From positions 124,001-188,000 of the forward strand of contig JASEFA010000003.1 of the NCBI GenBank assembly GCA_030019365.1: a DNA stretch of 64,000 nucleotides, written 5' to 3'. Positions 1 through 64,000 of the stretch are shown here, piece by piece; position 1 is the first letter of the stretch; each line of letters begins with the position of its first letter. Below the pieces are notes generated by a model. That model saw only the letters and a list, made by a program, of their open reading frames with translations. It made no database searches and was not told where the DNA came from. The DNA is from Bacillota bacterium. GTDB taxonomy: Bacteria; Bacillota; Sulfobacillia; JACIYH01. Both the position numbers and the translations under genes were made by a program.

Positions 1-261
1 TACGGCACCTACCACATCACCAATTCGGGGTCCGCGACCTGGTACCAGCTGGCCTGCCTGGCCGTCCGCCTTGCCGGCCTCCGGGTCAAGGTGGTGCCGG
101 CGTCAAGCGATGCGTTTTCCCGACCGGCTCGCAGGCCGCGCAACTCCGTGCTTGACCCGTTTCCGCTCAAGGAGACCGTTGGCCACCTGCTTCCCCGCTG
201 GGAAGACGCCGTCAGCCGGTACCTCTTACGCCGGTTTGCGACCGGAGCGGTCGAGGGCTAA
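1..261 (+). CDS. rmlD: dTDP-4-dehydrorhamnose reductase, C-terminal fragment
   Basis: The frame is open from base 1 to a TAA at 259-261 and gives the last 86 residues of a protein whose start lies before the window. The segment YHITNSGSATWYQ, followed by VKVVPASSDAF, a PARRPRNSVLD stretch and a final W-DAV--YL helix, is typical of the RmlD C-terminus. RmlD performs the last step of dTDP-L-rhamnose synthesis in the cytoplasm, reducing the 4-keto sugar with NAD(P)H. Its end overlaps the end of the convergent glycosyltransferase by 36 bases. Two glycosyltransferases next to it fit a role in supplying rhamnose for surface or flagellar glycans. The catalytic part is outside the window, so activity cannot be judged. 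Confidence 0.85.
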   Translation, partial: YGTYHITNSGSATWYQLACLAVRLAGLRVKVVPASSDAFSRPARRPRNSVLDPFPLKETVGHLLPRWEDAVSRYLLRRFATGAVEG

Positions 262-1476
262 CACCCTGTAACCCCAACTTTCGACCCGCCGACCCATGCG
301 TTCCTCCCAGTTTTCTGTGAGGAAGATATCCGCGACTGGACCTGCCAGTTCCGGCCGGAGGAGAAAGGCATCCGGGCCCTTGACCGCACCGACGTAGGGG
401 GCCAGGGTAAGGTTGGCCAGAAGCTCGACCAATAAGCCGCCGTCCACGCTGCCCGGCCTGCCCCAGAACAGGACTCCATCGCATGCGCTGGAGATCTTCG
501 AGAGGGTGGCACCCAGATTCCTGGCGGGCGGACTCTCGTCGAGGACGATCAGCTTCATTTGCGGGAAATGCCCGCCGGCGACCTGGCCCCGATGGGTGTC
601 CGCGGAGGCGGAGCCCGCGGGAACTACCACCGGGACCGCTCGCAAATGATCGATGGACTTGCTCAGAGTACCTTGGTGCTCTTCGTAGCGCACCACCAGG
701 CCGTCTTCGACATAGATGCGAGTTTCGTCCGGGGGTATGCGACCGAGCCATCTCGAGTTCAGAATCTCGAGGTTCTCCCTCGACTTGCGGAATCGCTCCG
801 GTCCGCTGATGGACTCGTGGTGGATGAGTTTGGCGCGGGGGGTATAGATCACCCGGTGGCCCTCTTGTCGGACCCGAAAGCAGAGGTCGACATCCTCGTA
901 GCCGTTGTAGTATCGCTCATCGAAGCCACCCAGTTCGGAGAACAGGTCTTTCGGGATGAGGAGACAGGCTCCGGTTACCGCCTGCAGATCACGTTGCCTG
1001 TTTACCAGTGGATCCAGCCCGTCAAATCGATAGTAGAGGTGGTAGGGGTGGAGTTGCCCGGTTATGGGGTCTAGGCCTACCACGACTCCGGCATGCTGAA
1101 CGGTATCATCGGGAAACAACAGCTTGCAGCCTACTGCTCCGATTTGTGGCTCCGCCGCAGCTACTGCGAGGAGGTTGTTCAGCCAGCCTGGCAGGGGTTC
1201 GGTATCGTTGTTCAGAAAAAGCAGCAACCTGCCCTGTGCTACTTCTGCGCCTGCGTTGCAGGCTCGGGCGAATCCCTGGTTGAGCGGGTTGAGGAGAAGC
1301 CTAACGTCGCCCTCCAGGCTCTTGAGGAAGCCACGCGTGGCGTCGGTCGATCCGTTATCCACGATAATTACCTCGTAGAGATCGCCCGGAGTGTATGTTG
1401 CCAACGCCTCAAGGCAGCGTCTGGTGTAGTTGACCTTGTTATAGGTAGGGATGATAATCGAGACCTCGTACTTCAC
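226..1476 (-). CDS. Family 2 glycosyltransferase (rhamnosyltransferase-like)
   Basis: This 416-residue protein starts at a GTG preceded by AAGGGGA. Residues 5-240 form a GT-A family 2 domain: SIIIPTYNK, the IIVDNGSTD nucleotide-sugar loop, LNNDTEPLPGW with the metal-binding acidic motif, and GGFDERYYNGYEDVDLC with the acceptor-side ED motif. This arrangement is usual in rhamnosyl- and related transferases that build surface polysaccharide or protein-linked glycans. Residues 250-416 have no recognisable motif; they may form an accessory domain. It is transcribed away from the methyltransferase-glycosyltransferase gene and converges on rmlD. A TATAGT hexamer lies upstream on the minus strand, without a good -35. 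Acceptor and donor are unknown; rhamnose is a guess from the neighbour. Confidence 0.8.
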   Translation of the reverse strand: MKYEVSIIIPTYNKVNYTRRCLEALATYTPGDLYEVIIVDNGSTDATRGFLKSLEGDVRLLLNPLNQGFARACNAGAEVAQGRLLLFLNNDTEPLPGWLNNLLAVAAAEPQIGAVGCKLLFPDDTVQHAGVVVGLDPITGQLHPYHLYYRFDGLDPLVNRQRDLQAVTGACLLIPKDLFSELGGFDERYYNGYEDVDLCFRVRQEGHRVIYTPRAKLIHHESISGPERFRKSRENLEILNSRWLGRIPPDETRIYVEDGLVVRYEEHQGTLSKSIDHLRAVPVVVPAGSASADTHRGQVAGGHFPQMKLIVLDESPPARNLGATLSKISSACDGVLFWGRPGSVDGGLLVELLANLTLAPYVGAVKGPDAFLLRPELAGPVADIFLTENWEERMGRRVESWGYRVLALDRSGRKPA

Positions 1477-1536
1477 GTGTTTCCCCTTGCACTATATCGT
1501 CTCCTACGCCCGGGCCGATACTGACAGGGGTGATAG

Positions 1537-3498
1537 ATGGTGGAGGCTGCCTACTACGGGAGTAGCAGGCCGGAAGTACGAAGGTTGGTGCCCAGCCATG
1601 CCAGATGCATACTCGATGTGGGTTGCGGGTGGGGACGGGTGGGAGCCGAGTTGAAAGCGTCCGTTCCGGGCCGTGAGGTCACGGGCGTGGAAGTGGTTCC
1701 CCAGGTGGCGGAGGTCGCAGCCCAGGCACTGGACCGTGTTCTCGTGGGAGATGTGGAGGACGTGGTTGACCGGCTGCCCCGGCGGCATTTCGACTGTGTG
1801 ATCCTGGCAGATATCCTCGAGCACCTGCGAGATCCCTGGCTAACCCTGAAAAGACTGGGTGAGGCTATGCAGCCGGGGGCGGCTTTTGTGGCAAGCGTAC
1901 CCAACATATCCCACTGGTCGATAATCCGGGGGCTCATTGAGGGGGAATGGCATTACCAGGATGAAGGGCTTCTGGATCGCACCCATCTCCGGTTTTTCAC
2001 AAAAAGCACGATCAGGGACATGTTCGAGCAGGCGGGATGGAGGGTGCTGCGCGTCGAGGCAGTTTCAAAACAGGAGGGCGGTGGCGTGCCGCCTTCCTGG
2101 GTGGAGGAACTGCAACGCGCTGGAGTGAGAGCTCACCGTTTGGTGCAGGAAGCCTACGACTACCAGTACCTGATCCTGGGTTGCTATCCTGGCGATGCTT
2201 CGTGTCCTCTGCCCCGCGAGCTGGCCAGCATCGTCTTGCCGTGTTGCAACGGGGTCGGCTACACCCGGGCCTGTATCGAAAGTATCTTCGCCCACACCGA
2301 CTGGCCCTTTGAACTGATAGTGGTGGACAACGGATCCAGGGACGGAACCGCCCGCTACCTCTGCGACCTGGCTGCTACTTATGAGAATGTGCGGGTGGTG
2401 ACGAACAAGGACAACCTGGGCTTCGGGGTCGGGTGTAACCAGGGCATGGCCCTTGCGCGGGGCGAGTACGCGGTGCTGTTGAACAACGATACGGTTGTGA
2501 CAGAAGGCTGGTTGCCGCGGCTTATCGCCCATGCCCAGGCCGATTCCCAGACAGGCATAGTCGGGCCTCGCTCGAACTGGGTGGCGGGATTACAGCTTGT
2601 TGCCCGGACCTCTTACGGGTCCGATCTCGCCGGGCTGGCTGACTTTGCGCACAGGTGGCAGAGAACGAATTACGGTCGGCGGCGATACGTGGACAGGATT
2701 ACCGGCCTGTGCATGCTCGTTAAGCGAGAGGTTCTCCAGAGGCTGGGCGGATTTGACCCGCGTTTCGGAATCGGTAACTTCGAGGACGACGACTACTGCT
2801 TGCGGGCCCGGATGGCCGGATACAGCGTCTCCATCGCGGATGACGTCTTCATCCACCACTTCGGGCATCAGACCTTCATCGGCCAGAGGGTGGATTACAG
2901 CGCGCTCATGCAGCGCAACTGGCAGCGTTTCTGCCGAAAGTGGGGAATCGACCCCGCCTCACCACCCGGATGCTGCGCGGACGAGATCCTGTCACGGGCC
3001 GATCAGGAACTCCTGTACGTTCCCCTGGATTTGAGGCAGGCCCTGAGGTCCAACGGAGAGCCCCTGCCCTTGTGGCCACGGGACGCCTTCAGCTTTCTGG
3101 TGTTCCCGGATTGGTCCGACCCCTCCTCGCGGTGGCCTGTGATCTTGCGCAGTTTCTGTCGTGCGTTTGCGCCGGAGGATCGCGTTTGTCTGGTGCTCCG
3201 GGCGGACCCGACCGAGGTAGAATCCATGAAGTCGGTCGTCCGGGCCGTAACCGAGGAGATAGAGCATGCGGGTTTTGAGCCCAACCAGATCGCCGACGTT
3301 GTCATTTGCGACGACGGGCTCGGGTGGGAAGACTTGTGCCGGGCGTTCCGGGCCGCCTCCGCGTACGTACCATCGGGGGAGCTGGAAGAGGGCCTGCACA
3401 GGTACCAGGCTGCGCTTTATGGACTGCCCGAACCGCCCGGCGTTTCCCCGGACGCGTTGCGGCAGATGATACCGCCCGAGCTCCTGTCTTGCGCTTAA
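1537..3498 (+). CDS. Fusion of SAM-dependent methyltransferase and family 2 glycosyltransferase
   Basis: This 653-residue multidomain protein has three parts. Residues about 1-215 are a class I methyltransferase: LDVGCGWGRVG is the SAM-binding loop and DCVILADILEHLRDP a later motif. Residues about 228-475 are a GT-A glycosyltransferase with ELIVVDNGSRDGT, LLNNDTVV and GGFDPRFGIGNFEDDDYC. The remaining 160 residues include an FSFLVFPDWSDP segment, resembling the C-terminal half found in multidomain protein-glycosylation transferases. Methylation plus sugar transfer in one chain suggests synthesis of a methylated sugar cap. It lies immediately upstream of flagellin, so flagellin glycan modification is a reasonable inference, though cell-surface polysaccharide is equally possible. 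The ATG follows CAGGGGTGA. Confidence 0.8.
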   Translation: MVEAAYYGSSRPEVRRLVPSHARCILDVGCGWGRVGAELKASVPGREVTGVEVVPQVAEVAAQALDRVLVGDVEDVVDRLPRRHFDCVILADILEHLRDPWLTLKRLGEAMQPGAAFVASVPNISHWSIIRGLIEGEWHYQDEGLLDRTHLRFFTKSTIRDMFEQAGWRVLRVEAVSKQEGGGVPPSWVEELQRAGVRAHRLVQEAYDYQYLILGCYPGDASCPLPRELASIVLPCCNGVGYTRACIESIFAHTDWPFELIVVDNGSRDGTARYLCDLAATYENVRVVTNKDNLGFGVGCNQGMALARGEYAVLLNNDTVVTEGWLPRLIAHAQADSQTGIVGPRSNWVAGLQLVARTSYGSDLAGLADFAHRWQRTNYGRRRYVDRITGLCMLVKREVLQRLGGFDPRFGIGNFEDDDYCLRARMAGYSVSIADDVFIHHFGHQTFIGQRVDYSALMQRNWQRFCRKWGIDPASPPGCCADEILSRADQELLYVPLDLRQALRSNGEPLPLWPRDAFSFLVFPDWSDPSSRWPVILRSFCRAFAPEDRVCLVLRADPTEVESMKSVVRAVTEEIEHAGFEPNQIADVVICDDGLGWEDLCRAFRAASAYVPSGELEEGLHRYQAALYGLPEPPGVSPDALRQMIPPELLSCA

Positions 3499-3522
3499 CC
3501 CAGCACGGTTTTCACCCGATCA
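3496..3522 (+). promoter_or_regulatory. Candidate sigma-28 (SigD/FliA) promoter for flagellin
   Basis: TAAC at 3496-3499 and CCCGATCA at 3515-3522 are separated by 15 bases. The motilty sigma factor consensus is TAAA, about 15 bases, GCCGATAA, so 3 of 4 and 6 of 8 positions agree. It overlaps the stop codon of the preceding gene and would give a leader of about 100 bases before the flagellin ATG. Position and spacing fit; the identification is from pattern only. Confidence 0.5.
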
Positions 3523-3631
3523 CTAACCTGGAGTGCGCACTACCTTCCGTGCCGGGCGGCCACCGGCCGGAGCTGGGAGCGGGCGCGGAGACAGGGAAGT
3601 CCCGCCAACATTCAGGGAGGACGCTGAGGAC

Positions 3632-4456
3632 ATGGGTCTGAGAATCAACAGCAACATCGAGGCCCTCAACGCCCACAGGCATCTGACCACCGTATCCGCT
3701 CGACTCGCGAAATCGATGGAGCGCCTGTCGTCGGGCATGCGCATCAACCGGGCCTCGGATGACGCCGCGGGGCTGGCCATCGCGGAGAAGGTCTTGAGCC
3801 AGGTGAACGGCCTTAACCAGGCCAGCAGGAACGCCCAGGACGCCATCTCGCTGGTGCAGACGGCTGAGGGTGCCCTACAGGAGTCGCACGGTATCCTGCA
3901 ACGGATGCGAGAGCTCGCAGTACAGGCTGCCAATGACACGCTCACCGACAGCGACAGGCAGGCCATTCAGGAGGAGATCACCAACCTTCTGGCGGAAATC
4001 GACCGCATAGCCGGCACTACCGAGTTCAACACCAGGAAGCTGCTCAACGGGTCGGTGGCCACGACCGCCTTGAGTTTCCAGGTGGGCGCCAACGCCAACC
4101 AGATCGTCACACTCACGATCGCTACGGCCGACAGCGCCGCGATGACACTTACTGGCCTCGACGTGAGCACTGCAGAGAATGCAAGCCAGGCCATAGTGAG
4201 CCTGGACGATGCTATCGAGTTCGTGTCCAACGTGCGGGCCAACCTGGGTGCCATGCAGAACAGGCTGGAGCATACCATTGCCAACCTGGGCGTGGCTTCC
4301 GAGAACCTGCAGGCCGCCCACTCACGCATTCGCGACGTCGATATGGCGGCAGAGATGATGGACTACACCAAGTTGCAGATCCTGCAGCAGGCGGGTACGG
4401 CCATGCTGGCTCAGGCCAACCTGGCTCCTCAGGCGGTGCTGAAGCTGCTCGGTTAG
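3632..4456 (+). CDS. hag: Flagellin
   Basis: This 274-residue flagellin forms the filament after export through the flagellar type III apparatus. The N-terminal D0/D1 region (about 1-140) has INSNIEALNAHR, RLSSGMRINRASDDAAG and a TEFNTRKLLNG segment; the C-terminal region ends in MMDYTKLQILQQAGTAMLAQ and a final LLG. The surface-exposed middle is very short and Thr/Ser-rich, close to the minimal flagellin size, which leaves few but possibly glycosylated residues. I chose the ATG at 3632 because MGLRINSN is the family start and GGGAGG lies just upstream; an upstream in-frame start would add 33 unrelated residues. A candidate sigma-28 promoter precedes it and a strong hairpin follows. A TPR glycosyltransferase and fliD lie downstream. 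Confidence 0.95.
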   Translation: MGLRINSNIEALNAHRHLTTVSARLAKSMERLSSGMRINRASDDAAGLAIAEKVLSQVNGLNQASRNAQDAISLVQTAEGALQESHGILQRMRELAVQAANDTLTDSDRQAIQEEITNLLAEIDRIAGTTEFNTRKLLNGSVATTALSFQVGANANQIVTLTIATADSAAMTLTGLDVSTAENASQAIVSLDDAIEFVSNVRANLGAMQNRLEHTIANLGVASENLQAAHSRIRDVDMAAEMMDYTKLQILQQAGTAMLAQANLAPQAVLKLLG

Positions 4457-4499
4457 CGTCTAGGGGTCGCGGTGGCCTGAGAGTCTGTCAGGTCCTGTG

Positions 4500-4528
4500 G
4501 TGGCCGGCCGGCACCGCCGGCCGGCCAC
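4500..4528 (+). terminator. Strong GC hairpin after flagellin gene
   Basis: A perfect 12-base-pair inverted repeat (GTGGCCGGCCGG with its complement, loop CACCG) sits 43 bases after the flagellin stop. No T-run follows, so it may act as a 3' stabilising or attenuating hairpin rather than a classical intrinsic terminator. It would let flagellin mRNA accumulate above the downstream glycosyltransferase and fliD. Confidence 0.5.
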
Positions 4529-4548
4529 AACTATGGGAGGGCGGGGCA

Positions 4549-7074
4549 GTGCGGGTAGCGTACCTTACGGAGAAGGATGCGGCGGAGGAGTCCCTGGGGT
4601 CCGTGGTACTTGCTCAGTGCGCCGTGCTCGCTGCCCGGGGGCATCAGGTCCTGGTGGTTACGATGGGTGGTCAGCCCGCGTGGGCTCCGCCCGGTGTGGA
4701 ATGGCACAAAGTGGAACGCCTGGTCTCCGCGCCGGTCCTTGAGCTTCTCGCCGGGTGCGATGCCGTGGTTGCCACGCATCATTCGCATGTGGCCGTCGCA
4801 ACTGACGTGGGGACCGCGGCGCCTTTCCTTTTCGTGTCCTTCGATGCTTCTCCGGTCAACGGGCTGGCCGCCCGGGCAAAGCTGATAGAAGCGCTGAGAG
4901 GCGCACCGGTGGCGGTGTTGACAACTTCGGGTCTGGTTGCCTCCTATATCGGAGGCGCAGGCGGGGGCGGCCCCGTGTACGTCTGCGCAGTGAATGGTGC
5001 AGGGGTGCACGGCGGTCCGTTGGAGCTTGACGGTGAGACACTTGAGCGGGCGCTTCTCCGGGGGCTTGCTTGGCACCGGAGCCGTGTTCCCCGGACTTCA
5101 ACTCTGGGTTTGGCCATGATCGTCCGTGACGAGGAAGAGAATGTGCGCCAGTGCCTGGCGACCGTAAAGCCGGTCGTGGACGAGATGGTGGTGGTGGATA
5201 CCGGTTCGCGCGACAACACGGTCGCCGTGGCGGAGCAGATGGGCGCCAAGGTGGTGAAGCAGGAGTGGCGGGACGACTTCGCGGAAGCCCGCAACGTTTC
5301 TCTAGAACACCTTTCGACGGATTGGGTGCTCGTGCTGGATGCCGATGAGCGGCTGGCGCAATCCTCTCAGTCGGCCATTCGCAGGGCGATTCTGAATCCG
5401 GTGGTAGATGCTTTCCTGGTGGACATCATTAACGTGACCGGGGAAGTCCTGATCTCGGGAGCTTTGGCCCACAGCTCCGCAAGGCTGTTCCGCCGGCGCC
5501 CTGAGTACAGGTATGAGGGGTACTTGCACGAGCAAATCGCCCCGTGTATCGCCAGAACTGGCGGTCACGTTAGGCCGTTGCCCGGGGCATCGATCCTCCA
5601 CTACGGTTACTTGGGAGCCGTGGTGGCGGCCCGCGACAAGAGCGAGCGCAACATGGCCATCGTTCGCCGACAGGTGGAGGAAGACCCACGCAATGGCTTT
5701 GCTCACTTCAACTTGGGGATGGAATACGTACGCCGGGGTGACCGTCAGAGGGCGATCAAGGCGTTTCAGCGGTCATTCCGCCTCCTGCCTGGCCTTAACG
5801 TGTCGTATGCCCCTGTCTTGCTGAAAAACCTGGCGGCCTGCCTGTTGGAAGACCAAAGGCACGAGGAAGCCCTGGCTCTTCTGGAGTTGGGCGAGCAGGT
5901 TTATCCGGACTATGTTGACCTTGCTTTGCTGCGGGGTATCGGCCTCAACCGTAGCCGACGTTATCGGGAAGCTCTAACCGTCTTGGAGGCGTGCGTTGAG
6001 AAGGGAGAGGCTCCCGCTTTCTACATGACGCAGGTAGGTGCGGGGAGCTTTCTGGCTCGCATGGCGATGGTGGAAAGCTACCTGGGGTTGGGCCGGTTTG
6101 ACGAGGCTGCCGAAAGCTACAGGCTGGCAGCCAGGGAAATGGTCGAGCGACTGGGAGGCGCCGTGGCCTCAGCTTTGGCTAAGCACGCACCTGGCGCAGC
6201 GGCTCTCTGGGAGACCGCCGAGCACAGGGTGGAAAATGGCGACATCGCGGGAGCCGTGAAAGCATACCGCCAGCTGATGGATCCCGAAGTCCGGCGAGAG
6301 TTGCTGCCGACCCAGCTGGTCCCTCTCTGGCAGCGCAAGACCCTCCTCGAGGTGCTGGCCGGTGACCTTGATGCGGCGTACGAAGACATCCGCCTGCTGC
6401 AGGGCATCAACGCCAATGCTGCGGAAGCATGTCGGCTGCTGGTCGATGTGGTGGCCGAGAGCGACTCAACCGGTGATAAAGTGCTGCCTTTAGCCGGTAA
6501 CGGAGGGGGCGCCGCCGACCCCGCCCACCCGGGGCACGTTGGCAGCAGGCTCTCCTGGCATGACGTAGCTGTTCCGCTGACCACGTTGCTGGACGCGGGG
6601 CGGGAGATGTGGTTTGCCAGGGCGTGCGAGTGGCTGGCCTCGGGGCCTGTGGAGGAGGCCGAGTTGGATCTGGAACTGGGCAAGCTCCTATTTCAGCGGG
6701 GCTGGTACGATGCGGCCGCCCGGCATCTTCTGGCCAGTGTCCGTGCCGGAGCCACTGACGCTGTCGCGCTCGGGCAGATGGGGGAGCTGGCTGCCCGAGG
6801 GGGGTTGCCGGCGGATGCACGGGCCTTCTACCGGCAGGCCATCAGGCTATCACCGAAGGTGCCCCGATACTGGGTTTCCCTGGCCGCCTCCTATCACGCG
6901 GCGGGCAATGATCGCGCGGGACTGCGGGTGCTCGACCTGGCGCGCCGCTGCACCGGGGGCGAGATTATCGAGGCTACTCGCATGGCGTTGGAGATCAGCA
7001 GTCGCTTGCGTTCAGATGGCCAGCACGCGCGTGGCCCTGCGTGCGGGAGTTTTTCGGGGGGGTGGCATCCATGA
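4549..7074 (+). CDS. TPR-containing family 2 glycosyltransferase in the flagellar cluster
   Basis: This 841-residue protein starts at GTG behind GGGAGGGCGGGG. The first 170 residues look like the N-terminal half of a GT-B (GT4-like) domain, with MRVAYLTEKDAAEESLG and alternating strand-helix segments. Residues about 185-400 are a GT-A family 2 domain of the SunS/TPR type: LAMIVRDEEENVRQCL, VVVDTGSRDNT and VLVLDADERL (the DxD site). After this come multiple TPR-like helical repeats, such as FAHFNLGMEYVRRGDRQRAI. It lies between flagellin and fliD and overlaps fliD by four bases (ATGA), so it is probably co-translated with flagellar genes. Flagellin O-glycosylation is the likely role by context; the sugar is unknown. 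The Gly-rich stretch near residues 142-160 is poorly conserved in such folds. Confidence 0.75.
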   Translation: MRVAYLTEKDAAEESLGSVVLAQCAVLAARGHQVLVVTMGGQPAWAPPGVEWHKVERLVSAPVLELLAGCDAVVATHHSHVAVATDVGTAAPFLFVSFDASPVNGLAARAKLIEALRGAPVAVLTTSGLVASYIGGAGGGGPVYVCAVNGAGVHGGPLELDGETLERALLRGLAWHRSRVPRTSTLGLAMIVRDEEENVRQCLATVKPVVDEMVVVDTGSRDNTVAVAEQMGAKVVKQEWRDDFAEARNVSLEHLSTDWVLVLDADERLAQSSQSAIRRAILNPVVDAFLVDIINVTGEVLISGALAHSSARLFRRRPEYRYEGYLHEQIAPCIARTGGHVRPLPGASILHYGYLGAVVAARDKSERNMAIVRRQVEEDPRNGFAHFNLGMEYVRRGDRQRAIKAFQRSFRLLPGLNVSYAPVLLKNLAACLLEDQRHEEALALLELGEQVYPDYVDLALLRGIGLNRSRRYREALTVLEACVEKGEAPAFYMTQVGAGSFLARMAMVESYLGLGRFDEAAESYRLAAREMVERLGGAVASALAKHAPGAAALWETAEHRVENGDIAGAVKAYRQLMDPEVRRELLPTQLVPLWQRKTLLEVLAGDLDAAYEDIRLLQGINANAAEACRLLVDVVAESDSTGDKVLPLAGNGGGAADPAHPGHVGSRLSWHDVAVPLTTLLDAGREMWFARACEWLASGPVEEAELDLELGKLLFQRGWYDAAARHLLASVRAGATDAVALGQMGELAARGGLPADARAFYRQAIRLSPKVPRYWVSLAASYHAAGNDRAGLRVLDLARRCTGGEIIEATRMALEISSRLRSDGQHARGPACGSFSGGWHP

Positions 7075-8432
7075 GCGTTCCGATCTTCAGTGTGTCGGGG
7101 CTGGCGACGGGGCTTGATTGGCGGAAGATCATCGATGAGCTTATGGCCGTCGAGAGACGGCCGATCCAGGTCCTGGAGCAGCGGAGGAGCGGCCTGGAAA
7201 CGGTTAAGAACGCCTGGAGCGACCTGAAGCTGGCTCTTCAGGCCGTCGATACCAAGCTGGACCCGCTCTTGCTGAGCAGCACCTTCCAGGCGCGGGTGGC
7301 GGTGTCATCCAGTGAGGCAGTGGTGAAGGGTACGGCCTCGTCAGGAGCCTCCCTGGGCACCTACGCCATAGGCGTCCAGACGCTCGCGCAGGCTCAGGTG
7401 GTGGCTTCGGCGGCGCAATCCCAGGGTGCCCTGAGCTTGGCCGGCGACATCTATATCAACGGCAAGACCATCTCAGTGGTGACGACGGACGGGGTGGCCA
7501 GCATCCGGGACAAAATCAACGCCACGGCTGGAGTGGGTGTCACCGCTTCCGTGGTAGACACCATTGTGAGCGGCGTCACCAAGAGTATCCTGGTGCTGAA
7601 GAGCAACACCACGGGCACAGCCGGGGCCATGACCCTGTCCGAGGATGCCAACCAGGTCTTGACCAACCTGGGTGTACTGGTCAGCGGCAGCCCCAATGTT
7701 CAGGTGGCGGCGCAGGATGCCGAGCTCACAGTGGATGGCGTGGCCATAACCAGCGGGAGCAATACGGTAACCACCGCCGTGCCGGGGGTCACGCTGGAGC
7801 TTAAGGGTACCGGCTCAGCCACGCTGGAAGTGAAGGCCGATGTGGACAGCATGGTGGGCAAGATCAAGGACTTCGTGAACGCATACAACGGCGCCCTGTC
7901 TAAGCTGCGGATGTACCTCGCGAACGAGCCCAAGAGCGCAGGCCCTTTGGGAGGAGACCCCACCGCCCAGGGGATGGAGCGCCAGTTGCGTCAGCTGGCG
8001 TATGACTCGGTTTCCGGATTGCCTGCCGATATGGACAGCCTGTACGACATCGGCATCTCCACCTCGGACAAAACGGGGGCTCTCGCCATCGACGAGACCA
8101 AGCTCGGTGAAGCCCTGTCTGCCCGCGCGGGCGACGTGGCGAACCTCTTCTACTCGTCCGATCAAGCAGTGAAGAGCGTGGCGGAGAGACTCCGCGATGC
8201 CTTCCGGTTGTGGGTGCAGGCCGGTACCGGGGTTATCCCCACCCGGGAGTCCGGCCTGGACGATCTCATCGAGGACATGGCGGATCGCATGGAGGTCCTC
8301 GAGGAGCGTCTCAAGTTGCGGGAGCAAAGCCTGGTAGACCGGTTCGTCAACCTGGAGCGGAGCATGGCCGTGTTGCAGAGCCAGTCGGCCTGGCTGGAGC
8401 AGAAGCTGGCCGCCCTGCAGCCGGTGGAGTGA
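7071..8432 (+). CDS. fliD: Flagellar filament cap protein
   Basis: This 453-residue protein caps the growing filament and helps flagellin subunits fold into place outside the cell. The N-terminus MSVPIFSVSGLATGLDW, followed by a long helix with MAVERRPIQVLEQRR, and the C-terminal coiled coil with RMEVLEERLKLREQSLVDRF are diagnostic of FliD. The centre is Ser/Thr/Val-rich beta structure and the length is usual for the family. The ATG at 7071 is preceded by GGGGGGTGG and forms the ATGA overlap with the glycosyltransferase; a start 30 bases upstream would add atypical residues. fliS follows after about 95 bases. Confidence 0.93.
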   Translation: MSVPIFSVSGLATGLDWRKIIDELMAVERRPIQVLEQRRSGLETVKNAWSDLKLALQAVDTKLDPLLLSSTFQARVAVSSSEAVVKGTASSGASLGTYAIGVQTLAQAQVVASAAQSQGALSLAGDIYINGKTISVVTTDGVASIRDKINATAGVGVTASVVDTIVSGVTKSILVLKSNTTGTAGAMTLSEDANQVLTNLGVLVSGSPNVQVAAQDAELTVDGVAITSGSNTVTTAVPGVTLELKGTGSATLEVKADVDSMVGKIKDFVNAYNGALSKLRMYLANEPKSAGPLGGDPTAQGMERQLRQLAYDSVSGLPADMDSLYDIGISTSDKTGALAIDETKLGEALSARAGDVANLFYSSDQAVKSVAERLRDAFRLWVQAGTGVIPTRESGLDDLIEDMADRMEVLEERLKLREQSLVDRFVNLERSMAVLQSQSAWLEQKLAALQPVE

Positions 8433-8527
8433 GCGGGCCCGGTGAGGGCAGGGGCTCCGCGAGTCCGACGCCGGCGGGACTGATGGGATGGCGAGGTGCG
8501 TCGACTGACGGCGAGGGAGGGAGACCG

Positions 8528-8923
8528 GTGAGCGTTTCCACGGTGCAGGAGGGGAGCAGATACTACCGGCAGACGCAGGTGCAGACCGCGAGTCCGGCCA
8601 AGCTGGTGTGGCTGATGCTGGACGGGGCGGCCCGCTTCAGCGCCCAGGCCCAGAAAGCAGCGCAGGCGGGAGATCTGGAGGAAGCGCACCGCAATATAGT
8701 ACGGGTCCAGGACATCGTGGACGAGCTGGACTGCTCGCTCGACATGCGCGCCGGCGAAGTGGCCCAGGCGCTGGAGCGGGTATACGCCTTCGCGCGGAGC
8801 CGACTGGTGGAGGCCAACCTGCGCAAAGATCCGGAGTTGCTGGGTGTCCTCCGGGGGATGTTCGAAGAGTTACGGGCCACCTGGGAGCGGGCCATGCGCG
8901 CTGCACCTGCTGCGACGGTGTAG
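8528..8923 (+). CDS. fliS: Flagellin export chaperone
   Basis: This 131-residue helical protein matches FliS, which binds the flagellin C-terminus in the cytoplasm and prevents premature polymerisation. The characteristic start region YYRQTQVQTASPAKLVWLML and the following AARFSAQAQKAAQ are recognisable, although the usual YDGAI motif is altered to LDGAA. The GTG at 8528 follows GAGGGAGGGAGA and gives the expected length. A much longer open frame upstream in the same register is not FliS-like. Its position after fliD and before the FliT-like gene is the ancestral Bacillota order. Confidence 0.9.
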   Translation: MSVSTVQEGSRYYRQTQVQTASPAKLVWLMLDGAARFSAQAQKAAQAGDLEEAHRNIVRVQDIVDELDCSLDMRAGEVAQALERVYAFARSRLVEANLRKDPELLGVLRGMFEELRATWERAMRAAPAATV

Positions 8924-8965
8924 CCGCTGCTCAGGCGGTTGGGACGGCGTCCGGCGGGAGGCGAG

Positions 8966-9496
8966 GTGAGAGAATTGCCCGTGATGCGCGGGGAGCTGGT
9001 GCGTTACCGGCGTCTGCTGGAACTGGCGCGGGCGCAGCGGGACGCCGTCCTGGGCGGGCGCTTCGCCGATCTTCCTCAGATCCTCGCTGAGAGGCAGTCT
9101 CTCCTGCATGACCTTTCCGCCGTGGGTCGGGCCAGGGGGGTCGCAGGGGCCGGCGAGGTCGAACCGGGCGAGGCAGGAGCGGCTGGAGAGGTCGGGCAGG
9201 CCGGGGACACCGGAGAACCGGGAGAGGCACGAGCGGGCGGAGAGACCGGCCAGGCCGGGGACGCCGGTGAGGCCGGGGAAGCCGGGGACGACGGGGTCGA
9301 GCTGCCAGAGGAAGCGCGCGAGCTTCTTCGGGCCGTTCTGGAAGTGGATCGGGAGTGCCACGGTCTGGTATTGGAACGGTTGAAGCATGTGGAAGGGGAT
9401 CTGGCGACCACCCGGGCGGCCCTGCAGGGTAGCCGGGCGTACCGGCTGTCCCTGGAGGCGGGCCGGGTCTCCCGGATACTCGACGAGGTGAAGTGA
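8966..9496 (+). CDS. FliT-like flagellar protein with collagen-like insert
   Basis: The predicted product has 176 residues. The N-terminal helix (LVRYRRLLELARAQRDAVL) and the C-terminal helix (LLRAVLEVDRECHGLVLERL and beyond) look like the paired helices of FliT/FlgN-type export chaperones, and the position after fliS is where fliT lies in related genomes. No specific FliT residue proves the assignment. The two helical halves are separated by a Gly-X-Y repeat of 15 triplets (listed separately), which is foreign to this family. The start is uncertain: GTG at 8966 follows GGGAGGCGAG at short spacing, TTG at 8939 and GTG at 8981 or ATG at 8984 are alternatives. Base composition in the insert is extremely G-rich. 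Confidence 0.6.
   Translation: MRELPVMRGELVRYRRLLELARAQRDAVLGGRFADLPQILAERQSLLHDLSAVGRARGVAGAGEVEPGEAGAAGEVGQAGDTGEPGEARAGGETGQAGDAGEAGEAGDDGVELPEEARELLRAVLEVDRECHGLVLERLKHVEGDLATTRAALQGSRAYRLSLEAGRVSRILDEVK
9167..9301 (+). repeat. Collagen-like Gly-X-Y repeat within the FliT-like gene
   Basis: Fifteen consecutive triplets are encoded and 14 begin with Gly: GEA GAA GEV GQA GDT GEP, then GEA RAG GET GQA GDA, then GEA GEA GDD GVE. Only RAG breaks the rule. X and Y are mostly Glu, Asp, Ala or Gln and only one triplet has Pro, so stable triple helix formation is doubtful, but the periodicity is strict. The DNA is a diverged repeat of GGNGAGGCC-like units. Confidence 0.85.
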
Positions 9497-9594
9497 CAGT
9501 CGCCGGGGCGGGGTCCCGCAGGACGGGCCGGGAGGAATCGGGTACCGGCCCGCTAATACTACTTATTGAGGGTGGGCGGGAAAGGGGAACAGGC

Positions 9595-10143
9595 ATGGAG
9601 ATCACGGTACGGGGGAAGAACCTGGAGGTCACTCCGGCACTGCGCCAGTATGCAGAGAAGCGGATGTCCAAGATCGAGCGGTTCTTCGACGACGTCCCCG
9701 TCAGCGCACACGCGGTGATCAGCACGGAGAGGGGCCGGTACATCGTCGAAGTTACGCTCTCCGTGAATGGCATCCTCCTGCGGGGGGAAGAATCGACGGG
9801 TGACGCCTTCGCCTCCATGGATCTGGTCCTGGAGAAACTCGAGAAGCAGATCGAGAAGTTCAAGACGCGCATCACCAGGCGGCTGCGGATGGCCCGCAAG
9901 GCGGCCGTGCGGGAGGAGATGCCGGCGCCCGTAGCCGGACCCGCCGAGGAGGAAGGTGATCGGCCTCGGGTCGTTCGGGTGAAGCGGTTCTCGTTCAAGC
10001 CCATGAGCGTGGAAGAAGCCATCCTGCAGATGGACCTGCTCGGCCACGACTTCTTCGTCTTCACCAACGCGGAAACCGATCAGGTAAGCGTGGTCTACCG
10101 GCGTCGCGACGGTGACTACGGTTTGATAGAGCCGGAGTTCTGA
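9595..10143 (+). CDS. hpf: Long-form ribosome hibernation promoting factor
   Basis: This 182-residue protein binds 30S subunits and dimerises ribosomes into inactive 100S particles in slow growth. The N-terminal YfiA/RaiA-like domain (about 1-95) begins MEITVRGKNLEVTPALRQY and contains the KRMSKIERFFDDVP segment. The C-terminal dimerisation domain (about 125-182) has RVKRFSFKPMSVEEAILQM, LLGHDFFVFTN and VVYRRRDGDYGLIEP. The ATG at 9595 follows AAAGGGGA. Its place between the flagellar genes and secA is the same as in Bacillus. The next gene begins two bases after its stop, so the two are probably co-transcribed. Confidence 0.95.
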   Translation: MEITVRGKNLEVTPALRQYAEKRMSKIERFFDDVPVSAHAVISTERGRYIVEVTLSVNGILLRGEESTGDAFASMDLVLEKLEKQIEKFKTRITRRLRMARKAAVREEMPAPVAGPAEEEGDRPRVVRVKRFSFKPMSVEEAILQMDLLGHDFFVFTNAETDQVSVVYRRRDGDYGLIEPEF

Positions 10144-10144
10144 C

Positions 10145-11401
10145 GTGGGCCTCCTCCACCAGCCCGTCTCGGTGGTGATCTTCGAAGGGGGGCGCCCGCG
10201 CTCCTCCATCGAGGAGGAGATGGCTGCCGCCCGCACGGCGGTGGTCCTGGACACCATCGAGACGATCGGCCGGGCGGGCGAGATCGACCAGGTCATTCTG
10301 TGCACCAACTTCTCGGATCTGGCGCACGAGGCAGCGTCCCTGGGGGCGGTGGTGGATTTCAAGACCCGGAAGTTTCGCTTCGGACGCCGCCTCCTGGACA
10401 TTGTTGAGCGGCACCGGTTGAGCAACGTGGTCTACCTGGGGGGCCCGGCCGCACCGCTTCTTGAAGAGGACGACTGGCGTTTTGTCGCCCGCCAGTTGCG
10501 CCAGCGCAAGAACGTGGTATTGCAGAACAACGTACAGTCGCCCGACATCATCGCTTTCACCCCCGCGCAGGCGCTGGCGGCCATCCCGGAACCGGAGTCG
10601 GACAATGAGATGGGGTTTGCTCTGAGAGACCTAGGCCTGGAGCGCATCCTGTTACCCAACTCCGCACGCGTGAACTTCGACCTGGACACCCCCACGGACA
10701 TGCTCATCCTGCGTGTCACCCGCAAAGGGGGCCGGCGCACCATGCGGGTGCTGGACGGGCTGTCCTGGGATGACTCCCGCATACGCAGCGTCCAGCGGGT
10801 GATGGTCACCCCGGGCGCCGAGCTGGTGGTGGCAGGGCGCGTGGGCCCCTCGGTGGTTACCTACCTCAACATGAATATTCCCCTGCGCGTACGGCTTTTT
10901 TCCGAGGAGCGGGGCATGAAGGCGTTGGGACGGCAGCGGCGGGGCGAGGTGGTGTCCCTGCTGGGGTTCCTTTACGAGCGCGTGGGAGCCGGGGAGTTCT
11001 TTTCTCTCCTTGCCCGATGCGGTCAGGCGGTGCTGCTGGACTCCCGGGTGCTCTTTGCCCACTGGAAGAAGGACTTCAGCGACTGGGACAGGTTCCAGTC
11101 GGACCTGGGCAGGTATGATCTGGTGAAGGATGACGCCCTGGCGGAATTCACGCGCGGCGCCCTGGAGAGTCCCATCCCCGTGGTGCTGGGGGGGCATTGC
11201 CTTGTGTCAGGAGGACTCTGGCTTCTGGCCGAGACGCTGGTGGATGCACAGGCGGCCTGCCATGCTCGGGGAGCAGGTGACCTCTGGCAGACCGCAATGG
11301 GGGGTTGTGGGCATGATTGCAGTGGCCTGCCACACCCGGGGAGCGGGGGAGAAGTTCGTGGTCAGGAAAAAGAAGGAGAAGTGGCCCCCAAGGTCGAATG
11401 A
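10145..11401 (+). CDS. Uncharacterised protein, possibly nucleotidyltransferase-fold
   Basis: I do not recognise this 418-residue protein with certainty. Its first 200 residues alternate strands and helices (VVIFEGGRPRSS, QVILCTNFSDLAHEAASLGA, NVVYLGGPAAPLLEEDDW) and end in a NFDLDTPTDMLIL motif. That motif resembles the D-TP-DL signature closing GT-A-like nucleotidyltransferases such as MobA or CofC, so an NTP-transferase-related fold is my inference. Residues 215-365 form a second uncharacterised domain. The last 45 residues are low quality: a duplicated segment reads in two different frames there, so the true C-terminus may be frameshifted. It starts at GTG two bases after hpf. No cofactor-pathway genes surround it. 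Confidence 0.5.
   Translation: MGLLHQPVSVVIFEGGRPRSSIEEEMAAARTAVVLDTIETIGRAGEIDQVILCTNFSDLAHEAASLGAVVDFKTRKFRFGRRLLDIVERHRLSNVVYLGGPAAPLLEEDDWRFVARQLRQRKNVVLQNNVQSPDIIAFTPAQALAAIPEPESDNEMGFALRDLGLERILLPNSARVNFDLDTPTDMLILRVTRKGGRRTMRVLDGLSWDDSRIRSVQRVMVTPGAELVVAGRVGPSVVTYLNMNIPLRVRLFSEERGMKALGRQRRGEVVSLLGFLYERVGAGEFFSLLARCGQAVLLDSRVLFAHWKKDFSDWDRFQSDLGRYDLVKDDALAEFTRGALESPIPVVLGGHCLVSGGLWLLAETLVDAQAACHARGAGDLWQTAMGGCGHDCSGLPHPGSGGEVRGQEKEGEVAPKVE
11251..11350 (+). repeat. Out-of-frame direct duplication at 3' end of the unknown gene
   Basis: The 30 bases at 11251-11280 recur imperfectly at 11321-11350, both containing GGCCTGCCA and CGGGGAGC. The offset is 70 bases, not a multiple of three. 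The first copy reads ACHARGAG in the gene's frame; the second reads ACHTRGAG only in another frame, which then continues as GEKFVVRKKKE. This suggests a duplication with a one-base shift or an indel. Confidence 0.6.
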
Positions 11402-11434
11402 CGTAACCGCGGGCCAGGGTTCGGGAAGGTGGCC

Positions 11435-12076
11435 ATGAACCCGAATTGCGAAGAACGCCGTCGGATCCTGGAGGGGTTCGTGCGGCAGCTACGCGATGTC
11501 GTGGCGGCTCGGGTTGAAATCGACGAGGCCGAGAAGGTCACCGCCATCCGGGTCCTGGCCAGGGCCGGACGGAATCCCCGCCAGATCGTGCGGGACGTCC
11601 AGTCGGCGTTGTTAGGCCGCTTCGACATGGAGGTGGGATCGGAAGCCGTATCGGTGGCTCAGTTGAGCGACGAACTGGAAGACGAGCTTTCCCCCACGCG
11701 GTTCGTCCTGCGCCGGACTGCGCGCAGCGTATCGGGTGGCGTCGGCACCGTCCAGGTGGAGATGTCTCTCGCCGATGAGGTGGTTGAGGCAGGCGCGTCG
11801 GCCTCGGCCAGCCCGGGAGCACAGGCACGTGCGGCAGCGCAGGCTGCCCTGCAGGCCGTACATACGTTGCTCGGAGCCGATCTCTTCCACCTGGTGGACG
11901 TCAGGATCGTGGAAATGGCGGGCGGCAGGCTGGCGGTTGCGGCCCTGGGGCTGCTGGGGGAGGAACAAAAGGTGTACGCGGGCTGCTGCCCCGTGCGCCT
12001 GGACGAAGCAGAAGCAGCCGCTCGTGCCACCCTGGGTGCGCTCAACCGCCATCTCACCTGGTACAGGCAGGGATAA
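11435..12076 (+). CDS. Conserved hypothetical protein
   Basis: This 213-residue protein contains no motif of known biochemical function that I recognise. The N-terminal part has the phrase RNPRQIVRDVQSALLGRFDM and the linker SVAQLSDELEDELSPTRFVL; the C-terminal part (EMSLADEVVEAGASASAS onward) alternates strand and helix and contains an Ala-rich helix. It is likely soluble and cytoplasmic. The ATG at 11435 follows GGGAAGG; a GTG six bases earlier is possible. It follows the unknown gene above by 33 bases and precedes the membrane HD-GYP genes by about 210 bases. A link to cyclic dinucleotide signalling is conceivable from position only. Confidence 0.55.
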   Translation: MNPNCEERRRILEGFVRQLRDVVAARVEIDEAEKVTAIRVLARAGRNPRQIVRDVQSALLGRFDMEVGSEAVSVAQLSDELEDELSPTRFVLRRTARSVSGGVGTVQVEMSLADEVVEAGASASASPGAQARAAAQAALQAVHTLLGADLFHLVDVRIVEMAGGRLAVAALGLLGEEQKVYAGCCPVRLDEAEAAARATLGALNRHLTWYRQG

Positions 12077-12170
12077 GGTTTGCGAGGGACACCAGCACCG
12101 TACCGACTGACCTCAAGCCCAGTGCGCCCGATTGAGAGCCTGTTCGGGTGCACGGTCGCCGTGTTTGATA

Positions 12171-12248
12171 ATGAGCCGCGTACTGAGGATCATCCTGGCG
12201 CTGGTCACGTTGATCTTCGCCGTCGGTTCGACCCACCAGTTTGGTTAA
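12171..12248 (+). CDS. Possible small hydrophobic peptide
   Basis: A 25-codon frame reads MSRVLRIILALVTLIFAVG followed by six more residues and a stop. It looks like a single membrane segment or signal peptide. No clear ribosome binding site precedes it and its ATG overlaps a GATAAT hexamer that could be a -10 box for the downstream HD-GYP gene, so it may be untranslated leader. Treat it as a candidate only. Confidence 0.25.
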   Translation: MSRVLRIILALVTLIFAVGSTHQFG

Positions 12249-12288
12249 GGTGCCGGTGTCCCGCTATTTGTGTGCAGGGTGATGGTCC

Positions 12289-13596
12289 ATGAATCTTGCC
12301 CGTACCTGTCCTAAGTTCTTCATATACGCCTGCGTGGTGTTTCTGGTGGGTGCCGTTTGCCTGGGGTACTGGGCGTTCTCCCTTACCGCCTCCGACTGGG
12401 TCCAGGTGCTGGTTTTCGCAGTTCTAGCGGCCACGGTGGAGTTGGTGCCTACCCAAATTCCGAGGGAACCGGCCACGGTCGCGCCCGGCTTCGCCGTCAT
12501 CTACGCTGCACTAGTAGCGTGTGGCGTTCCCCATGCGGCTTGGGTGGCAGCCATTGGTACCCTGCGGCTCCGGGACCTCAAGGGCCAGGTGCCCTGGCCC
12601 ACCGTGCTGTTCAATCGTGGGCAGCTGGCCGTGTCGGCGTGCGGAGCGGGCGTGGCCTTTATCGCGGCGGGGGGGAGCCCCGGGGCAGTGAGACTCTCCG
12701 CGGACATACCTGCGCTGTTGCTCGCAGGGTTGGTGTTCTATGTGATGAACGTGTCGTTCGTAGTGGGGGCGTCAGCCCTGTTCCGCAACGTGCGGTTCTG
12801 GGCGACGTGGAAAGCCAACTACCGCTGGGATGTCCCCAGCTTTCTGGGGCTGATACCGCTGGGCGCCGTGCTGGCAGTCCTGTACTTGCAGGTCGGGTGG
12901 ATCAGCCTTGTGTTGGGCGTGCTACCGCTGATCGTGAGCAAGCAGTCGTTTCAGCGGTATGTGGATGTGCGGGAAGCGTACGTGCAGACCATGGCGGCGC
13001 TGACGTCGGCACTGGATGCGAAGGATGCGTACACGCGGGGGCACTGCGATCGGGTGTCGGAGCTGGCTATGGCCATCGGGCGGGAGCTGCACCTGCCCGA
13101 GGATAAGCTGGAGCTGCTGGCGCACGTGGGCAGGCTGCACGACGTGGGCAAGATCGGCATCAGGGACGCCGTGCTGAAGAAGCCGGGGATATTCACTCCG
13201 GGAGAGTACGGCGAGATGCAGATGCACGCGGTGCTGGGCGCGGATATCGTGGACCGGATCAGCTTGCTGGGCGAGGGGACCAAGTGGGTGATGCACCACC
13301 ACGAGCGGTTTGACGGCGCCGGGTTTCCCGCCGGGTTGCAGGGAGAAGCGATTCCGCTGGGGGCACGCATCATAGCAGTGGCTGACGCCTACGATGCCCT
13401 CACCTCGGACCGGCCATACAAGAAGGCCCTTGGCCGGGAGGAGGCGCTGGCGGAGCTGCGCAGGTGTGCGGGGAGGCAGTTTGACCCGCAGCTGGTGGAC
13501 GTGCTGGCGAAGGTGGTGGGGGTGGCGCCAGCCCATGCCCGCGAGGAGGCGGAGGCGCAGGCGGCGGCCACCCGGTCGGGAGGCGAGGGGCCTTGA
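12289..13596 (+). CDS. Membrane HD-GYP domain protein, candidate c-di-GMP phosphodiesterase
   Basis: The 435-residue protein has an N-terminal membrane region of about six helices (residues 10-225), in the style of a small-molecule or MASE-like sensor, and a C-terminal HD-GYP domain (about 235-420). The metal-binding signatures are present: GHCDRVSELA, GRLHDVGKIGI, HAVLGADI, HHERFDGAGFPAGL and DAYDALTSDRPYK. The GYP triplet reads GFP, a common variant. Such proteins hydrolyse c-di-GMP or related cyclic dinucleotides at the inner membrane face, so control of motility is plausible next to the flagellar genes. The C-terminus is an Ala/Glu-rich tail. The gene overlaps its degenerate paralogue by four bases (TTGA). 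Confidence 0.85.
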   Translation: MNLARTCPKFFIYACVVFLVGAVCLGYWAFSLTASDWVQVLVFAVLAATVELVPTQIPREPATVAPGFAVIYAALVACGVPHAAWVAAIGTLRLRDLKGQVPWPTVLFNRGQLAVSACGAGVAFIAAGGSPGAVRLSADIPALLLAGLVFYVMNVSFVVGASALFRNVRFWATWKANYRWDVPSFLGLIPLGAVLAVLYLQVGWISLVLGVLPLIVSKQSFQRYVDVREAYVQTMAALTSALDAKDAYTRGHCDRVSELAMAIGRELHLPEDKLELLAHVGRLHDVGKIGIRDAVLKKPGIFTPGEYGEMQMHAVLGADIVDRISLLGEGTKWVMHHHERFDGAGFPAGLQGEAIPLGARIIAVADAYDALTSDRPYKKALGREEALAELRRCAGRQFDPQLVDVLAKVVGVAPAHAREEAEAQAAATRSGGEGP

Positions 13597-14921
13597 GGTG
13601 TGCGGGCTGGTTCCGGCACCTCTGGACCATATACAGTTGGGGAGCGGTGGCAGCTTTCGGGGCTGCCACCGTCTGGCTCCGGCATGACCTCACCACGTCC
13701 CGGGTGGTGATGGTCCTTTTCCTCTCGCTCCTGGCGATGATTGCCCGCCAGTTGCCGGTGATGAAGTGGGGGCTGGTGGCCTCCGCGGAGTGGGTGGCTT
13801 ACTTCGCAGGCGCTCTCTACCTGCCGCCGGTGGCGGCGGGATGGGTACCTTTTCTGACCATCTTCGGCCTGCAGGCCATCGTCGTCCTGCAGCGCCGCAA
13901 CCGGTTGCCCGGCCAGGTGAGGACCCTTCTGCAGGAGGCCGCCTTTGCGGCCTCCCGCCAGGGGTTGGGATTCATGGTTGCAGTGGGGCTGCTGCGTGAC
14001 GGGTGGGAGGTCCTGGCTGCGGGATGGTCCGGTGGGGCGTGGTTGGTGCTCGTCTGCTGGGCGGGCTGCGCGGGGGCGACGGGTGTGCTGGAAGCCCTCG
14101 CGGGCGCGTTGCGCTATCGGGTGAATCCGGCGCGCGAGATAACCCGGTACCTGACGGAGACAGGTCCGGCCTGGTTGCTGGCTCTACCCCTTGGCTTTGT
14201 GCTCTACGTGCTGCTGTACTTTTACGGCACCACCACGGTGGCGGCCACCCTGGTGGTGCTCCTGATCATGCTGCTACTTTATACCCTGCTGGTGTTTGCC
14301 GACGTGCAGGGGGCGTACTGGGATACCGTGCATACCCTGGTGCGGACCATGGAATCTCGCGACCAGCTCAGCCCGGGCGAGGGAGAGAGAGGAGCCTGCC
14401 TGGCCGCGGCCATGGGGCGAAAGCTCCACCTGCCGGAGGCGGACGTCCGTGCCATATACCTGGGGGCCTTGCTGCGGGACATCGGCCTGGTGGGCCTGGA
14501 CGAGCGCCTGGCCGGCCACAACGGGGTCCTGCGGGCGGCCGACTACTTCCGGATGTGGGAGCACGCCCTGATCGGAGGGCAAATCCTCGATCGGCTCCCC
14601 CGCATGCAGGGGGCAGCGCTCGCCATCCGGCATCATCACGAGCGCTGGGACGGTTCCGGGTATCCCGATGGCCTGGTGGGGACGGATATCCCCCTGGAGG
14701 CCCGCCTGGTGGCCCTGGCCGATGCGTACGTGGCCATGACTTCCGACCGCCCCTTCCGGCGCGCCATGCCGGGGCCGGAGGCGTGGGAGCAGATCTCGCG
14801 CGGCGAGGGCGTTCAGTTCGATCCCCGCCTGGTGCGGCTGTTCCGGCGGGTGGTAGGGGAGGAGGCGTGCTGGGGGCGAAATGCTTTTAGGCGCCATTAT
14901 ATGCTCCTTTCTGGTAGCTGA
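13593..14921 (+). CDS. Degenerate membrane HD-GYP paralogue
   Basis: This 442-residue protein has the same layout as the preceding gene: membrane helices over the first 240 residues, then an HD-GYP domain. Key ligands are missing. Where the upstream protein has GHCDRV this one has GEGERG, and LHDVGKIGI is replaced by LLRDIGLVGL, so the HD pair and the lysine are lost. The HHHERWDGSGYPDGL motif and the DAYVAMTSDRPFR segment remain. It is therefore probably a regulatory or ligand-binding pseudo-enzyme, perhaps partnering the intact paralogue. The TTG start at 13593 is behind GGGAGGCGAGG and overlaps the previous stop, which supports translational coupling. The C-terminal 14 residues overlap the next gene. 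Confidence 0.8.
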   Translation: MRCAGWFRHLWTIYSWGAVAAFGAATVWLRHDLTTSRVVMVLFLSLLAMIARQLPVMKWGLVASAEWVAYFAGALYLPPVAAGWVPFLTIFGLQAIVVLQRRNRLPGQVRTLLQEAAFAASRQGLGFMVAVGLLRDGWEVLAAGWSGGAWLVLVCWAGCAGATGVLEALAGALRYRVNPAREITRYLTETGPAWLLALPLGFVLYVLLYFYGTTTVAATLVVLLIMLLLYTLLVFADVQGAYWDTVHTLVRTMESRDQLSPGEGERGACLAAAMGRKLHLPEADVRAIYLGALLRDIGLVGLDERLAGHNGVLRAADYFRMWEHALIGGQILDRLPRMQGAALAIRHHHERWDGSGYPDGLVGTDIPLEARLVALADAYVAMTSDRPFRRAMPGPEAWEQISRGEGVQFDPRLVRLFRRVVGEEACWGRNAFRRHYMLLSGS

Positions 14922-15444
14922 GCTGCGGGGCGGACGCATCCGCAATCTGGCGCGGGCCGATTTCCGCCGGCTGGAGTGGGTGCTGGTGGCGGGGTTGATC
15001 CACGTCGGCCTGCAGGTGGCGGGAGGGCGGGGCTGGATAGCCCCGGCGTGGTGGACGGGACTCCTGAACGTCCTGGGGTACTTCCTGGCCATGTTCGCCC
15101 TGGCCTCCAACCTCCGGTTGCCGGGCATGCGACTGGTGGGGGTTGGCTTGCTCTTGAACCTGGCAGTCATAGCCGCCAACGGGGGCAGGATGCCCGTCTC
15201 GGCTGCCGCCTTGCAGGCGGTGGGGCTGGGTCGGCTTGTGCCCGCACTGGCCAGTGGGGACGTGCCCACCCATACCCTGATGGGGGACCATACCAGACTG
15301 GCTTTCCTGGGGGATGTCTTCCGCCTGCCTCCGCCCTACTGGCGCCCGTGCGCCTTCAGCCTGGGCGATGCCGTGCTGGCCGTGGGTGCATTCCTGCTCA
15401 TCCAGGGTTTGATGGGTGCCGGCCGCCCCAACCGGCCCGCGTGA
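14881..15444 (+). CDS. DUF5317 membrane protein
   Basis: The 187-residue product is a multi-helix membrane protein with the hallmarks of the DUF5317 family: a start of MLLGAIICSFLVAELRGG, NLAVIAANGGRMPVS in the middle and GDHTRLAFLGDVFRLP near the end. Its function is unknown. It overlaps the HD-GYP paralogue by 41 bases and reads in a different frame, so the three genes at 12289-15444 are likely one transcription unit. DUF5317 genes are often found near signalling or cell-envelope genes in Bacillota, but I cannot infer more. Confidence 0.75.
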   Translation: MLLGAIICSFLVAELRGGRIRNLARADFRRLEWVLVAGLIHVGLQVAGGRGWIAPAWWTGLLNVLGYFLAMFALASNLRLPGMRLVGVGLLLNLAVIAANGGRMPVSAAALQAVGLGRLVPALASGDVPTHTLMGDHTRLAFLGDVFRLPPPYWRPCAFSLGDAVLAVGAFLLIQGLMGAGRPNRPA

Positions 15445-15707
15445 AGGCACCGCCCCTTCTCTTCTTTCCCGTTGATGGTATAGTGTAGGGTGGATTGTGA
15501 AGGCGCCCCCGGGTTCCGCGGCAAGGTACGGGGCGCGCCACGAGGAGGGTCACACGGGTTGCCCGGCATGAAGGTGGGTGGGCAATGGAAGGCGAGGGAG
15601 TGCGACTTACGCTTTTTCCGTGACCTCGTGATGACGGCTTTTCTGGTTGCCCCAGAGAGTGGCGAACCGTTAAGGTTTGGGTGCGGGGCGCGCGGCGCGC
15701 GGGTGGG
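15445..15707. other. Intergenic region before secA
   Basis: About 260 bases without a convincing gene. A 73-codon frame at 15490-15711 has no good ribosome binding site and is rich in Gly and Arg, so I do not call it. A TATAGT hexamer at 15479 lacks a good -35. The sequence is GC-rich with no T-run hairpin. Confidence 0.5.
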
Positions 15708-15736
15708 TTGAGTTGGGGGCGGTGCGGTGCTAGAAT
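15708..15736 (+). promoter_or_regulatory. secA promoter, transcript possibly leaderless
   Basis: TTGAGT (15708-15713), 17 bases, then TAGAAT (15731-15736) preceded by TGC, an extended -10. Transcription would begin near 15743, about three bases before the secA ATG at 15746. No Shine-Dalgarno sequence lies between. Confidence 0.6.
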
Positions 15737-15745
15737 CTGTGTGGT

Positions 15746-18409
15746 ATGGTGAAATTCCTGACCGAACTGGTGACCGGAAATACGAACGAGCGGGAACTGC
15801 GCCGCCTTCGCCGCCTGGTCGACCGCATCAATGCTCTGGAACCGGAGGTGGAGCGTCTCAGCGACCCGGAGTTGGCCGGGCGGACGCCTGAGTTCAGGCA
15901 GCGCCTGGCCAACGGTGAGGGCCTGGATGACATCCTGCCTGAGGCCTTTGCCGTGGTGCGGGAAGCGGCGCGCCGAAGCCTGGGGCTGCGGCACTTCGAC
16001 GTGCAGCTCATGGGAGGTATTGTCCTTCACGAAGGTAACATCGCCGAGATGAAGACGGGCGAGGGCAAGACCCTGGTGGCCACCCTGGCCGCCTATGTGA
16101 ACGCCCTGCCCGGCGAGGGTGTGCACATCGTCACCGTCAACGACTACCTGGCCCGGCGCGACGCCGAGTGGATGGGTCCCATCTACCGCATGCTGGGTCT
16201 CACCGTGGGCGTGGTGGTGCACGGGCTGGACTTCGCCGAACGGCGGGCCGCCTACCTGGCCGACATCACGTACGGCACCAACAGCGAGTGCGGTTTCGAC
16301 TACCTCCGCGACAACATGGCGCTCAGCCTCAACGAGGTGGTGCAGCGACCGCTCAACTACGCCATCGTGGACGAGGTGGACAGCATCCTCATCGACGAGG
16401 CGCGTACCCCCCTCATCATTTCCGGCCCCGGCCCCCGGCCTTCCGACCTGTACTACCGGTTCGCCCGCGTGGTCAGGTACCTCAGGGAGGGCGAGGACTA
16501 CCAGGTGGACGAGAAGGCCCACTCGGTGGCCCCCACCGAGCAGGGGGTGGCCAAAGCCGAGAAGCTGGCCGGGGTTAAGAACCTGTACGCCGAGGGCACC
16601 GACCTCTCCCATTACCTGGTGAACGCCCTCAAGGCGCATGCCCTCATGAAGAGGGACCGGGACTATGTGGTCAAGGACGGCCAGGTCATCATCGTGGACG
16701 AGTTCACGGGACGCCTCATGTTCGGGCGCCGGTACTCCGACGGGCTCCACCAGGCCATCGAGGCCAAGGAAGGCCTGCGCATCCAGCGGGAAAACCAGAC
16801 CATTGCCAGCATCACGCTGCAGAACTACTTCCGCATGTACCGCAAGCTGGCAGGCATGACGGGTACGGCGTTCACCGAGGCCGAGGAGTTCCGCAAGATC
16901 TACGGCATGGATGTGGTGGTCATCCCCACCCACAAGCCCATGATCCGCGCCGACCATGCCGACGTGGTGTACAAGACCGAGCGGGCCAAGTTCGAGGCGG
17001 TGGCCAACGAGATCGAGGAGTGCTACCGCGGCGGGCAGCCCGTGCTGGTGGGCACCATCTCCATCGAGAAGTCCGAGCGCCTGAGCGACATGCTCAAACG
17101 CAGAGGCATCCCCCATCAGGTGCTCAACGCCAAGCATCACGAGAAGGAAGCCCAAATCATCGCCCGGGCCGGCCACAAAGGGCAGGTCACCATCGCCACC
17201 AACATGGCCGGGCGCGGTGTGGACATCGTCCTGGGCGAAGGCGTGGTGGACCTGGGCGGCCTGCACATCGTCGGCACCGAGCGCCATGAGGCCCGCCGCA
17301 TCGACAACCAGCTGCGCGGGCGCTCGGGACGGCAGGGGGATCCCGGTTCTTCGCGGTTCTACCTGTCGTTGGAGGACGACCTCATGCGTCTCTTCGGCGG
17401 CGAGATGATCTCGGGCATCATGGATCGACTGCGCATCCCCGAAGACGAGGCCATCGACCATCCTATGATTTCCCGGGCAATAGAGCGCGCCCAGAAGCGG
17501 GTGGAAGCCCACAACTTCGAAATCCGGCGCCGCGTGCTGCAGTACGACGACGTCATGAACAAGCAGCGGGAGATCATCTACCGGCAGCGGCGGCAGGTGC
17601 TGGAGGGTGTCGACCTGCGCGACCAGGTCATGGAGATGGTGGGCGAGGTCGTGGACGAGCTGGTCGGCACTTTCGTGCCGGAACGGGTGCATCCGGAGGA
17701 ATGGGACCTGGAGGGCCTGGCCGCGCAACTGGCGTCCCGCCTGGGGCTGGCCGGCCTGGAGCTGGAGGGCCGTAGCCGGGAAGAGTTAGTGGATTACGTG
17801 CTCGGGGAAGCGGAGGCCCTTTACGCCCGCATCGAAGAGGCCGTGGCGACGGAGCGCATGCGGGAGTTCGAGCGGCTGGTCTTGCTGCGGGTGGTCGACT
17901 ACCACTGGATGGACCACCTGGCGGCCATGGACGACCTGCGGGAGGGCATCGGCCTGCGCGCTTATGCCCAGAAGGATCCCCTCATCGAGTACCAGCTGGA
18001 AGCGTTCGAGATGTTCAATGGCATGATCCACAGCATCCGCTCCCAGGTGGTGAGTATCCTCTTCCGGGCTGGCCTGGAACAGGTGCAGGTAGCTCGGGCG
18101 GGGGCCGCAGCAGTGGGGGTTGCCGGTGCAGCTGCCGCAGGGGGTGGTGCGACGAGCGGCGGTAGGCGTGCCATGCAGGCGGCCGGAGCCGTGGCAGTGG
18201 GTGGCGCGGCGGCCGGCGGTAGATCTGCCGCCGGCAGCGGGCATGCCGCCACCGCCGGGTCCGTCGGAGGTGGGACGGCTCCCGTTCGGGGCGGGTCAGG
18301 GCGGGGAGGCTTGCCGCCCGGGAACCTGCCCAGCAAGGTGGGGCGGAACGATCCCTGCCCCTGTGGCAGCGGCAAGAAGTACAAGAAATGCTGCGGTCGC
18401 ACTGCTTGA
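15746..18409 (+). CDS. secA: Preprotein translocase ATPase
   Basis: SecA drives export of unfolded preproteins through SecYEG. This 887-residue protein has the Walker A motif (MKTGEGKT), the [20 protein letters not shown] Walker B region, the preprotein crosslinking domain, the NMAGRGVDI helicase motif and [17 protein letters not shown]. The C-terminal zinc-binding tail [17 protein letters not shown] is intact. Between the helical scaffold and the zinc tail lies an unusually long Ala/Gly-rich linker (nt about 18085-18330), with AAAAGGG- and [14 protein letters not shown]-type runs, longer and simpler than usual. The ATG start is normal for the family although no ribosome binding site is visible; see the promoter entry. 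prfB follows after about 50 bases. Confidence 0.97.
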
Positions 18410-18459
18410 GTGCAGGCGGAACAGCAGACCCGGCGCTCAACATGAAGGGAGAGAAAAGG

Positions 18460-19588
18460 ATGTTCGCGGAAACGGAAAAGGTGCTGGCACAAGTGAAGGA
18501 GAAGGTCGCGGAAATGGGGGATTCCCTTTGACCTGGCGGGTAAGAAGACCCGCATAGCCCAGATCCAGGAGAAGCTGGCTCAGCCCGAAGTGTGGGCTGC
18601 GCCCGAACAGGCCCAGAGCCTGGGGAGGGAACTGGGCAGCCTGCAGGGGGTGGTGGAGAGGTTCGAGGGGATGAGCCGGGAGTGCGATGACCTGGGCGAG
18701 TTGCTGGATCTGGCCGCGGCCGACGGGGACGAGGCCATGGCGCAGCAGCTCTACCGGGATGCCCTGGGACTGGCCGAGCGGGTGGATCAGCTTCAGCTGG
18801 AGCTGCTGCTGGCGGGGGCCTACGACGCCCGTAACGCCATCCTGTCCATACATGCGGGCGCCGGGGGCACCGATGCCCAGGACTGGGCCAGCATGCTCCT
18901 GCGCCTTTACACGCGGTGGGCGGAGAATCGCGGCTTCCGCCTGCAGGTGGTGGACGTTCTCCCCGGCGAAGAGGCGGGGATCAAGAACGCCACCATGGTG
19001 GTCAGCGGGCCCTTCGCATATGGTTATCTGAAGGCCGAGAAGGGTGTCCACCGGCTGGTGCGCCATTCGCCCTTCGATGCTAGCGCCCGCCGCCACACCT
19101 CCTTTGCCCTGGTGGAGGTGCTCCCCGAGATCGAGGCCGAGGAAGACGTGGAGATCGACCCGGCCGATCTCAGGATCGACACTTTCCGGTCGAGCGGGGC
19201 GGGGGGCCAGCACGTCAACAAGACGGACTCCGCGGTGCGTATCACCCACCTGCCCACGGGCATCGTGGTTACCTGCCAGAACGAGCGGTCGCAGCATGCG
19301 AACCGGCTGACCGCCATGCGGGTACTCAAGTCCAGGCTGCTTGCCCTGAAGGAACAGGAGAGGCAGAAGGAAATCGCCGTCCTCAAGGGCGCCCACCAGG
19401 AGATCGCCTGGGGCAACCAGATCCGGTCCTACGTGCTCGATCCCTATACCCTGGTCAAAGATCACCGCACCGGCCATGAGAAGGGCAACGTGCAGGCCGT
19501 CCTGGATGGAGAAATCGATGACTTCATCTACTCTTACCTCCTTCACAGCGCCCGCGCGGGCAGCAAGTTGCCGGTTGGCGGCCCTTGA
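18460..19588 (+). CDS. prfB: Peptide chain release factor 2, programmed +1 frameshift
   Basis: RF2 recognises UGA and UAA stop codons and releases the peptide. Translation starts at the ATG at 18460 (AAGGGAGA upstream), runs 23 codons to CTT TGA at 18526-18531 and must shift +1 at CUU-UGA-C to continue as GAC at 18530 to the TGA at 19588, giving about 375 residues. The SPF stop-codon-recognition tripeptide (VRHSPFDASARRHTS) and the GGQ peptidyl-release motif (SSGAGGQHVNKTDSAVR) are present. The frame break is therefore regulatory and not a pseudogene. A second in-frame ATG at 18442 is less well supported. Order secA-prfB is conserved in Bacillota. Confidence 0.95.
18516..18532 (+). promoter_or_regulatory. 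RF2 programmed frameshift site
   Basis: The site reads GGGGG-ATTCC-CTT-TGA-C. The CUUUGAC slip sequence is canonical, and the G-run acts as an internal anti-Shine-Dalgarno partner. The gap between the G-run and CUU is 5 bases, rather than the usual 3, so pairing geometry differs slightly from the Escherichia coli site. Low RF2 levels slow UGA decoding and favour the shift. Confidence 0.9.
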
Positions 19589-19721
19589 GTGGTCGCCTGC
19601 AGGAGCCGTTGCCCCGTCCGGCGAAAGCGGCAGCCCGGTCCGGTAGCACCCGCGGGCGGAGCGGAGAGGCCGGCCCCTGCGTGGGCAATCTAACAGGAGA
19701 AAACCTGTGGGGAGGATTGCC

Positions 19722-20423
19722 ATGCGCAGGATGATGCTGGCCGCGGTCGGAGCTCTGGCGGGGGTGCTGGTGCTGGGGCAGTTGCTGATACCCCTCTTTC
19801 TGGCGCGCCGGGTGGAGGCGGCCCTGGAAAGCAGCCTGGGTATGCAGGGACTTAGGGTACACGTGGAGGTTTTCCCTTTCCTCAAGCTCATGGCGGGAGG
19901 AATAGACGCCCTGCGGGTCGAAGGGGAGAACCTGGCTGCCGGCGATTTGAACCTGGACCGGCTGGAAGCTGCCGTGACCTCGCTCCGCCTGAATGTACCC
20001 AGGCTGTGGCGGACGGGCACCCTGGCCTGGAGTGATCCCGGCCAGGCCCGCATGCGGATGGAGGTTTCCGAGGACAGCGTGAACCGCTTTCTCCAGTCCC
20101 ACCTGGGGTCCGGGGTCAGGGCGGTGGTGACGGAGGGCAGGATGGAGATCGTATCCGCCCTGCTGATCGGTGGGCAGGAGGCTCCTGTCTCGGTGGCGGG
20201 GGTGCCCGTGGTGAACCCGGATGGGAGTGTGGGATTCCGGGTGGAGGAAGTGAGCGTGGCCGGGCAAGCCGTGCCCCAGGCGGTGCGGGACATGGCCCTG
20301 CGCTTCCTGGGGTTCCCCGGAGCCCGCGTCGAGGTGGGGGAGTTGCCCTGGCCGGTCAAACCGGAACAGATCATCCTTAAGGACCGGAAAATAGTGCTGG
20401 TAGCCGGGGGAGGTACGCCGTGA
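19722..20423 (+). CDS. DUF2993 (LmeA-like) phospholipid-binding domain protein
   Basis: The 233-residue product has one N-terminal membrane anchor (MLAAVGALAGVLVLGQLLIP) and then an alternating beta-alpha pattern typical of DUF2993: LARRVEAALESSLG, VHVEVFPFLKLMAGGIDALRV, VSEDSVNRFLQSHL. The family member LmeA of mycobacteria binds phosphatidylinositides and supports envelope glycolipid maturation; a similar lipid-handling role outside the membrane is likely but unproven here. The ATG at 19722 follows GGGGAGG with seven bases between. Its stop overlaps the next gene (GTGA). It lies between prfB and an envelope glycosyltransferase. Confidence 0.75.
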   Translation: MRRMMLAAVGALAGVLVLGQLLIPLFLARRVEAALESSLGMQGLRVHVEVFPFLKLMAGGIDALRVEGENLAAGDLNLDRLEAAVTSLRLNVPRLWRTGTLAWSDPGQARMRMEVSEDSVNRFLQSHLGSGVRAVVTEGRMEIVSALLIGGQEAPVSVAGVPVVNPDGSVGFRVEEVSVAGQAVPQAVRDMALRFLGFPGARVEVGELPWPVKPEQIILKDRKIVLVAGGGTP

Positions 20424-20899
20424 AGCTGACCAGGATGGTGCTGGGGTTCCTCCTGGCGTTTTGCCTGCTGGCCGGGGCGGCGGGTGGGTATGCGTGGGGC
20501 AGGCAGGCGCGCGCCCAGGCCCCGGAGCCGGGCACCGAGCAGGACCCGCTGGTGACCAGGAGTTATGTGGATGACAAGCTGCAGGCCCTGGCCGACAAGG
20601 GCTACGTGGATCAGTTAGTGACAGCCAGGGTGCAGCCTCTGAACCTGCAGGTGGTGGAGCTGCCCAAAGGGAAGCAGTTGGTGGCGGAAGGGGGCACCGA
20701 GATCGTCGTGCGGGCCGGCAGGGCCACCGTGGTGGGCAGCAACCTGGGGGGCCTGGCCGACGTGACGGTGGGCAGGGATCTCGCCAAAGGGGAAGCGCCC
20801 CTCAACCACCTGCTGGTGGTTCCCCGCAGCGACGGGCGTGGGCTCAAGGCCATCACCGACTGTGTGGTGCTGGTCCGGGGTGGCTACAGCGTCCGGTGA
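20420..20899 (+). CDS. Small membrane-anchored conserved protein
   Basis: This 159-residue protein has an N-terminal hydrophobic helix (MVLGFLLAFCLLAGAAGG), a Gln/Ala/Pro linker, two similar phrases (VTRSYVDDKLQAL and DKGYVDQLVTARV), and a C-terminal beta-rich region with LVAEGGTEIVVRAGRATVVG and a repeated LLVVPRSDGRG. This pattern resembles small outer-face proteins of Bacillota, in particular some S-layer or spore-associated proteins, but I cannot name the family. GTG at 20420 overlaps the previous stop. Translational coupling to the DUF2993 gene suggests a shared envelope role. Confidence 0.55.
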   Translation: MKLTRMVLGFLLAFCLLAGAAGGYAWGRQARAQAPEPGTEQDPLVTRSYVDDKLQALADKGYVDQLVTARVQPLNLQVVELPKGKQLVAEGGTEIVVRAGRATVVGSNLGGLADVTVGRDLAKGEAPLNHLLVVPRSDGRGLKAITDCVVLVRGGYSVR

Positions 20900-21023
20900 G
20901 GCCCCCCAGCAAGCATCTGGGGCCACCGGGCGGGCGTCCGGGGTGCCTGAGCAGGCGTCCGGCCGCGGCAGGGAATGGTCTGGCACGGGATTGCAGGCCG
21001 GGTCCGCGAGAGCGGCCGGGCGG

Positions 21024-21845
21024 GTGAAGGTGCTGGGCGTGAGGGTAAGGGTGCTGGGCGTGGGGTTTGATCCTGTCTCGCCCGAGGATGCCTTCTCCCT
21101 GGCCTTGCACTGGCTGGGAGAAGGAGGCGGCCTGCACCTCGTGGTTACCGCCAATCCGGAAACCGTTATGAAGGCGCAGCGGCTGCCCGAGCTCGCCCGC
21201 GCCATCGAGCGGGCCGACCTGGTGGTGGCGGACGGGGTGGGGGTGGTGTGGGCTTCCCGCCGCCTGGGGCGGCCGCTGCCGGGCAGGGTGGCCGGCATCG
21301 AGCTGGCCGAGCGGCTGCTGGAGCACTGTGCTGGCACCGGGCAGCCCGTCTTCCTGCTGGGGGGGCGGCCGGCCTCCCCCGGACAACCAGCCCTTGCCGG
21401 GAGGCCGGCTTCCGCAGGGAGGCGGGCTGCTGCCGGGAGGCGGGCGGTGGCAGAGGCGGCCGCGGGGGCCCTGGCCCGGCGCTGGCCCGGCCTGAGGGTA
21501 TCCGGCACCTGGCACGGGTATTTCACCCGGGAAGATGAGCCCACTGTGCTGCAGGCGGTGTCCGCGGCCCGGCCGGTGCTGCTCCTGTGCGGGATGGGGT
21601 CCCCCCGCCAGGAACTGTGGCTGGCCCGCCACGCCGCCTTCCTCCGGGAATGCGGGGTGCGGGTGGCCATCGGAGTGGGTGGGGCCCTGGACGTGTGGTC
21701 GGGGGACGTGGGGCGCGCCCCCCCCCTGCTGCGGTGGGCCGGGCTGGAGTGGCTGTGGCGCCTGGGCCAGAGCCCCCGCAGGTTGGGACGGCAGCTGCAG
21801 CTGGTGAGGTTTGTGCTGGAGGTTCTCAGACATGGAGACAACTGA
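21024..21845 (+). CDS. WecG/TagA/CpsF family glycosyltransferase
   Basis: A GT26 family enzyme that transfers N-acetylmannosamine or a related aminosugar to lipid-linked GlcNAc, as in teichoic acid linkage units. Motifs are LHLVVTANPETVMKAQ, ADLVVADGVGVVWASR and, after the insertion, GTWHGYFTRED, LLLCGMGSPRQELWLARH and IGVGGALDVWSGDVGRAPP. After PVFLLGG the usual short turn (roughly GKPGVAE) is replaced by about 25 residues of RPASAG/GRRAAA-like repeats. The start is uncertain: GTG at 21024 or, more similar to family starts, GTG at 21039. Upstream in frame to 20880 is another simple-repeat stretch (QASGATGRASG-like) that could be an N-terminal extension. Confidence 0.8.
   Translation: MKVLGVRVRVLGVGFDPVSPEDAFSLALHWLGEGGGLHLVVTANPETVMKAQRLPELARAIERADLVVADGVGVVWASRRLGRPLPGRVAGIELAERLLEHCAGTGQPVFLLGGRPASPGQPALAGRPASAGRRAAAGRRAVAEAAAGALARRWPGLRVSGTWHGYFTREDEPTVLQAVSAARPVLLLCGMGSPRQELWLARHAAFLRECGVRVAIGVGGALDVWSGDVGRAPPLLRWAGLEWLWRLGQSPRRLGRQLQLVRFVLEVLRHGDN
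21399..21452 (+). repeat. 18-bp tandem repeats in the WecG/TagA gene
   Basis: Units beginning GGGAGGC start at 21399, 21417 and 21435, and encode GRPASA, GRRAAA and GRRAVA. They are in frame and occupy a surface-loop position. A more diverged unit (SPGQPALA) precedes them. Confidence 0.8.
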
Positions 21846-22668
21846 AGCGGTCCAGGAGCGGGAGCTGGAGGGCATTGCCCGCCGGGTGAGACACCACATC
21901 GTGCGGATGGTCGCTGAGGCGGGATCGGGGCATCCGGGAGGCTCTCTCTCCTGCGCGGACATACTGGTGGCCCTGTACTTCCGCGTGCTCCACGTGGATC
22001 CCAACCGTCCGGAGTGGCCCGAGCGCGATCGCTTCGTGCTCTCCAAGGGGCACGCCTGTCCGGCCCTGTATGCGGTGCTGGCCGAGCGGGGCTTCTTTCC
22101 CATCGAGGATCTGCGGACGCTGCGCCGGCTGGGGTCTCACCTGCAGGGGCATCCGGACATGCGCAAGACGCCCGGGGTGGAAGCTTCCACCGGTTCCCTG
22201 GGGCAGGGGCTTTCCATCGGGCTGGGAATGGCCCTGGCGGCCCGCCTGGATGCGGCGGCTTGGCGGGTGTACGTCCTTTTGGGCGACGGGGAGATCCAGG
22301 AGGGCCAGGTGTGGGAGGCGGCTATGGCGGCGGCCCATTACCGGGCGGACGGCCTCACTGCCATCCTGGACTGGAACGGGCTGCAGATCGACGGCCCCAA
22401 CGATGAGGTCATGAGCGTGCGGCCGGTGGCCGAGAAGTGGCGGGGCTTCGGCTGGGAGGTTAGGGAGATCGACGGGCACCGGTTCCCCGAGATCCTGGAT
22501 GCCCTCGCCTGGGCGCGCACGGTGCGGGGGCGGCCGGCCATCATCCTGGCCCGCACGGTGAAGGGCAGGGGAGTCTCTTTCATGGAGGGGCAGGTCGACT
22601 GGCACGGGAAGGCACCGTCGCCGCCCCAGGCGGAGCAGGCACTGGCGGAACTGGGGGGAGAAGGGTGA
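21832..22668 (+). CDS. Transketolase, N-terminal subunit
   Basis: This 278-residue half-enzyme carries the thiamine diphosphate pyrophosphate-binding domain: GSGHPGGSLSCADILVALY, FVLSKGHACPALYAVLAERG, STGSLGQGLSIGLGMA and LLGDGEIQEGQVWEAA (GDG motif). Transketolase in two genes is common in Bacillota and archaea, where each half is inactive alone. It interconverts pentose-phosphate pathway sugars. The ATG at 21832 follows GGAGG and lies within the last 14 bases of the glycosyltransferase gene. The C-terminal subunit gene starts four bases before its end. Confidence 0.93.
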   Translation: METTEAVQERELEGIARRVRHHIVRMVAEAGSGHPGGSLSCADILVALYFRVLHVDPNRPEWPERDRFVLSKGHACPALYAVLAERGFFPIEDLRTLRRLGSHLQGHPDMRKTPGVEASTGSLGQGLSIGLGMALAARLDAAAWRVYVLLGDGEIQEGQVWEAAMAAAHYRADGLTAILDWNGLQIDGPNDEVMSVRPVAEKWRGFGWEVREIDGHRFPEILDALAWARTVRGRPAIILARTVKGRGVSFMEGQVDWHGKAPSPPQAEQALAELGGEG

Positions 22669-23654
22669 GCCAGACGACGCGGGCAGCACCGACGGGGGGG
22701 GCGACGCGGGCGGCACCGGCAAGCGAGGCGACGCGGGCCGCGTACGGGCAGGCCCTGGTGGAGCTGGGGCACCAGGACCCCCGGGTGGTGGTCCTGGACG
22801 CCGATCTTTCCAAGTCCACCCACACGGCCCTGTTCGCCCGGGAGTTTCCCCACCGCCACTTCAACATGGGGATCGCGGAGCAGAACATGATGGGGGTGGC
22901 AGCCGGCCTGGCGTCGGCGGGCAAGATTCCCTTCGCCTCTACCTTCGCCGTTTTCGCCAGCGGGCGCTGCTTCGACCAGTTGCGGGTATCCATCTGCTAT
23001 CCGGGATTGAACGTGAAGATCGGCGCGTCCCACGCCGGCATCACCGTGGGCGAGGACGGAGCCTCCCACCAGGCCATCGAAGACGTGGCCCTCATGTCGG
23101 CGCTGCCCGGCATGACCGTGGTGGTGCCGGCCGACGGGCCGGAGACCCGGCAGGCGGTGTTCAGCGCTGCTGCCCGGCCGGGTCCCTGGTACCTGCGGCT
23201 GGGACGACCGCCCGTGCCCGTGGTGACACCCCCCGGCTACCGCTTCCAGGTGGGCAGGGGGTGCGTCCTGCGCCAGGGTCACGACGTAGCCATCATCGCC
23301 TGCGGGGTGATGGTGGCGCAGGCGCTGGCGGCGGCCGAAGAGCTGGCCCGAGATGGCGTGGACGCCACCGTGGTGAACATGTCCACCATCAAGCCGCTGG
23401 ATGCGGAGATGGTCGTCCAGGTGGCGCGGGAGTGCGGGGCGGTGGTGACTGCCGAGGAGCACAGTGTGATCGGGGGCCTGGGGGCAGCGGTGGCTGCGGT
23501 GCTGGGAGAAGTGTACCCGGTGCCCCTGGAGCGGGTGGGGATCCGGGACCGCTTCGGGCAGTCGGGCAAACCCGACGAGCTGATGGCCGAATACGGCCTC
23601 ACCGCTGACGACGTGGTCCGCGCCGCCCGGAAAGCCCTCGACCGGAAAGGGTAG
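22665..23654 (+). CDS. Transketolase, C-terminal subunit
   Basis: This 329-residue partner contains the pyrimidine-binding and C-terminal domains: VVLDADLSKSTHT, HFNMGIAEQNMMGVAAGLA with the catalytic Glu, HAGITVGEDGASHQAIED, and the transketolase C domain ending FGQSGKPDELMAEYGL. The N-terminus is peculiar: the natural start (ATRAAYGQALVELG) is preceded by tandem TRAAP- copies encoded by 27-bp repeats. GTG at 22665 overlaps the previous stop (GTGA). With the upstream half it forms a heterotetrameric transketolase. A terminator hairpin lies about 165 bases after its stop. Confidence 0.93.
   Translation: MSQTTRAAPTGGATRAAPASEATRAAYGQALVELGHQDPRVVVLDADLSKSTHTALFAREFPHRHFNMGIAEQNMMGVAAGLASAGKIPFASTFAVFASGRCFDQLRVSICYPGLNVKIGASHAGITVGEDGASHQAIEDVALMSALPGMTVVVPADGPETRQAVFSAAARPGPWYLRLGRPPVPVVTPPGYRFQVGRGCVLRQGHDVAIIACGVMVAQALAAAEELARDGVDATVVNMSTIKPLDAEMVVQVARECGAVVTAEEHSVIGGLGAAVAAVLGEVYPVPLERVGIRDRFGQSGKPDELMAEYGLTADDVVRAARKALDRKG
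22677..22742 (+). repeat. 27-bp tandem repeats at the start of the transketolase C gene
   Basis: Copies beginning ACGCGGG start at 22677, 22704 and 22731. They read TRAAPTGGA, TRAAPASEA and TRAAYG, so the protein's own N-terminal codons were duplicated in frame. Confidence 0.85.
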
Positions 23655-23819
23655 CACCTCCAGCGCCAGTGCGGCCAGGACCGAGGCACCGGCGGGAGAG
23701 GACGAGAGCCGGGGAGTCGTCCGGCTGACACATGTTGGCGACTGAAGGCGCTGGCGGCTGAGGATGTTGGTTTTTCCTTCCTGGGCTGTGGGGGAAAAGG
23801 AATTTGCGGCTTTTTGTCG

Positions 23820-23848
23820 AAGGCCTGTGTGAGACAGGCCTTTCTGTT
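23820..23848 (+). terminator. Intrinsic terminator after the transketolase genes
   Basis: Stem AAGGCCTGT at 23820-23828, loop GTGAG, complementary arm at 23834-23842, followed by TCTGTT. It separates the prfB-transketolase block from ftsE, which then probably has its own promoter. Confidence 0.6.
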
Positions 23849-23874
23849 GTCCGCGGGGCGCTTCAACGGGAACG

Positions 23875-24570
23875 GTGTCGGCGGTGATCGAGTTCTACGG
23901 GGTAAGCAAGACCTTCCCTAACCAGGTGACGGCCCTTCGGGACATCGACTTGCAGGTGGGGAACGGCGAATTCGTCTTCGTGGTCGGGCCCAGCGGGGCG
24001 GGGAAGTCCACGCTCGTAAAGCTGGTTTACCGCGAGGAGATCCCCACCCGGGGGCGACTTCTGGTAGGGGGGCGCGATGTCACCGCCCTGCGGCCGGCTC
24101 AGGTATGCTACCTGAGAAGGACCATTGGGGTGGTGTTTCAGGATTTCCGCCTGCTGCCCAACAAAACCGTATTCGACAACGTGGCCTTTGCCATGCGCGT
24201 GGTGGAGGCGGGGCCACGAGAAATCAGGCGCCGCGTACCCCAGGTGCTGGAGTTGGTCGGCCTCTCCGACCGGGCCCGCGCCTGTCCCGACGAGCTTTCC
24301 GGCGGTGAGCAGCAGCGGGTGGGATTGGCGCGCGCGATCGTGAACAACCCTTCCGTCCTTCTCGCAGATGAGCCCACGGGGAATCTGGATCCCCGTACTT
24401 CCCTGGAGATCCTGCGCCTGCTCATGGATATCAACCGCATGGGGACCACCGTGATCATGGCTACTCATGCCCGCCACCTGGTGAATGTGGCTCGCCGCCG
24501 GGTGGTGGAGCTCGACGCCGGCCGCCTGGTCCGCGACGAGCTGCGGGGTGGCTACGGGCATGAAGGTTAG
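23875..24570 (+). CDS. ftsE: Cell division ABC ATPase
   Basis: FtsE pairs with FtsX to activate peptidoglycan hydrolases at division. The 231-residue ABC protein has Walker A ([13 protein letters not shown]), the Q-loop [14 protein letters not shown], the signature [15 protein letters not shown], Walker B ([12 protein letters not shown]) and the H-loop MATHARHLV. Length is usual. The GTG at 23875 has a weak ribosome binding site; GTG at 23884 is an alternative. ftsX begins 11 bases before its stop. Confidence 0.94.
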
Positions 24571-25579
24571 GACCTGGGGGTACCTGGTCAAAGAGGCGTG
24601 GGGTGGGATCCGCACCGGCAGGCTGATGGCGGTGGCCTCGGTGAGCACGGTGGCGGTATCCCTCCTCGTCCTGGGGTTGTTCCTGGCCCTGGTGCTGAAC
24701 CTGGGACGGCTCATGGCGCAGGTGGAGTCGGAAGTCCAGATCCGGGCCTTCCTGGTGGACGGCACGGGAACGCCGGCAGGCGGTCAGGGCGGTGCGGGCA
24801 TGTGGGGGACTTCCCCCGGGGGTTCTCCCGGCGGTTCTCCGGGCGGTTCGGGGGGCGGCACCGGCTCCTCCGGAAGCGCGGAGGGGCAGGGGCAACCGGG
24901 GCGGCCCGATGTGGCCCAACTGGAGGGGCAGATCAAGCAGTTCGAGGGGGTCACCGCGGTCCGGTTCGTGAGCAAGGAAGAAGCGCTGGAGCGCATGCGC
25001 CAGTCCTTCGGCGAGCGAGCGCCCGTCCTGGAGGCGGTGGACGACATCAATCCCCTGCCCGATTCCTTTGAGGTACAGGTGGCCCGTCCGGAACTGGTGA
25101 GGCCGGTGGCCGAAGCCATCGCCGCCCTGCCCGGGGTGGCGCAGGTGGATTACAAGCACGACACGGTGGACCGGCTCTTTCGCCTGACGGCAGTGATACG
25201 TGGCCTGGGGCTTGCGGTGGCGGTCTTCCTGGTGCTGGGGTCCACGGTGGTCATCTCGAATGCCGTCAGGCTTACTGTGTTCGCGCGGCGCCGGGAGGTG
25301 GCCATCATGAAGCTGGTGGGTGCCACCGACTGGTTCATACGCTGGCCCTTCGTACTCGAGGGTCTGGCCCTGGGCGTGGCCGGAGCCGCGCTGGCGGTGG
25401 GGGCCCTGGCGGGGGCGTACTGGTGGGCGGCGGGCGTGGCGGCCCGCACGCTACCCTTCCTGCCTCTGATCGCCCCCGAAAAGGTGCTGCGGTCCCTGGC
25501 GTGGCCCGTGCTGGGCCTGGGGGCACTGGTGGGCAGCCTGGGGAGCGCGGTTTCCCTCCGCCGCTTCCTGCATGTTTGA
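24560..25579 (+). CDS. ftsX: Cell division permease with simple-sequence loop
   Basis: FtsX has an N-terminal cytoplasmic helix, TM1 ([20 protein letters not shown]), an extracellular domain that binds hydrolases or their activators, and three C-terminal membrane helices. Recognisable phrases are [33 protein letters not shown] and [24 protein letters not shown]. At the start of the extracellular domain, where relatives run straight from the first strand, about 48 residues rich in Gly, Ser and Pro are inserted (nt about 24762-24906), including PGGS three times in tandem. The protein has 339 residues, longer than the usual 300. It overlaps ftsE and is followed by a coiled-coil M23 peptidase. 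Confidence 0.93.
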
Positions 25580-25635
25580 CCGGCGCGGCGGATCGGGGTG
25601 CGGGTACGGGCGTTCCGATGGGGAGAGACGGAGCG

Positions 25636-26868
25636 GTGATCGGAGTGATGTGGTTGCTGGTGAAGCGACGAATGGGATGGTCGAGATCGACCTTCGCCCG
25701 GCGGGCGCGGGGGTACATAGCGGGCTGCCTGGCGCTGTTGCTGCTGGGAAGCGTGTGGGCGGCCGGGTGGCCACCCCCTCGGGCGGCTGCCGCCAGCGAG
25801 GCAGAGCTGCAGAAGAAGGAAGCCGAACTGCAGCAGCGGCTGAAGGAGATCGAGCGGAAGATTGCCGAGTACGAGCGCCTGCTCACCCAGTCCCGGGGGC
25901 AGGAGAAGGCGGTGCGCAACGAGCTCCTGCGGCTCGAGCGGCAGCTCGACCAGACCCGCAAGGACCTGGCCTACCTGCAGAACCGGCTCAAGGTGACCGG
26001 CCAGCAACTCGACCAGACCCGGGCCGAGCTGGAACGGACCCAGAAGGAGCTGGAGTGGCGCACGGACTTGCTGGGACGGCGACTGCGGGCGCTCTATGAG
26101 TCGGGGCCCGTGAGTTACCTGGAGGTCCTGCTGGGCGCCACCAGCTTCTCCGATTTCCTCACGCGAGTACAGTTCCTGCAGTTGATCACGACCAGGGATG
26201 TGGAGGTCATGGTCAGCGTGCAGCAGCTCCGTGACCAGGTGGCGGCCAAGAAAGGACGCCTGGAGAACCTGCAGGCCCAGTTGCAGGACCTGCATGCCCG
26301 CACTCAGGAGAAGGAAGCCGCCGTGCGGGCCCAGAGCGCCAGCCGCCAGAAGCTGCTGGCGACCATCCAGAACCGGGCCGACGAGTACGAGCGCGCCCTG
26401 GACGAGCTGGAGGCCCTGTCTCGCCAGCTGGAAAAGGAGATCGCCGCCATCCAGGCCCAGTACGGGCTGGGCAAACGCGACCTGCACATGATCCGGCCCG
26501 TGGAGGGAAAGCTGACTTCCCGGTTCGGCAACCGGTTCCACCCGATCATCCGCAAGTGGAGGATGCACACCGGGATCGACATCGGGGCGCCCTCGGGACG
26601 CTCCATCGTGGCAGCGGAGTCGGGGCGGGTGATGACGGCGGGCTGGCTGGGGGGATATGGAAAGGCGGTGACCATCGACCACGGGGGCGGGATTTCCACC
26701 CTGTACGCCCACATGTCCGAGATCCTGGTTTCCCCGGGGCAGATGGTGAGCAAGGGGCAGGCGATCGGAAGGGTGGGGGACACGGGGCTGGCGACCGGAC
26801 CGCACCTGCATTTCGAGGTGCGCGTTTCCGGTAAGCCCGCCGACCCCCTGCGCTGGGTGCGTTACTAG
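25636..26868 (+). CDS. Coiled-coil M23 peptidase (EnvC/NlpD-like murein hydrolase or activator)
   Basis: About 410 residues: an N-terminal membrane helix or signal (GYIAGCLALLLLGSVWAAGW), a long coiled coil (residues about 55-295, EAELQKKEAELQQRLKEIE onward), and a C-terminal M23 (LytM) domain. Zinc ligands are complete: HTGIDIGAP (HxxxD) and GPHLHFEV (HxH), so it may be an active endopeptidase rather than an EnvC-like activator only. The order ftsE-ftsX-coiled-coil hydrolase matches the FtsEX-EnvC or FtsEX-PcsB/CwlO systems, so FtsEX probably gates it through the coiled coil. Start choice: GTG at 25636 follows GGGGAGAGACGGAG; ATG at 25618 or 25648 are alternatives. Confidence 0.88.
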   Translation: MIGVMWLLVKRRMGWSRSTFARRARGYIAGCLALLLLGSVWAAGWPPPRAAAASEAELQKKEAELQQRLKEIERKIAEYERLLTQSRGQEKAVRNELLRLERQLDQTRKDLAYLQNRLKVTGQQLDQTRAELERTQKELEWRTDLLGRRLRALYESGPVSYLEVLLGATSFSDFLTRVQFLQLITTRDVEVMVSVQQLRDQVAAKKGRLENLQAQLQDLHARTQEKEAAVRAQSASRQKLLATIQNRADEYERALDELEALSRQLEKEIAAIQAQYGLGKRDLHMIRPVEGKLTSRFGNRFHPIIRKWRMHTGIDIGAPSGRSIVAAESGRVMTAGWLGGYGKAVTIDHGGGISTLYAHMSEILVSPGQMVSKGQAIGRVGDTGLATGPHLHFEVRVSGKPADPLRWVRY

Positions 26869-26894
26869 CGATCGGTCGCGGGTCTTCTCGCGTG

Positions 26895-26923
26895 TTGAGC
26901 ACAGGTCGGTCATATGCTAAACT
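26895..26923 (+). promoter_or_regulatory. Promoter of the processing-protease gene
   Basis: TTGAGC at 26895-26900, 17 bases, TAAACT at 26918-26923, with TGC directly before the -10 (extended -10). Transcription would begin near 26930, leaving about 45 bases of leader. Confidence 0.6.
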
Positions 26924-26924
26924 A

Positions 26925-26953
26925 GGGCCGGGTGCTACCGGCCCCATCTTTTT
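26925..26953 (+). terminator. Terminator-like hairpin overlapping the next promoter
   Basis: Stem GGGCCGG at 26925-26931, six-base loop, CCGGCCC at 26938-26944, then CATCTTTTT. It would end transcripts of the ftsE-ftsX-M23 unit. It begins just after the -10 box of the ctpA promoter. Confidence 0.6.
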
Positions 26954-26975
26954 GTCCCCGCGAGGAGAGTGGCCC

Positions 26976-28232
26976 ATGGAACACAGGGCGACGGTATCGC
27001 GACAGAAAATCGTGGAAGGGTTGGCCCGGCGGCGGCGGCGGCAGACCCAGCGGGTGCTGCTGGGCGCCATCCTCCTGGTCATCCTCTCCAGCCTGGTCAC
27101 TTACGCCGTTTTCGGCTCCGGCACCCCCGGCCTGGCGTCCGGCGCCGATCCGCGCATAAGCAAGCTCTGGACCATTATCCGGCTCGTCCAGGAGCAGTAC
27201 GTCGACGGGCCCGTTGACGTCGACAAACTGGTTGAAGGTGCTTACGAGGGCATAGTGCGGGCCCTCGGGGATCCTCACTCCAACTACCTGACCAAAGAAG
27301 CTTACGATGAGTGGATGATCGATATCGGGGGGCGGTACGCCGGGGTGGGCATGACCATCATCGACCGCGATGGCGTGGTGGAGGTGGTGCGTCCCTTCCC
27401 GGGCACGCCTGCTCACAAGGCCGGGCTGCGGCCTGGTGATCGCATCATCAAGGTCGACGACCGCGATACCGCCGGTCTCACCGCCGATGACGTGGCCAAC
27501 CTGGTGCGCGGCCAACCCGGTACCCGCGTCAAGCTAACCGTCGAGAGAGACGCCGACGGTTCCGTGCAGGTGCTTGATTTCGATCTGGTGCGGGCCAGCA
27601 TCCAGGTCCCGGCGGTGGAAGCGGCGGGGGTCCTGCCGGGGGGCATCGGGTACATTCAACTGACCAGCTTCAACGAGAACGCCTACGATCAGACCCTTGC
27701 CGCCCTGGACTCGCTGCAGAAGCAGGGTATGCGCGCCCTCATCCTGGACCTGCGCCACAACGGCGGGGGAGCGCTCGACCAGGCGGTGAAGATCTCGGGC
27801 CTGCTGGTACCGCGCGGTGTGGTGGTCTCGGTGGTGGGACGGGACGGTCGTAAGGAAGAGTACCGTACTGAGGGGCCCGGCCTGGGGAAGCCCCTGGTGC
27901 TGCTGGTCGACGGTTATACGGCCAGTGCTTCCGAGATCGTGGCGGGTGCCGTGCGGGACTACGGCGTGGGCAAGCTGGTGGGCACCAAGACCTTCGGCAA
28001 GGGTTCGGTGCAGCACCTGTTCCCCCTGCCCGACGGATCCGGGGTGCGGGTGACGGTGGCCAAATACTACACGCCCGGCGGCACCTCCATCCACAAAGTA
28101 GGCTTCAAGCCCGATATCGAGGTGGCCCTCCCCCAGGGCGAAATGCCCCTGGCGCCGCTGGAGGGCAACAAGGTCGATGCCCAGGTGGCAAAGGCTCTGG
28201 AAGTGCTGAAGGGCCTCCTGGGAGAGCGGTGA
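26976..28232 (+). CDS. ctpA: C-terminal processing protease (S41)
   Basis: A 418-residue membrane-anchored serine protease with one N-terminal helix (VLLGAILLVILSSLVTYAVF), an S41 N-terminal region, a PDZ domain (about residues 105-190, GLRPGDRIIKVDDRD) and the S41 catalytic domain. The Ser-Lys dyad lies in DGYTASASEIVAGAVRDYG and GTKTFGKGSVQ. It degrades or processes secreted and cell-wall-associated proteins, and in Bacillus the relative CtpB cleaves signalling proteins in sporulation. The ATG at 26976 follows GAGGAGAG; an upstream in-frame start at 26892 would predate the promoter. The MinJ-like gene follows after four bases. Confidence 0.92.
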   Translation: MEHRATVSRQKIVEGLARRRRRQTQRVLLGAILLVILSSLVTYAVFGSGTPGLASGADPRISKLWTIIRLVQEQYVDGPVDVDKLVEGAYEGIVRALGDPHSNYLTKEAYDEWMIDIGGRYAGVGMTIIDRDGVVEVVRPFPGTPAHKAGLRPGDRIIKVDDRDTAGLTADDVANLVRGQPGTRVKLTVERDADGSVQVLDFDLVRASIQVPAVEAAGVLPGGIGYIQLTSFNENAYDQTLAALDSLQKQGMRALILDLRHNGGGALDQAVKISGLLVPRGVVVSVVGRDGRKEEYRTEGPGLGKPLVLLVDGYTASASEIVAGAVRDYGVGKLVGTKTFGKGSVQHLFPLPDGSGVRVTVAKYYTPGGTSIHKVGFKPDIEVALPQGEMPLAPLEGNKVDAQVAKALEVLKGLLGER

Positions 28233-28236
28233 GGCG

Positions 28237-29499
28237 ATGCAACCATTTGTGGACCTGGGGCTGGCCATCCTGCGGGCCCTGCCCTCTGCTCTGCTGGACC
28301 CCACGTACGCCATAGCTTTCTGGCTGGTGGTGCTGCTCGTGTTCTTCCAGTACCGGCGGGTGGCAGGGATGGAGGAGCGCCTGTACGGCTTTGTCAAGAA
28401 CCAGCCCGGCCACCAGACTATCCTGGCGGCCGCCCAGGGACTGGTGGGCGGGCTCATCGGAAGCTTCATCCTGGTATTCGTGGGGGTGTCGCTTTCGGGG
28501 GCCGGCGTGCAGTACCTGCTGCCGGTGGCCCTGCTGCTTTACCTGGTCAGCCCCCGCCTTATGTGCTTCTCGTACGCGGGCGGGATAATCTCCGTGCTGT
28601 ACCTCTTGTTTGGTGTCCCGCGCGTGAGTGTGGGGGGCATCATGGCCCTGGTGGCCATTCTTCACCTCACCGAAAGCCTTCTTATCAGGCTGAGCGGGTA
28701 CACCTGTGCCACCCCGGTGACGATCCGGAACGAGCGCCGGGAACTGGTGGGGGCGTTCACCCTGCAGAAGTTCTGGCCCGTTCCCATCGTGGTTCTGGTG
28801 CTGCTGGCGATGCCCGACCCCTCCCAGCTGGGAGGACTGATACAGATGCCCGACTGGTGGCCGCTTCTGCGCGCCGACCGGTTGGTGAACCCGGAGACGG
28901 CCGTGTACGCCCTGCTCCCGGTAATGGCGGCGGTGGGGTATGCCGAGGTGGCCATCACGGACGCGCCCCGGCAGGTGAGCCGGCGCACGGCGGTGCGCCT
29001 GGCGGGGTACAGCCTGGCCCTGCTGGTGCTGGCGGTGGCGGCCTCCCGTGCCCCCTGGATGGAGTGGCCCGCTGCCCTCTTCGGTCCCCTCGGCCACGAG
29101 GCAGTGGTGCGCAGGTCTCTGCGCAGGGAGATGGCGGGGGAACCGTGGTTGCGGCCCTCGGGGACGGGGGTGCGTATCCTCGACGTGATGCCGGGGTCGC
29201 CGGCAGCCCACATGGGAGTGGGACCGGGGGACACCCTGGTGGCCATCAACGGGGAGCCGGTGCATGCGGCTCATCACGTCGAGGAGATCCTGGGGCAACC
29301 TTACCTGTGGCTGGAGCTGACGGTGAGGCGGCCGGACGGCCGGCTGGAACGCCTGGTGTGGCGGAAGCAGGTGCAGCGCCTGGGCATCATCCCCCTGCCG
29401 GGCCCCGGTGAAGCGGGCGAGCCCCAGGTGCGACCCATCCGCTCGCCCCTGGTGGCCTGGCTGGAGGCATGGTGGCGCCGCCGCCACAGCCCGCGCTGA
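28237..29499 (+). CDS. Polytopic PDZ membrane protein, MinJ-like
   Basis: This 420-residue protein has about eight membrane helices over the first 300 residues and a C-terminal PDZ domain (about 310-385, with [23 protein letters not shown] and [15 protein letters not shown]). In Bacillus subtilis a similar membrane-PDZ protein, MinJ, links DivIVA to MinCD at poles and septa, and its gene also lies next to a C-terminal protease and uvrBA. Function as MinJ is inferred from architecture and synteny. It ends with a basic tail and its 3' end overlaps an upstream extension of the uvrB frame. Confidence 0.75.
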
Positions 29500-29537
29500 C
29501 CGCGCCGGTTACAGGGGGCGCGCAAAGGGGGATGGGC

Positions 29538-31637
29538 GTGGGGTTCCGTCTGGTGTCGGATTTCAGGCCGCGGGGCGACCAGCCGGAGGCGATCGAGCGG
29601 CTGGTGGATGCTCTGCACCGGGGGTGCCGTCACCAGACCCTGCTGGGGATCACCGGCAGCGGCAAGACCTACGTCGCTTCCCAGGTGATCGCCCGGGTGC
29701 AGCGTCCCACCCTGGTGATCTCCCACAACAAGATCCTGGCCGCCCAGCTGTGCTCCGAGTTCAAACAGTTCTTCCCGGAAAACGCCGTCGAGTACTTCGT
29801 CAGCTACTACGACTACTATCAGCCCGAGGCGTACATCCCCCAGAGCGACACCTACATCGAGAAGGACACCCTCATCAACGACGAGATCGACAAGCTCCGC
29901 CACGCCGCCACCACCGCCCTGTTCGAGCGGCGGGACGTGATCGTGGTGGCGTCGGTGTCTTGCATCTACGGTTTGGGCGACCCCTCCGACTACCGCGACC
30001 TCTGCCTTTCCCTGCGGGTGGGGCAGCGGCGGAGCCGCGACGAGATCCTGCGCAAGCTGGTGGACATCCAGTACGACCGCAACGACATCAACTTCGTGCG
30101 GGGCAAGTTCCGGGTGCGGGGGGACGTGGTGGAGGTGTTCCCCGCTTCGTACACGGAGCGGGCCGTGCGCATCGAGCTCTTCGGGGACGAGATCGAGCGC
30201 ATCACCGAGGTGGACGTGCTCACCGGTGAGGTACTGGGCGAGCGCTATCACGTGGCCATCTTCCCCGCCAGCCACTACGTAACCACCGACGAAAAGATGG
30301 AGCGGGCCATCGCCTCCATCGAGGCCGAGCTGGCCGGGCGCCTGGAGTACTTCCGGTCACGCGGCAAGCTCCTGGAGGCCCAGCGGCTGGAGCAGCGCAC
30401 CCGCTACGACCTGGAGATGCTGCGGGAGGTGGGGTACTGTCCCGGCATCGAGAACTACTCGCGCCACCTCACGGGCCGCAAGCCGGGCGAGCCCCCCTAC
30501 ACCCTGCTGGACTTCTTCCCCGAGGACTACCTCCTCATCATCGACGAATCCCACGTCACCGTACCGCAAGTGCGGGCCATGTACCACGGCGACCGCACCC
30601 GCAAGGACTCCCTGGTGGAGTACGGCTTCCGCCTACCATCAGCCTATGACAACCGCCCCCTCACCTTCGACGAATTCGAGAAGCGGGTGGGCCAGGTCAT
30701 TTACATGTCCGCCACCCCCGGGCCCTACGAGCTGGAGAAGTCGGACCAGGTGGTGGAGCTGGTGGTGCGTCCCACCGGGCTGGTGGACCCGGAGGTGGAG
30801 GTGCGCCCCGTCCGGGGCCAGGTAGACGACCTGCTCGCGGAAATCCGCAAGCGCGCGACGAAAGACCAGCGGGTGCTGGTGACCACCCTCACCAAGCGCA
30901 TGGCCGAGGACCTCTCCGACTACCTGCGGGAGATGGGGGTGCGGGTGCGGTACATGCACTCCGAGGTGGACACCCTGGAGCGCATGGAGATCGTCCGCGA
31001 CCTGCGGCTGGGCGCCTTCGACGTGCTGGTGGGCATCAACCTCCTGCGGGAGGGGCTCGACCTGCCCGAGGTCTCCCTGGTGGCCATCCTGGACGCCGAC
31101 CAGGAGGGGTTCCTGCGCTCCGATACGTCCCTCATCCAGACCATCGGGCGGGCGGCCCGCAATGCCGAAGGCCGGGTGCTCATGTACGCCGACACGGTCA
31201 CCGACTCCATGCGCCGGGCCATCGAGGAGACGGAGCGGCGCCGGCGCAAGCAGATGGAGTACAACCGGCGGCACGGCATCACCCCGCAGACGGTGAAGAA
31301 GGCCGTGCGCCAGGTCATCGAGGCCACCCGGGTGGCCCAGAAGGGTCCCGAATACCTGGCGGACAAAGACCTGCGCGAAGTCGCCCCCCGCGACATCCCC
31401 GCCCTGGTGGAGCGCCTCCAGAAGGAAATGAAGGAGGCCGCCCGCAAGCTGGAGTTCGAGCACGCCGCCACCCTGCGCGACATGATCTTCGAACTCGAGC
31501 AGCGTGCTTCGTCAGGTGCCTTGTTCTTGCGCACCGCTCCCCAGGCTGGTGGTCGCTCTACCCGTGCTGGCCACGCGCAGCGTAACCCTGGCGGACGTGC
31601 GCGGGGCAACCGTTCGGGGGGCCGGCCGAACAGGTGA
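29538..31637 (+). CDS. uvrB: UvrABC excinuclease subunit B
   Basis: UvrB verifies DNA damage and nucleates the incision complex. The 699-residue protein has Walker A ([12 protein letters not shown]), the beta-hairpin region ([19 protein letters not shown]), DESH ([13 protein letters not shown]), helicase motifs ([16 protein letters not shown]) and a C-terminal UVR motif ([20 protein letters not shown]). About 45 residues of Gly/Arg-rich tail follow. The GTG at 29538 is preferred because AAAGGGGG lies six bases before it, whereas the ATG at 29532 touches that sequence. uvrA is separated from it by a block of minus-strand genes. Confidence 0.95.
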
Positions 31638-31702
31638 GGCCAACGGCAGCGTGTACGGGGGCGGGGTTACGTTGCCAGGAGTTGTTCGCACAGCCCCCTC
31701 GA

Positions 31703-32056
31703 TCAGATGAGTAACATCCTCATGGGCTGCAAAGTCCGGCTGAAGGGGTTGAACACGAGGCCCAGGATCTCAAGGGTAACCACGCCCAAGAGGGCTTCGT
31801 CGTCCTTCTCTCCAAGAATAACCGGAGTGTGGCCTTCTCCCTGTTGGAGTGAGATGTGGCACTCGGACACGTACCTCTCCACACTGCTGCCATCGGCAAG
31901 AGTAAAGGTCATCTTGCGCTTGGGTCCGAGCTCGATGGACTGCCACACGGAGAGCGGCACCAGAGAGTACGTTGCCCCGCTGTCGACCAGGAATCTGACT
32001 TTCTCCTGCTTCCCTGTTGGACCCGTGACAATACCTTCCACGTACGTGATCCCCAT
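31703..32056 (-). CDS. Retropepsin-like (clan AA) aspartic protease family protein
   Basis: The 117-residue protein has the active-site motif FLVDSGATYSLVP and the second conserved block GVVTLEILGLVFNP, as in small single-domain aspartyl proteases of bacteria and archaea that dimerise to form the active site. Substrate unknown. The start at 32056 follows GGAGGTGAG; a longer in-frame extension upstream is not supported. It ends 65 bases from the uvrB stop on the opposite strand and lies 190 bases after the ABC permease dppC on the same strand, so the two may be separately transcribed. Its sequence is less GC-rich than its neighbours, which hints at acquisition. Confidence 0.75.
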   Translation of the reverse strand: MGITYVEGIVTGPTGKQEKVRFLVDSGATYSLVPLSVWQSIELGPKRKMTFTLADGSSVERYVSECHISLQQGEGHTPVILGEKDDEALLGVVTLEILGLVFNPFSRTLQPMRMLLI

Positions 32057-32248
32057 GAACTCACCTCCGATCAGGCGGTCCCGTGGCAGAGTTCTTCCCG
32101 GGTAGTTTCCGGACCGGGTTGGCCTCAACAAGATGTTGCGATCGCTCGATGCGCCGCAACCGTGATGGGTCTTGTGGTATCCCATATATTGTACCATGTT
32201 CCGCCCGGCGTTGTTTGCCGCGGGGGACGTACGCGGGCGGCAGAAAAA

Positions 32249-33226
32249 TCAGGTGCGGAGACGGGGGTCGAGGGCGTCGCGCAGGCCGTCACCGAACAGG
32301 TTGAAGCCGAGCACCACCACCATGATGGCCAGGCCGGGATAGGTGCACACATGGGGGTGGGTGGTCAGGAAGCGACGGCCGTCGGCCAGCATGAGACCCC
32401 ATTCCGGCTGGGGACGCTGGGCCCCCAATCCGAGGAATCCCAGCGCCGCCGCCTCCAGGATGGCGCTGCCCACGCCCAGGGTGGCCTGCACGATGAGGGG
32501 GGCCAGGGTGTTGGGGAGCACGTGGCGGGCCAGCACGCGTGGCTCCCGATTGCCCACCGCGCGAGCCGCCTGTACGTACTCTGTTTCCTTGATGGCCAGG
32601 ATGGAGCCCCGCACCAGGCGTGCATAGGTGGGAACGCCGACGATGCCTACGGCGATCATGCAGTTGACCAGGCCGGGTCCCATCATGGCCATGATGGCGA
32701 TGGCGAGCAGGATACTGGGGAAGGCCAGCATGACGTCCATGATGCGCATGATGATGGAGTCGGCCCGGCCCCCGTAGAACCCGGCGACGGAGCCCAGCAC
32801 CATTCCGATGCCCAGGCCGATGCCCACGGCTATCACGCCCACCTGCAGGGTGATGCGCGTGCCGTAGATGATGCGGCTCAGGATGTCGCGACCCAGGTCG
32901 TCGGTCCCCAGCAGATGGCGGGAGCTGGGTCCCTGGAGCTGTTCGGGCATGTTCCCCGCCGTGGGAGAGTAAGGTGCCAGCCAGGGTGCGAATATGGCGG
33001 TGACGATAAGCAGGATGGCGATCCCCAGGCCGGCCATGGCGGCGCGGTTCCGGCGCAGTCTCCTCCACACGTCCGAACCGCGCTTTACCCTCCCCGGCGG
33101 CAGGCCGTCTCCCGCGTGGGCGGCGGTGCTGCCGGAAGGCAGGCCTGCTCCCGCATGGGCGGGGGTGCTGCCGGAGGGCAGGCCGGCGCCGCTATTGATA
33201 CCGGATGCGGGGGTCGAGGAAGACAT
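32249..33226 (-). CDS. dppC: Peptide/nickel ABC transporter permease, DppC type
   Basis: A 325-residue membrane permease. The conserved core starts RRNRAAMAGLGIAILLIVTA and includes HLLGTDDLGRDILSRIIYGTR (N-terminal OppC region), the EAA loop YVQAARAVGNREPRVLARHVLPN and several membrane helices. The first 48 residues carry repeats of AGLPSGSTPAHAG encoded by 39-bp tandem repeats, absent from usual DppC. It starts 35 bases inside the end of dppB, so the pair is translationally coupled. It imports peptides or related solutes together with DppB and the binding lipoprotein, but no ATPase genes are nearby. Confidence 0.92.
   Translation of the reverse strand: MSSSTPASGINSGAGLPSGSTPAHAGAGLPSGSTAAHAGDGLPPGRVKRGSDVWRRLRRNRAAMAGLGIAILLIVTAIFAPWLAPYSPTAGNMPEQLQGPSSRHLLGTDDLGRDILSRIIYGTRITLQVGVIAVGIGLGIGMVLGSVAGFYGGRADSIIMRIMDVMLAFPSILLAIAIMAMMGPGLVNCMIAVGIVGVPTYARLVRGSILAIKETEYVQAARAVGNREPRVLARHVLPNTLAPLIVQATLGVGSAILEAAALGFLGLGAQRPQPEWGLMLADGRRFLTTHPHVCTYPGLAIMVVVLGFNLFGDGLRDALDPRLRT
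33099..33190 (-). repeat. 39-bp tandem repeats in dppC
   Basis: On the plus strand, units beginning GGCAGGCC start at 33099, 33138 and 33177 (the last is partial). They encode 13-residue repeats of the type AGLPSGSTPAHAG at the cytoplasmic N-terminus of the permease. Confidence 0.85.
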
Positions 33227-34196
33227 AGATCACATCCACCAGCAGATTCACCAGCACGAAGCCGGCAGCGATGAGCAGGACCACCCCCTGCACCTGGGGA
33301 TAGTCGCGGGCGTAGATGGCGTCCACGGCGAACTTGCCCAGGCCGGGCCACGAAAAGATGGTTTCCGTCAGTACCGCGCCGCCCAGGAGCCGGCCCACGG
33401 TGAGACCCACCACGGTCACCACGGGGATGAGGGCGTTCTTGAGGGCGTGCTTGTAGATGACCACGCGCTCCGCCAGGCCCTTGGACCGGGCGGTGCGGAT
33501 GTAATCCTGCCTGATTACCTCCAGCATGCTGGAACGGGTCATGCGGGCGATGATGGCCATCTGGATGGCCCCCAGGGCCACGCTGGGGAGCACCAGGTGC
33601 CGGAGGGCATCCCAGAAGGCGGCCGCGTTGCCGGTGAGAAGGGCGTCCACAAGGTGCAGTCCGGTGATGCGGGCGAGGTGGACCTCCACGGACAGGCGTG
33701 CCGAGATGGGCAGCCAGGTTAGAGCCACCCCGAAGAGGAAGATGAGCATGAGCCCCAGCCAGAACACGGGCATGGATACCCCGGCTACCGCCACCACCAT
33801 GCTGAGGTTGTCCCATACCGAATACTGGCGTACGGCGGCGATTACACCGAACAGCACCCCCGTTGCCACGGCCAGGAACAGGGCGCACATGGTGAGCTCC
33901 AGGGTGGCGGGGAAGCGCACCGCTATCTCCCGCGTGACCATCTCCTGGGTGCGGATGGACCGTCCCAGGTCGCCCTGGAGCGCGCGTAGCAGGAAGCGAC
34001 CGTACTGCACGTGCAGGGGGTCGTAGAGCCCGAGGGCCCGGCGCAGTTCCTCCGCCCGTTCGGGAGAAGCCTTTTCCCCCAGCATGACCAGCACGGGGTC
34101 ACCCGGGATGAGGTGCATGATGAGGAAGACTATGATGGATATCCCCAGCAAAACGGGGAGTATGGCGACCAGGCGGCGTGCGATGTAACTCGTCAT
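33192..34196 (-). CDS. dppB: Peptide/nickel ABC transporter permease, DppB type
   Basis: This 334-residue permease has the usual N-terminus MTSYIARRLVAILPVLLGISI, LIPGDPVLVMLGEKASPE, several membrane helices and the EAA loop (DYIRTARSKGLAERVVIYKHALKNALIPV). It forms the translocation pore with DppC. It lies 57 bases downstream of the binding lipoprotein gene. The importer's substrate is unclear; binding proteins of this family carry di- and oligopeptides, nickel chelates or sugars. Confidence 0.94.
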   Translation of the reverse strand: MTSYIARRLVAILPVLLGISIIVFLIMHLIPGDPVLVMLGEKASPERAEELRRALGLYDPLHVQYGRFLLRALQGDLGRSIRTQEMVTREIAVRFPATLELTMCALFLAVATGVLFGVIAAVRQYSVWDNLSMVVAVAGVSMPVFWLGLMLIFLFGVALTWLPISARLSVEVHLARITGLHLVDALLTGNAAAFWDALRHLVLPSVALGAIQMAIIARMTRSSMLEVIRQDYIRTARSKGLAERVVIYKHALKNALIPVVTVVGLTVGRLLGGAVLTETIFSWPGLGKFAVDAIYARDYPQVQGVVLLIAAGFVLVNLLVDVIYVFLDPRIRYQ

Positions 34197-34253
34197 TTCC
34201 AGCCCCGTGGTTTGGGAGGGGGCCGGACCTCCCCGGCCCGGCCCCCCGTCCCC

Positions 34254-35834
34254 TTACTGCGGCAGCGCTACGTCCTTGAGGAAGAACAACGTGAGCGGGC
34301 TCTGGGTGAAGCCGGTCACGCCCTTGCGGAGCACCACCATGTCCTGGGTGTGGGTGATGAACACCCAGGGGGCGTCCTTCACGATCAGGTCCACCGCCTG
34401 GCGGTACAGGTCGGCACGGGCGGCTTCGTCCGTGGTCTTCTGGGCCTTGAGCAGCAGATCGTCCACCTGCGCGTTGGAGTAGCGGGCCCGGTTGCCGCCC
34501 GGGATGTTGTCCGTGGAGAGCAGGGCGTACAGGAAGTTGTCTACGTCGCCGTTGTCACCCATCCAGCCGAGGAAGAAGGGCCCGTCGAAGCCCTTCTCCG
34601 ACTTGCTCTGGGCCAGATACGAGGTCCACTCCATGGTCTGGATGGTGCAGGTGATGCCCACCTTCTCCAGGTCGGCGGCCACCGCTTCGGCCAGCTTGGC
34701 TCCCACCGGGTTGTAGGCGCGCGGGTTGGGGTAGCACCACAGGCTCATCTTCATACCCTTGGCGAAGCCGGCCTGCTTGAGGAGCTCCTTTGCCTTCTCG
34801 GGATCGTAGGGATAGCCGGGCACGTCGTAGTCCAGGATAGTCTTGGGCACCGGGCCGGTGGCGACTATGGCGGCCGCCTTATACAGGTAGTTGACGATGT
34901 TCTCCTTGTTGATGGCGTAGGAGATGGCCTGACGCACCCTGACGTCCGAGAACGGCTTGAGCCGGGTGGGGAAGCAGAGGTAGTTGATGTTGAGGCCGGG
35001 CTGCTTCATGAGGGCGAGGTTGGTGTCCTTCTCCACGGTGGCGATGTCGTTGGGGTCCAGGCCGTCCATCAGGTGGATGTTGCCCGCCTGCAGCTCGGCC
35101 AGGCGCACCGAGTTCTCCGGGATCACCCGGAAGATGACCTGGTCCACCTTGGGGGCCCCGCCCCAGTACTCCTTGTTGGCCTCCAGCACGATCTGGCTGT
35201 CGCGGTCCCACTTCACGAACTTGAAAGGACCGGTCCCCACCGGGTTCTTGAAGAAGTCGTCGCCGAACTTCTCCAAGGCGGCCGGGCTGACGATGGCGTT
35301 GCAGAACATGGCGATGTTACGCAGGAAGGGACCGAAGGGGTGATTGAGGACGAACTTCACCGTGTACTCGTCGACCTTGACGACCTCCTTGACCACCCCC
35401 AGGGTCATCTCGGCGTATTCCATGTCCTCATAGTAGTACTTGTGGTTATTGTCCATCTGGCGCTGGAAGGAAAAGAGCACGGCGTCGGCGTTGAACGGGG
35501 TGCCATCGTGGAACTTCACCCCCTGGCGCAGGTGGAAGGTCCACTCCGTCCCGTCGGCGGAGGGCTCGTACTTCTCCGCCAGGGCGGGCTCCACGTCCGT
35601 GCTTCCGGGCTTGAACTGGACCAGGGTGTCGAAGATGTTGAGGGTGATCTTGACCGACTCGCCGCTGGTGGTGCGGGCGGGGTCGAGGCGATCGGCATCG
35701 GCTCCGCGTCCGAACACCAGGATGACGGGCTTCTTCTCCTCGGCAGCAGGCTTCTGCTGCTGCGCACAGGCGGCCAGACTCGCCAGCATGAGGCAGGCCA
35801 ACACCAGCGCAATCCACTTTGCCTTCTGTCTCAC
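34254..35834 (-). CDS. Peptide-binding lipoprotein of an ABC importer (family 5)
   Basis: This 526-residue protein is the substrate receptor. The lipobox LASLAAC follows a short positively charged start (VRQKAKWIALVLACLM), so it is lipid-anchored on the outer face of the membrane. Family 5 landmarks include DPARTTSGESVKITLNIFDTL, AEKYEPSADGTEWTFHLRQGVKFHDGTPF and VRQAISYAINKENIVNYLYKG-like text. The GTG at 35834 was chosen because GGAGGGGG precedes it by seven bases and because upstream residues lack a signal peptide. The gene is first of a three-gene importer unit divergent from uvrA. No ATPase genes are found in the window, so ATPases must be encoded elsewhere. Confidence 0.93.
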   Translation of the reverse strand: MRQKAKWIALVLACLMLASLAACAQQQKPAAEEKKPVILVFGRGADADRLDPARTTSGESVKITLNIFDTLVQFKPGSTDVEPALAEKYEPSADGTEWTFHLRQGVKFHDGTPFNADAVLFSFQRQMDNNHKYYYEDMEYAEMTLGVVKEVVKVDEYTVKFVLNHPFGPFLRNIAMFCNAIVSPAALEKFGDDFFKNPVGTGPFKFVKWDRDSQIVLEANKEYWGGAPKVDQVIFRVIPENSVRLAELQAGNIHLMDGLDPNDIATVEKDTNLALMKQPGLNINYLCFPTRLKPFSDVRVRQAISYAINKENIVNYLYKAAAIVATGPVPKTILDYDVPGYPYDPEKAKELLKQAGFAKGMKMSLWCYPNPRAYNPVGAKLAEAVAADLEKVGITCTIQTMEWTSYLAQSKSEKGFDGPFFLGWMGDNGDVDNFLYALLSTDNIPGGNRARYSNAQVDDLLLKAQKTTDEAARADLYRQAVDLIVKDAPWVFITHTQDMVVLRKGVTGFTQSPLTLFFLKDVALPQ

Positions 35835-35944
35835 CGGTAACCCCCTCCTTTCCTGACGCTTATTCGCGGTCGTATGGGAAACTTCCTCCAATCCTGCCAA
35901 CATAATGAATGGCGGAGAGCTTTGGTGGGAGGGCCGGGCTGGTG

Positions 35945-35953
35945 TGCTATAAT
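35945..35953 (+). promoter_or_regulatory. Extended -10 promoter for uvrA
   Basis: TGCTATAAT is a perfect extended -10 element. The nearest -35-like hexamer is TTGGTG at 35922-35927 (20-base spacing), so the extended motif is probably decisive. It would give a leader of about 80 bases. Confidence 0.6.
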
Positions 35954-36039
35954 CCCCCCAGGAGGGGAGGGCGTACTGGCCACGTCACCCGCGCGGCAGG
36001 CGGGGCGAGCCCGGGGGCCGGGGCGCTGCAGCTTGAAGG

Positions 36040-38979
<2,940 letters not shown>

Positions 38980-38997
38980 AGGGGCCGGCGACCTTCC

Positions 38998-40905
38998 GTG
39001 GAGCAGGAACACTGGCGTGAATTGCTCAAGGGTTTACCCGATCGGCCGGGGGTGTACCTGTTCAAGGACGCGGCCGGGCAGGTGGTCTACGTGGGCAAGG
39101 CCCTCTCCCTGCGTAACCGGGTGCGCTCGTACTTCCACTCCTCGGCGGGATTGAACCAGCGCACCATGGCCATGCTCAGTCGGGCGGCGGGCCTGGACTG
39201 GATCGTCACCGATACCGAGCTGGAAGCACTCACCCTGGAGTCCAACCTGGTGAAGCGGCACCGGCCCCGGTACAACGTGATGCTCAAGGACGACAAGCAT
39301 TACCCCTACCTGCGGGTCACCACCGAGGACCGCTGGCCCCGGCTGGTGGTCGCCCGGCGGGCGCGCCGGGATGGTTCCCGCTACTTCGGGCCCTATTACC
39401 CGGCGTCCGTGGTGCACGAGACCATGCGTCTGTGCCGGCGCCTCTTCCCCCTGCGCACCTGTTCGGACCGGGCGCTGGGGAACACCGAGCGGCCCTGTCT
39501 CAACTACCACATCGGCCGCTGCCTGGGCCCGTGCACGGGCCAGGTGGACGCGGACGAGTACCGCCAGGTGGTGCGGGACCTGTGCCTGTTCCTGGGCGGG
39601 CGGGGCGAGGAGGTGCGCCAGCGCCTGCGGGCCCGTATGGAGGAAGCCGCCGGGCGCCTGGAGTTCGAGAAGGCGGCCCGCCTGCGCGACCAGATCCAGG
39701 CCCTGGACCGCCTCATCGAGGAGCAGAAGATGGTGTCCACCGGCCTGGAGGACCAGGACGTGGTGGGACTGGCCCGGGCGGGAGGGGACGTGTGCTTGCA
39801 GGTGTTCTTCATGCGCGCGGGTAAGGTGGTGGGCCGCCGCCACTACTTCCTCCCCGCGGCGTCGCTCGCCCTCGCCCCCGGTGCCTCCGAGGGCACTGGC
39901 GCCGGCACTGCCCACGACGCTCCTGGGGGCGGGAATGGGAGGGTCCAGGACGCCGAGATCCTGGCTGCTTTTCTGAAACAGCACTACGCGGATACCGAGG
40001 ATATCCCCGCGCAAATCCTGCTTCCTTCGGCGCCGGAGGAGTCAGACCTCATCGGGGAGTGGCTCACCCGCCAGGCTGGCCACCGCGTGTCCCTGGTGGT
40101 TCCCAGGAAGGGCGAGAAGAGGCGGCTGGTGGAACTGGTCACCGAGAACGCCAGGCAGGTACTCAACGAGATCAAACCGGAGGAAGAGCGCCGGCGTGAG
40201 ATGGGGCGGGAAGCGGCCCGGGTGCTGGGGGAACTGGCCGGACTGGTCGGTCCCGTACACCGGCTGGAGGGCTACGACATCTCCAACCTGCAGGGTCGTC
40301 AGGCGGTAGGGTCGCTGGTGGTGTTCGAAGATGGCGTACCCCGGAAGGAGCATTACCGGCTGTTCCGCCTGCGCACTCCCGGACCCGACGACTACGCCAT
40401 GATGCAGGAAGTGCTGTTCCGCCGTTTCCGGCGGGGGCTGCAGGAGGCGGGGAGCGGATCGTCCTGGGCCACCATGCCCGACCTGGTGCTGGTGGACGGC
40501 GGCCGCGGCCAGCTCAATGCCGCGCTGGAAGTGCTGCGCGCCCTCGACCTCGAGCGTATCCCCGCCATGGGGCTGGCCAAGGAGCAGGAACTCCTCTTCC
40601 TGCCCGACAGGCCCGAGGCGGTGGAGTTGCCGCGGGACTCGGCGGCCCTGCACCTGGTGCAGTGGCTGCGTGACGAGGCCCACCGCTTCGCCCTCGGTCA
40701 CCACCGCCGGGCCCGCAAACGGGAAGGCCTGCGTTCCCTGCTGGATGAGGTGCCCGGGATCGGTCCCCGTCGCAAGAAGGAACTGCTCCGCCACTTCGGC
40801 TCCCTGGAGAAGCTGGTCGCCGCCTCGGTGGAAGAGCTGGCTGCCGTGCCCGGCATGAACCGGGCCGCCGCCCGCCGCCTCAAAGAGTATCTCGGGGAAG
40901 CCTAG
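38998..40905 (+). CDS. uvrC: UvrABC excinuclease subunit C
   Basis: UvrC makes the two incisions around the damaged nucleotide. The 635-residue protein has the GIY-YIG nuclease (GVYLFKDAAGQVVYVGKALSLRNR), a UVR motif (ARMEEAAGRLEFEKAARLRD), the C-terminal RNase H-like nuclease (GYDISNLQGRQAVGSLVVFED) and two helix-hairpin-helix elements at the end. A Gly/Ala/Thr insert (about residues 290-318, with EGTGAGTAHDAPGGG) sits in a variable loop. The GTG start at 38998 has only a weak ribosome binding site. Repair genes uvrA and uvrC are probably co-transcribed. Confidence 0.95.
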   Translation: MEQEHWRELLKGLPDRPGVYLFKDAAGQVVYVGKALSLRNRVRSYFHSSAGLNQRTMAMLSRAAGLDWIVTDTELEALTLESNLVKRHRPRYNVMLKDDKHYPYLRVTTEDRWPRLVVARRARRDGSRYFGPYYPASVVHETMRLCRRLFPLRTCSDRALGNTERPCLNYHIGRCLGPCTGQVDADEYRQVVRDLCLFLGGRGEEVRQRLRARMEEAAGRLEFEKAARLRDQIQALDRLIEEQKMVSTGLEDQDVVGLARAGGDVCLQVFFMRAGKVVGRRHYFLPAASLALAPGASEGTGAGTAHDAPGGGNGRVQDAEILAAFLKQHYADTEDIPAQILLPSAPEESDLIGEWLTRQAGHRVSLVVPRKGEKRRLVELVTENARQVLNEIKPEEERRREMGREAARVLGELAGLVGPVHRLEGYDISNLQGRQAVGSLVVFEDGVPRKEHYRLFRLRTPGPDDYAMMQEVLFRRFRRGLQEAGSGSSWATMPDLVLVDGGRGQLNAALEVLRALDLERIPAMGLAKEQELLFLPDRPEAVELPRDSAALHLVQWLRDEAHRFALGHHRRARKREGLRSLLDEVPGIGPRRKKELLRHFGSLEKLVAASVEELAAVPGMNRAAARRLKEYLGEA

Positions 40906-40952
40906 GTCAGGCTCGCCGCATCGGTGCCCGGGGACGACGGGAGATTCTCCTG

Positions 40953-41040
40953 GGCGGCAGGTGACCCGCCGGCCAGAGTTTTTCTGGGTAGGGGCTGGCC
41001 TTCAGGTCGAGTTGCCAGCAGCGGCCGGCGGGAGTTTTAC
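40953..41040 (+). terminator. Alternative hairpins downstream of uvrC
   Basis: Two mutually exclusive structures share CCCGCCGGCC at 40965-40974. One pairs CCGCC with GGCGG at 40953-40957 and is followed by GAGTTTTT. The other pairs all ten bases with GGCCGGCGGG at 41023-41032 around a nested 6-bp hairpin (GCTGGC/GCCAGC at 40994-41019) and is followed by AGTTTTAC. It lies between uvrC and the next promoter, so it likely ends uvrC transcripts. Confidence 0.5.
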
Positions 41041-41046
41041 TTGACG

Positions 41047-41077
41047 CCTTGACATCGTCAAGGTTCTCCCTTATACT
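41047..41077 (+). promoter_or_regulatory. Near-consensus promoter with palindromic operator
   Basis: TTGACA (41049-41054), 17 bases, TATACT (41072-41077) is the best sigma-A promoter in the window. The -35 is covered by a perfect inverted repeat CCTTGAC-ATC-GTCAAGG (41047-41063). A dimeric repressor bound there would block RNA polymerase; the DUF2089 protein encoded next, with an HTH, is a candidate autoregulator. Confidence 0.75.
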
Positions 41078-41098
41078 TCCCCAAGGGAGGGATCTGCA

Positions 41099-41491
41099 GT
41101 GGAGGAGCGTGTGGTACCGGGCCGGTGCCCCGTGTGCGGTGAGCCCTTGCGGGCCGTGCGCCTTTACTGCCCGTCCTGCACCACGGCCATGGAGGGGCGG
41201 TTCCGGCTGTGTCGCTTCTGCCTGCTCACCCAGGAGCAGCGGGACTTCGTGGAGGTGTTCCTGCGCGCCCGCGGCAACCTGCGGGAGGTCGAGCGGGAAC
41301 TGGGGATCTCCTATCCCACCGTAAGGGGGCGCCTGGAAGCGGTGCTTGCCGCCCTGGGCCTGGCCCCGTCGCGCGGCGCGGACGAGGAGGAACAGGCCGA
41401 GCGGGCCCGTCGGCGGCAGGAAGTGCTGGATGCCCTGGACAAGGGCAAGATCACCGCGGCCGAGGCGGCGCGGCTGCTGGCCTCCCTCTGA
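41099..41491 (+). CDS. DUF2089 family zinc-ribbon/HTH regulator
   Basis: This 130-residue protein has an N-terminal zinc ribbon (CPVCGEP, CPSC), then CRFCLLTQEQRDFVEVFLRA, a helix-turn-helix (NLREVERELGISYPTVRGRL) and a C-terminal SHOCT-like helical module (GKITAAEAARLLASL). The DUF2089 family is usually found next to DUF4097 and YvlC/YvlD-type envelope genes in Bacillota, and it is probably a transcription regulator. The GTG start is eight bases after GGGAGGG, and the transcript would begin only about 15 bases upstream. It lies first in the yvl-like operon, behind the palindrome-bearing promoter. Confidence 0.85.
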   Translation: MEERVVPGRCPVCGEPLRAVRLYCPSCTTAMEGRFRLCRFCLLTQEQRDFVEVFLRARGNLREVERELGISYPTVRGRLEAVLAALGLAPSRGADEEEQAERARRRQEVLDALDKGKITAAEAARLLASL

Positions 41492-41671
41492 TCCGTAGAG
41501 CGACTGGGCCATCTCATCGCAAGGTAGCGGGGGCGAGATCCACAGAGGACTCGGACTGGGGGCAGGCACCGGTGGCGGCCAAGGCGTGCAGGCGGCGGCT
41601 ACCGGCGGCGGGCGTCAGGTAGGCGCCGAAGGCTGGTGGATTCAGCGCGGGGATCGAGGGAGGGAAGGGTG

Positions 41672-42892
41672 ATGGGGGAAGAAGAGCGGCGTTTGATCCT
41701 CCAGATGGTGGCGGAGGGGAGAGTCACCCCCGAGGAGGCCGTGCGCCTGCTGGAGGCCCTTGAGGGAGCGGCTGGGCAAGGCGAACGCCCGGTCACGGTG
41801 GGGAAGGCGGGGGATCGGCCCCCGTCGCCAGCTAGAGCGGAGCCCCAGGATACAGGGGAGGGGGAACGCCAGGGGCGGGGGGCCCGCCGCGCCCCTGGCA
41901 GTGAGTCAGGCGAGAGGGTGGCGGGCGGGGCAGCGGAGCCGGGGGCGAACGCGGCCGGCGTGGGGCCCGAGCTCGGCGAGGGAATGGCGCGCATGGGAGC
42001 GGAACTCGGGGACAGGATGGCGCGCATGGGGTCGGAGATGGGGGAGAAAATGGCCGACATGGGCTCCGGCATCGCCGAAGGGGTGATGAAGCTCCTGGAG
42101 ATATTCCCGTGGGCCGGAGCCGAGTTCAGGGATCACCTGAGCCGTGAGGGGGAATTCCTGGGGGATGAGCCGCGGCAAGTGAGTGTGGAACTCGCCAACG
42201 GCCGCCTGATCGTGGAGGGATGGGACGGCCCCGGCTGGCGGCTCGAGGTGGACACCCAGGCGCGGGGGCGCCAGGCCCACAAGGCCGCCGACCTGGTGAC
42301 CGTGGAGGCGGACGAGAAATCGCTCAAGGTGCGCTCGGCGCGGTTTTTCGGGGGAAACTACTCGGTTTCGGGAGTGCTCAGGCTGCCCCCGGGTGAGTAT
42401 CACCTGCGGGGTGCGACCTCCAACGGACGTATCAGCGCGCGGGGCTTGTGCTGCCGGGTCCTGGACCTGGAGACGTCCAACGGGCGCATCGAGGTGGAGG
42501 ACATTGAGGGCGACCGGGTGGAGCTGGATACCTCCAACGGTGCCATCGTGGCCTGGCTCTCGGCCCGGAGGCTCCAGGCCACCACGTCCAACGGCAGCAT
42601 CAGGGTCGAGGCCCGGGCGATCAGGCAGGACACATACGAACTGAGGACCTCCAACGGCAGCATCAGGCTGATCTGTCCCGATCCCGAAGCCGGCTACCGC
42701 GTGGATGCCAGCACATCCCTGGGTGGCATTGTGGTGGACCTGCCCGGGATGCCCCGCCAGTCGGCCAAAGGAGCTGCGGCCCGTGCCCAGCTCCAGGTGG
42801 CCACGCCTGGCTTCGAGGGTAAGGAATGCCGCCTTGATGCCAGGTTACGTACGTCCTGCGGCTCCATAACGGTATCGACACAGGAGGAATGA
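41672..42892 (+). CDS. DUF4097 adhesin-like protein (YvlB/LiaX-like)
   Basis: This 406-residue protein begins with a SHOCT-like module (GRVTPEEAVRLLEAL), followed by a disordered Gly/Pro/Arg linker and tandem MARMGAELGDR/MARMGSEMGEK helical repeats (residues about 95-130). The C-terminal half is a DUF4097 beta-solenoid-like domain with five TSNG turns (ATSNGRI, ETSNGRI, DTSNGAI, TTSNGSI, RTSNGSI) and further TSLGG and TSCGS turns. LiaX in Enterococcus has the same arrangement and senses membrane-active antibiotics; Bacillus YvlB is the homologue in the conserved synteny. It has no signal peptide, so its location is open. The ATG at 41672 has GGAGGGAAGG upstream. Confidence 0.82.
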   Translation: MGEEERRLILQMVAEGRVTPEEAVRLLEALEGAAGQGERPVTVGKAGDRPPSPARAEPQDTGEGERQGRGARRAPGSESGERVAGGAAEPGANAAGVGPELGEGMARMGAELGDRMARMGSEMGEKMADMGSGIAEGVMKLLEIFPWAGAEFRDHLSREGEFLGDEPRQVSVELANGRLIVEGWDGPGWRLEVDTQARGRQAHKAADLVTVEADEKSLKVRSARFFGGNYSVSGVLRLPPGEYHLRGATSNGRISARGLCCRVLDLETSNGRIEVEDIEGDRVELDTSNGAIVAWLSARRLQATTSNGSIRVEARAIRQDTYELRTSNGSIRLICPDPEAGYRVDASTSLGGIVVDLPGMPRQSAKGAAARAQLQVATPGFEGKECRLDARLRTSCGSITVSTQEE

Positions 42893-42896
42893 GGCC

Positions 42897-44201
42897 GTGC
42901 GGCGGGGACTCTGGACCTACTGGGGCCTCGTCCAGGCCGGCTATTCCGTGATGGGAGCGGTGGTCATCCCCTACCTGCGCACCCTGGGCCTGGACCCGGG
43001 ACGGATCGGGCTGTACCAGTCCGTGACCGGGGTGGCGGGGGCGGCGGGATCCCTGGGCGGGGGAGTGGTGGGCGACCGCTGGGGGCGACGGGAAGCCATC
43101 ATGCTGGCCCGGCTCCTGCATCTGACCTCGGTCCTCGTGCTGCTGGTAGCCAGGCGCTGGGAGGCAGTGCTGGCGGTGGCGGTCCTGAGCGGCCTCGCCC
43201 AGATGGCCGGGCCGGCGTTCTCGGCCCTGGTGGCGGGGGAGAGTGGCGGCTCCTCCCGAGCCACCTTCTTCGGGGGGCTGCAGACGGTGGCCTGGGTGAT
43301 GGGTGCTGCTTTACCCCTGGCGGGCGGTTTCCTGGCGGACCGCTGGGGGGCCCGGGTAACCATCGCGGTTTCGCTGCCCTTCTTCGTGGCGGCCCTGGCC
43401 GTGGCCGCTGCGCTGGGTAAACCCCGCCCTGCGGGTGCTCCGAACGCTACGGTGCCTGCACCGGGCGCCCTCTCCGGTGCTGCGCCCGCTGAGAGGGTGT
43501 GGGCAGTCGCGCCGGGCTCCCCGGAGCCGCGGGGGGCGGCGCGGTGGCGGGCGGCCTGGGAGGGTATGTGGGTTCCCGGCATGCGCTCCACCGTGGTGGG
43601 CCTCACCGCTGGCCAGCTGGTCAACGCGGTCGCCAACGGCATCATCAACCTGGCCCTGCCCCTGTGGGTGCAGGATTACCTGGGGGGAGGGTATGCGGAG
43701 ATCGCCGGGGCGAGCAGTGCGGTGGCCGTGGGGTCGGCCGTCACCATCTACCTGGGGGGCAGGCTGGCCGATCGATACGGCCGCAAGAGGATGGGGACCT
43801 TCTGCCTGCTCTGGGCCGGCCTGGTATTCGCCGCCGCCCCCCTGGTCAGGACCGTCTGGCATCTTTACGTCCTGCTGTTCCTGCTCTGTCTGGTTGCCAA
43901 CGCGGTTGGCCCCGCCCTGAGCGCGGTCAGCGCGGAGTGTGTCCGTCTGTCCGTGCGCGCCACCTTCTCCGGTCTGCTCCAGGGTCTCTGGTGGGGTGGC
44001 CTGGCCGCGGGCAGTGCCTTGGGCGGCCTCCTTTACACCCGCGGTTCCGCCTGGGTGTGGATGGCGATCATGGTGGGTGGAGTGCTGCAAGTCCTGATCT
44101 GGCAGGTGCTGGTCCGGGAAACACTGGGACGCGAAGTGCCCGAACCCGAGGCGGTGGCCCCGGCGGCGGCACTCGCGCCCGCGAGGGGGACAGAATCATG
44201 A
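42897..44201 (+). CDS. Major facilitator superfamily transporter
   Basis: The 434-residue MFS protein has 12 predicted helices, with GDRWGRREAIMLARLL and ADRYGRKRMGTFCLLWAG in the typical loops between TM2 and TM3 and between TM8 and TM9. A central Pro/Ala-rich loop (residues about 178-215) joins the halves. Substrate is unknown; drug or sugar efflux is possible. It lies inside the yvl-like operon, where Bacillus has no transporter, with GTG following GGAGGAATG. Its stop overlaps the next gene (ATGA). Since related operons respond to envelope stress, an efflux role is a reasonable guess. Confidence 0.8.
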   Translation: MRRGLWTYWGLVQAGYSVMGAVVIPYLRTLGLDPGRIGLYQSVTGVAGAAGSLGGGVVGDRWGRREAIMLARLLHLTSVLVLLVARRWEAVLAVAVLSGLAQMAGPAFSALVAGESGGSSRATFFGGLQTVAWVMGAALPLAGGFLADRWGARVTIAVSLPFFVAALAVAAALGKPRPAGAPNATVPAPGALSGAAPAERVWAVAPGSPEPRGAARWRAAWEGMWVPGMRSTVVGLTAGQLVNAVANGIINLALPLWVQDYLGGGYAEIAGASSAVAVGSAVTIYLGGRLADRYGRKRMGTFCLLWAGLVFAAAPLVRTVWHLYVLLFLLCLVANAVGPALSAVSAECVRLSVRATFSGLLQGLWWGGLAAGSALGGLLYTRGSAWVWMAIMVGGVLQVLIWQVLVRETLGREVPEPEAVAPAAALAPARGTES

Positions 44202-44587
44202 GCGAGGAAAAACTGCGCATCCTGCGCATGCTGCAGGAGGGAAAGATCACCGCGGACGAGGCGGCGCGGCTACTGGCCGCGCTGGGAACGCCGGGGAAGG
44301 AGGAAGCACCGGGTGCCGCCGGAGCGACCGCGGCTCGCGGCAGGACTCCCTGGTTACGCATCAAGGTCTCCAACCGGGAGACCGGCCGGACCATGGTCAA
44401 TGTCAACCTGCCCCTCAGTCTCCTCAGCGTGGGACTGGGCATCGCCAAGCGGTTCGCCGGCATCCCCGAACTGGAGAAGATCGATCTGGATGAAATCCTG
44501 GCTGCGGTCAGGGAAGGAAGCCCTGGCAAGATCATAGAAGTCGAAGACGAAGACGACGAGGAGAGGGTGGAGATCTCCATCGAGTAG
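44198..44587 (+). CDS. SHOCT-like module protein of the yvl operon
   Basis: A 129-residue protein. The first 35 residues (EEKLRILRMLQEGKITADEA, then ARLLAAL) repeat the SHOCT-like module seen in the DUF2089 and DUF4097 products of this operon. After an Ala-rich linker comes a beta strand region (PWLRIKVSNRETGRTMVNVN), a hydrophobic LLSVGLGIAKRF helix and an acidic C-terminus (EVEDEDDEERVEIS). It looks like the N-terminal half of YvlB-like proteins and is probably cytoplasmic. It overlaps the MFS gene. Confidence 0.75.
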   Translation: MSEEKLRILRMLQEGKITADEAARLLAALGTPGKEEAPGAAGATAARGRTPWLRIKVSNRETGRTMVNVNLPLSLLSVGLGIAKRFAGIPELEKIDLDEILAAVREGSPGKIIEVEDEDDEERVEISIE

Positions 44588-44683
44588 GGCCCGTTGGGCC
44601 GCGTGCCGCGGGTTGTCTGCGCCGGGACGTGGGGTGTCCCTCGCAGGCCAGGGGCTGGCGCGGCGGGTGAAGGAGGGAGGAGG

Positions 44684-45025
44684 TTGAAGTCGTTGCTGAG
44701 GCGGTGGCTGATCAACGCCCTGGGATTGCTCATCCTGCCCTACATCGTGACGGGCATCGTGGTGCGGGGCGTATGGGCGGCGCTACTGGCGGCCCTGGTG
44801 CTGGGCCTGGCCAACGCCCTCATCCGTCCCTTTCTCCTGCTGGTGTTCCTCCCCCTCAACCTGCTCACCCTGGGGCTCTTCACCCTGGTGGTCAACGCCC
44901 TGCTGCTCTGGTTGGTGGCGGCCCTGGTGCCCGGTTTCAGCGTGGCCGGGTTCCTGGCGGCGCTGGCGGGTGCCCTGGTGCTCACGCTGGTAAGCGGGCT
45001 GACCTCGTGGCTGATCACCCGCTGA
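44684..45025 (+). CDS. YvlD-like phage holin family membrane protein
   Basis: This 113-residue protein has four hydrophobic helices (LINALGLLILPYIVTGIVV, WAALLAALVLGLANALIRPF, LTLGLFTLVVNALLLWLV, GFLAALAGALVLTLVSGLTS), matching the YvlD/phage holin 4 family (often annotated Mycobacteriophage-like holin). It shapes or permeabilises membranes. TTG at 44684 follows AGGAGGGAGGAGG, a very strong site, so translation is likely despite the TTG. It ends the operon. Confidence 0.8.
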   Translation: MKSLLRRWLINALGLLILPYIVTGIVVRGVWAALLAALVLGLANALIRPFLLLVFLPLNLLTLGLFTLVVNALLLWLVAALVPGFSVAGFLAALAGALVLTLVSGLTSWLITR

Positions 45026-45154
45026 CACCGCGGCCTCCCTCGTCGGCCGTCCGGGTGAGACTCCCGGGGCGAGGTCCCCTGTTGCCTGCCCCTGAGGGCA
45101 AATACAGGTCCGGAAGGAGGCCGAATCCTGGTCTGGGGACCGATCTACCCGAAG

Positions 45155-45991
45155 GTGGAATCGGGTGGATTTCTTGAACCAGGTCTCGAAGTGGGAGAAG
45201 TGAATCTGGAGAACACAGGCCTGCCCGTGCGGCTTGAGGATGGCGTGCGGCTGCTCTTCGCCGAGGGGTTGCCCCCAGCGGAGCCGTCCCTGCGACCCTG
45301 GGAGGAACTGCACCCGGTCCTGAAGGACGCGGCGAGGTCCCCCCGGGGCACCGCCTATCTGATGTACCGGGACATCTGCTGGCCGCAACACCGGGGATCC
45401 CTGAAGGAGCACCGGCTGCGTTACGACCTCACTGTGATACCGGCGGCGCGGGCGGGGAGGGAGCCGGTGCGCACCCACGGCCACTACCACGCCACGGTAC
45501 CAGGGAGCGACCTCACCTATCCAGAGCTGTATCACGTGGTGTACGGGAACGCCTGGTTCCTGCTGCAGAGGCCAGGCCCGACGGGGGCGCGGGAGGTGGT
45601 GGTGCTGCGCGGGCGGCCGGGCCAGTACGTGCTGGTGCCGCCTGGTTACGGTCACGTGACCGTCAATGTGGGGAAGTCCACCCTGGTGATCGCCAACTGG
45701 GTGGAGCGACACTTCCCTTCCTCCTTCTCCGAGATGCGGGCCCAGGGAGGGGCGGCATATCACGTGCTGGACGGGCCCGCGGGCCTGGAACTGGTCCCCA
45801 ACCCTGCCTACGGCGAGCCGGTACCCGCCCGCGTGCGCGACGCTTTCCCCCTGCGTGCCCTGGGCCTGGCGGAGGGGCAGCCCTCCTACCCGGTGGGTGT
45901 GCGCGAGCCGGGGCGACTCGGGTTTCTGGTGGACCCGGGGTCGTGGCAGGAGGTCCTCAGCAGGGCCTGGCAGGAGGGTGGCCTCGCTTGA
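45155..45991 (+). CDS. Cupin-type glucose-6-phosphate isomerase
   Basis: A 278-residue protein of the archaeal/thermophile-type phosphoglucose isomerase family, a metal-dependent cupin, converting G6P and F6P. The motif YDLTVIPAARAGREPVRTHGHYH, then PELYHVVYGNAWFLLQ, and GQYVLVPPGYGHVTVN gives His, Glu and His metal ligands. No PGI of the usual type is seen in the window. The start is uncertain: GTG at 45155 lacks a good binding site, whereas AAGGAGG at 45114-45120 is followed by in-frame ATC at 45125 and CTG at 45128 that would add about nine residues. The PHP gene overlaps its stop. Confidence 0.85.
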   Translation: MESGGFLEPGLEVGEVNLENTGLPVRLEDGVRLLFAEGLPPAEPSLRPWEELHPVLKDAARSPRGTAYLMYRDICWPQHRGSLKEHRLRYDLTVIPAARAGREPVRTHGHYHATVPGSDLTYPELYHVVYGNAWFLLQRPGPTGAREVVVLRGRPGQYVLVPPGYGHVTVNVGKSTLVIANWVERHFPSSFSEMRAQGGAAYHVLDGPAGLELVPNPAYGEPVPARVRDAFPLRALGLAEGQPSYPVGVREPGRLGFLVDPGSWQEVLSRAWQEGGLA

Positions 45992-46848
45992 GCCACGGGT
46001 CACGGGACGGTTTTGCGGGCACGGGGGTTGCGCGGGAGGGTTGGCCGGGCGACCTGGCATCATGGGATGGTTGGCGCCTGGCAGCCGACTACCACACCCA
46101 CACCCGGTTCAGTCACGGACGGGGGAGCATCGCCGACAATGTGGCGGCAGCCGCCCGCGCCGGACTGGCCGAGGTGGGGATATGCGACCACGGACCGGCC
46201 CTGCTGCTCATCGGCCTGCGGTCCGAAGAACGGCTGGCCGAGATGCGCCGCCAGGTGGAGGAGGCGCAGGCTCACTTTCCCTCGGTCCGGGTCCTCCTGG
46301 GCGTGGAGGCCAACGTCATCTCCCCGGACGGTGACCTGGACATTTCCGCAGAGGCCATCGCCGCCCTGGATCTCCTGCTGGTAGGGCTTCATCCCCAGAT
46401 TCGGCCGTCGCTGTGGCAGGGGGCCTGGCCGCTGGTGTGGAAGAATGCACGGGCGCGGTTGGGCCGGACGCTGGGGAAGGCGCGGGCGGCGGCGGAGGCG
46501 CGGCGGCTCAACACGACGGCCCTGGTGCGGGCGGTCGAGCGCTATCGGGTGCTGGCCGTCACCCACGCCGGTCTGAAGATGCATGTGGACACGGAGGAGC
46601 TGGCGGCGGTGTGCGCCCGGCGGGGCACGGCCATCGAGATCAACAGCCTGCACGGGTACCCGCGCGAGGACGATCTGGCGGTGGCGCTGCGGTGTGGCGC
46701 CCGGTTCATCGTCTCGTCGGATGCCCACCATCCCGCCCGGGTGGGGTGGCTCGACGCCGGGCGGGAGCGGGCGCAGCGGGCGGGCATCCCTCCCCACCTG
46801 GTCCTGAACGCGCGGAAGGAGCAGGCGCCATTCCCCGGTTCTGAGTAG
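45988..46848 (+). CDS. PHP domain phosphoesterase
   Basis: This 286-residue protein has PHP metal-binding motifs: DYHTHTRFSHGRGS, ICDHGP, LGVEANV, THAGLK and SDAHHP. Such proteins are histidinol phosphatase-like or YcdX-like phosphoesterases. A gene of this type preceding rapZ is common in Bacillota, but its substrate is unknown. The TTG at 45988 follows AGGAGGGTGG and overlaps the previous stop (TTGA), so it is probably translationally coupled with the isomerase gene. Confidence 0.82.
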   Translation: MSHGSRDGFAGTGVAREGWPGDLASWDGWRLAADYHTHTRFSHGRGSIADNVAAAARAGLAEVGICDHGPALLLIGLRSEERLAEMRRQVEEAQAHFPSVRVLLGVEANVISPDGDLDISAEAIAALDLLLVGLHPQIRPSLWQGAWPLVWKNARARLGRTLGKARAAAEARRLNTTALVRAVERYRVLAVTHAGLKMHVDTEELAAVCARRGTAIEINSLHGYPREDDLAVALRCGARFIVSSDAHHPARVGWLDAGRERAQRAGIPPHLVLNARKEQAPFPGSE

Positions 46849-46961
46849 ACAGGGAGCGGGTATCGCTCACCGGCGCTTTCCGAGCGAGCAGGTCGGGCCC
46901 GGCGGCGGGCCCGTGAGAGGGGGCGGACCGGATCGCGACCGAAGAGCGGGACGGCCGGCTG

Positions 46962-47798
46962 GTGATCATCACCGGGCTCTCCGGGGCGGGCAAGTCGCTG
47001 GCCGTGCGGGCCCTGGAAGACCTGGGCTTCTTCTGCGTCGACAACCTGCCGCCCGAGCTGATCCCCAAGTTCGCCGAGCTGTGCCAGCAGGGCAGGATCC
47101 AGCGGGTGGCCCTGGTGGTGGACATCCGGGGAGGGGAGTTCTTCGGCGAGGTATTCTCCGCGCTCGAGCACCTGGAGTCGGTGGGCTTCCCCTATCAGAT
47201 CCTCTTCCTGGAGGCGTCGGACGAGGTCCTCGTGCGGCGCTACAAGGAAACCCGGCGGCTGCATCCCCTGGCCCCGCACGGCGGCGTGCTGGAGGGTATC
47301 CAGGAGGAGCGCAGGCGCCTGCAGGAACTGCGCGGCAAGGCCCATATCGTGCTGGACACGTCGGACCTGTCTCCTCAGAAGCTCCGCGAAGAGATCACCC
47401 ATCTATTTACGGGGAGGCGGCGGGGTCTTATCGTGGTGATCCGCACCTTCGGCTACAAGCACGGCGTGCCCCGCGATGCCGACCTGGTGTTTGATGTGCG
47501 CTTCCTGCCCAATCCCAACTACGTGGAAGACCTGCGCCCCCTGGATGGCGCCGACCCCCGGGTACGGGACTATGTGCTGCGCTGGCCTGTCTCGCGGCGC
47601 TTTCTGCGGCTCCTGGGGGGCCTCCTCCGCTTCCTTTTGCCCCAGTACGTGGCGGAAGGCAAGACCCAACTCACGCTGGCGGTGGGGTGTACGGGGGGCC
47701 GGCACCGCTCCGTGGTGGTGGCCGAGTACCTGGCCGACTTCATCCGCCGGCTGGGGCATACCGTGCTTACGGAACACCGCGACATCGAGGAGGAGTGA
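46962..47798 (+). CDS. rapZ: RNase adapter / nucleotide-binding protein RapZ (YvcJ)
   Basis: RapZ is a P-loop protein that binds GlcN6P and in enterobacteria guides RNase E to glmS-regulating RNA; in Bacillus YvcJ is linked to competence. Motifs here are GLSGAGKSLAVRALEDLGFFCVDNLP, YQILFLEASDEVLVRRYKETRR, and the C-terminal IRTFGYKHGVP and AVGCTGGRHRSV. GTG at 46962 is the only standard start before an in-frame stop at 46914-46916, but it would truncate the first strand. An ATC at 46932 lies eight bases after GAGAGGGGG and would restore the usual N-terminus. yvcK follows after three bases. Confidence 0.92.
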   Translation: MIITGLSGAGKSLAVRALEDLGFFCVDNLPPELIPKFAELCQQGRIQRVALVVDIRGGEFFGEVFSALEHLESVGFPYQILFLEASDEVLVRRYKETRRLHPLAPHGGVLEGIQEERRRLQELRGKAHIVLDTSDLSPQKLREEITHLFTGRRRGLIVVIRTFGYKHGVPRDADLVFDVRFLPNPNYVEDLRPLDGADPRVRDYVLRWPVSRRFLRLLGGLLRFLLPQYVAEGKTQLTLAVGCTGGRHRSVVVAEYLADFIRRLGHTVLTEHRDIEEE

Positions 47799-47801
47799 AG
47801 T

Positions 47802-48794
47802 TTGCCTCTCGGTCGCCGGCCGCGCATCGTGGCCATAGGCGGAGGTACGGGGCTGTCCACGCTCCTGCGCGGTCTCAAGGCGTATCCGGCGGACATAACC
47901 GCCATCGTCACGGTCTCCGACGACGGGGGCAGCTCCGGGCGGCTGCGCGGGCAACTGGGGGTTCCGCCCCCGGGAGACGTGCGCAACTGCCTGGTGGCGC
48001 TGGCGGAAGCAGAGCCCCTCATGCAGCAGCTTTTCCAGTATCGGTTCCCCTCCGGTTCCGAACTGGAGGGACACAGCCTGGGGAACCTCCTGCTGGCCGC
48101 CCTGACCCAGTTGACGGGAGATTTCGAGCAGGCGGTGGCCCTGTGCAGCGGTGTCCTGAAAATCAGGGGACAGGTGCTCCCTGCCACCCGTGACCCCGTG
48201 GTCCTGGGTGCGGTACTCGATGACGGCACCGTGGTGCGCGGAGAGACCGCGGTGACCGCCTGCGGACCGCGGGCGCGCCGCCTGTTCCTGGAGCCGCCCG
48301 ACCCCGAGGCGCTTCCGCAGGCGCTGGAGGCGCTGGAGCAGGCGGACGCCGTCGTCATGGGGCCGGGCAGCCTGTACACCAGCGTGATCCCGCCCCTGCT
48401 GGTGCCGGGTGTGCGCCGGCACGTGTGCCAGGGCCGCAACCTGCGCATTTACGTGTGCAACCTGATGACCCAGCCGGGGGAAACGGACGGCTACACCGCC
48501 TCGCGCCACGTGGAGGTGCTCTTCGACCAGCTGGAAGCCCGTATGGTGGACGCGGCCGTGGTGAACTCGCAACTCCCCCGTCCCGGTGTGCTGGCCCGCT
48601 ACCGGGAACAGGGTGCCGAGCCCGTGCTCCCCGATCTCGAGCGCCTGCGTGCCGTGAAGGTTAGGGTGGTGAAGCGTCGGCTGCTGGACCGGGGCGCCTG
48701 GGTGCGGCACCACCCCGGGCTCCTGGCCCGCGTGGTGATGGACCTGGTGGACCCCACCTGCCGCGTCCCGCCCACTCCCGCTGGCACGGGCTAG
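47802..48794 (+). CDS. yvcK: YvcK family gluconeogenesis/cell-shape factor
   Basis: A 330-residue CofD-like protein. Motifs are AIGGGTGLSTLLRGLK, IVTVSDDGGSSGRLR, VPPPGDVRNCLVAL, HSLGNLLLAALTQLTGD, MGPGSLYTSVIPPLLVPG and LMTQPGETDGYTASRHVEVL. In Bacillus it binds UDP-sugars and localises helically, affecting gluconeogenic growth and cell shape. TTG at 47802 follows GAGGAGGAG in the end of rapZ. The rapZ-yvcK-whiA order is conserved in Bacillota. Confidence 0.93.
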   Translation: MPLGRRPRIVAIGGGTGLSTLLRGLKAYPADITAIVTVSDDGGSSGRLRGQLGVPPPGDVRNCLVALAEAEPLMQQLFQYRFPSGSELEGHSLGNLLLAALTQLTGDFEQAVALCSGVLKIRGQVLPATRDPVVLGAVLDDGTVVRGETAVTACGPRARRLFLEPPDPEALPQALEALEQADAVVMGPGSLYTSVIPPLLVPGVRRHVCQGRNLRIYVCNLMTQPGETDGYTASRHVEVLFDQLEARMVDAAVVNSQLPRPGVLARYREQGAEPVLPDLERLRAVKVRVVKRRLLDRGAWVRHHPGLLARVVMDLVDPTCRVPPTPAGTG

Positions 48795-49139
48795 CGCTGA
48801 GACCGGCCCGACTCCCCACGACCCCTGCTGTGGATGTCTGCCCTGTTCGACGAACCGTACCCATGCTCCGCAGCAAGGGCGATCGTGACCGGCCTACGAG
48901 ATCTGAATATAGCTGGCTTTGCGGAAGTACCTGGGTTATGCACCTGCAGGTATTGCACACCATCCTGCCTGGCTGCGGCCCGGGGCAGGGTGCCACGGTG
49001 CCCCCGCGGATGAGCGTCCTTCAGAAAACCGCGGACGCGGTCCGATGAAAAATGACGGAACGCCCCCCATCATGAAAAGCGGGAAGCGCCTGCACTCGGT
49101 CTGCTGGCTTACGGTGCTGTCCGTGCCAGGATCAGGCCA
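48795..49139. other. Intergenic region between yvcK and whiA promoter
   Basis: About 345 bases without a convincing gene. Frames at 48830-49048 and 48919-49215 lack ribosome binding sites and have no recognisable product. A 6-bp hairpin CCTGCC/GGCAGG near 48960-48990 and a palindrome ACCGCG-GA-CGCGGT at 49028-49041 are present. The part near 48890-48960 is less GC-rich than its surroundings. Confidence 0.5.
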
Positions 49140-49168
49140 TTGTCGTCCCCCGCGCGGGGTGCTAAACT
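49140..49168 (+). promoter_or_regulatory. Promoter for whiA
   Basis: TTGTCG at 49140-49145, 17 bases, TAAACT at 49163-49168, preceded by TGC (extended -10). Transcription would begin near 49175, about 24 bases before the TTG start. Confidence 0.55.
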
Positions 49169-49198
49169 CAAGAAAGGTGGGTGCGCGGGGGGCCTGGA

Positions 49199-50074
49199 TT
49201 GTCCTTCACTGTTGAGGTCAAGGAAGAGCTGGCGCGCGTGATGCCGCCCCGTCCCTGCTGCCGGCGGGCGGAATTGCTGGCCCTGTGGTGGTACGGTCGC
49301 CGCCAGGGTTCCTGGCTGGTGGAGAGTGCGGCCACCGCGCGCAAGGTGGTGCGGCTGAGCCGGGGAGCGCTGGGCAAGCCGCCTCGCGTGGAAGCGGTGC
49401 GGGCGGGAGGGCACTACCGCTTCCTGGTGGCCCCTCCAGTGGGATTGCCGGCTCCCGGGGAGGCGGATGGGGAACCGGGCAACGGCTGCTGCCGGCGCTC
49501 TTTCCTGCGCGGAGTGTTCCTGGCCTCCGGCTGGGTGGCCGACCCCGGCCGGGGACACCACCTGGAGCTGGCGCTGCCTTCCCGGGAGGCGGCGGAGGAA
49601 GTGCTCGCCCTGCTGCGGAGCGAGGAGTTGCCCGCCCGGCTGGCCCGGCGGCAGGATACGTACCTGGTGTACCTGAAGAACGGCGAGCAGGTGTCCCGTT
49701 TCCTCATCATGGCCGGCGCCCACGGCTCGGTCATGCGCTTTGAGAACGTGCGCGCCCTGAAGGAAGTCAAGAACCTGGTGAACCGGCTGGTGAATGCGGA
49801 AACGGCCAACCTGGGCAAGGTGGTGGACGCATCCTGGCGCCAGGTGGAGGACGTGCGCGTCATCCTGGCGGCCGGGGTGTGGGAGCAGCTGCCCCGGGCC
49901 CTGCAGGAGGTGGCCCTGGCCCGGCTGCGTCACCCCGATGTAAGCCTGAGGGAACTGGGTGAGACACTGCAACCCCCGGTGGGGAAATCGGGGGTGAACC
50001 ATCGCCTGCGCCGCCTGCACCGGTGGGCGGAACGGGCCCGGGCAGCAGGAGTTGGCGAAGGTGTATGGAAATGA
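49199..50074 (+). CDS. whiA: WhiA DNA-binding protein
   Basis: WhiA, 291 residues, couples chromosome segregation and division in Bacillus and is a sporulation regulator in actinomycetes. It has an N-terminal homing-endonuclease-like (LAGLIDADG) domain and a C-terminal helix-turn-helix, with LSFTVEVKEELARVM, RSFLRGVFLASG, VYLKNGEQVSRFLIMAGAH, RFENVRALKEVKN and NRLVNAETANLGKVVDAS. TTG at 49199 follows GCGGGGGG; an upstream GTG at 49181 is less family-like. The 3' half includes the HTH near residues 240-285. Confidence 0.93.
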   Translation: MSFTVEVKEELARVMPPRPCCRRAELLALWWYGRRQGSWLVESAATARKVVRLSRGALGKPPRVEAVRAGGHYRFLVAPPVGLPAPGEADGEPGNGCCRRSFLRGVFLASGWVADPGRGHHLELALPSREAAEEVLALLRSEELPARLARRQDTYLVYLKNGEQVSRFLIMAGAHGSVMRFENVRALKEVKNLVNRLVNAETANLGKVVDASWRQVEDVRVILAAGVWEQLPRALQEVALARLRHPDVSLRELGETLQPPVGKSGVNHRLRRLHRWAERARAAGVGEGVWK

Positions 50075-50083
50075 TACGGGGTG

Positions 50084-50111
50084 TTGCAAATACCTTGAGG
50101 GGGGCTAATTT
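50084..50111 (+). promoter_or_regulatory. Candidate promoter for the Hdr-Flox operon
   Basis: TTGCAA at 50084-50089, 16 bases, TAATTT at 50106-50111. Transcription would begin near 50118, just before the Rex operator candidate and about 70 bases before hdrC. Confidence 0.45.
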
Positions 50112-50122
50112 TTTCCCTGCTT

Positions 50123-50140
50123 TTGTTACCAAAGGAACAA
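50123..50140 (+). promoter_or_regulatory. Candidate Rex operator
   Basis: TTGTTACCAAAGGAACAA, an 18-base element compared with the Rex consensus TTGTTAA-N4-TTAACAA: 6 of 7 left-arm and 5 of 7 right-arm positions agree, and the outer arms TTGTT/AACAA are perfect. It lies directly downstream of a candidate promoter at 50084-50111 (TTGCAA, 16 bases, TAATTT), where Rex would block transcription at low NADH. A rex gene lies in this window at 58126. Confidence 0.6.
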
Positions 50141-50188
50141 TCCCCGGGTCCGGTGCGCGGGGCCGGGGCGGGGAGGGAGGCCGAGAGG

Positions 50189-50779
50189 GTGAGCAAGGCC
50201 GTACTGCATCTGAGCGAGGGGATGGAGCCGGGGTTCTTGCGTGAGGTAGAAGTAGAGGCGGGAACGAGGGTATCACTCTGCTATCAGTGCGGCAAGTGTG
50301 CGGCATCCTGTCCGGTGTCGTTCGTGATGGACCTGGAGCCGTACCAGGTGATGAGGCTGGTGCAACTGGGCGCCCGCGACGAGGTGCTGCGCTCCCGGAC
50401 CATCTGGCTGTGTGCCTCCTGCACGGCCTGCAGCGAGCGCTGCCCCCGTGAGGTGGACGTGGCCGCCACCATGGACGCCCTGCGGGTGCTGGCCCGGCGG
50501 GCCGGCTACCGGCCCGCGGAGGGGCAGATCGCCCTGTTCCACGGCATCTTCCTGGACAACGTGCGGGATGCGGGCCGGCTGCACGAGCTCGGGCTCATGG
50601 TCCGCTACAAGCTGAAGAGCGGGGGCCTCTTCTCCGACCTGGATGTGGGATTGCCCATGATGCGCCACGGTAAGCTGAAGCCCGTGCCCCACCGCATCCG
50701 GGGGACGGATCAGATGAGGGCGCTCTTCGCCCGCGTGCGCGCCCGCGAGGCCGCGGCGAAGGGAGGGGAGGGGCGGTGA
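50189..50779 (+). CDS. hdrC: Heterodisulfide reductase subunit C-like iron-sulfur protein
   Basis: A 196-residue protein with two 4Fe-4S motifs: CYQCGKCAASCP and CASCTACSERCP, followed by a helical C-terminal region with RIRGTDQMRALFARV. HdrC passes electrons between HdrA and HdrB. GTG at 50189 follows GGGAGGGAGG. It is first in the operon and overlaps hdrB by four bases. The C-terminal end is Ala/Arg-rich. Confidence 0.9.
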   Translation: MSKAVLHLSEGMEPGFLREVEVEAGTRVSLCYQCGKCAASCPVSFVMDLEPYQVMRLVQLGARDEVLRSRTIWLCASCTACSERCPREVDVAATMDALRVLARRAGYRPAEGQIALFHGIFLDNVRDAGRLHELGLMVRYKLKSGGLFSDLDVGLPMMRHGKLKPVPHRIRGTDQMRALFARVRAREAAAKGGEGR

Positions 50780-51645
50780 AGTACGCTTATTTCCCCGGAT
50801 GCTCTCTCTCGGGTACCGCCCGCGAGTACGACCGTTCCACCCGGGCGGTGGCCCGGGTGCTGGGCCTCGAGCTGGAGGAGATCCCCGACTGGTCCTGCTG
50901 CGGGGCGACTTCGGCCCACGCTACTGAGAAGCTGCTTAGCCTGGCCCTGCCCGCCCGCAGCCTGGCGCGGGCCGACGAGATGGGCCTGGACGTGGTGGCA
51001 CCGTGTGCGGCCTGCTTCAACCGGCTACGCACCACCGTCCACGCCGTGCGATCGGACTGGAAGGTACGGCAGGAGGTGGGGGAGGTCCTGGGCCAGGAGT
51101 ACGCGGCCCGCTCCGACGCCTACGCGCTGCCGGACGTGATCGTCAACCGGTACGGCCTGGACAATATCGTCCCCCACCTGAAGAGGAGCCTGGACGGCCT
51201 GAAGGTGGCCTGTTATTACGGCTGCCTGCTGGTGCGGCCGTCGGCCATCACCGCCTCTGACGACCCCGAGGATCCCCAGACCCTGGACCGTCTGGTGCGG
51301 GCCCTGGGTGGGGAGCCGGTGGTGTGGCCCGCCAAGACCGAGTGCTGCGGCGCCTCCCTCAGCATCACCCGCACCCGGGTGGTGTGGCAGCTGGCCGCCC
51401 AGATCCTCACCGCCGCTCAGAGGGCGGGGGCCGAGGCCATCGCGGTGGCTTGCCCCTTCTGCCAGTCCAACCTGGACATGCGCCAGGTGCAGGCCCAGAA
51501 GTGGAGCGGCCGGCGCTGGAACATCCCCGTGTACTACTTCACCCAGCTACTGGGGGTGGCCCTGGGGCTGCCTCCCGGCGAACTCGGACTGGAGAGCCAT
51601 TTCGTGGACCCGCTGGGGGTCCTGCGCCAGAAGGCACTGGTATAA
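50776..51645 (+). CDS. hdrB: Heterodisulfide reductase subunit B-like protein
   Basis: A 289-residue protein with the two cysteine-rich CCG domains (SCCGATSAHATEKL and ECCGASLSITR), each ending in a CxxC pair (CAACFNRL and CPFCQSNLDMRQ). These bind noncubane clusters at the disulfide reduction site. It starts YFPGCSLSGTAREYD, as in the family. Whether a thiol disulfide is the real substrate in this organism is unknown, since heterodisulfide is typical for methanogens only; in bacteria the complex usually reduces another acceptor. Confidence 0.92.
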   Translation: MKYAYFPGCSLSGTAREYDRSTRAVARVLGLELEEIPDWSCCGATSAHATEKLLSLALPARSLARADEMGLDVVAPCAACFNRLRTTVHAVRSDWKVRQEVGEVLGQEYAARSDAYALPDVIVNRYGLDNIVPHLKRSLDGLKVACYYGCLLVRPSAITASDDPEDPQTLDRLVRALGGEPVVWPAKTECCGASLSITRTRVVWQLAAQILTAAQRAGAEAIAVACPFCQSNLDMRQVQAQKWSGRRWNIPVYYFTQLLGVALGLPPGELGLESHFVDPLGVLRQKALV

Positions 51646-51657
51646 GGGGGGCGGGGC

Positions 51658-53634
51658 ATGAAGCGCATCGGCGTATTCCTCTGTCACTGTGGCTCCAACA
51701 TTGCCGGCACCGTGGACATCGACCGCGTCGCGGAAGCGGTGCGCAAGATGCCGGGCGTGGTGTACGCGGAGCAGAACAAGTACACCTGCTCGGAGCCCGG
51801 CCAGGAGCAGATCCGCAAGGGGATCAAGGAGCAGGGCCTGGATCGGGTGGTGGTGGCGGCCTGCTCGCCCCGCATGCACGAGAACACCTTCCGGCGCACG
51901 GTGGAGTCGGCCGGCCTGAACCCCTACCTGCTGGAGATCGCCAACGTGAGGGAGCACTGCTCCTGGGTGCACAAGGACCGGGAGGAGGCCACCGCCAAGG
52001 CCATCGATCTGGTGCGGCGGGCGGTGGCCAAGGTGGTGTTCAACCGGCCCCTCCAGAAAGCGTCCATCCCGGTGGAGAAGCGGGCCCTGGTCATCGGGGG
52101 CGGCATCGCCGGCATCCAGGCCGCCCTGGACATCGCGGACGCCGGCCACGAGGTGTGGCTGGTCGAGAAGGAGCCCTCCATCGGCGGGCGCATGGCGCAA
52201 CTGGACAAGACCTTCCCCACCCTGGACTGCTCCCTGTGCATCCTCACCCCCAAGATGGTGGACGTGGCCCAGCACCCCAACATCCGGTTGCTCACCTACT
52301 CCCGGGTGGAGAACGTGAGCGGGTACGTGGGTAACTTCGAGGTGACGGTACGCAAGCGGGCCCGCTCCGTGGACGAGTCCAAATGCACGGGGTGCGGCAC
52401 CTGCTGGGCCAAGTGCCCCCACAAGGTGCCCTCGCAGTTCGACCTGGGCCTGGGGCAGCGCAAGGTGATCTACGTACCCTTCCCCCAGGCGGTGCCCAAC
52501 AAGCCGGTCATCGACCGCGATCGCTGCGTCTACTTCAAGACGGGTAAGTGCCGGGTGTGCGAGCGCTTCTGCCCGGCGGGCGCCATCGACTTCACCCAGG
52601 AGGACGAGCTCATCACCGAGCGGTTCGGGGCCATCGTGGCCGCCACGGGGTTCGACCTCTTCGACCACGGCCGCTACGGTGAGTACGGGGCGGGGCAGGA
52701 CCCCGACGTCATCAGCGGGCTGCACTTCGAGCGGCTGGTGAACGCCTCCGGTCCTACCGAGGGTAAGATCAAGCGGCCGTCGGACGGCAGGGTGCCCCGC
52801 AGCGTGGCCTTCGTCACCTGCGTGGGCTCCCGCGACGACAAGAAGGGGATCAGCTACTGCTCCCGGGTGTGCTGCATGTACACGGCCAAGCACGCCATCC
52901 TGCTCGCGGAGAAGGTGCCCGGCTGCAGGAGCTACGTGTTCTACATGGACATGCGCACCCCGGGCAAGGGGTACGAGGAGTTTTACAAGCGCTCCCAGGA
53001 GATGGGCACCCAGTACGTGCGCGGGCGGGTGGCGCGCATCTTCCGCGAAGGTGACCACCTGGTGGTGCAGGGCGAGGACACCCTGCTCGGGCGCAAGGTG
53101 GTGGTGGAGGCGGACATGGTGGTGCTGGCCACCGGCATCACCCCCCGGCAGGACGCCGGGGAGCTGGCCCGCACCCTGGGCATCTCGTACGACCAGTACG
53201 CCTTCTTCAACGAGGCCCATCCCAAGCTGCGCCCGGTGGAGACCAACACGGCGGGCATCTACCTGGCGGGCGCCTGCCAGGGTCCCAAGGACATCCCCGA
53301 CGCCGTGGCCCAGGCCAGCGGGGCGGCGGCCAAGGTGTCGGCCATGTTCTCCAGGGACACCCTCACCGCCGATCCCCTCATCGCCACCGTCAACGAGGCC
53401 ATCTGCTCGGGGTGCCTGTGGTGCAAGCCCATCTGCCCCTACCGGGCCATCGACGAGAAGATCATCACCGAGCGGGTGCGCGGGCGCACGGTCAGCCGGC
53501 GGGTGGCCACGGTGAACGCCGGGCTCTGCCAGGGCTGCGGCGCCTGCACGGTGGCCTGCCGGGACGGGGCCATGAACCTGCTCGGGTTCTCCAATGAACA
53601 GGTGCTGGCGGAGGTGGAAGCGCTATGCCGGTGA
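51658..53634 (+). CDS. hdrA: Heterodisulfide reductase subunit A-like flavoprotein
   Basis: A 658-residue FAD enzyme, the likely electron-bifurcating core. The N-terminal part (IGVFLCHCGSNIAG, YTCSEPGQ, VVVAACSPRMHE) is followed by an FAD fold (ALVIGGGIAGIQAALDIADAG, IGGRMAQLDKTFPTLDCSLC) and four iron-sulfur sites: CTGCGTCWAKCP, CRVCERFCP, CSGCLWCKPICP and CQGCGACTVACR. It shares electrons with HdrBC and with the MvhD/FlxD-like subunit encoded next. The ATG follows GGGGGGCGGGGC. It overlaps the mvhD-like gene by ten bases. Confidence 0.95.
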   Translation: MKRIGVFLCHCGSNIAGTVDIDRVAEAVRKMPGVVYAEQNKYTCSEPGQEQIRKGIKEQGLDRVVVAACSPRMHENTFRRTVESAGLNPYLLEIANVREHCSWVHKDREEATAKAIDLVRRAVAKVVFNRPLQKASIPVEKRALVIGGGIAGIQAALDIADAGHEVWLVEKEPSIGGRMAQLDKTFPTLDCSLCILTPKMVDVAQHPNIRLLTYSRVENVSGYVGNFEVTVRKRARSVDESKCTGCGTCWAKCPHKVPSQFDLGLGQRKVIYVPFPQAVPNKPVIDRDRCVYFKTGKCRVCERFCPAGAIDFTQEDELITERFGAIVAATGFDLFDHGRYGEYGAGQDPDVISGLHFERLVNASGPTEGKIKRPSDGRVPRSVAFVTCVGSRDDKKGISYCSRVCCMYTAKHAILLAEKVPGCRSYVFYMDMRTPGKGYEEFYKRSQEMGTQYVRGRVARIFREGDHLVVQGEDTLLGRKVVVEADMVVLATGITPRQDAGELARTLGISYDQYAFFNEAHPKLRPVETNTAGIYLAGACQGPKDIPDAVAQASGAAAKVSAMFSRDTLTADPLIATVNEAICSGCLWCKPICPYRAIDEKIITERVRGRTVSRRVATVNAGLCQGCGACTVACRDGAMNLLGFSNEQVLAEVEALCR

Positions 53635-54059
53635 ACTGGGAGCCGCGCATCATCGGGTTCTGCTGCAACTGGTGTTCCTACGCGGGGGCCGACCTGGCCG
53701 GCACCAGCCGCCTGGAGTACCCGCCCACCGTGCGGGTCATCCGCGTGCCCTGCTCGGGCCGGGTCAACCCCCAGTTCATCGTGCGAGCCTTCCAGAAGGG
53801 GGCGGACGGCGTGCTGGTGGCGGGATGTCACCCCGGCGACTGCCACTACTCGACCGGCAACTACTTCACCCGCCGGCGCCTGCAGGTGGCCCGCCGCTTC
53901 CTGGAGTACCTGGGGATCGACCCCCGCCGCCTGCGCATCACCTGGGTATCGGCCTCCGAGGGCCAGAAGTTCGCGGACACGGTGCGGGAGATGACCGAGG
54001 AAATCAGGGTCCTGGGGCCCAACCGCGTGATGAGGGATGAGCTATGGGCGGCGAACTGA
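53625..54059 (+). CDS. MvhD/FlxD-like iron-sulfur subunit
   Basis: A 144-residue 2Fe-2S protein that transfers electrons to HdrA. Motifs are GFCCNWCSYAGADLAGTSR, RVPCSGRVNPQFIVRAFQKGADGVLVAGCHPGDCHY and RLRITWVSASEG. Cys residues at the two sites fit MvhD. It overlaps hdrA and the next gene by 10 and 16 bases. In the Flx/Flox-Hdr complex the equivalent is FlxD. Confidence 0.92.
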   Translation: MPVNWEPRIIGFCCNWCSYAGADLAGTSRLEYPPTVRVIRVPCSGRVNPQFIVRAFQKGADGVLVAGCHPGDCHYSTGNYFTRRRLQVARRFLEYLGIDPRRLRITWVSASEGQKFADTVREMTEEIRVLGPNRVMRDELWAAN

Positions 54060-55063
54060 GGGCTCAAGATGCTGCAGTGGGCGTGGGCGGGCAGGCCGGG
54101 ACGGGCGCCATGAGCGCCGTCGGGCACGAGCTGGCCGAGAAGGTGGGCGGGCTGCTGGCGGGCGGCGAGGTGAGGATGTTCCTGGGGTACGGGGCCGGGC
54201 GCACGGCCCTGCGGGTGAGGCCCCGGCATGTGCTGCGGCCCGAGGGGGCTGCCGGCCTGGTGTGGAACGAGTTCTGCGCTCCCTCCCTGGCCAAGTATCT
54301 CCTGGACGAGCAGGAGGAAGAAGGCCGGGTGGGGGTGCTGGTCAAGACCTGCGACCTGCGGGCAATGAAGCGCCTGGTGGCGGACCGGCGGGTGGATCGC
54401 GGGCGCGTCCTCCTCGTGGGGGTGGGCTGTGCGGGGGTGGTGGACGCCGGTAAGGTGGAAGCCCTGCTGGTGGAGCCCGTGGTGGAAGCTGGAGTGCAGG
54501 ACGGTAAGCTGGTCCTCCAGACCCGCTCCGGCGTGCGCGAGCTTCCCCGCGAGGAGTACCTGCTGGAACGCTGCCTGCACTGCGAGGATCCCAACCCCCG
54601 TGAGGTGGACCTCCTGGTGGGCCCGGAGGTCGCGCCCTGGGCGGCACGGCCTCGCGACTATGCCGAGGTGGCCGAGGTGACGGCCATGGGGGCGGCCGGG
54701 CGGGCGGCGTACTGGGACCGCCAGTTCGCCCGGTGCCTGCGCTGCTTTGCCTGCCGCAACGTGTGCCCGGCCTGCAGCTGCCGGGAGTGCTCCCTGGAGG
54801 TGTGGGAGCCCATGTGGCTGCCCCGCGAGGTGAGCGTCTCCGAGCAGTACATGTTCCACTTCACCCGCGCCTTCCACGTGGCGGGCCGGTGCGTGGACTG
54901 CGGCGAATGTGAGCGGGTGTGCCCGGTGAGCATCCCCCTCATGAAGCTCAACCGGGCGCTGCAGAAGGAAATCCAGGAACTCTTCGGGGTCGAGCGGCCC
55001 TGGGAGCCGGAGGAGAAGGAGCCCCTGGCCATGTACACCCCGGACGATCCCGACTTCCATTGA
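54044..55063 (+). CDS. 4Fe-4S subunit of the Flox-type module (FlxC-like)
   Basis: A 339-residue protein with a coenzyme F420 hydrogenase beta (FrhB)-like N-terminal region (VLVKTCDLRAMKRLVAD, GVGCAGVVDAGKVEAL) and iron-sulfur motifs CLRCFACRNVCPACSCREC and CVDCGECERVCP. The first 25 residues are Gly/Ala-rich; an internal ATG at 54110 (MSAVGHELAEKV) is an alternative start. By position between FlxD and the AsrA-like gene it should be an electron-carrying Flox subunit; the FlxB/FlxC label is uncertain. GTGs are absent; ATG at 54044 overlaps the previous gene. Confidence 0.75.
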   Translation: MGGELRAQDAAVGVGGQAGTGAMSAVGHELAEKVGGLLAGGEVRMFLGYGAGRTALRVRPRHVLRPEGAAGLVWNEFCAPSLAKYLLDEQEEEGRVGVLVKTCDLRAMKRLVADRRVDRGRVLLVGVGCAGVVDAGKVEALLVEPVVEAGVQDGKLVLQTRSGVRELPREEYLLERCLHCEDPNPREVDLLVGPEVAPWAARPRDYAEVAEVTAMGAAGRAAYWDRQFARCLRCFACRNVCPACSCRECSLEVWEPMWLPREVSVSEQYMFHFTRAFHVAGRCVDCGECERVCPVSIPLMKLNRALQKEIQELFGVERPWEPEEKEPLAMYTPDDPDFH

Positions 55064-55076
55064 GGGAGGTGGTTTC

Positions 55077-56159
55077 GTGAGGCGCCTCGAACGCAAGGAC
55101 ATGCGTGCCTTCCTGGATAAGCTGGCCTCCGCCGCCTCCCTGGTGGCCCCGGTGCGGGAGGACGGGGTGGTGGTGTTCCGGCCGGTGTCGTCGGGCGAGC
55201 AGGTGGTGCTTGACTACGTGAACCCGGTACGCTCGGCCAAGGAACTCTTCTTCCCCCAGACCGAGGTCATGTTCCGGTTCCTGCCCTCCCCGGTGGCGGG
55301 CATCACCCCCGTGCAGCCCGACCGGCAGACCGTCCTGTTCGGCATCCGGCCCTGCGACCTGGCCGCCCTCTCCCTGCTGGACGAGGTGTTCCTGGGGGGC
55401 GATTACCGGGATGCCTGCTGGGCCAGACGGCGGGAGCTCACCACCCTGGTGGGCATGGCCTGCGAGCAGCCGGACGAATCTTCCTGCTTCTGCACTGCCT
55501 TCGGCATCACCCCGGGGACGGCGGACGGCGCCGACATCATGCTTTACCCGGCCGGCGAGTGGCTGGGGGTGGAGGTGCTCACCCCGCGGGGCCAGGCCCT
55601 CCTCGACCGGGTGCTGTCGGACGGCGCTGTCGCGCTGGGGGAGATCGGCCCGCCGGGGGCGGCGAGTCAGGCGGGCGCGGGTGGCGGGGCCGGTGAGGCG
55701 GGGGATCGTCTGCAGCAGGAATACCTCAAGCGGCCTGTGCGCCTGGGGGACCGGTTGCGGGTAGGCGACCTGGCGAAGGAGCTCGACGACCGCTTCGACG
55801 ATCCTTACTGGGAGGAAGCGTCCCGGCGCTGCCTGGGCTGCGGCATCTGCACCTACCTGTGCCCCACCTGCCACTGCTTCCTGGTCACTGACGTGCCCAA
55901 GCGGGACGACGGGGTCAGGCTGCGCTGCTGGGATAGCTGCCAGTTCAAGGACTTCCTGCTCATGGCCGGGGGCCATAACCCCCGTCCCACCAAGAAGGAG
56001 CGCACCCGACAGCGCTTTATGCACAAGCTGAACTACTTCGTGCACCGGTACGGCCGTTACCTGTGTACGGGATGCGGGCGGTGCGTGCAGCACTGCCCGG
56101 TGGGCCTGGACATGGCCACCGTGATCGCCGACCTGCGGGGGGTGAGCGAGCATGTTTGA
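55077..56159 (+). CDS. 4Fe-4S dicluster subunit, AsrA/HydB-like (FlxB-like)
   Basis: A 360-residue protein of the anaerobic sulfite reductase A / sulfhydrogenase beta family. Motifs are FGIRPCDLAALSLLDEVF and two clusters, CLGCGICTYLCPTCHC and CTGCGRCVQHCP. A Gly/Ala insert (PGAASQAGAGGGAGEAGD, nt about 55652-55706) sits before the first cluster domain. GTG at 55077 follows GAGGGAGGTGG. It overlaps the flavin subunit gene by eight bases and probably wires NADH-derived electrons to the Hdr part. Confidence 0.85.
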   Translation: MRRLERKDMRAFLDKLASAASLVAPVREDGVVVFRPVSSGEQVVLDYVNPVRSAKELFFPQTEVMFRFLPSPVAGITPVQPDRQTVLFGIRPCDLAALSLLDEVFLGGDYRDACWARRRELTTLVGMACEQPDESSCFCTAFGITPGTADGADIMLYPAGEWLGVEVLTPRGQALLDRVLSDGAVALGEIGPPGAASQAGAGGGAGEAGDRLQQEYLKRPVRLGDRLRVGDLAKELDDRFDDPYWEEASRRCLGCGICTYLCPTCHCFLVTDVPKRDDGVRLRCWDSCQFKDFLLMAGGHNPRPTKKERTRQRFMHKLNYFVHRYGRYLCTGCGRCVQHCPVGLDMATVIADLRGVSEHV

Positions 56160-57081
56160 CCTGGTTTCTCCGGGCGCGCCGCGAGCGGGTGCCGCGGGAG
56201 CCAGTGGCGCGGGTGTACGCGGAGCGGGTGTCACGGCGACGGTAGCGAGCGCCGTGGATCCCATGATGCCCCATCTGGCCCGGATCGAGGAGATCGTGGC
56301 CGAGACCGCTTCCGGGGACGTGAAGACCTTCCGGGTGCAGTTCCTCGACCCTGAGACTTCCTTCTCGCACCTGCCCGGCCAGTGTGCCATGGTCTCGGTG
56401 CTGGGCGTGGGCGAGGCCATGATCTCCATCAGCTCCAGCCCCACCCGGCCCCGCCCCCTGGAGCTGGCCGTGAAGCAGGTGGGACGCCTGACCGCGCGGC
56501 TGCACGAGATGGAGCCGGGGGACGTGATCGGCGTGCGCGGACCGTACGGCAACCACTTCCCCTTCGAGGACATGAAGGGGAAGGACCTCCTCTTCATCGG
56601 CGGTGGCATCGGCCTGGCACCCCTGCGCTCTCTCATCAACTACGTGCTGGACAACCGGGGGGATTACGGTAAAATAGACATCATTTACGGGGCGCGCTCC
56701 CCCGGTGACCTGTGCTTCAAGCGGGAGCTGTACGATGTGTGGCCCTTGGCGCCCGACACCAGGGTGCTGCTCACCGTGGACCGGGGGGACGAGGAGTGGA
56801 AGGGCGCGGTGGCCCTGGTCCCCCACTTCCTCGAGCAGGTGCATCCCGAGCCGGAAGGGAAACTTGCCATTACCTGCGGGCCGCCCATCATGATAAAATT
56901 CACCCTGGAGTCCCTGAAGAAGTTGGGCTTTGCGGATGAGCAGATCGTCACCACGCTGGAACTCAAGATGCAGTGCGGGATCGGCAAGTGCGGCCGATGC
57001 AACATCGGCTCCCGGTACGTGTGCCTGGACGGGCCCGTGTTTACCCTGGCCCAGCTCGAGACGATGCCCGCAGAGTACTGA
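56152..57081 (+). CDS. FAD/NAD(P)-binding oxidoreductase subunit (FlxA-like, AsrB/HydG family)
   Basis: A 309-residue flavoprotein of the ferredoxin-NADP reductase type. It has the FAD-binding region (FSHLPGQCAMVSVLGVGEAM, ISISSSPTRP), the NAD-binding loop FIGGGIGLAPLRSLINYVLD, CGPPIMIKFTLESLKKLGF and the C-terminal 2Fe-2S motif MQCGIGKCGRCNIGSRYVC. It takes electrons from NAD(P)H. The first 34 residues (GAPRAGAAGASGAG-like) are a low-complexity extension not found in usual members; an in-frame GTG at 56254 could bypass it. Last gene of the Hdr-Flox operon. Confidence 0.88.
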   Translation: MFDLVSPGAPRAGAAGASGAGVRGAGVTATVASAVDPMMPHLARIEEIVAETASGDVKTFRVQFLDPETSFSHLPGQCAMVSVLGVGEAMISISSSPTRPRPLELAVKQVGRLTARLHEMEPGDVIGVRGPYGNHFPFEDMKGKDLLFIGGGIGLAPLRSLINYVLDNRGDYGKIDIIYGARSPGDLCFKRELYDVWPLAPDTRVLLTVDRGDEEWKGAVALVPHFLEQVHPEPEGKLAITCGPPIMIKFTLESLKKLGFADEQIVTTLELKMQCGIGKCGRCNIGSRYVCLDGPVFTLAQLETMPAEY

Positions 57082-57095
57082 AGGTGGGTGAAACA

Positions 57096-58121
57096 GTGGA
57101 AGCCGCCGCTGGCACGGGGGCTGCCCTCGCTCTCCCGCGCACGGCATCGTGCGTGCCTTTCCGGGGGGCCCGCTGGGCGTTTCTCGCCCGGGACATGGAG
57201 GGGGTACGGGACTGGATCCGCGTCACCCTGGGAACCCCCGGCGGGTTGCTGGGGGAGGCGGGGAGGCATCTTCTGCGGGGGACGGGCAAGCACCTGCGCC
57301 CCGGCCTGGTACTCCTGTGCGCCCGGCTGGGTGATTACCGCCCCGAGCAGGTGATCCCGGTGGCTGCGGCGGTGGAAATGGTGCACATGGCCACCCTGGT
57401 GCACGACGACGTCATCGACGGTTCCCCCCAGCGCCGGGGGTGGCCCACCGTGAACGTGAGCTGGAACGAGCGGGTGGCGGTGCTGCTCGGGGATTACCTC
57501 TTCTCCCGCGCCCTCACCCTGGGTTCGCGCTACGGTGGCCAGCAGGTGGTGGATTTGCTGGCGGGCGCGGTGGAGGAGATGTGCAAGGGCGAGATGGACC
57601 AGGAGGCTCACCGCTTCGATCCCGATCAGACGGAGGAGCAGTACCTGGCCCGCATCGGCCGCAAGACGGCTCGCTTCATCGCCGACTGCTGCCGCACAGG
57701 GGCACTCCTGGCCGGGGCGCCGGCCCCCTCCGTGGAGGCACTGGGAGACTATGGGTACAGCCTGGGCCTGGCCTTCCAGATTATGGACGACGTCCTGGAC
57801 TTCACGGGGTCCCGCGCGGAGATGGGCAAGCCACCGGGGAGCGACCTGGGAGAAGGCGTACTCACCCTGCCGGTGATACTGGCCCTTCACGGTGACAGGG
57901 CGCCCTGGATCAGGGAGGTGATTTCCCGCCGCCAGCTCGGAGAGGAAGAATTGCATCGGTTAAGAAATATCCTTCAGGAAGATGGTTACCTGGAGAGGGC
58001 CCGCGACCTGGCCCGTTCCCTGAAGGAAGAGGCCCTGCAGGCGCTTTCCTGCCTGCCCCCCGGGCGGGTTGCCGCCCTCCTGGGGGAAGCGGCCCAATTC
58101 GTGGTGGAGCGGAGGTTCTAG
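57096..58121 (+). CDS. Polyprenyl diphosphate synthase
   Basis: A 341-residue trans-prenyltransferase, probably making heptaprenyl or longer diphosphate for menaquinone or for undecaprenyl-type lipids. Both aspartate-rich motifs are present: LVHDDVIDGSPQRRG (first) and FQIMDDVLDFTG (second), with GKHLRPGLVLL near the start. The start is uncertain, GTG at 57096 follows AAGGTGGGTG; an ATG at 57195 is possible. The Hdr-Flox operon ends just 14 bases upstream. rex begins four bases after its stop. Confidence 0.85.
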   Translation: MEAAAGTGAALALPRTASCVPFRGARWAFLARDMEGVRDWIRVTLGTPGGLLGEAGRHLLRGTGKHLRPGLVLLCARLGDYRPEQVIPVAAAVEMVHMATLVHDDVIDGSPQRRGWPTVNVSWNERVAVLLGDYLFSRALTLGSRYGGQQVVDLLAGAVEEMCKGEMDQEAHRFDPDQTEEQYLARIGRKTARFIADCCRTGALLAGAPAPSVEALGDYGYSLGLAFQIMDDVLDFTGSRAEMGKPPGSDLGEGVLTLPVILALHGDRAPWIREVISRRQLGEEELHRLRNILQEDGYLERARDLARSLKEEALQALSCLPPGRVAALLGEAAQFVVERRF

Positions 58122-58125
58122 GAAG

Positions 58126-58779
58126 ATGAGTAACAGATCCGTCGACCTGCGCATCCCGGACGCCGCCATCAGGCGGCTCCCGGTGTATCTGAGGGTGCTG
58201 GAGGAGCTGGCCGAGGACGGGGTGGACGTGGTTTCTTCGGCCGAACTGGCCGTCCGCGTAGGTGTCACTCCCGAGCAGATCCGCAAGGACCTGGCCTACT
58301 TCGGGGCTTTCGGCACCCGCGGGGTGGGGTACGACCCCGGCCTGCTGGGCCGCAAGATCAAGCGCATCCTGGGCCTGACCGGCGAGGTGCCGGTGGCCCT
58401 GGTGGGGGCCGGGAACCTGGGTACGGCCCTGGCCCGCCACAATCTGGCTCGCCATAAGGAAGTGCGGATCACGGCCGTCTTCGACCGCGACTGGGACAAG
58501 GTGGGCAAGTCCATCGGAGGCGTGGAGATCCTGCCCCTGGAGGATCTGGAGAGGGAAGTCCGGGCCCAGGGGATCAAGATGGCCATCATCGCCGTGCCTC
58601 CCGGCGAGGCGCAGGCGGTGGCGGATCGACTGATGGACGCCGGCATCGAGGCCATCCTGAATTTCTCGCCCGCCAAGCTGCAGCCCCGGCCGGGGACATA
58701 CATCCAGAACATTGACCTCATGACCGAACTCCAGGCCCTCGCCTATTACACCACCCTGCGCAAGGTAGTGGAAGGGTGA
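58126..58779 (+). CDS. rex: Redox-sensing transcriptional repressor
   Basis: Rex senses the NADH/NAD+ ratio and represses fermentation and respiratory genes when NADH is low. The 217-residue protein has a winged-helix N-terminal domain (IPDAAIRRLPVYLRVLEEL, VTPEQIRKDLAYFGAFGTRGVGY) and a Rossmann C-terminal domain (VALVGAGNLGTALARH, AIIAVPPGEAQAVAD, GIEAILNFSPAKL). ATG at 58126 follows GGAGG. It lies downstream of the Hdr-Flox genes, whose leader has a candidate Rex site. Confidence 0.96.
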   Translation: MSNRSVDLRIPDAAIRRLPVYLRVLEELAEDGVDVVSSAELAVRVGVTPEQIRKDLAYFGAFGTRGVGYDPGLLGRKIKRILGLTGEVPVALVGAGNLGTALARHNLARHKEVRITAVFDRDWDKVGKSIGGVEILPLEDLEREVRAQGIKMAIIAVPPGEAQAVADRLMDAGIEAILNFSPAKLQPRPGTYIQNIDLMTELQALAYYTTLRKVVEG

Positions 58780-58785
58780 CACCCG

Positions 58786-59586
58786 GTGGGATCTCCCCTC
58801 TGGCTGGTATCGGCCTCCTGGGTAGACTGGCTGCGGTACCTGGTGGACATCGCGGCCGTGGCTCTCATCTTCTACTGGGTATTCCGGCTGGTCCGGGGCA
58901 CCCGGGCCGTTCAACTCATCAAGGGTATCGTGGTGTTGTTCGTAGCGGGCGCAGTGTCCGACTGGCTCGAACTCACCACGCTGAAGTGGCTGTTCGACCA
59001 GGCCCAGATTGCCCTCCTGGTCGCGTTGCCCGTGGTCTTCCAGCCCGAACTGCGCCGGGTCCTGGAGCAGCTGGGCCGGGGGAGGTTATTCGGACGGGAC
59101 TGGTTTCTTCGTTCTTACAGCAGCCGCGCCCTCGACGAGGTATCCAAGGCGGTAGGCATTCTGTCCCGGGAAAAGGTGGGTGCGCTTCTCGTGCTGGAAC
59201 GGGCCACCCGGCTGGGGGAATACGTGGAGACGGGCATCCGCCTGGATGCGGCGGTATCGTCCGAGCTGCTGGTCAACCTGTTCATTCCCAACACTCCGCT
59301 CCACGACGGGGCGGTAATCGTCTCCGGAGACCGCGTCCTGGCCGCCGCCTGCTTCCTGCCCCTGGCGGAGGCCACCCGGCTGGGAACCGAACTGGGAGCC
59401 CGTCACCGGGCGGCAGTGGGCATAAGCGAGCGTTCTGACGCGGTGGCGGTGGTGGTGTCCGAGGAAACCGGTCAGGTGGCGGTGGCCTCCGAGGGCAAGC
59501 TGGTGCGAAATGTAGATCCGACGGCTTTGCGGGAGATGCTGGACGGCTTCTTCCCGTCCGAGCCCCGCGTCTTCCGGCGGGGATAG
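58786..59586 (+). CDS. cdaA: Diadenylate cyclase (membrane-anchored)
   Basis: CdaA condenses two ATP into c-di-AMP, controlling potassium and cell-wall homeostasis. The 266-residue protein has three N-terminal membrane helices and a DAC domain with the catalytic HDGAVIV (DGA) motif and ARHRAAVGISE (RHR). GTG at 58786 follows the end of rex by six bases. cdaR, glmM and glmS follow, the canonical Bacillota arrangement. Confidence 0.96.
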   Translation: MGSPLWLVSASWVDWLRYLVDIAAVALIFYWVFRLVRGTRAVQLIKGIVVLFVAGAVSDWLELTTLKWLFDQAQIALLVALPVVFQPELRRVLEQLGRGRLFGRDWFLRSYSSRALDEVSKAVGILSREKVGALLVLERATRLGEYVETGIRLDAAVSSELLVNLFIPNTPLHDGAVIVSGDRVLAAACFLPLAEATRLGTELGARHRAAVGISERSDAVAVVVSEETGQVAVASEGKLVRNVDPTALREMLDGFFPSEPRVFRRG

Positions 59587-59677
59587 GGCCGGGCGCGGTG
59601 CCGGTTGCTCAACCGGTGGCGGCCTCCGCCCGGTGTACGGAAGGGGCGCCACGGTGACAGACGGCGGGTGCTGGTAG

Positions 59678-60874
59678 GTGGACGTGCTGGATCGCTGGCT
59701 GGAGAAGGACCTGACCCTCAAAATCCTGGCGGTGGTGCTGGCCATCGTGCTGTGGCTGCGTGTGGGTTCCGGCCAGAGCCCGGTGGTTTCCGTTACCATG
59801 TCCGGGGTGACCCTGCAGGCGGTGGGTCTGCCGTCCGAGCTGGCGGTGGCGGAAATACGCCCGCAAAAGGTGGACGCGACCGTGCGCGCTCCCCGCAGCG
59901 TGCTCGATCGTCTGAGTCCCGATACCGTGCGGGCGGAGGTTGACTTGAGTGGGGCCGGCGCGGGGCAATTCTCCCTGCCCGTGGCGGCAAAGGCCCCCCG
60001 GGGAGTGCAGGTGGTGGAGGTGTCACCCACCTACGCCCGGGTGACCGTGGACTATCTGGCGGAACGCCGCGTGCCCGTGCAGGTCCAGGTGGTGGGCGTA
60101 GTAGGCGAAGACTACCGGGTAGAATCGCCCCTGCCCAGCCCCGCCGAGGTGCTCGCCTGTGGACCGCGGGGGCAGGTGGCGCAGGTGCGCTATGCGGTGG
60201 GTGAGGTCGACGTTACCGGTGCTACGGCCGATTTCTCCCGCACGGTTAACCTGCGCGCGGTGGACCGGCAGGGCAGGGAGATCCCCGGAGTGACGCTGAA
60301 ACCGGGCGGGGTGGAAGTCCGTTTCAGCTTGGTGAGGCTCCCCCCGGCCCGGGAGGTACCCGTGCAGGCAGACGTGCAGGGGCAGCTTCCCGCGGGGTAC
60401 CGCCTGCGGGAGGTGGTGGTGAGTCCGTCCCGGGTGAAGGTGCGCGGGTCCCAGGATAAGCTGGACACCCTGGAATCGGTGAGTACGCGACCCATCTCTC
60501 TGGAAGGGATAACCGGGGACAGCGAACGGGAGGTGGCAGTGGCGCTGCCTGCGGGCATCGTCATGGCGGACCCGCCCACGGTGCTGGTCTACCTGCGCGT
60601 GGTCGAAGACGTGGGCGAAAAGGAATTCCCGGGCCTGACCGTGGCGGTGCGCAATCTCCCCGAAGGCATGACCGCTTCCTGCCAGCCCGCACAGGTCAAG
60701 GTAACCGTGCGGGCGCGCAAGGATCTGCTGGAAGGTGTCCAGCCCCAGGCCTGGGTGGACGGGAGCGGCGATGCCGGGGAGCGGAAGGTCACCGTGCAGG
60801 TGGATGTCCCCTCCCGTGTGGAAGTCCCGCGCGTGGAACCGGCCGAAGTCACCCTTGTCACTGCCACGCGGTAG
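59678..60874 (+). CDS. cdaR: CdaA regulatory YbbR-repeat protein
   Basis: A 398-residue membrane-anchored protein with one N-terminal helix (LTLKILAVVLAIVLWLRVG) and about four extracellular YbbR repeats (EVSPTYARVTVD, VVVSPSRVKVRGSQDKLD, CQPAQVKVTVRARKDLLEG, VPRVEPAEVTL). It modulates CdaA in the membrane. GTG at 59678. The repeat count matches the family. Confidence 0.93.
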   Translation: MDVLDRWLEKDLTLKILAVVLAIVLWLRVGSGQSPVVSVTMSGVTLQAVGLPSELAVAEIRPQKVDATVRAPRSVLDRLSPDTVRAEVDLSGAGAGQFSLPVAAKAPRGVQVVEVSPTYARVTVDYLAERRVPVQVQVVGVVGEDYRVESPLPSPAEVLACGPRGQVAQVRYAVGEVDVTGATADFSRTVNLRAVDRQGREIPGVTLKPGGVEVRFSLVRLPPAREVPVQADVQGQLPAGYRLREVVVSPSRVKVRGSQDKLDTLESVSTRPISLEGITGDSEREVAVALPAGIVMADPPTVLVYLRVVEDVGEKEFPGLTVAVRNLPEGMTASCQPAQVKVTVRARKDLLEGVQPQAWVDGSGDAGERKVTVQVDVPSRVEVPRVEPAEVTLVTATR

Positions 60875-60927
60875 CCTGGCGGCCGGCAGCCGGGTCGCCG
60901 GCGAATATCATGGAAGGGGGGGTCGGC

Positions 60928-62289
60928 TTGCTCTTCGGGACCGACGGGGTGCGCGGGATAGCCAACGTGGAACTAACGCCCGAGCTGGCCTTCCGGGTGG
61001 GGCGGGCCGCGGCCGCCGCCCTGGGGGGCGAAGGTCGCCCCCGCTTTGCAGTGGGCAGGGACACCCGGCTCTCCGGTCATCTCCTGCAAGGCGCCTTCGT
61101 GTCAGGTGTGCTGTCCGCCGGGGCGGATGTGCTGGACCTGGGGGTGATCACCACCCCCGGGGTGGCCTACCTCACCCGGTACCTGGGCTGCCAGGCCGGT
61201 GCCGTGGTATCGGCTTCCCACAACCCCGCCGAGTACAACGGCATCAAGCTCATATCCGCAGAAGGATACAAGTTCCCCGACGAGGTGGAGGAGAGGATCG
61301 AGGGCCTGGCCCTGAGTGAGGACACCCTGCCCCGTCCCGCCGGGAGCGGAGTGGGGCGCCTGCAGGATGCGCGCGCAGCACGGGAGCGTTACATAGAGTA
61401 CCTGGTGGGCACGGTGGCGGGGCCCATCCCTCTGCGGGTGGTGGTTGATTGCGCCAACGGTGCCACTTCGGAGCTGGCTCCCCGGGTGCTGGGGAGGGTA
61501 GGGGCGCGTGTCACCGTCATCAACGGCGAGCCCGACGGGCTCAACATCAACGCCGGGTGTGGTTCCACCCACCCGGCGGGCCTGGCACGCGCCGTGGTCC
61601 GGCTGGGCGCTCAGGCGGGGATAGCTCACGATGGCGACGGGGACCGCGTGATCGCGGCGGACGAGAAGGGCCAGATAGTGGACGGCGACGCCATTATGGG
61701 CATCCTGGCCGAGGCGTTACAGCGAGAGGGGCGCCTGCGCGGGGGAGCTGTGGTGGCCACCGTGATGTCCAACCTGGGGCTGGAGGTGTTCCTGGGCCAG
61801 ATGGGGCTGGGCCTGGTGCGGACTCCCGTGGGGGATCGCTACGTGCTGGAAGAGATGCGGCGGGGCGGGTACAGCCTGGGGGGTGAGCAATCGGGCCACA
61901 TCATCTTCCTGGATCACACCACCACCGGCGACGGCATGCTTACCGGCTTGCAGCTTCTTGCCGCTGTGGCCCGCGCGCGGGAGAACCTTTCCGCGCTGGC
62001 GGGACGGATTCCCCATTACCCCCAGGCGCTCCGCAACGTGCGGCTCCCCGACGGCATGCGCTATCGTGCCACTCCCCGCATCGAGGAGGCCCTGCGGGAA
62101 GCCGCCCGCACCCTGGGGGAACGCGGGAGGGTGCTCGTACGTCCTTCCGGTACGGAACCCCTGGTGCGCATCATGGTGGAGGGGGTCGACCCGGGCGAAG
62201 TCACCGGGGTGGTGGCCAGGCTGGAGGAGGTGATTGCCGGGGAGGTATCGAGGGGGTCAGGAGAACCCCGATCGGCGCATCCGGAATGA
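60928..62289 (+). CDS. glmM: Phosphoglucosamine mutase
   Basis: GlmM converts GlcN-6-P to GlcN-1-P for UDP-GlcNAc. The 453-residue protein starts LLFGTDGVRGIANVE and has the catalytic serine loop VSASHNPAEYNGIKL, the metal-binding DGDGDR segment, GGEQSGHIIFLDHTTTGDG and RPSGTEPLVRIMVEG. TTG at 60928 follows AAGGGGGGG; the ATG at 60910 lacks a binding site but is not excluded. CdaA interacts with GlmM in Bacillus, consistent with this order. Confidence 0.95.
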   Translation: MLFGTDGVRGIANVELTPELAFRVGRAAAAALGGEGRPRFAVGRDTRLSGHLLQGAFVSGVLSAGADVLDLGVITTPGVAYLTRYLGCQAGAVVSASHNPAEYNGIKLISAEGYKFPDEVEERIEGLALSEDTLPRPAGSGVGRLQDARAARERYIEYLVGTVAGPIPLRVVVDCANGATSELAPRVLGRVGARVTVINGEPDGLNINAGCGSTHPAGLARAVVRLGAQAGIAHDGDGDRVIAADEKGQIVDGDAIMGILAEALQREGRLRGGAVVATVMSNLGLEVFLGQMGLGLVRTPVGDRYVLEEMRRGGYSLGGEQSGHIIFLDHTTTGDGMLTGLQLLAAVARARENLSALAGRIPHYPQALRNVRLPDGMRYRATPRIEEALREAARTLGERGRVLVRPSGTEPLVRIMVEGVDPGEVTGVVARLEEVIAGEVSRGSGEPRSAHPE

Positions 62290-62359
62290 GCGCGGTGAGC
62301 GCACCCGGGAGGGTGCACAAGACGTGTCGCAAGGAGTGCGGTGTGCGACGAAGGCAGAG

Positions 62360-62503
62360 AGCGCCGGGACTTCCTCCCGCGTGGTGCGGGGGAAGTTGAC
62401 GAGGGTGGGGTTCATCGAAGGATTCGGCGGATGCCCCACGGTTGGCCACGACCGTAAGAGGCCTCACAAATCCCGGGAGCGATCCCGGGGACAAAAGGGC
62501 CGG
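62360..62503 (+). ncRNA. glmS ribozyme: glmS ribozyme-riboswitch
   Basis: The core is recognised: AGCGCC at the cleavage site, then AAGTTGACGAGGGTGGGGTT, ATCGA, TTCGGCGGATGCCCCACGG and GACCGTAAG, and a final hairpin TCCCGGGAGCGATCCCGGGGA, followed by ACAAAAGG. Cleavage should occur between A62360 and G62361. GlcN-6-P binds as a cofactor and the RNA self-cleaves, destabilising glmS mRNA. The 5' boundary is the scissile A; the 3' end is approximate. It lies 20 bases before glmS. Confidence 0.93.
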
Positions 62504-62522
62504 GTGGTGAAAGGAGAGGTGG

Positions 62523-64000
62523 ATGTGCGGAATAGTGGGCTACGTGGGCCCGCGGCCCGCGTTGCCCGTGCTGTTGCAGGGATTGTCCCGCCTGGAGTAC
62601 CGGGGATACGATTCGGCGGGCGTGGTGGTCCTTGACGGAGATCGGGCACTGGCGTGCAAGCGTGAGGGCCGGCTGTCGCGCCTGGAGGCGGAGCTGGAGG
62701 CGGAGTTCGACGGCGGGCGCGCCCGCACGGGCATCGGTCATACCCGCTGGGCCACCCACGGGGTGCCCTCGGATGAAAACGCCCACCCCCACGGAGATTG
62801 CACCGGGCGTTTCTGGGTGGTGCACAACGGGATCATCGAGAACTACCGGGAGCTGAAAGAGGAGCTGGCCGGGGAGGGCCACCGCTTTGTGTCCCAGACC
62901 GACACCGAGGTGGTCCCCCACCTCATCGAGAGCCTTTACCAGGGGGACCTGCCCGGGGCGGTGGCGGCGGCTGCCCGCCGCCTGCGGGGATCCTACGCCC
63001 TGGCTGTCATGTCGCCTCTTCACCCCGGCATGCTGGTGGCGGTGAGGCATGAGAGCCCCCTGGTGGTGGGCCTGGGCGAGGGCGAGAACTTCCTGGCCTC
63101 CGATGTGCCTGCGCTGCTGGAATATACGAGAAGCACCTACATCCTGGACGAAGGCGAAATGGCGGTGCTCACCGCAGACCGGGTCGAGGTGAGTGACCGC
63201 CACGGCCGTCCGGTGTCCAAGGAAGTGTTTCGGGTCACCTGGGATGCCAGCATGGCCCAAAAGGGCGGCTATCCTCACTTCATGCTCAAGGAGATCCACG
63301 AGCAACCGGCCGCCCTGCGCCGGACTCTGGCCTCGCGGCTGGCTGAAAACGGGGACGTGCGGGCGGAGGAAGAGGCCCTCGACCCGGACTGGCTAGGCCG
63401 GTTCCGCCGCGTGCACCTGGTGGCCTGCGGGACCGCCTACCATGCCGGACTGGTGGGGAAGTACCTGCTGGAAGGGCTGGCGCGCATGCCCGCGGAAGTG
63501 GAGCTGGCCTCCGAGTTCCGTTACCGTCAGCCCCTGGTAGACCGGGACACCCTGGTGGTAGTCATCAGCCAGTCGGGTGAGACCGCCGATACCCGGGCGG
63601 CCCTGCGGGAAGCGTGTGCCCGGGGCGCAGGCGTACTGGCCATAGTCAACGTGGTGGGTAGCTCCATCGCCCGCGACGCCGGGCGGGTCCTGTACACCTG
63701 GGCGGGGCCGGAGATAGCGGTGGCTTCCACCAAGGCCTACTCCTGCCAGGCGGCCGCGCTGACTCTGCTGGCCCTGCACCTGGGCCGCCTGCGGGGGACG
63801 CTGTCCGCGGAGGAGGCGCGCCGCCTGGGGCGGTCGCTGCGGGCTCTTCCCTCCCTGGTGGAGGAGGGGCTGGCCGGAGCCGGCCGCATCGAGGAGGTCG
63901 CCCGCCGTGTGGCCGCACACGAGGATGCATTCTTCATTGGCCGGGGCCTGGACTACGCCGTGGTACAGGAGGCCCAGCTCAAGCTCAAGGAGATCTCGTA
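62523..64000 (+). CDS. glmS: Glucosamine-6-phosphate synthase, 3' truncated by window end
   Basis: GlmS makes GlcN-6-P from F6P and glutamine. The frame is open from ATG at 62523 (AAAGGAGAGG upstream) to the window end, 492 codons. Motifs are the nucleophilic Cys in MCGIVGYVG, GHTRWATHGVPSDENAHPH, GIIENYRELK, SQTDTEVVPHLI in the glutaminase domain and SQSGETADT and STKAYSCQAAALTLL in the first SIS domain; the last residues LDYAVVQEAQLKLKEIS are in the second SIS domain. Expression is controlled by the ribozyme just upstream. Confidence 0.96.
   Translation, partial: MCGIVGYVGPRPALPVLLQGLSRLEYRGYDSAGVVVLDGDRALACKREGRLSRLEAELEAEFDGGRARTGIGHTRWATHGVPSDENAHPHGDCTGRFWVVHNGIIENYRELKEELAGEGHRFVSQTDTEVVPHLIESLYQGDLPGAVAAAARRLRGSYALAVMSPLHPGMLVAVRHESPLVVGLGEGENFLASDVPALLEYTRSTYILDEGEMAVLTADRVEVSDRHGRPVSKEVFRVTWDASMAQKGGYPHFMLKEIHEQPAALRRTLASRLAENGDVRAEEEALDPDWLGRFRRVHLVACGTAYHAGLVGKYLLEGLARMPAEVELASEFRYRQPLVDRDTLVVVISQSGETADTRAALREACARGAGVLAIVNVVGSSIARDAGRVLYTWAGPEIAVASTKAYSCQAAALTLLALHLGRLRGTLSAEEARRLGRSLRALPSLVEEGLAGAGRIEEVARRVAAHEDAFFIGRGLDYAVVQEAQLKLKEIS

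Follow-up and report, generated by a model that had tools for sequence, protein, structure and literature searches.

Is the hdr-flox operon encoded in the analysed stretch of 64,000 nucleotides (hereafter, the window) controlled by Rex, the NADH-sensing repressor whose gene lies just beyond it? A first-pass annotation had suggested this from a short motif in front of hdrC. We examined the motif and its surroundings in the window, in the whole genome (G000; 2.94 Mb in 27 contigs) and in two congeners (G001 and G002), and compared hdr-flox loci of other lineages.

Gene organization of the hdr-flox locus

The relevant features of the window, all on the forward strand, are as follows.

49181..50074, +, whiA; open reading frame named by eye from the conserved rapZ-yvcK-whiA order; stop 49 bp before the candidate operator
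50084..50111, +, promoter candidate TTGCAA-16-TAATTT of the first-pass annotation; read from the sequence, missed by the promoter scan
50123..50140, +, candidate Rex operator TTGTTACCAAAGGAACAA; motif match, conserved in G001 and G002
50189..50779, +, hdrC-like, first operon gene, GTG start; TIGR03290-type match below cut-off, Fer4 domains
50776..51645, +, hdrB-like; two CCG domains
51658..53634, +, hdrA (HdrA2-like flavoprotein); NF040770, E=1e-259
53625..54059, +, flxD/mvhD-like; FlpD PF02662
54044..55063, +, flxC-like Fe-S subunit; profile matches, conserved position
55077..56159, +, flxB-like Fe-S subunit; profile matches
56152..57081, +, flxA-like FAD/NAD(P)H-binding subunit; NAD_binding_1, DHODB_Fe-S_bind; PRK08345
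57195..58121, +, hepT-like polyprenyl diphosphate synthase, start inferred; TIGR02748, E=2e-76
58126..58779, +, rex (Rex1); PRK05472 NCBIfam models over cut-off, PF06971 and PF02629, RKDL helix, GAGNLG

The cluster encodes HdrA, an HdrB with two CCG domains, HdrC, MvhD/FlxD, a FlxA with NAD(P)H/FAD-binding features, FlxB and FlxC. As in the known FlxABCD-HdrABC NADH dehydrogenase/heterodisulfide reductase, all seven subunit types are found in one gene run, a synteny detected in 90 loci. The arrangement here differs in its hdrCBA-flxDCBA order, with whiA on the 5′ side and hepT-rex on the 3′ side. The rapZ, yvcK and whiA genes stand in the same order beside hdrC in the congeners. When the longest open reading frames are taken, neighbouring genes share 16 bp at the flxD-flxC junction and 10 bp at the hdrA-flxD junction, which suggests that translation is tightly coupled within the predicted operon. 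A gap of 113 bp separates flxA from hepT, and rex begins at 58126, after flxA and a single polyprenyl-synthase gene, just where it had been annotated. Its product, Rex1, combines a winged-helix N domain carrying the RKDL helix with a Rossmann NAD(H) domain and is, by these sequence features, a canonical Rex repressor.

A Rex-like inverted repeat in the whiA-hdrC gap

The whiA stop (50074) and the hdrC GTG (50189) delimit a gap of 114 bp, inside which TTGTTACCAAAGGAACAA occupies positions 50123-50140 of the forward strand, exactly as annotated. The accompanying claim of 11 matches at 14 defined Rex consensus positions holds for the clostridial form TTGTTAAN4TTAACAA (3 mismatches), but not for the general form TTGTGAAN4TTCACAA, for which we counted 9/14 by hand. 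With up to 3 mismatches to the clostridial form allowed, TTGTTACCAAAGGAACAA was the only match in the 64-kb window, while shuffled sequences gave an expectation of 0.01. The site is an exact TTGTT-N8-AACAA inverted repeat and, over its 18 bp, a Rex-type inverted repeat with one mismatch to TTGTKA-N6-TMACAA, at position 13.

In the Thermotoga maritima Rex-DNA complex (PMC8836258), with positions renumbered to fit the 18-mer, G3 is read by Arg48 and A6 by Lys49. The contact bases G3, A6 and C16 are present in the hdr site; position 13 carries G instead of T in each of the three genomes, leaving GGAACAA as the weak half-site. The matrix score of the site is 12.9 in its own genome and 8.5 in G002, where the opposite end reads ACGA, versus 17-19 for the top sites. 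Because one half-site is without T13, the predicted Rex affinity is lower here than at other targets, and the hdr site is most likely a weaker, moderate-affinity Rex operator.

Sites in the same place in the congeners read TTGTTACCAAACGAACAA (G001) and TTGTTACCAAAGGAACGA (G002). Sixteen of the 18 columns of the site are invariant in the three genomes, versus 62/102 in the remainder of the gap (Fisher p = 0.016); taken alone, this conservation is only moderate evidence for an operator. Other targets, yeiH among them (TTGTGAAGCGGTTCACGA, TTGTGAATCCGTTCACGA and TTGTGAACCGGTTCACGA), have fixed half-sites around a variable middle, the pattern expected of an operator.

The promoter proposed in the first-pass annotation has the coordinates and spacing given there (TTGCAA at 50084-50089, TAATTT at 50106-50111, 16 bp apart), but it is weak: it agrees with the sigma-70 hexamers at 7/12 positions, and a promoter scan of 49900-50300 with a cut-off of 9/12 found nothing. 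TTGCAA is conserved in all three genomes and TAATTT in two, the -10 element reading TGCTTT in G001. Since the promoter candidate is weak, we can only infer that Rex would block RNA polymerase at hdrC. A terminator search between whiA and hdrC returned a single weak match, at chance level, which was discarded.

Similar sites precede redox genes throughout the genome

Pattern searches with TTGTKAN6TMACAA and at most 1 mismatch returned 11 sites in the genome and 0 with the reversed control; the congeners gave 11 versus 1 and 7 versus 2. Target genes were assigned from gene calls on fetched stretches and from family searches. Nine of the 11 sites are located in redox-gene promoter regions:

TM1266-hydE-hydG promoter region
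hydrogenase gene cluster/operon promoter region
ahbD-like/hemA promoter region
promoter region of a 742-aa multihaem cytochrome
nfnAB promoter region
yeiH, followed by dsrC-like genes (yeiH-dsr)
SQR promoter region
divergent hdrA/hydrogenase region (hdrA-hnd)
hdr-flox promoter region

The other two, at window position 7564 and at C6:41865 (the latter in a CxxCH haem motif), are intragenic and were set aside as chance matches. With about 88% of the sampled DNA coding, 9/11 sites outside genes correspond to a binomial probability of about 2e-7. The nfnA site lies 23 bp upstream of the start that the NCBIfam match indicates. In the hydrogenase cluster, the site falls just within the longest-ORF reading of the first gene, whose true start presumably lies further downstream. 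The hdr site itself is thus found in a redox-gene promoter region, with like sites at other redox genes, the outcome that the first-pass annotation had proposed as a check.

The set includes promoter kinds with published Rex-binding sites, namely TM1266/hydG, nfn, multihaem cytochromes and the hyd cluster. Rex binding to hydG (CopG-hydG) of Caldicellulosiruptor bescii was demonstrated by EMSA (PMC6391272), nfn of Clostridium kluyveri is Rex-regulated according to work cited in PMC6405883, and multihaem cytochromes and a hyd cluster of C. maritimus are reported Rex targets by motif and expression (PMC7306483). The site, its rarity and conservation, the like sites before redox genes, a canonical Rex and the gene neighbourhood are read directly from the DNA. 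Very probably, the repeat at 50123-50140 serves as a Rex operator and belongs to a genomic set of about nine.

Three promoters carry paired sites

At three mutually non-homologous promoters (yeiH, hydrogenase and TM1266) two Rex-like sites each were found, 126-140 bp and mostly 137 bp apart. The yeiH spacing is 137 bp in all three genomes; the hydrogenase spacing is 137, 137 and 126 bp (G000, G002 and G001) and the TM1266 spacing 139, 136 and 140 bp (G000, G001 and G002). The pairs of G000 are located at:

C4:95519/95656 (L020 7520/7657)
C2:375296/375433 (L019 5796/5933)
C2:361247/361386 (L015 7748/7887)

These spacings are near 12 or 13 helical turns, 137 bp being about 13. The Rex sites of Thermoanaerobacterium saccharolyticum adhE, at -151 and -32, are 119 bp apart (PMC5886521). 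The pairing suggests DNA looping or cooperative binding, looping being a guess. The hdr-flox promoter has a single site.

hdr-flox promoters in other lineages

We collected 139 hdrC loci, of which 90 have hdrA, flxB and flxA in line, and scored their upstream regions with a symmetric Rex matrix, with hand-set, untrained weights of our own and a threshold of 12 bits. Scores of at least 12 were reached by 16 of the 90 hdr-flox regions. Mononucleotide shuffling gave 2.1 such regions and the mirrored matrix 6, the latter count showing that AT-rich palindromes account for part of the signal. The excess is spread across several families, and in one genome (G062) one of only two matches genome-wide precedes hdr-flox. 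Among the 49 non-flox hdrC loci that served as the negative set 2 reached the threshold, both on short contigs; these may be cut-off flox clusters, as one contig running from hdrC to flxB (L090) shows. In this matrix scan of 90 loci many hdr-flox promoters of other families had no clear Rex-like site. The TTGTTAAGGATAGAACAA site of G021 lies inside hepT and was left out of the count. In a further family, three near-identical ATGTGAAAACTATAACAA sites 19 bp apart precede hdr-flox (G163, L115 9632-9687).

A rex gene was found near hdr-flox in 9/90 loci, from several lineages, mostly as hdrCBA-flxDCBA-hepT-rex and once immediately 3′ of flxA. In Candidatus Aerophobetes (L184, L176) rex lies directly upstream of hdrCBA, an independent rex-hdr linkage in another phylum.

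Candidate binders of the hdr site

Besides Rex1, the genome encodes a second Rex-family protein and one Crp/Fnr protein, so the assignment of the hdr site to Rex has to be weighed against other binders. The second Rex-family gene, Rex2 (C7:86978; L236 6964-7599, +), is conserved in the genus, and its product has the same RKDL helix as Rex1 and an NAD-type fold. It is nevertheless unlikely that Rex2 reads the hdr operator, wholly or in competition with Rex1: its gene precedes a methylmalonyl-CoA mutase/MeaB operon with no Rex-like site nearby, for which reason we rejected it as the main binder, while it is Rex1 that is linked to hdr-flox and present across the class. Binding by the Crp/Fnr protein, in the style of HcpR or DNR, appears improbable. 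Such regulators use Rex-like sites (wTGTGAN6TCACAw), the Desulfovibrio HcpR consensus is nearly identical to that of Rex (PMC1274295), a Crp/Fnr protein is encoded in all three genomes, and one G002 site of the set is beside crp-like genes. The hdr site, however, has TTGTT in both halves in place of the Crp-type TGTGA pentamer; read as TGTTA-N6-GAACA, it departs from TGTGA-N6-TCACA at 3/10 defined positions. Each of the three perfect sites of the genome has TTGTTA as one half, and in none of them is the outer T of TTGT lost. The targets of the set overlap published Rex targets, and none of its sites is at the genome's own crp gene (C12:56185; L095 5171-5956, -), which adjoins a NorB/cytochrome-oxidase/NO-reductase-like gene.

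The site could also be conserved for another reason (a promoter element, a leader hairpin CTTTTG-TTAC-CAAAGG or the end of an unrecognised overlap), its likeness to a Rex operator being due to chance. Conservation also extends to the adjacent TTGCAAA and to the leader, and in G002 CCTTTG-TTAC-CAAAGG forms a perfect inverted repeat. The hairpin is disrupted in G001 (CCTTTG/CAAACG), on which ground it was rejected. From the reversed controls in the three genomes, about 4e-5 such motifs are expected by chance in a gap of 114 bp, and independent hdr-flox promoters also carry Rex-like sites. We regard this explanation as very improbable. Rex therefore stays the preferred binder, and the genome-wide site set, the conservation in the congeners and the sites at orthologous hdr-flox promoters together favour the Rex reading of the first-pass annotation.

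Discussion

The Rex regulons described in Bacillota (C. bescii, T. saccharolyticum, C. kluyveri and C. maritimus) share with the present set TTGTKA-N6-TMACAA operators at hydrogenase maturation, Nfn and multihaem cytochrome genes. The hdr site matches exactly the TTGTT-N8-AACAA core that was used to search for Rex sites in T. saccharolyticum (PMC5886521). Unlike in those regulons, hdrCBA-flx is added here as a target, with one weak half-site; the genus also carries a second Rex-family gene and, at three promoters, site pairs with a spacing of about 137 bp. In Desulfovibrio, according to Ravcheev 2012 and Christensen 2015 as cited in PMC4215793 and PMC7531388, Rex controls sulfate respiration (sat, rnf). 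As far as these citations describe it, that system resembles the present one in linking Rex to genes of sulfur respiration and energy conservation (in our case yeiH-dsr and hdr-flox), and differs from it in phylum and gene set. A literature search that did not extend to the regulon papers Ravcheev 2012 and Christensen 2015 found no paper naming Hdr-Flox as a Rex target. The hdr-flox site extends a known kind of Rex regulation; the kind itself is not new.

We propose a circuit, all of whose elements are predicted: binding and repression by Rex, the position of the transcription start, a transcript that includes rex and the activity of the enzyme complex. At low NADH/NAD+ a Rex dimer would occupy TTGTT-N8-AACAA, which would overlap the hdrC promoter or follow just behind it, and block transcription of hdrCBA-flxDCBA. 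A rise in NADH would release Rex and allow the NADH-oxidising Hdr-Flox complex to be made, which would draw NADH down again. If transcripts run through hepT into rex, the circuit would also regulate its own repressor. Because one half-site is weak and the score lower, the hdr-flox site would be expected to be released early as NADH rises. A broader reading, tentative and rather doubtful, is that Rex-Hdr-Flox is an old, recurrent NADH feedback loop, the two being neighbours across Bacillota and even in Aerophobetes, combined with looping at several promoters of the genus between sites 12-13 turns apart, the single-site hdr-flox promoter being the most easily released.

The proposed circuit would let the NADH/NAD+ ratio set how much of an NADH-consuming and probably bifurcating complex is made, by way of a repressor encoded nearby, and would thus be a simple negative-feedback loop for redox balance in anaerobes. 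The analysis also provides a short, testable list of Rex targets in this Bacillota lineage, covering hydrogenase maturation, Nfn, haem synthesis, sulfur respiration and a cytochrome.
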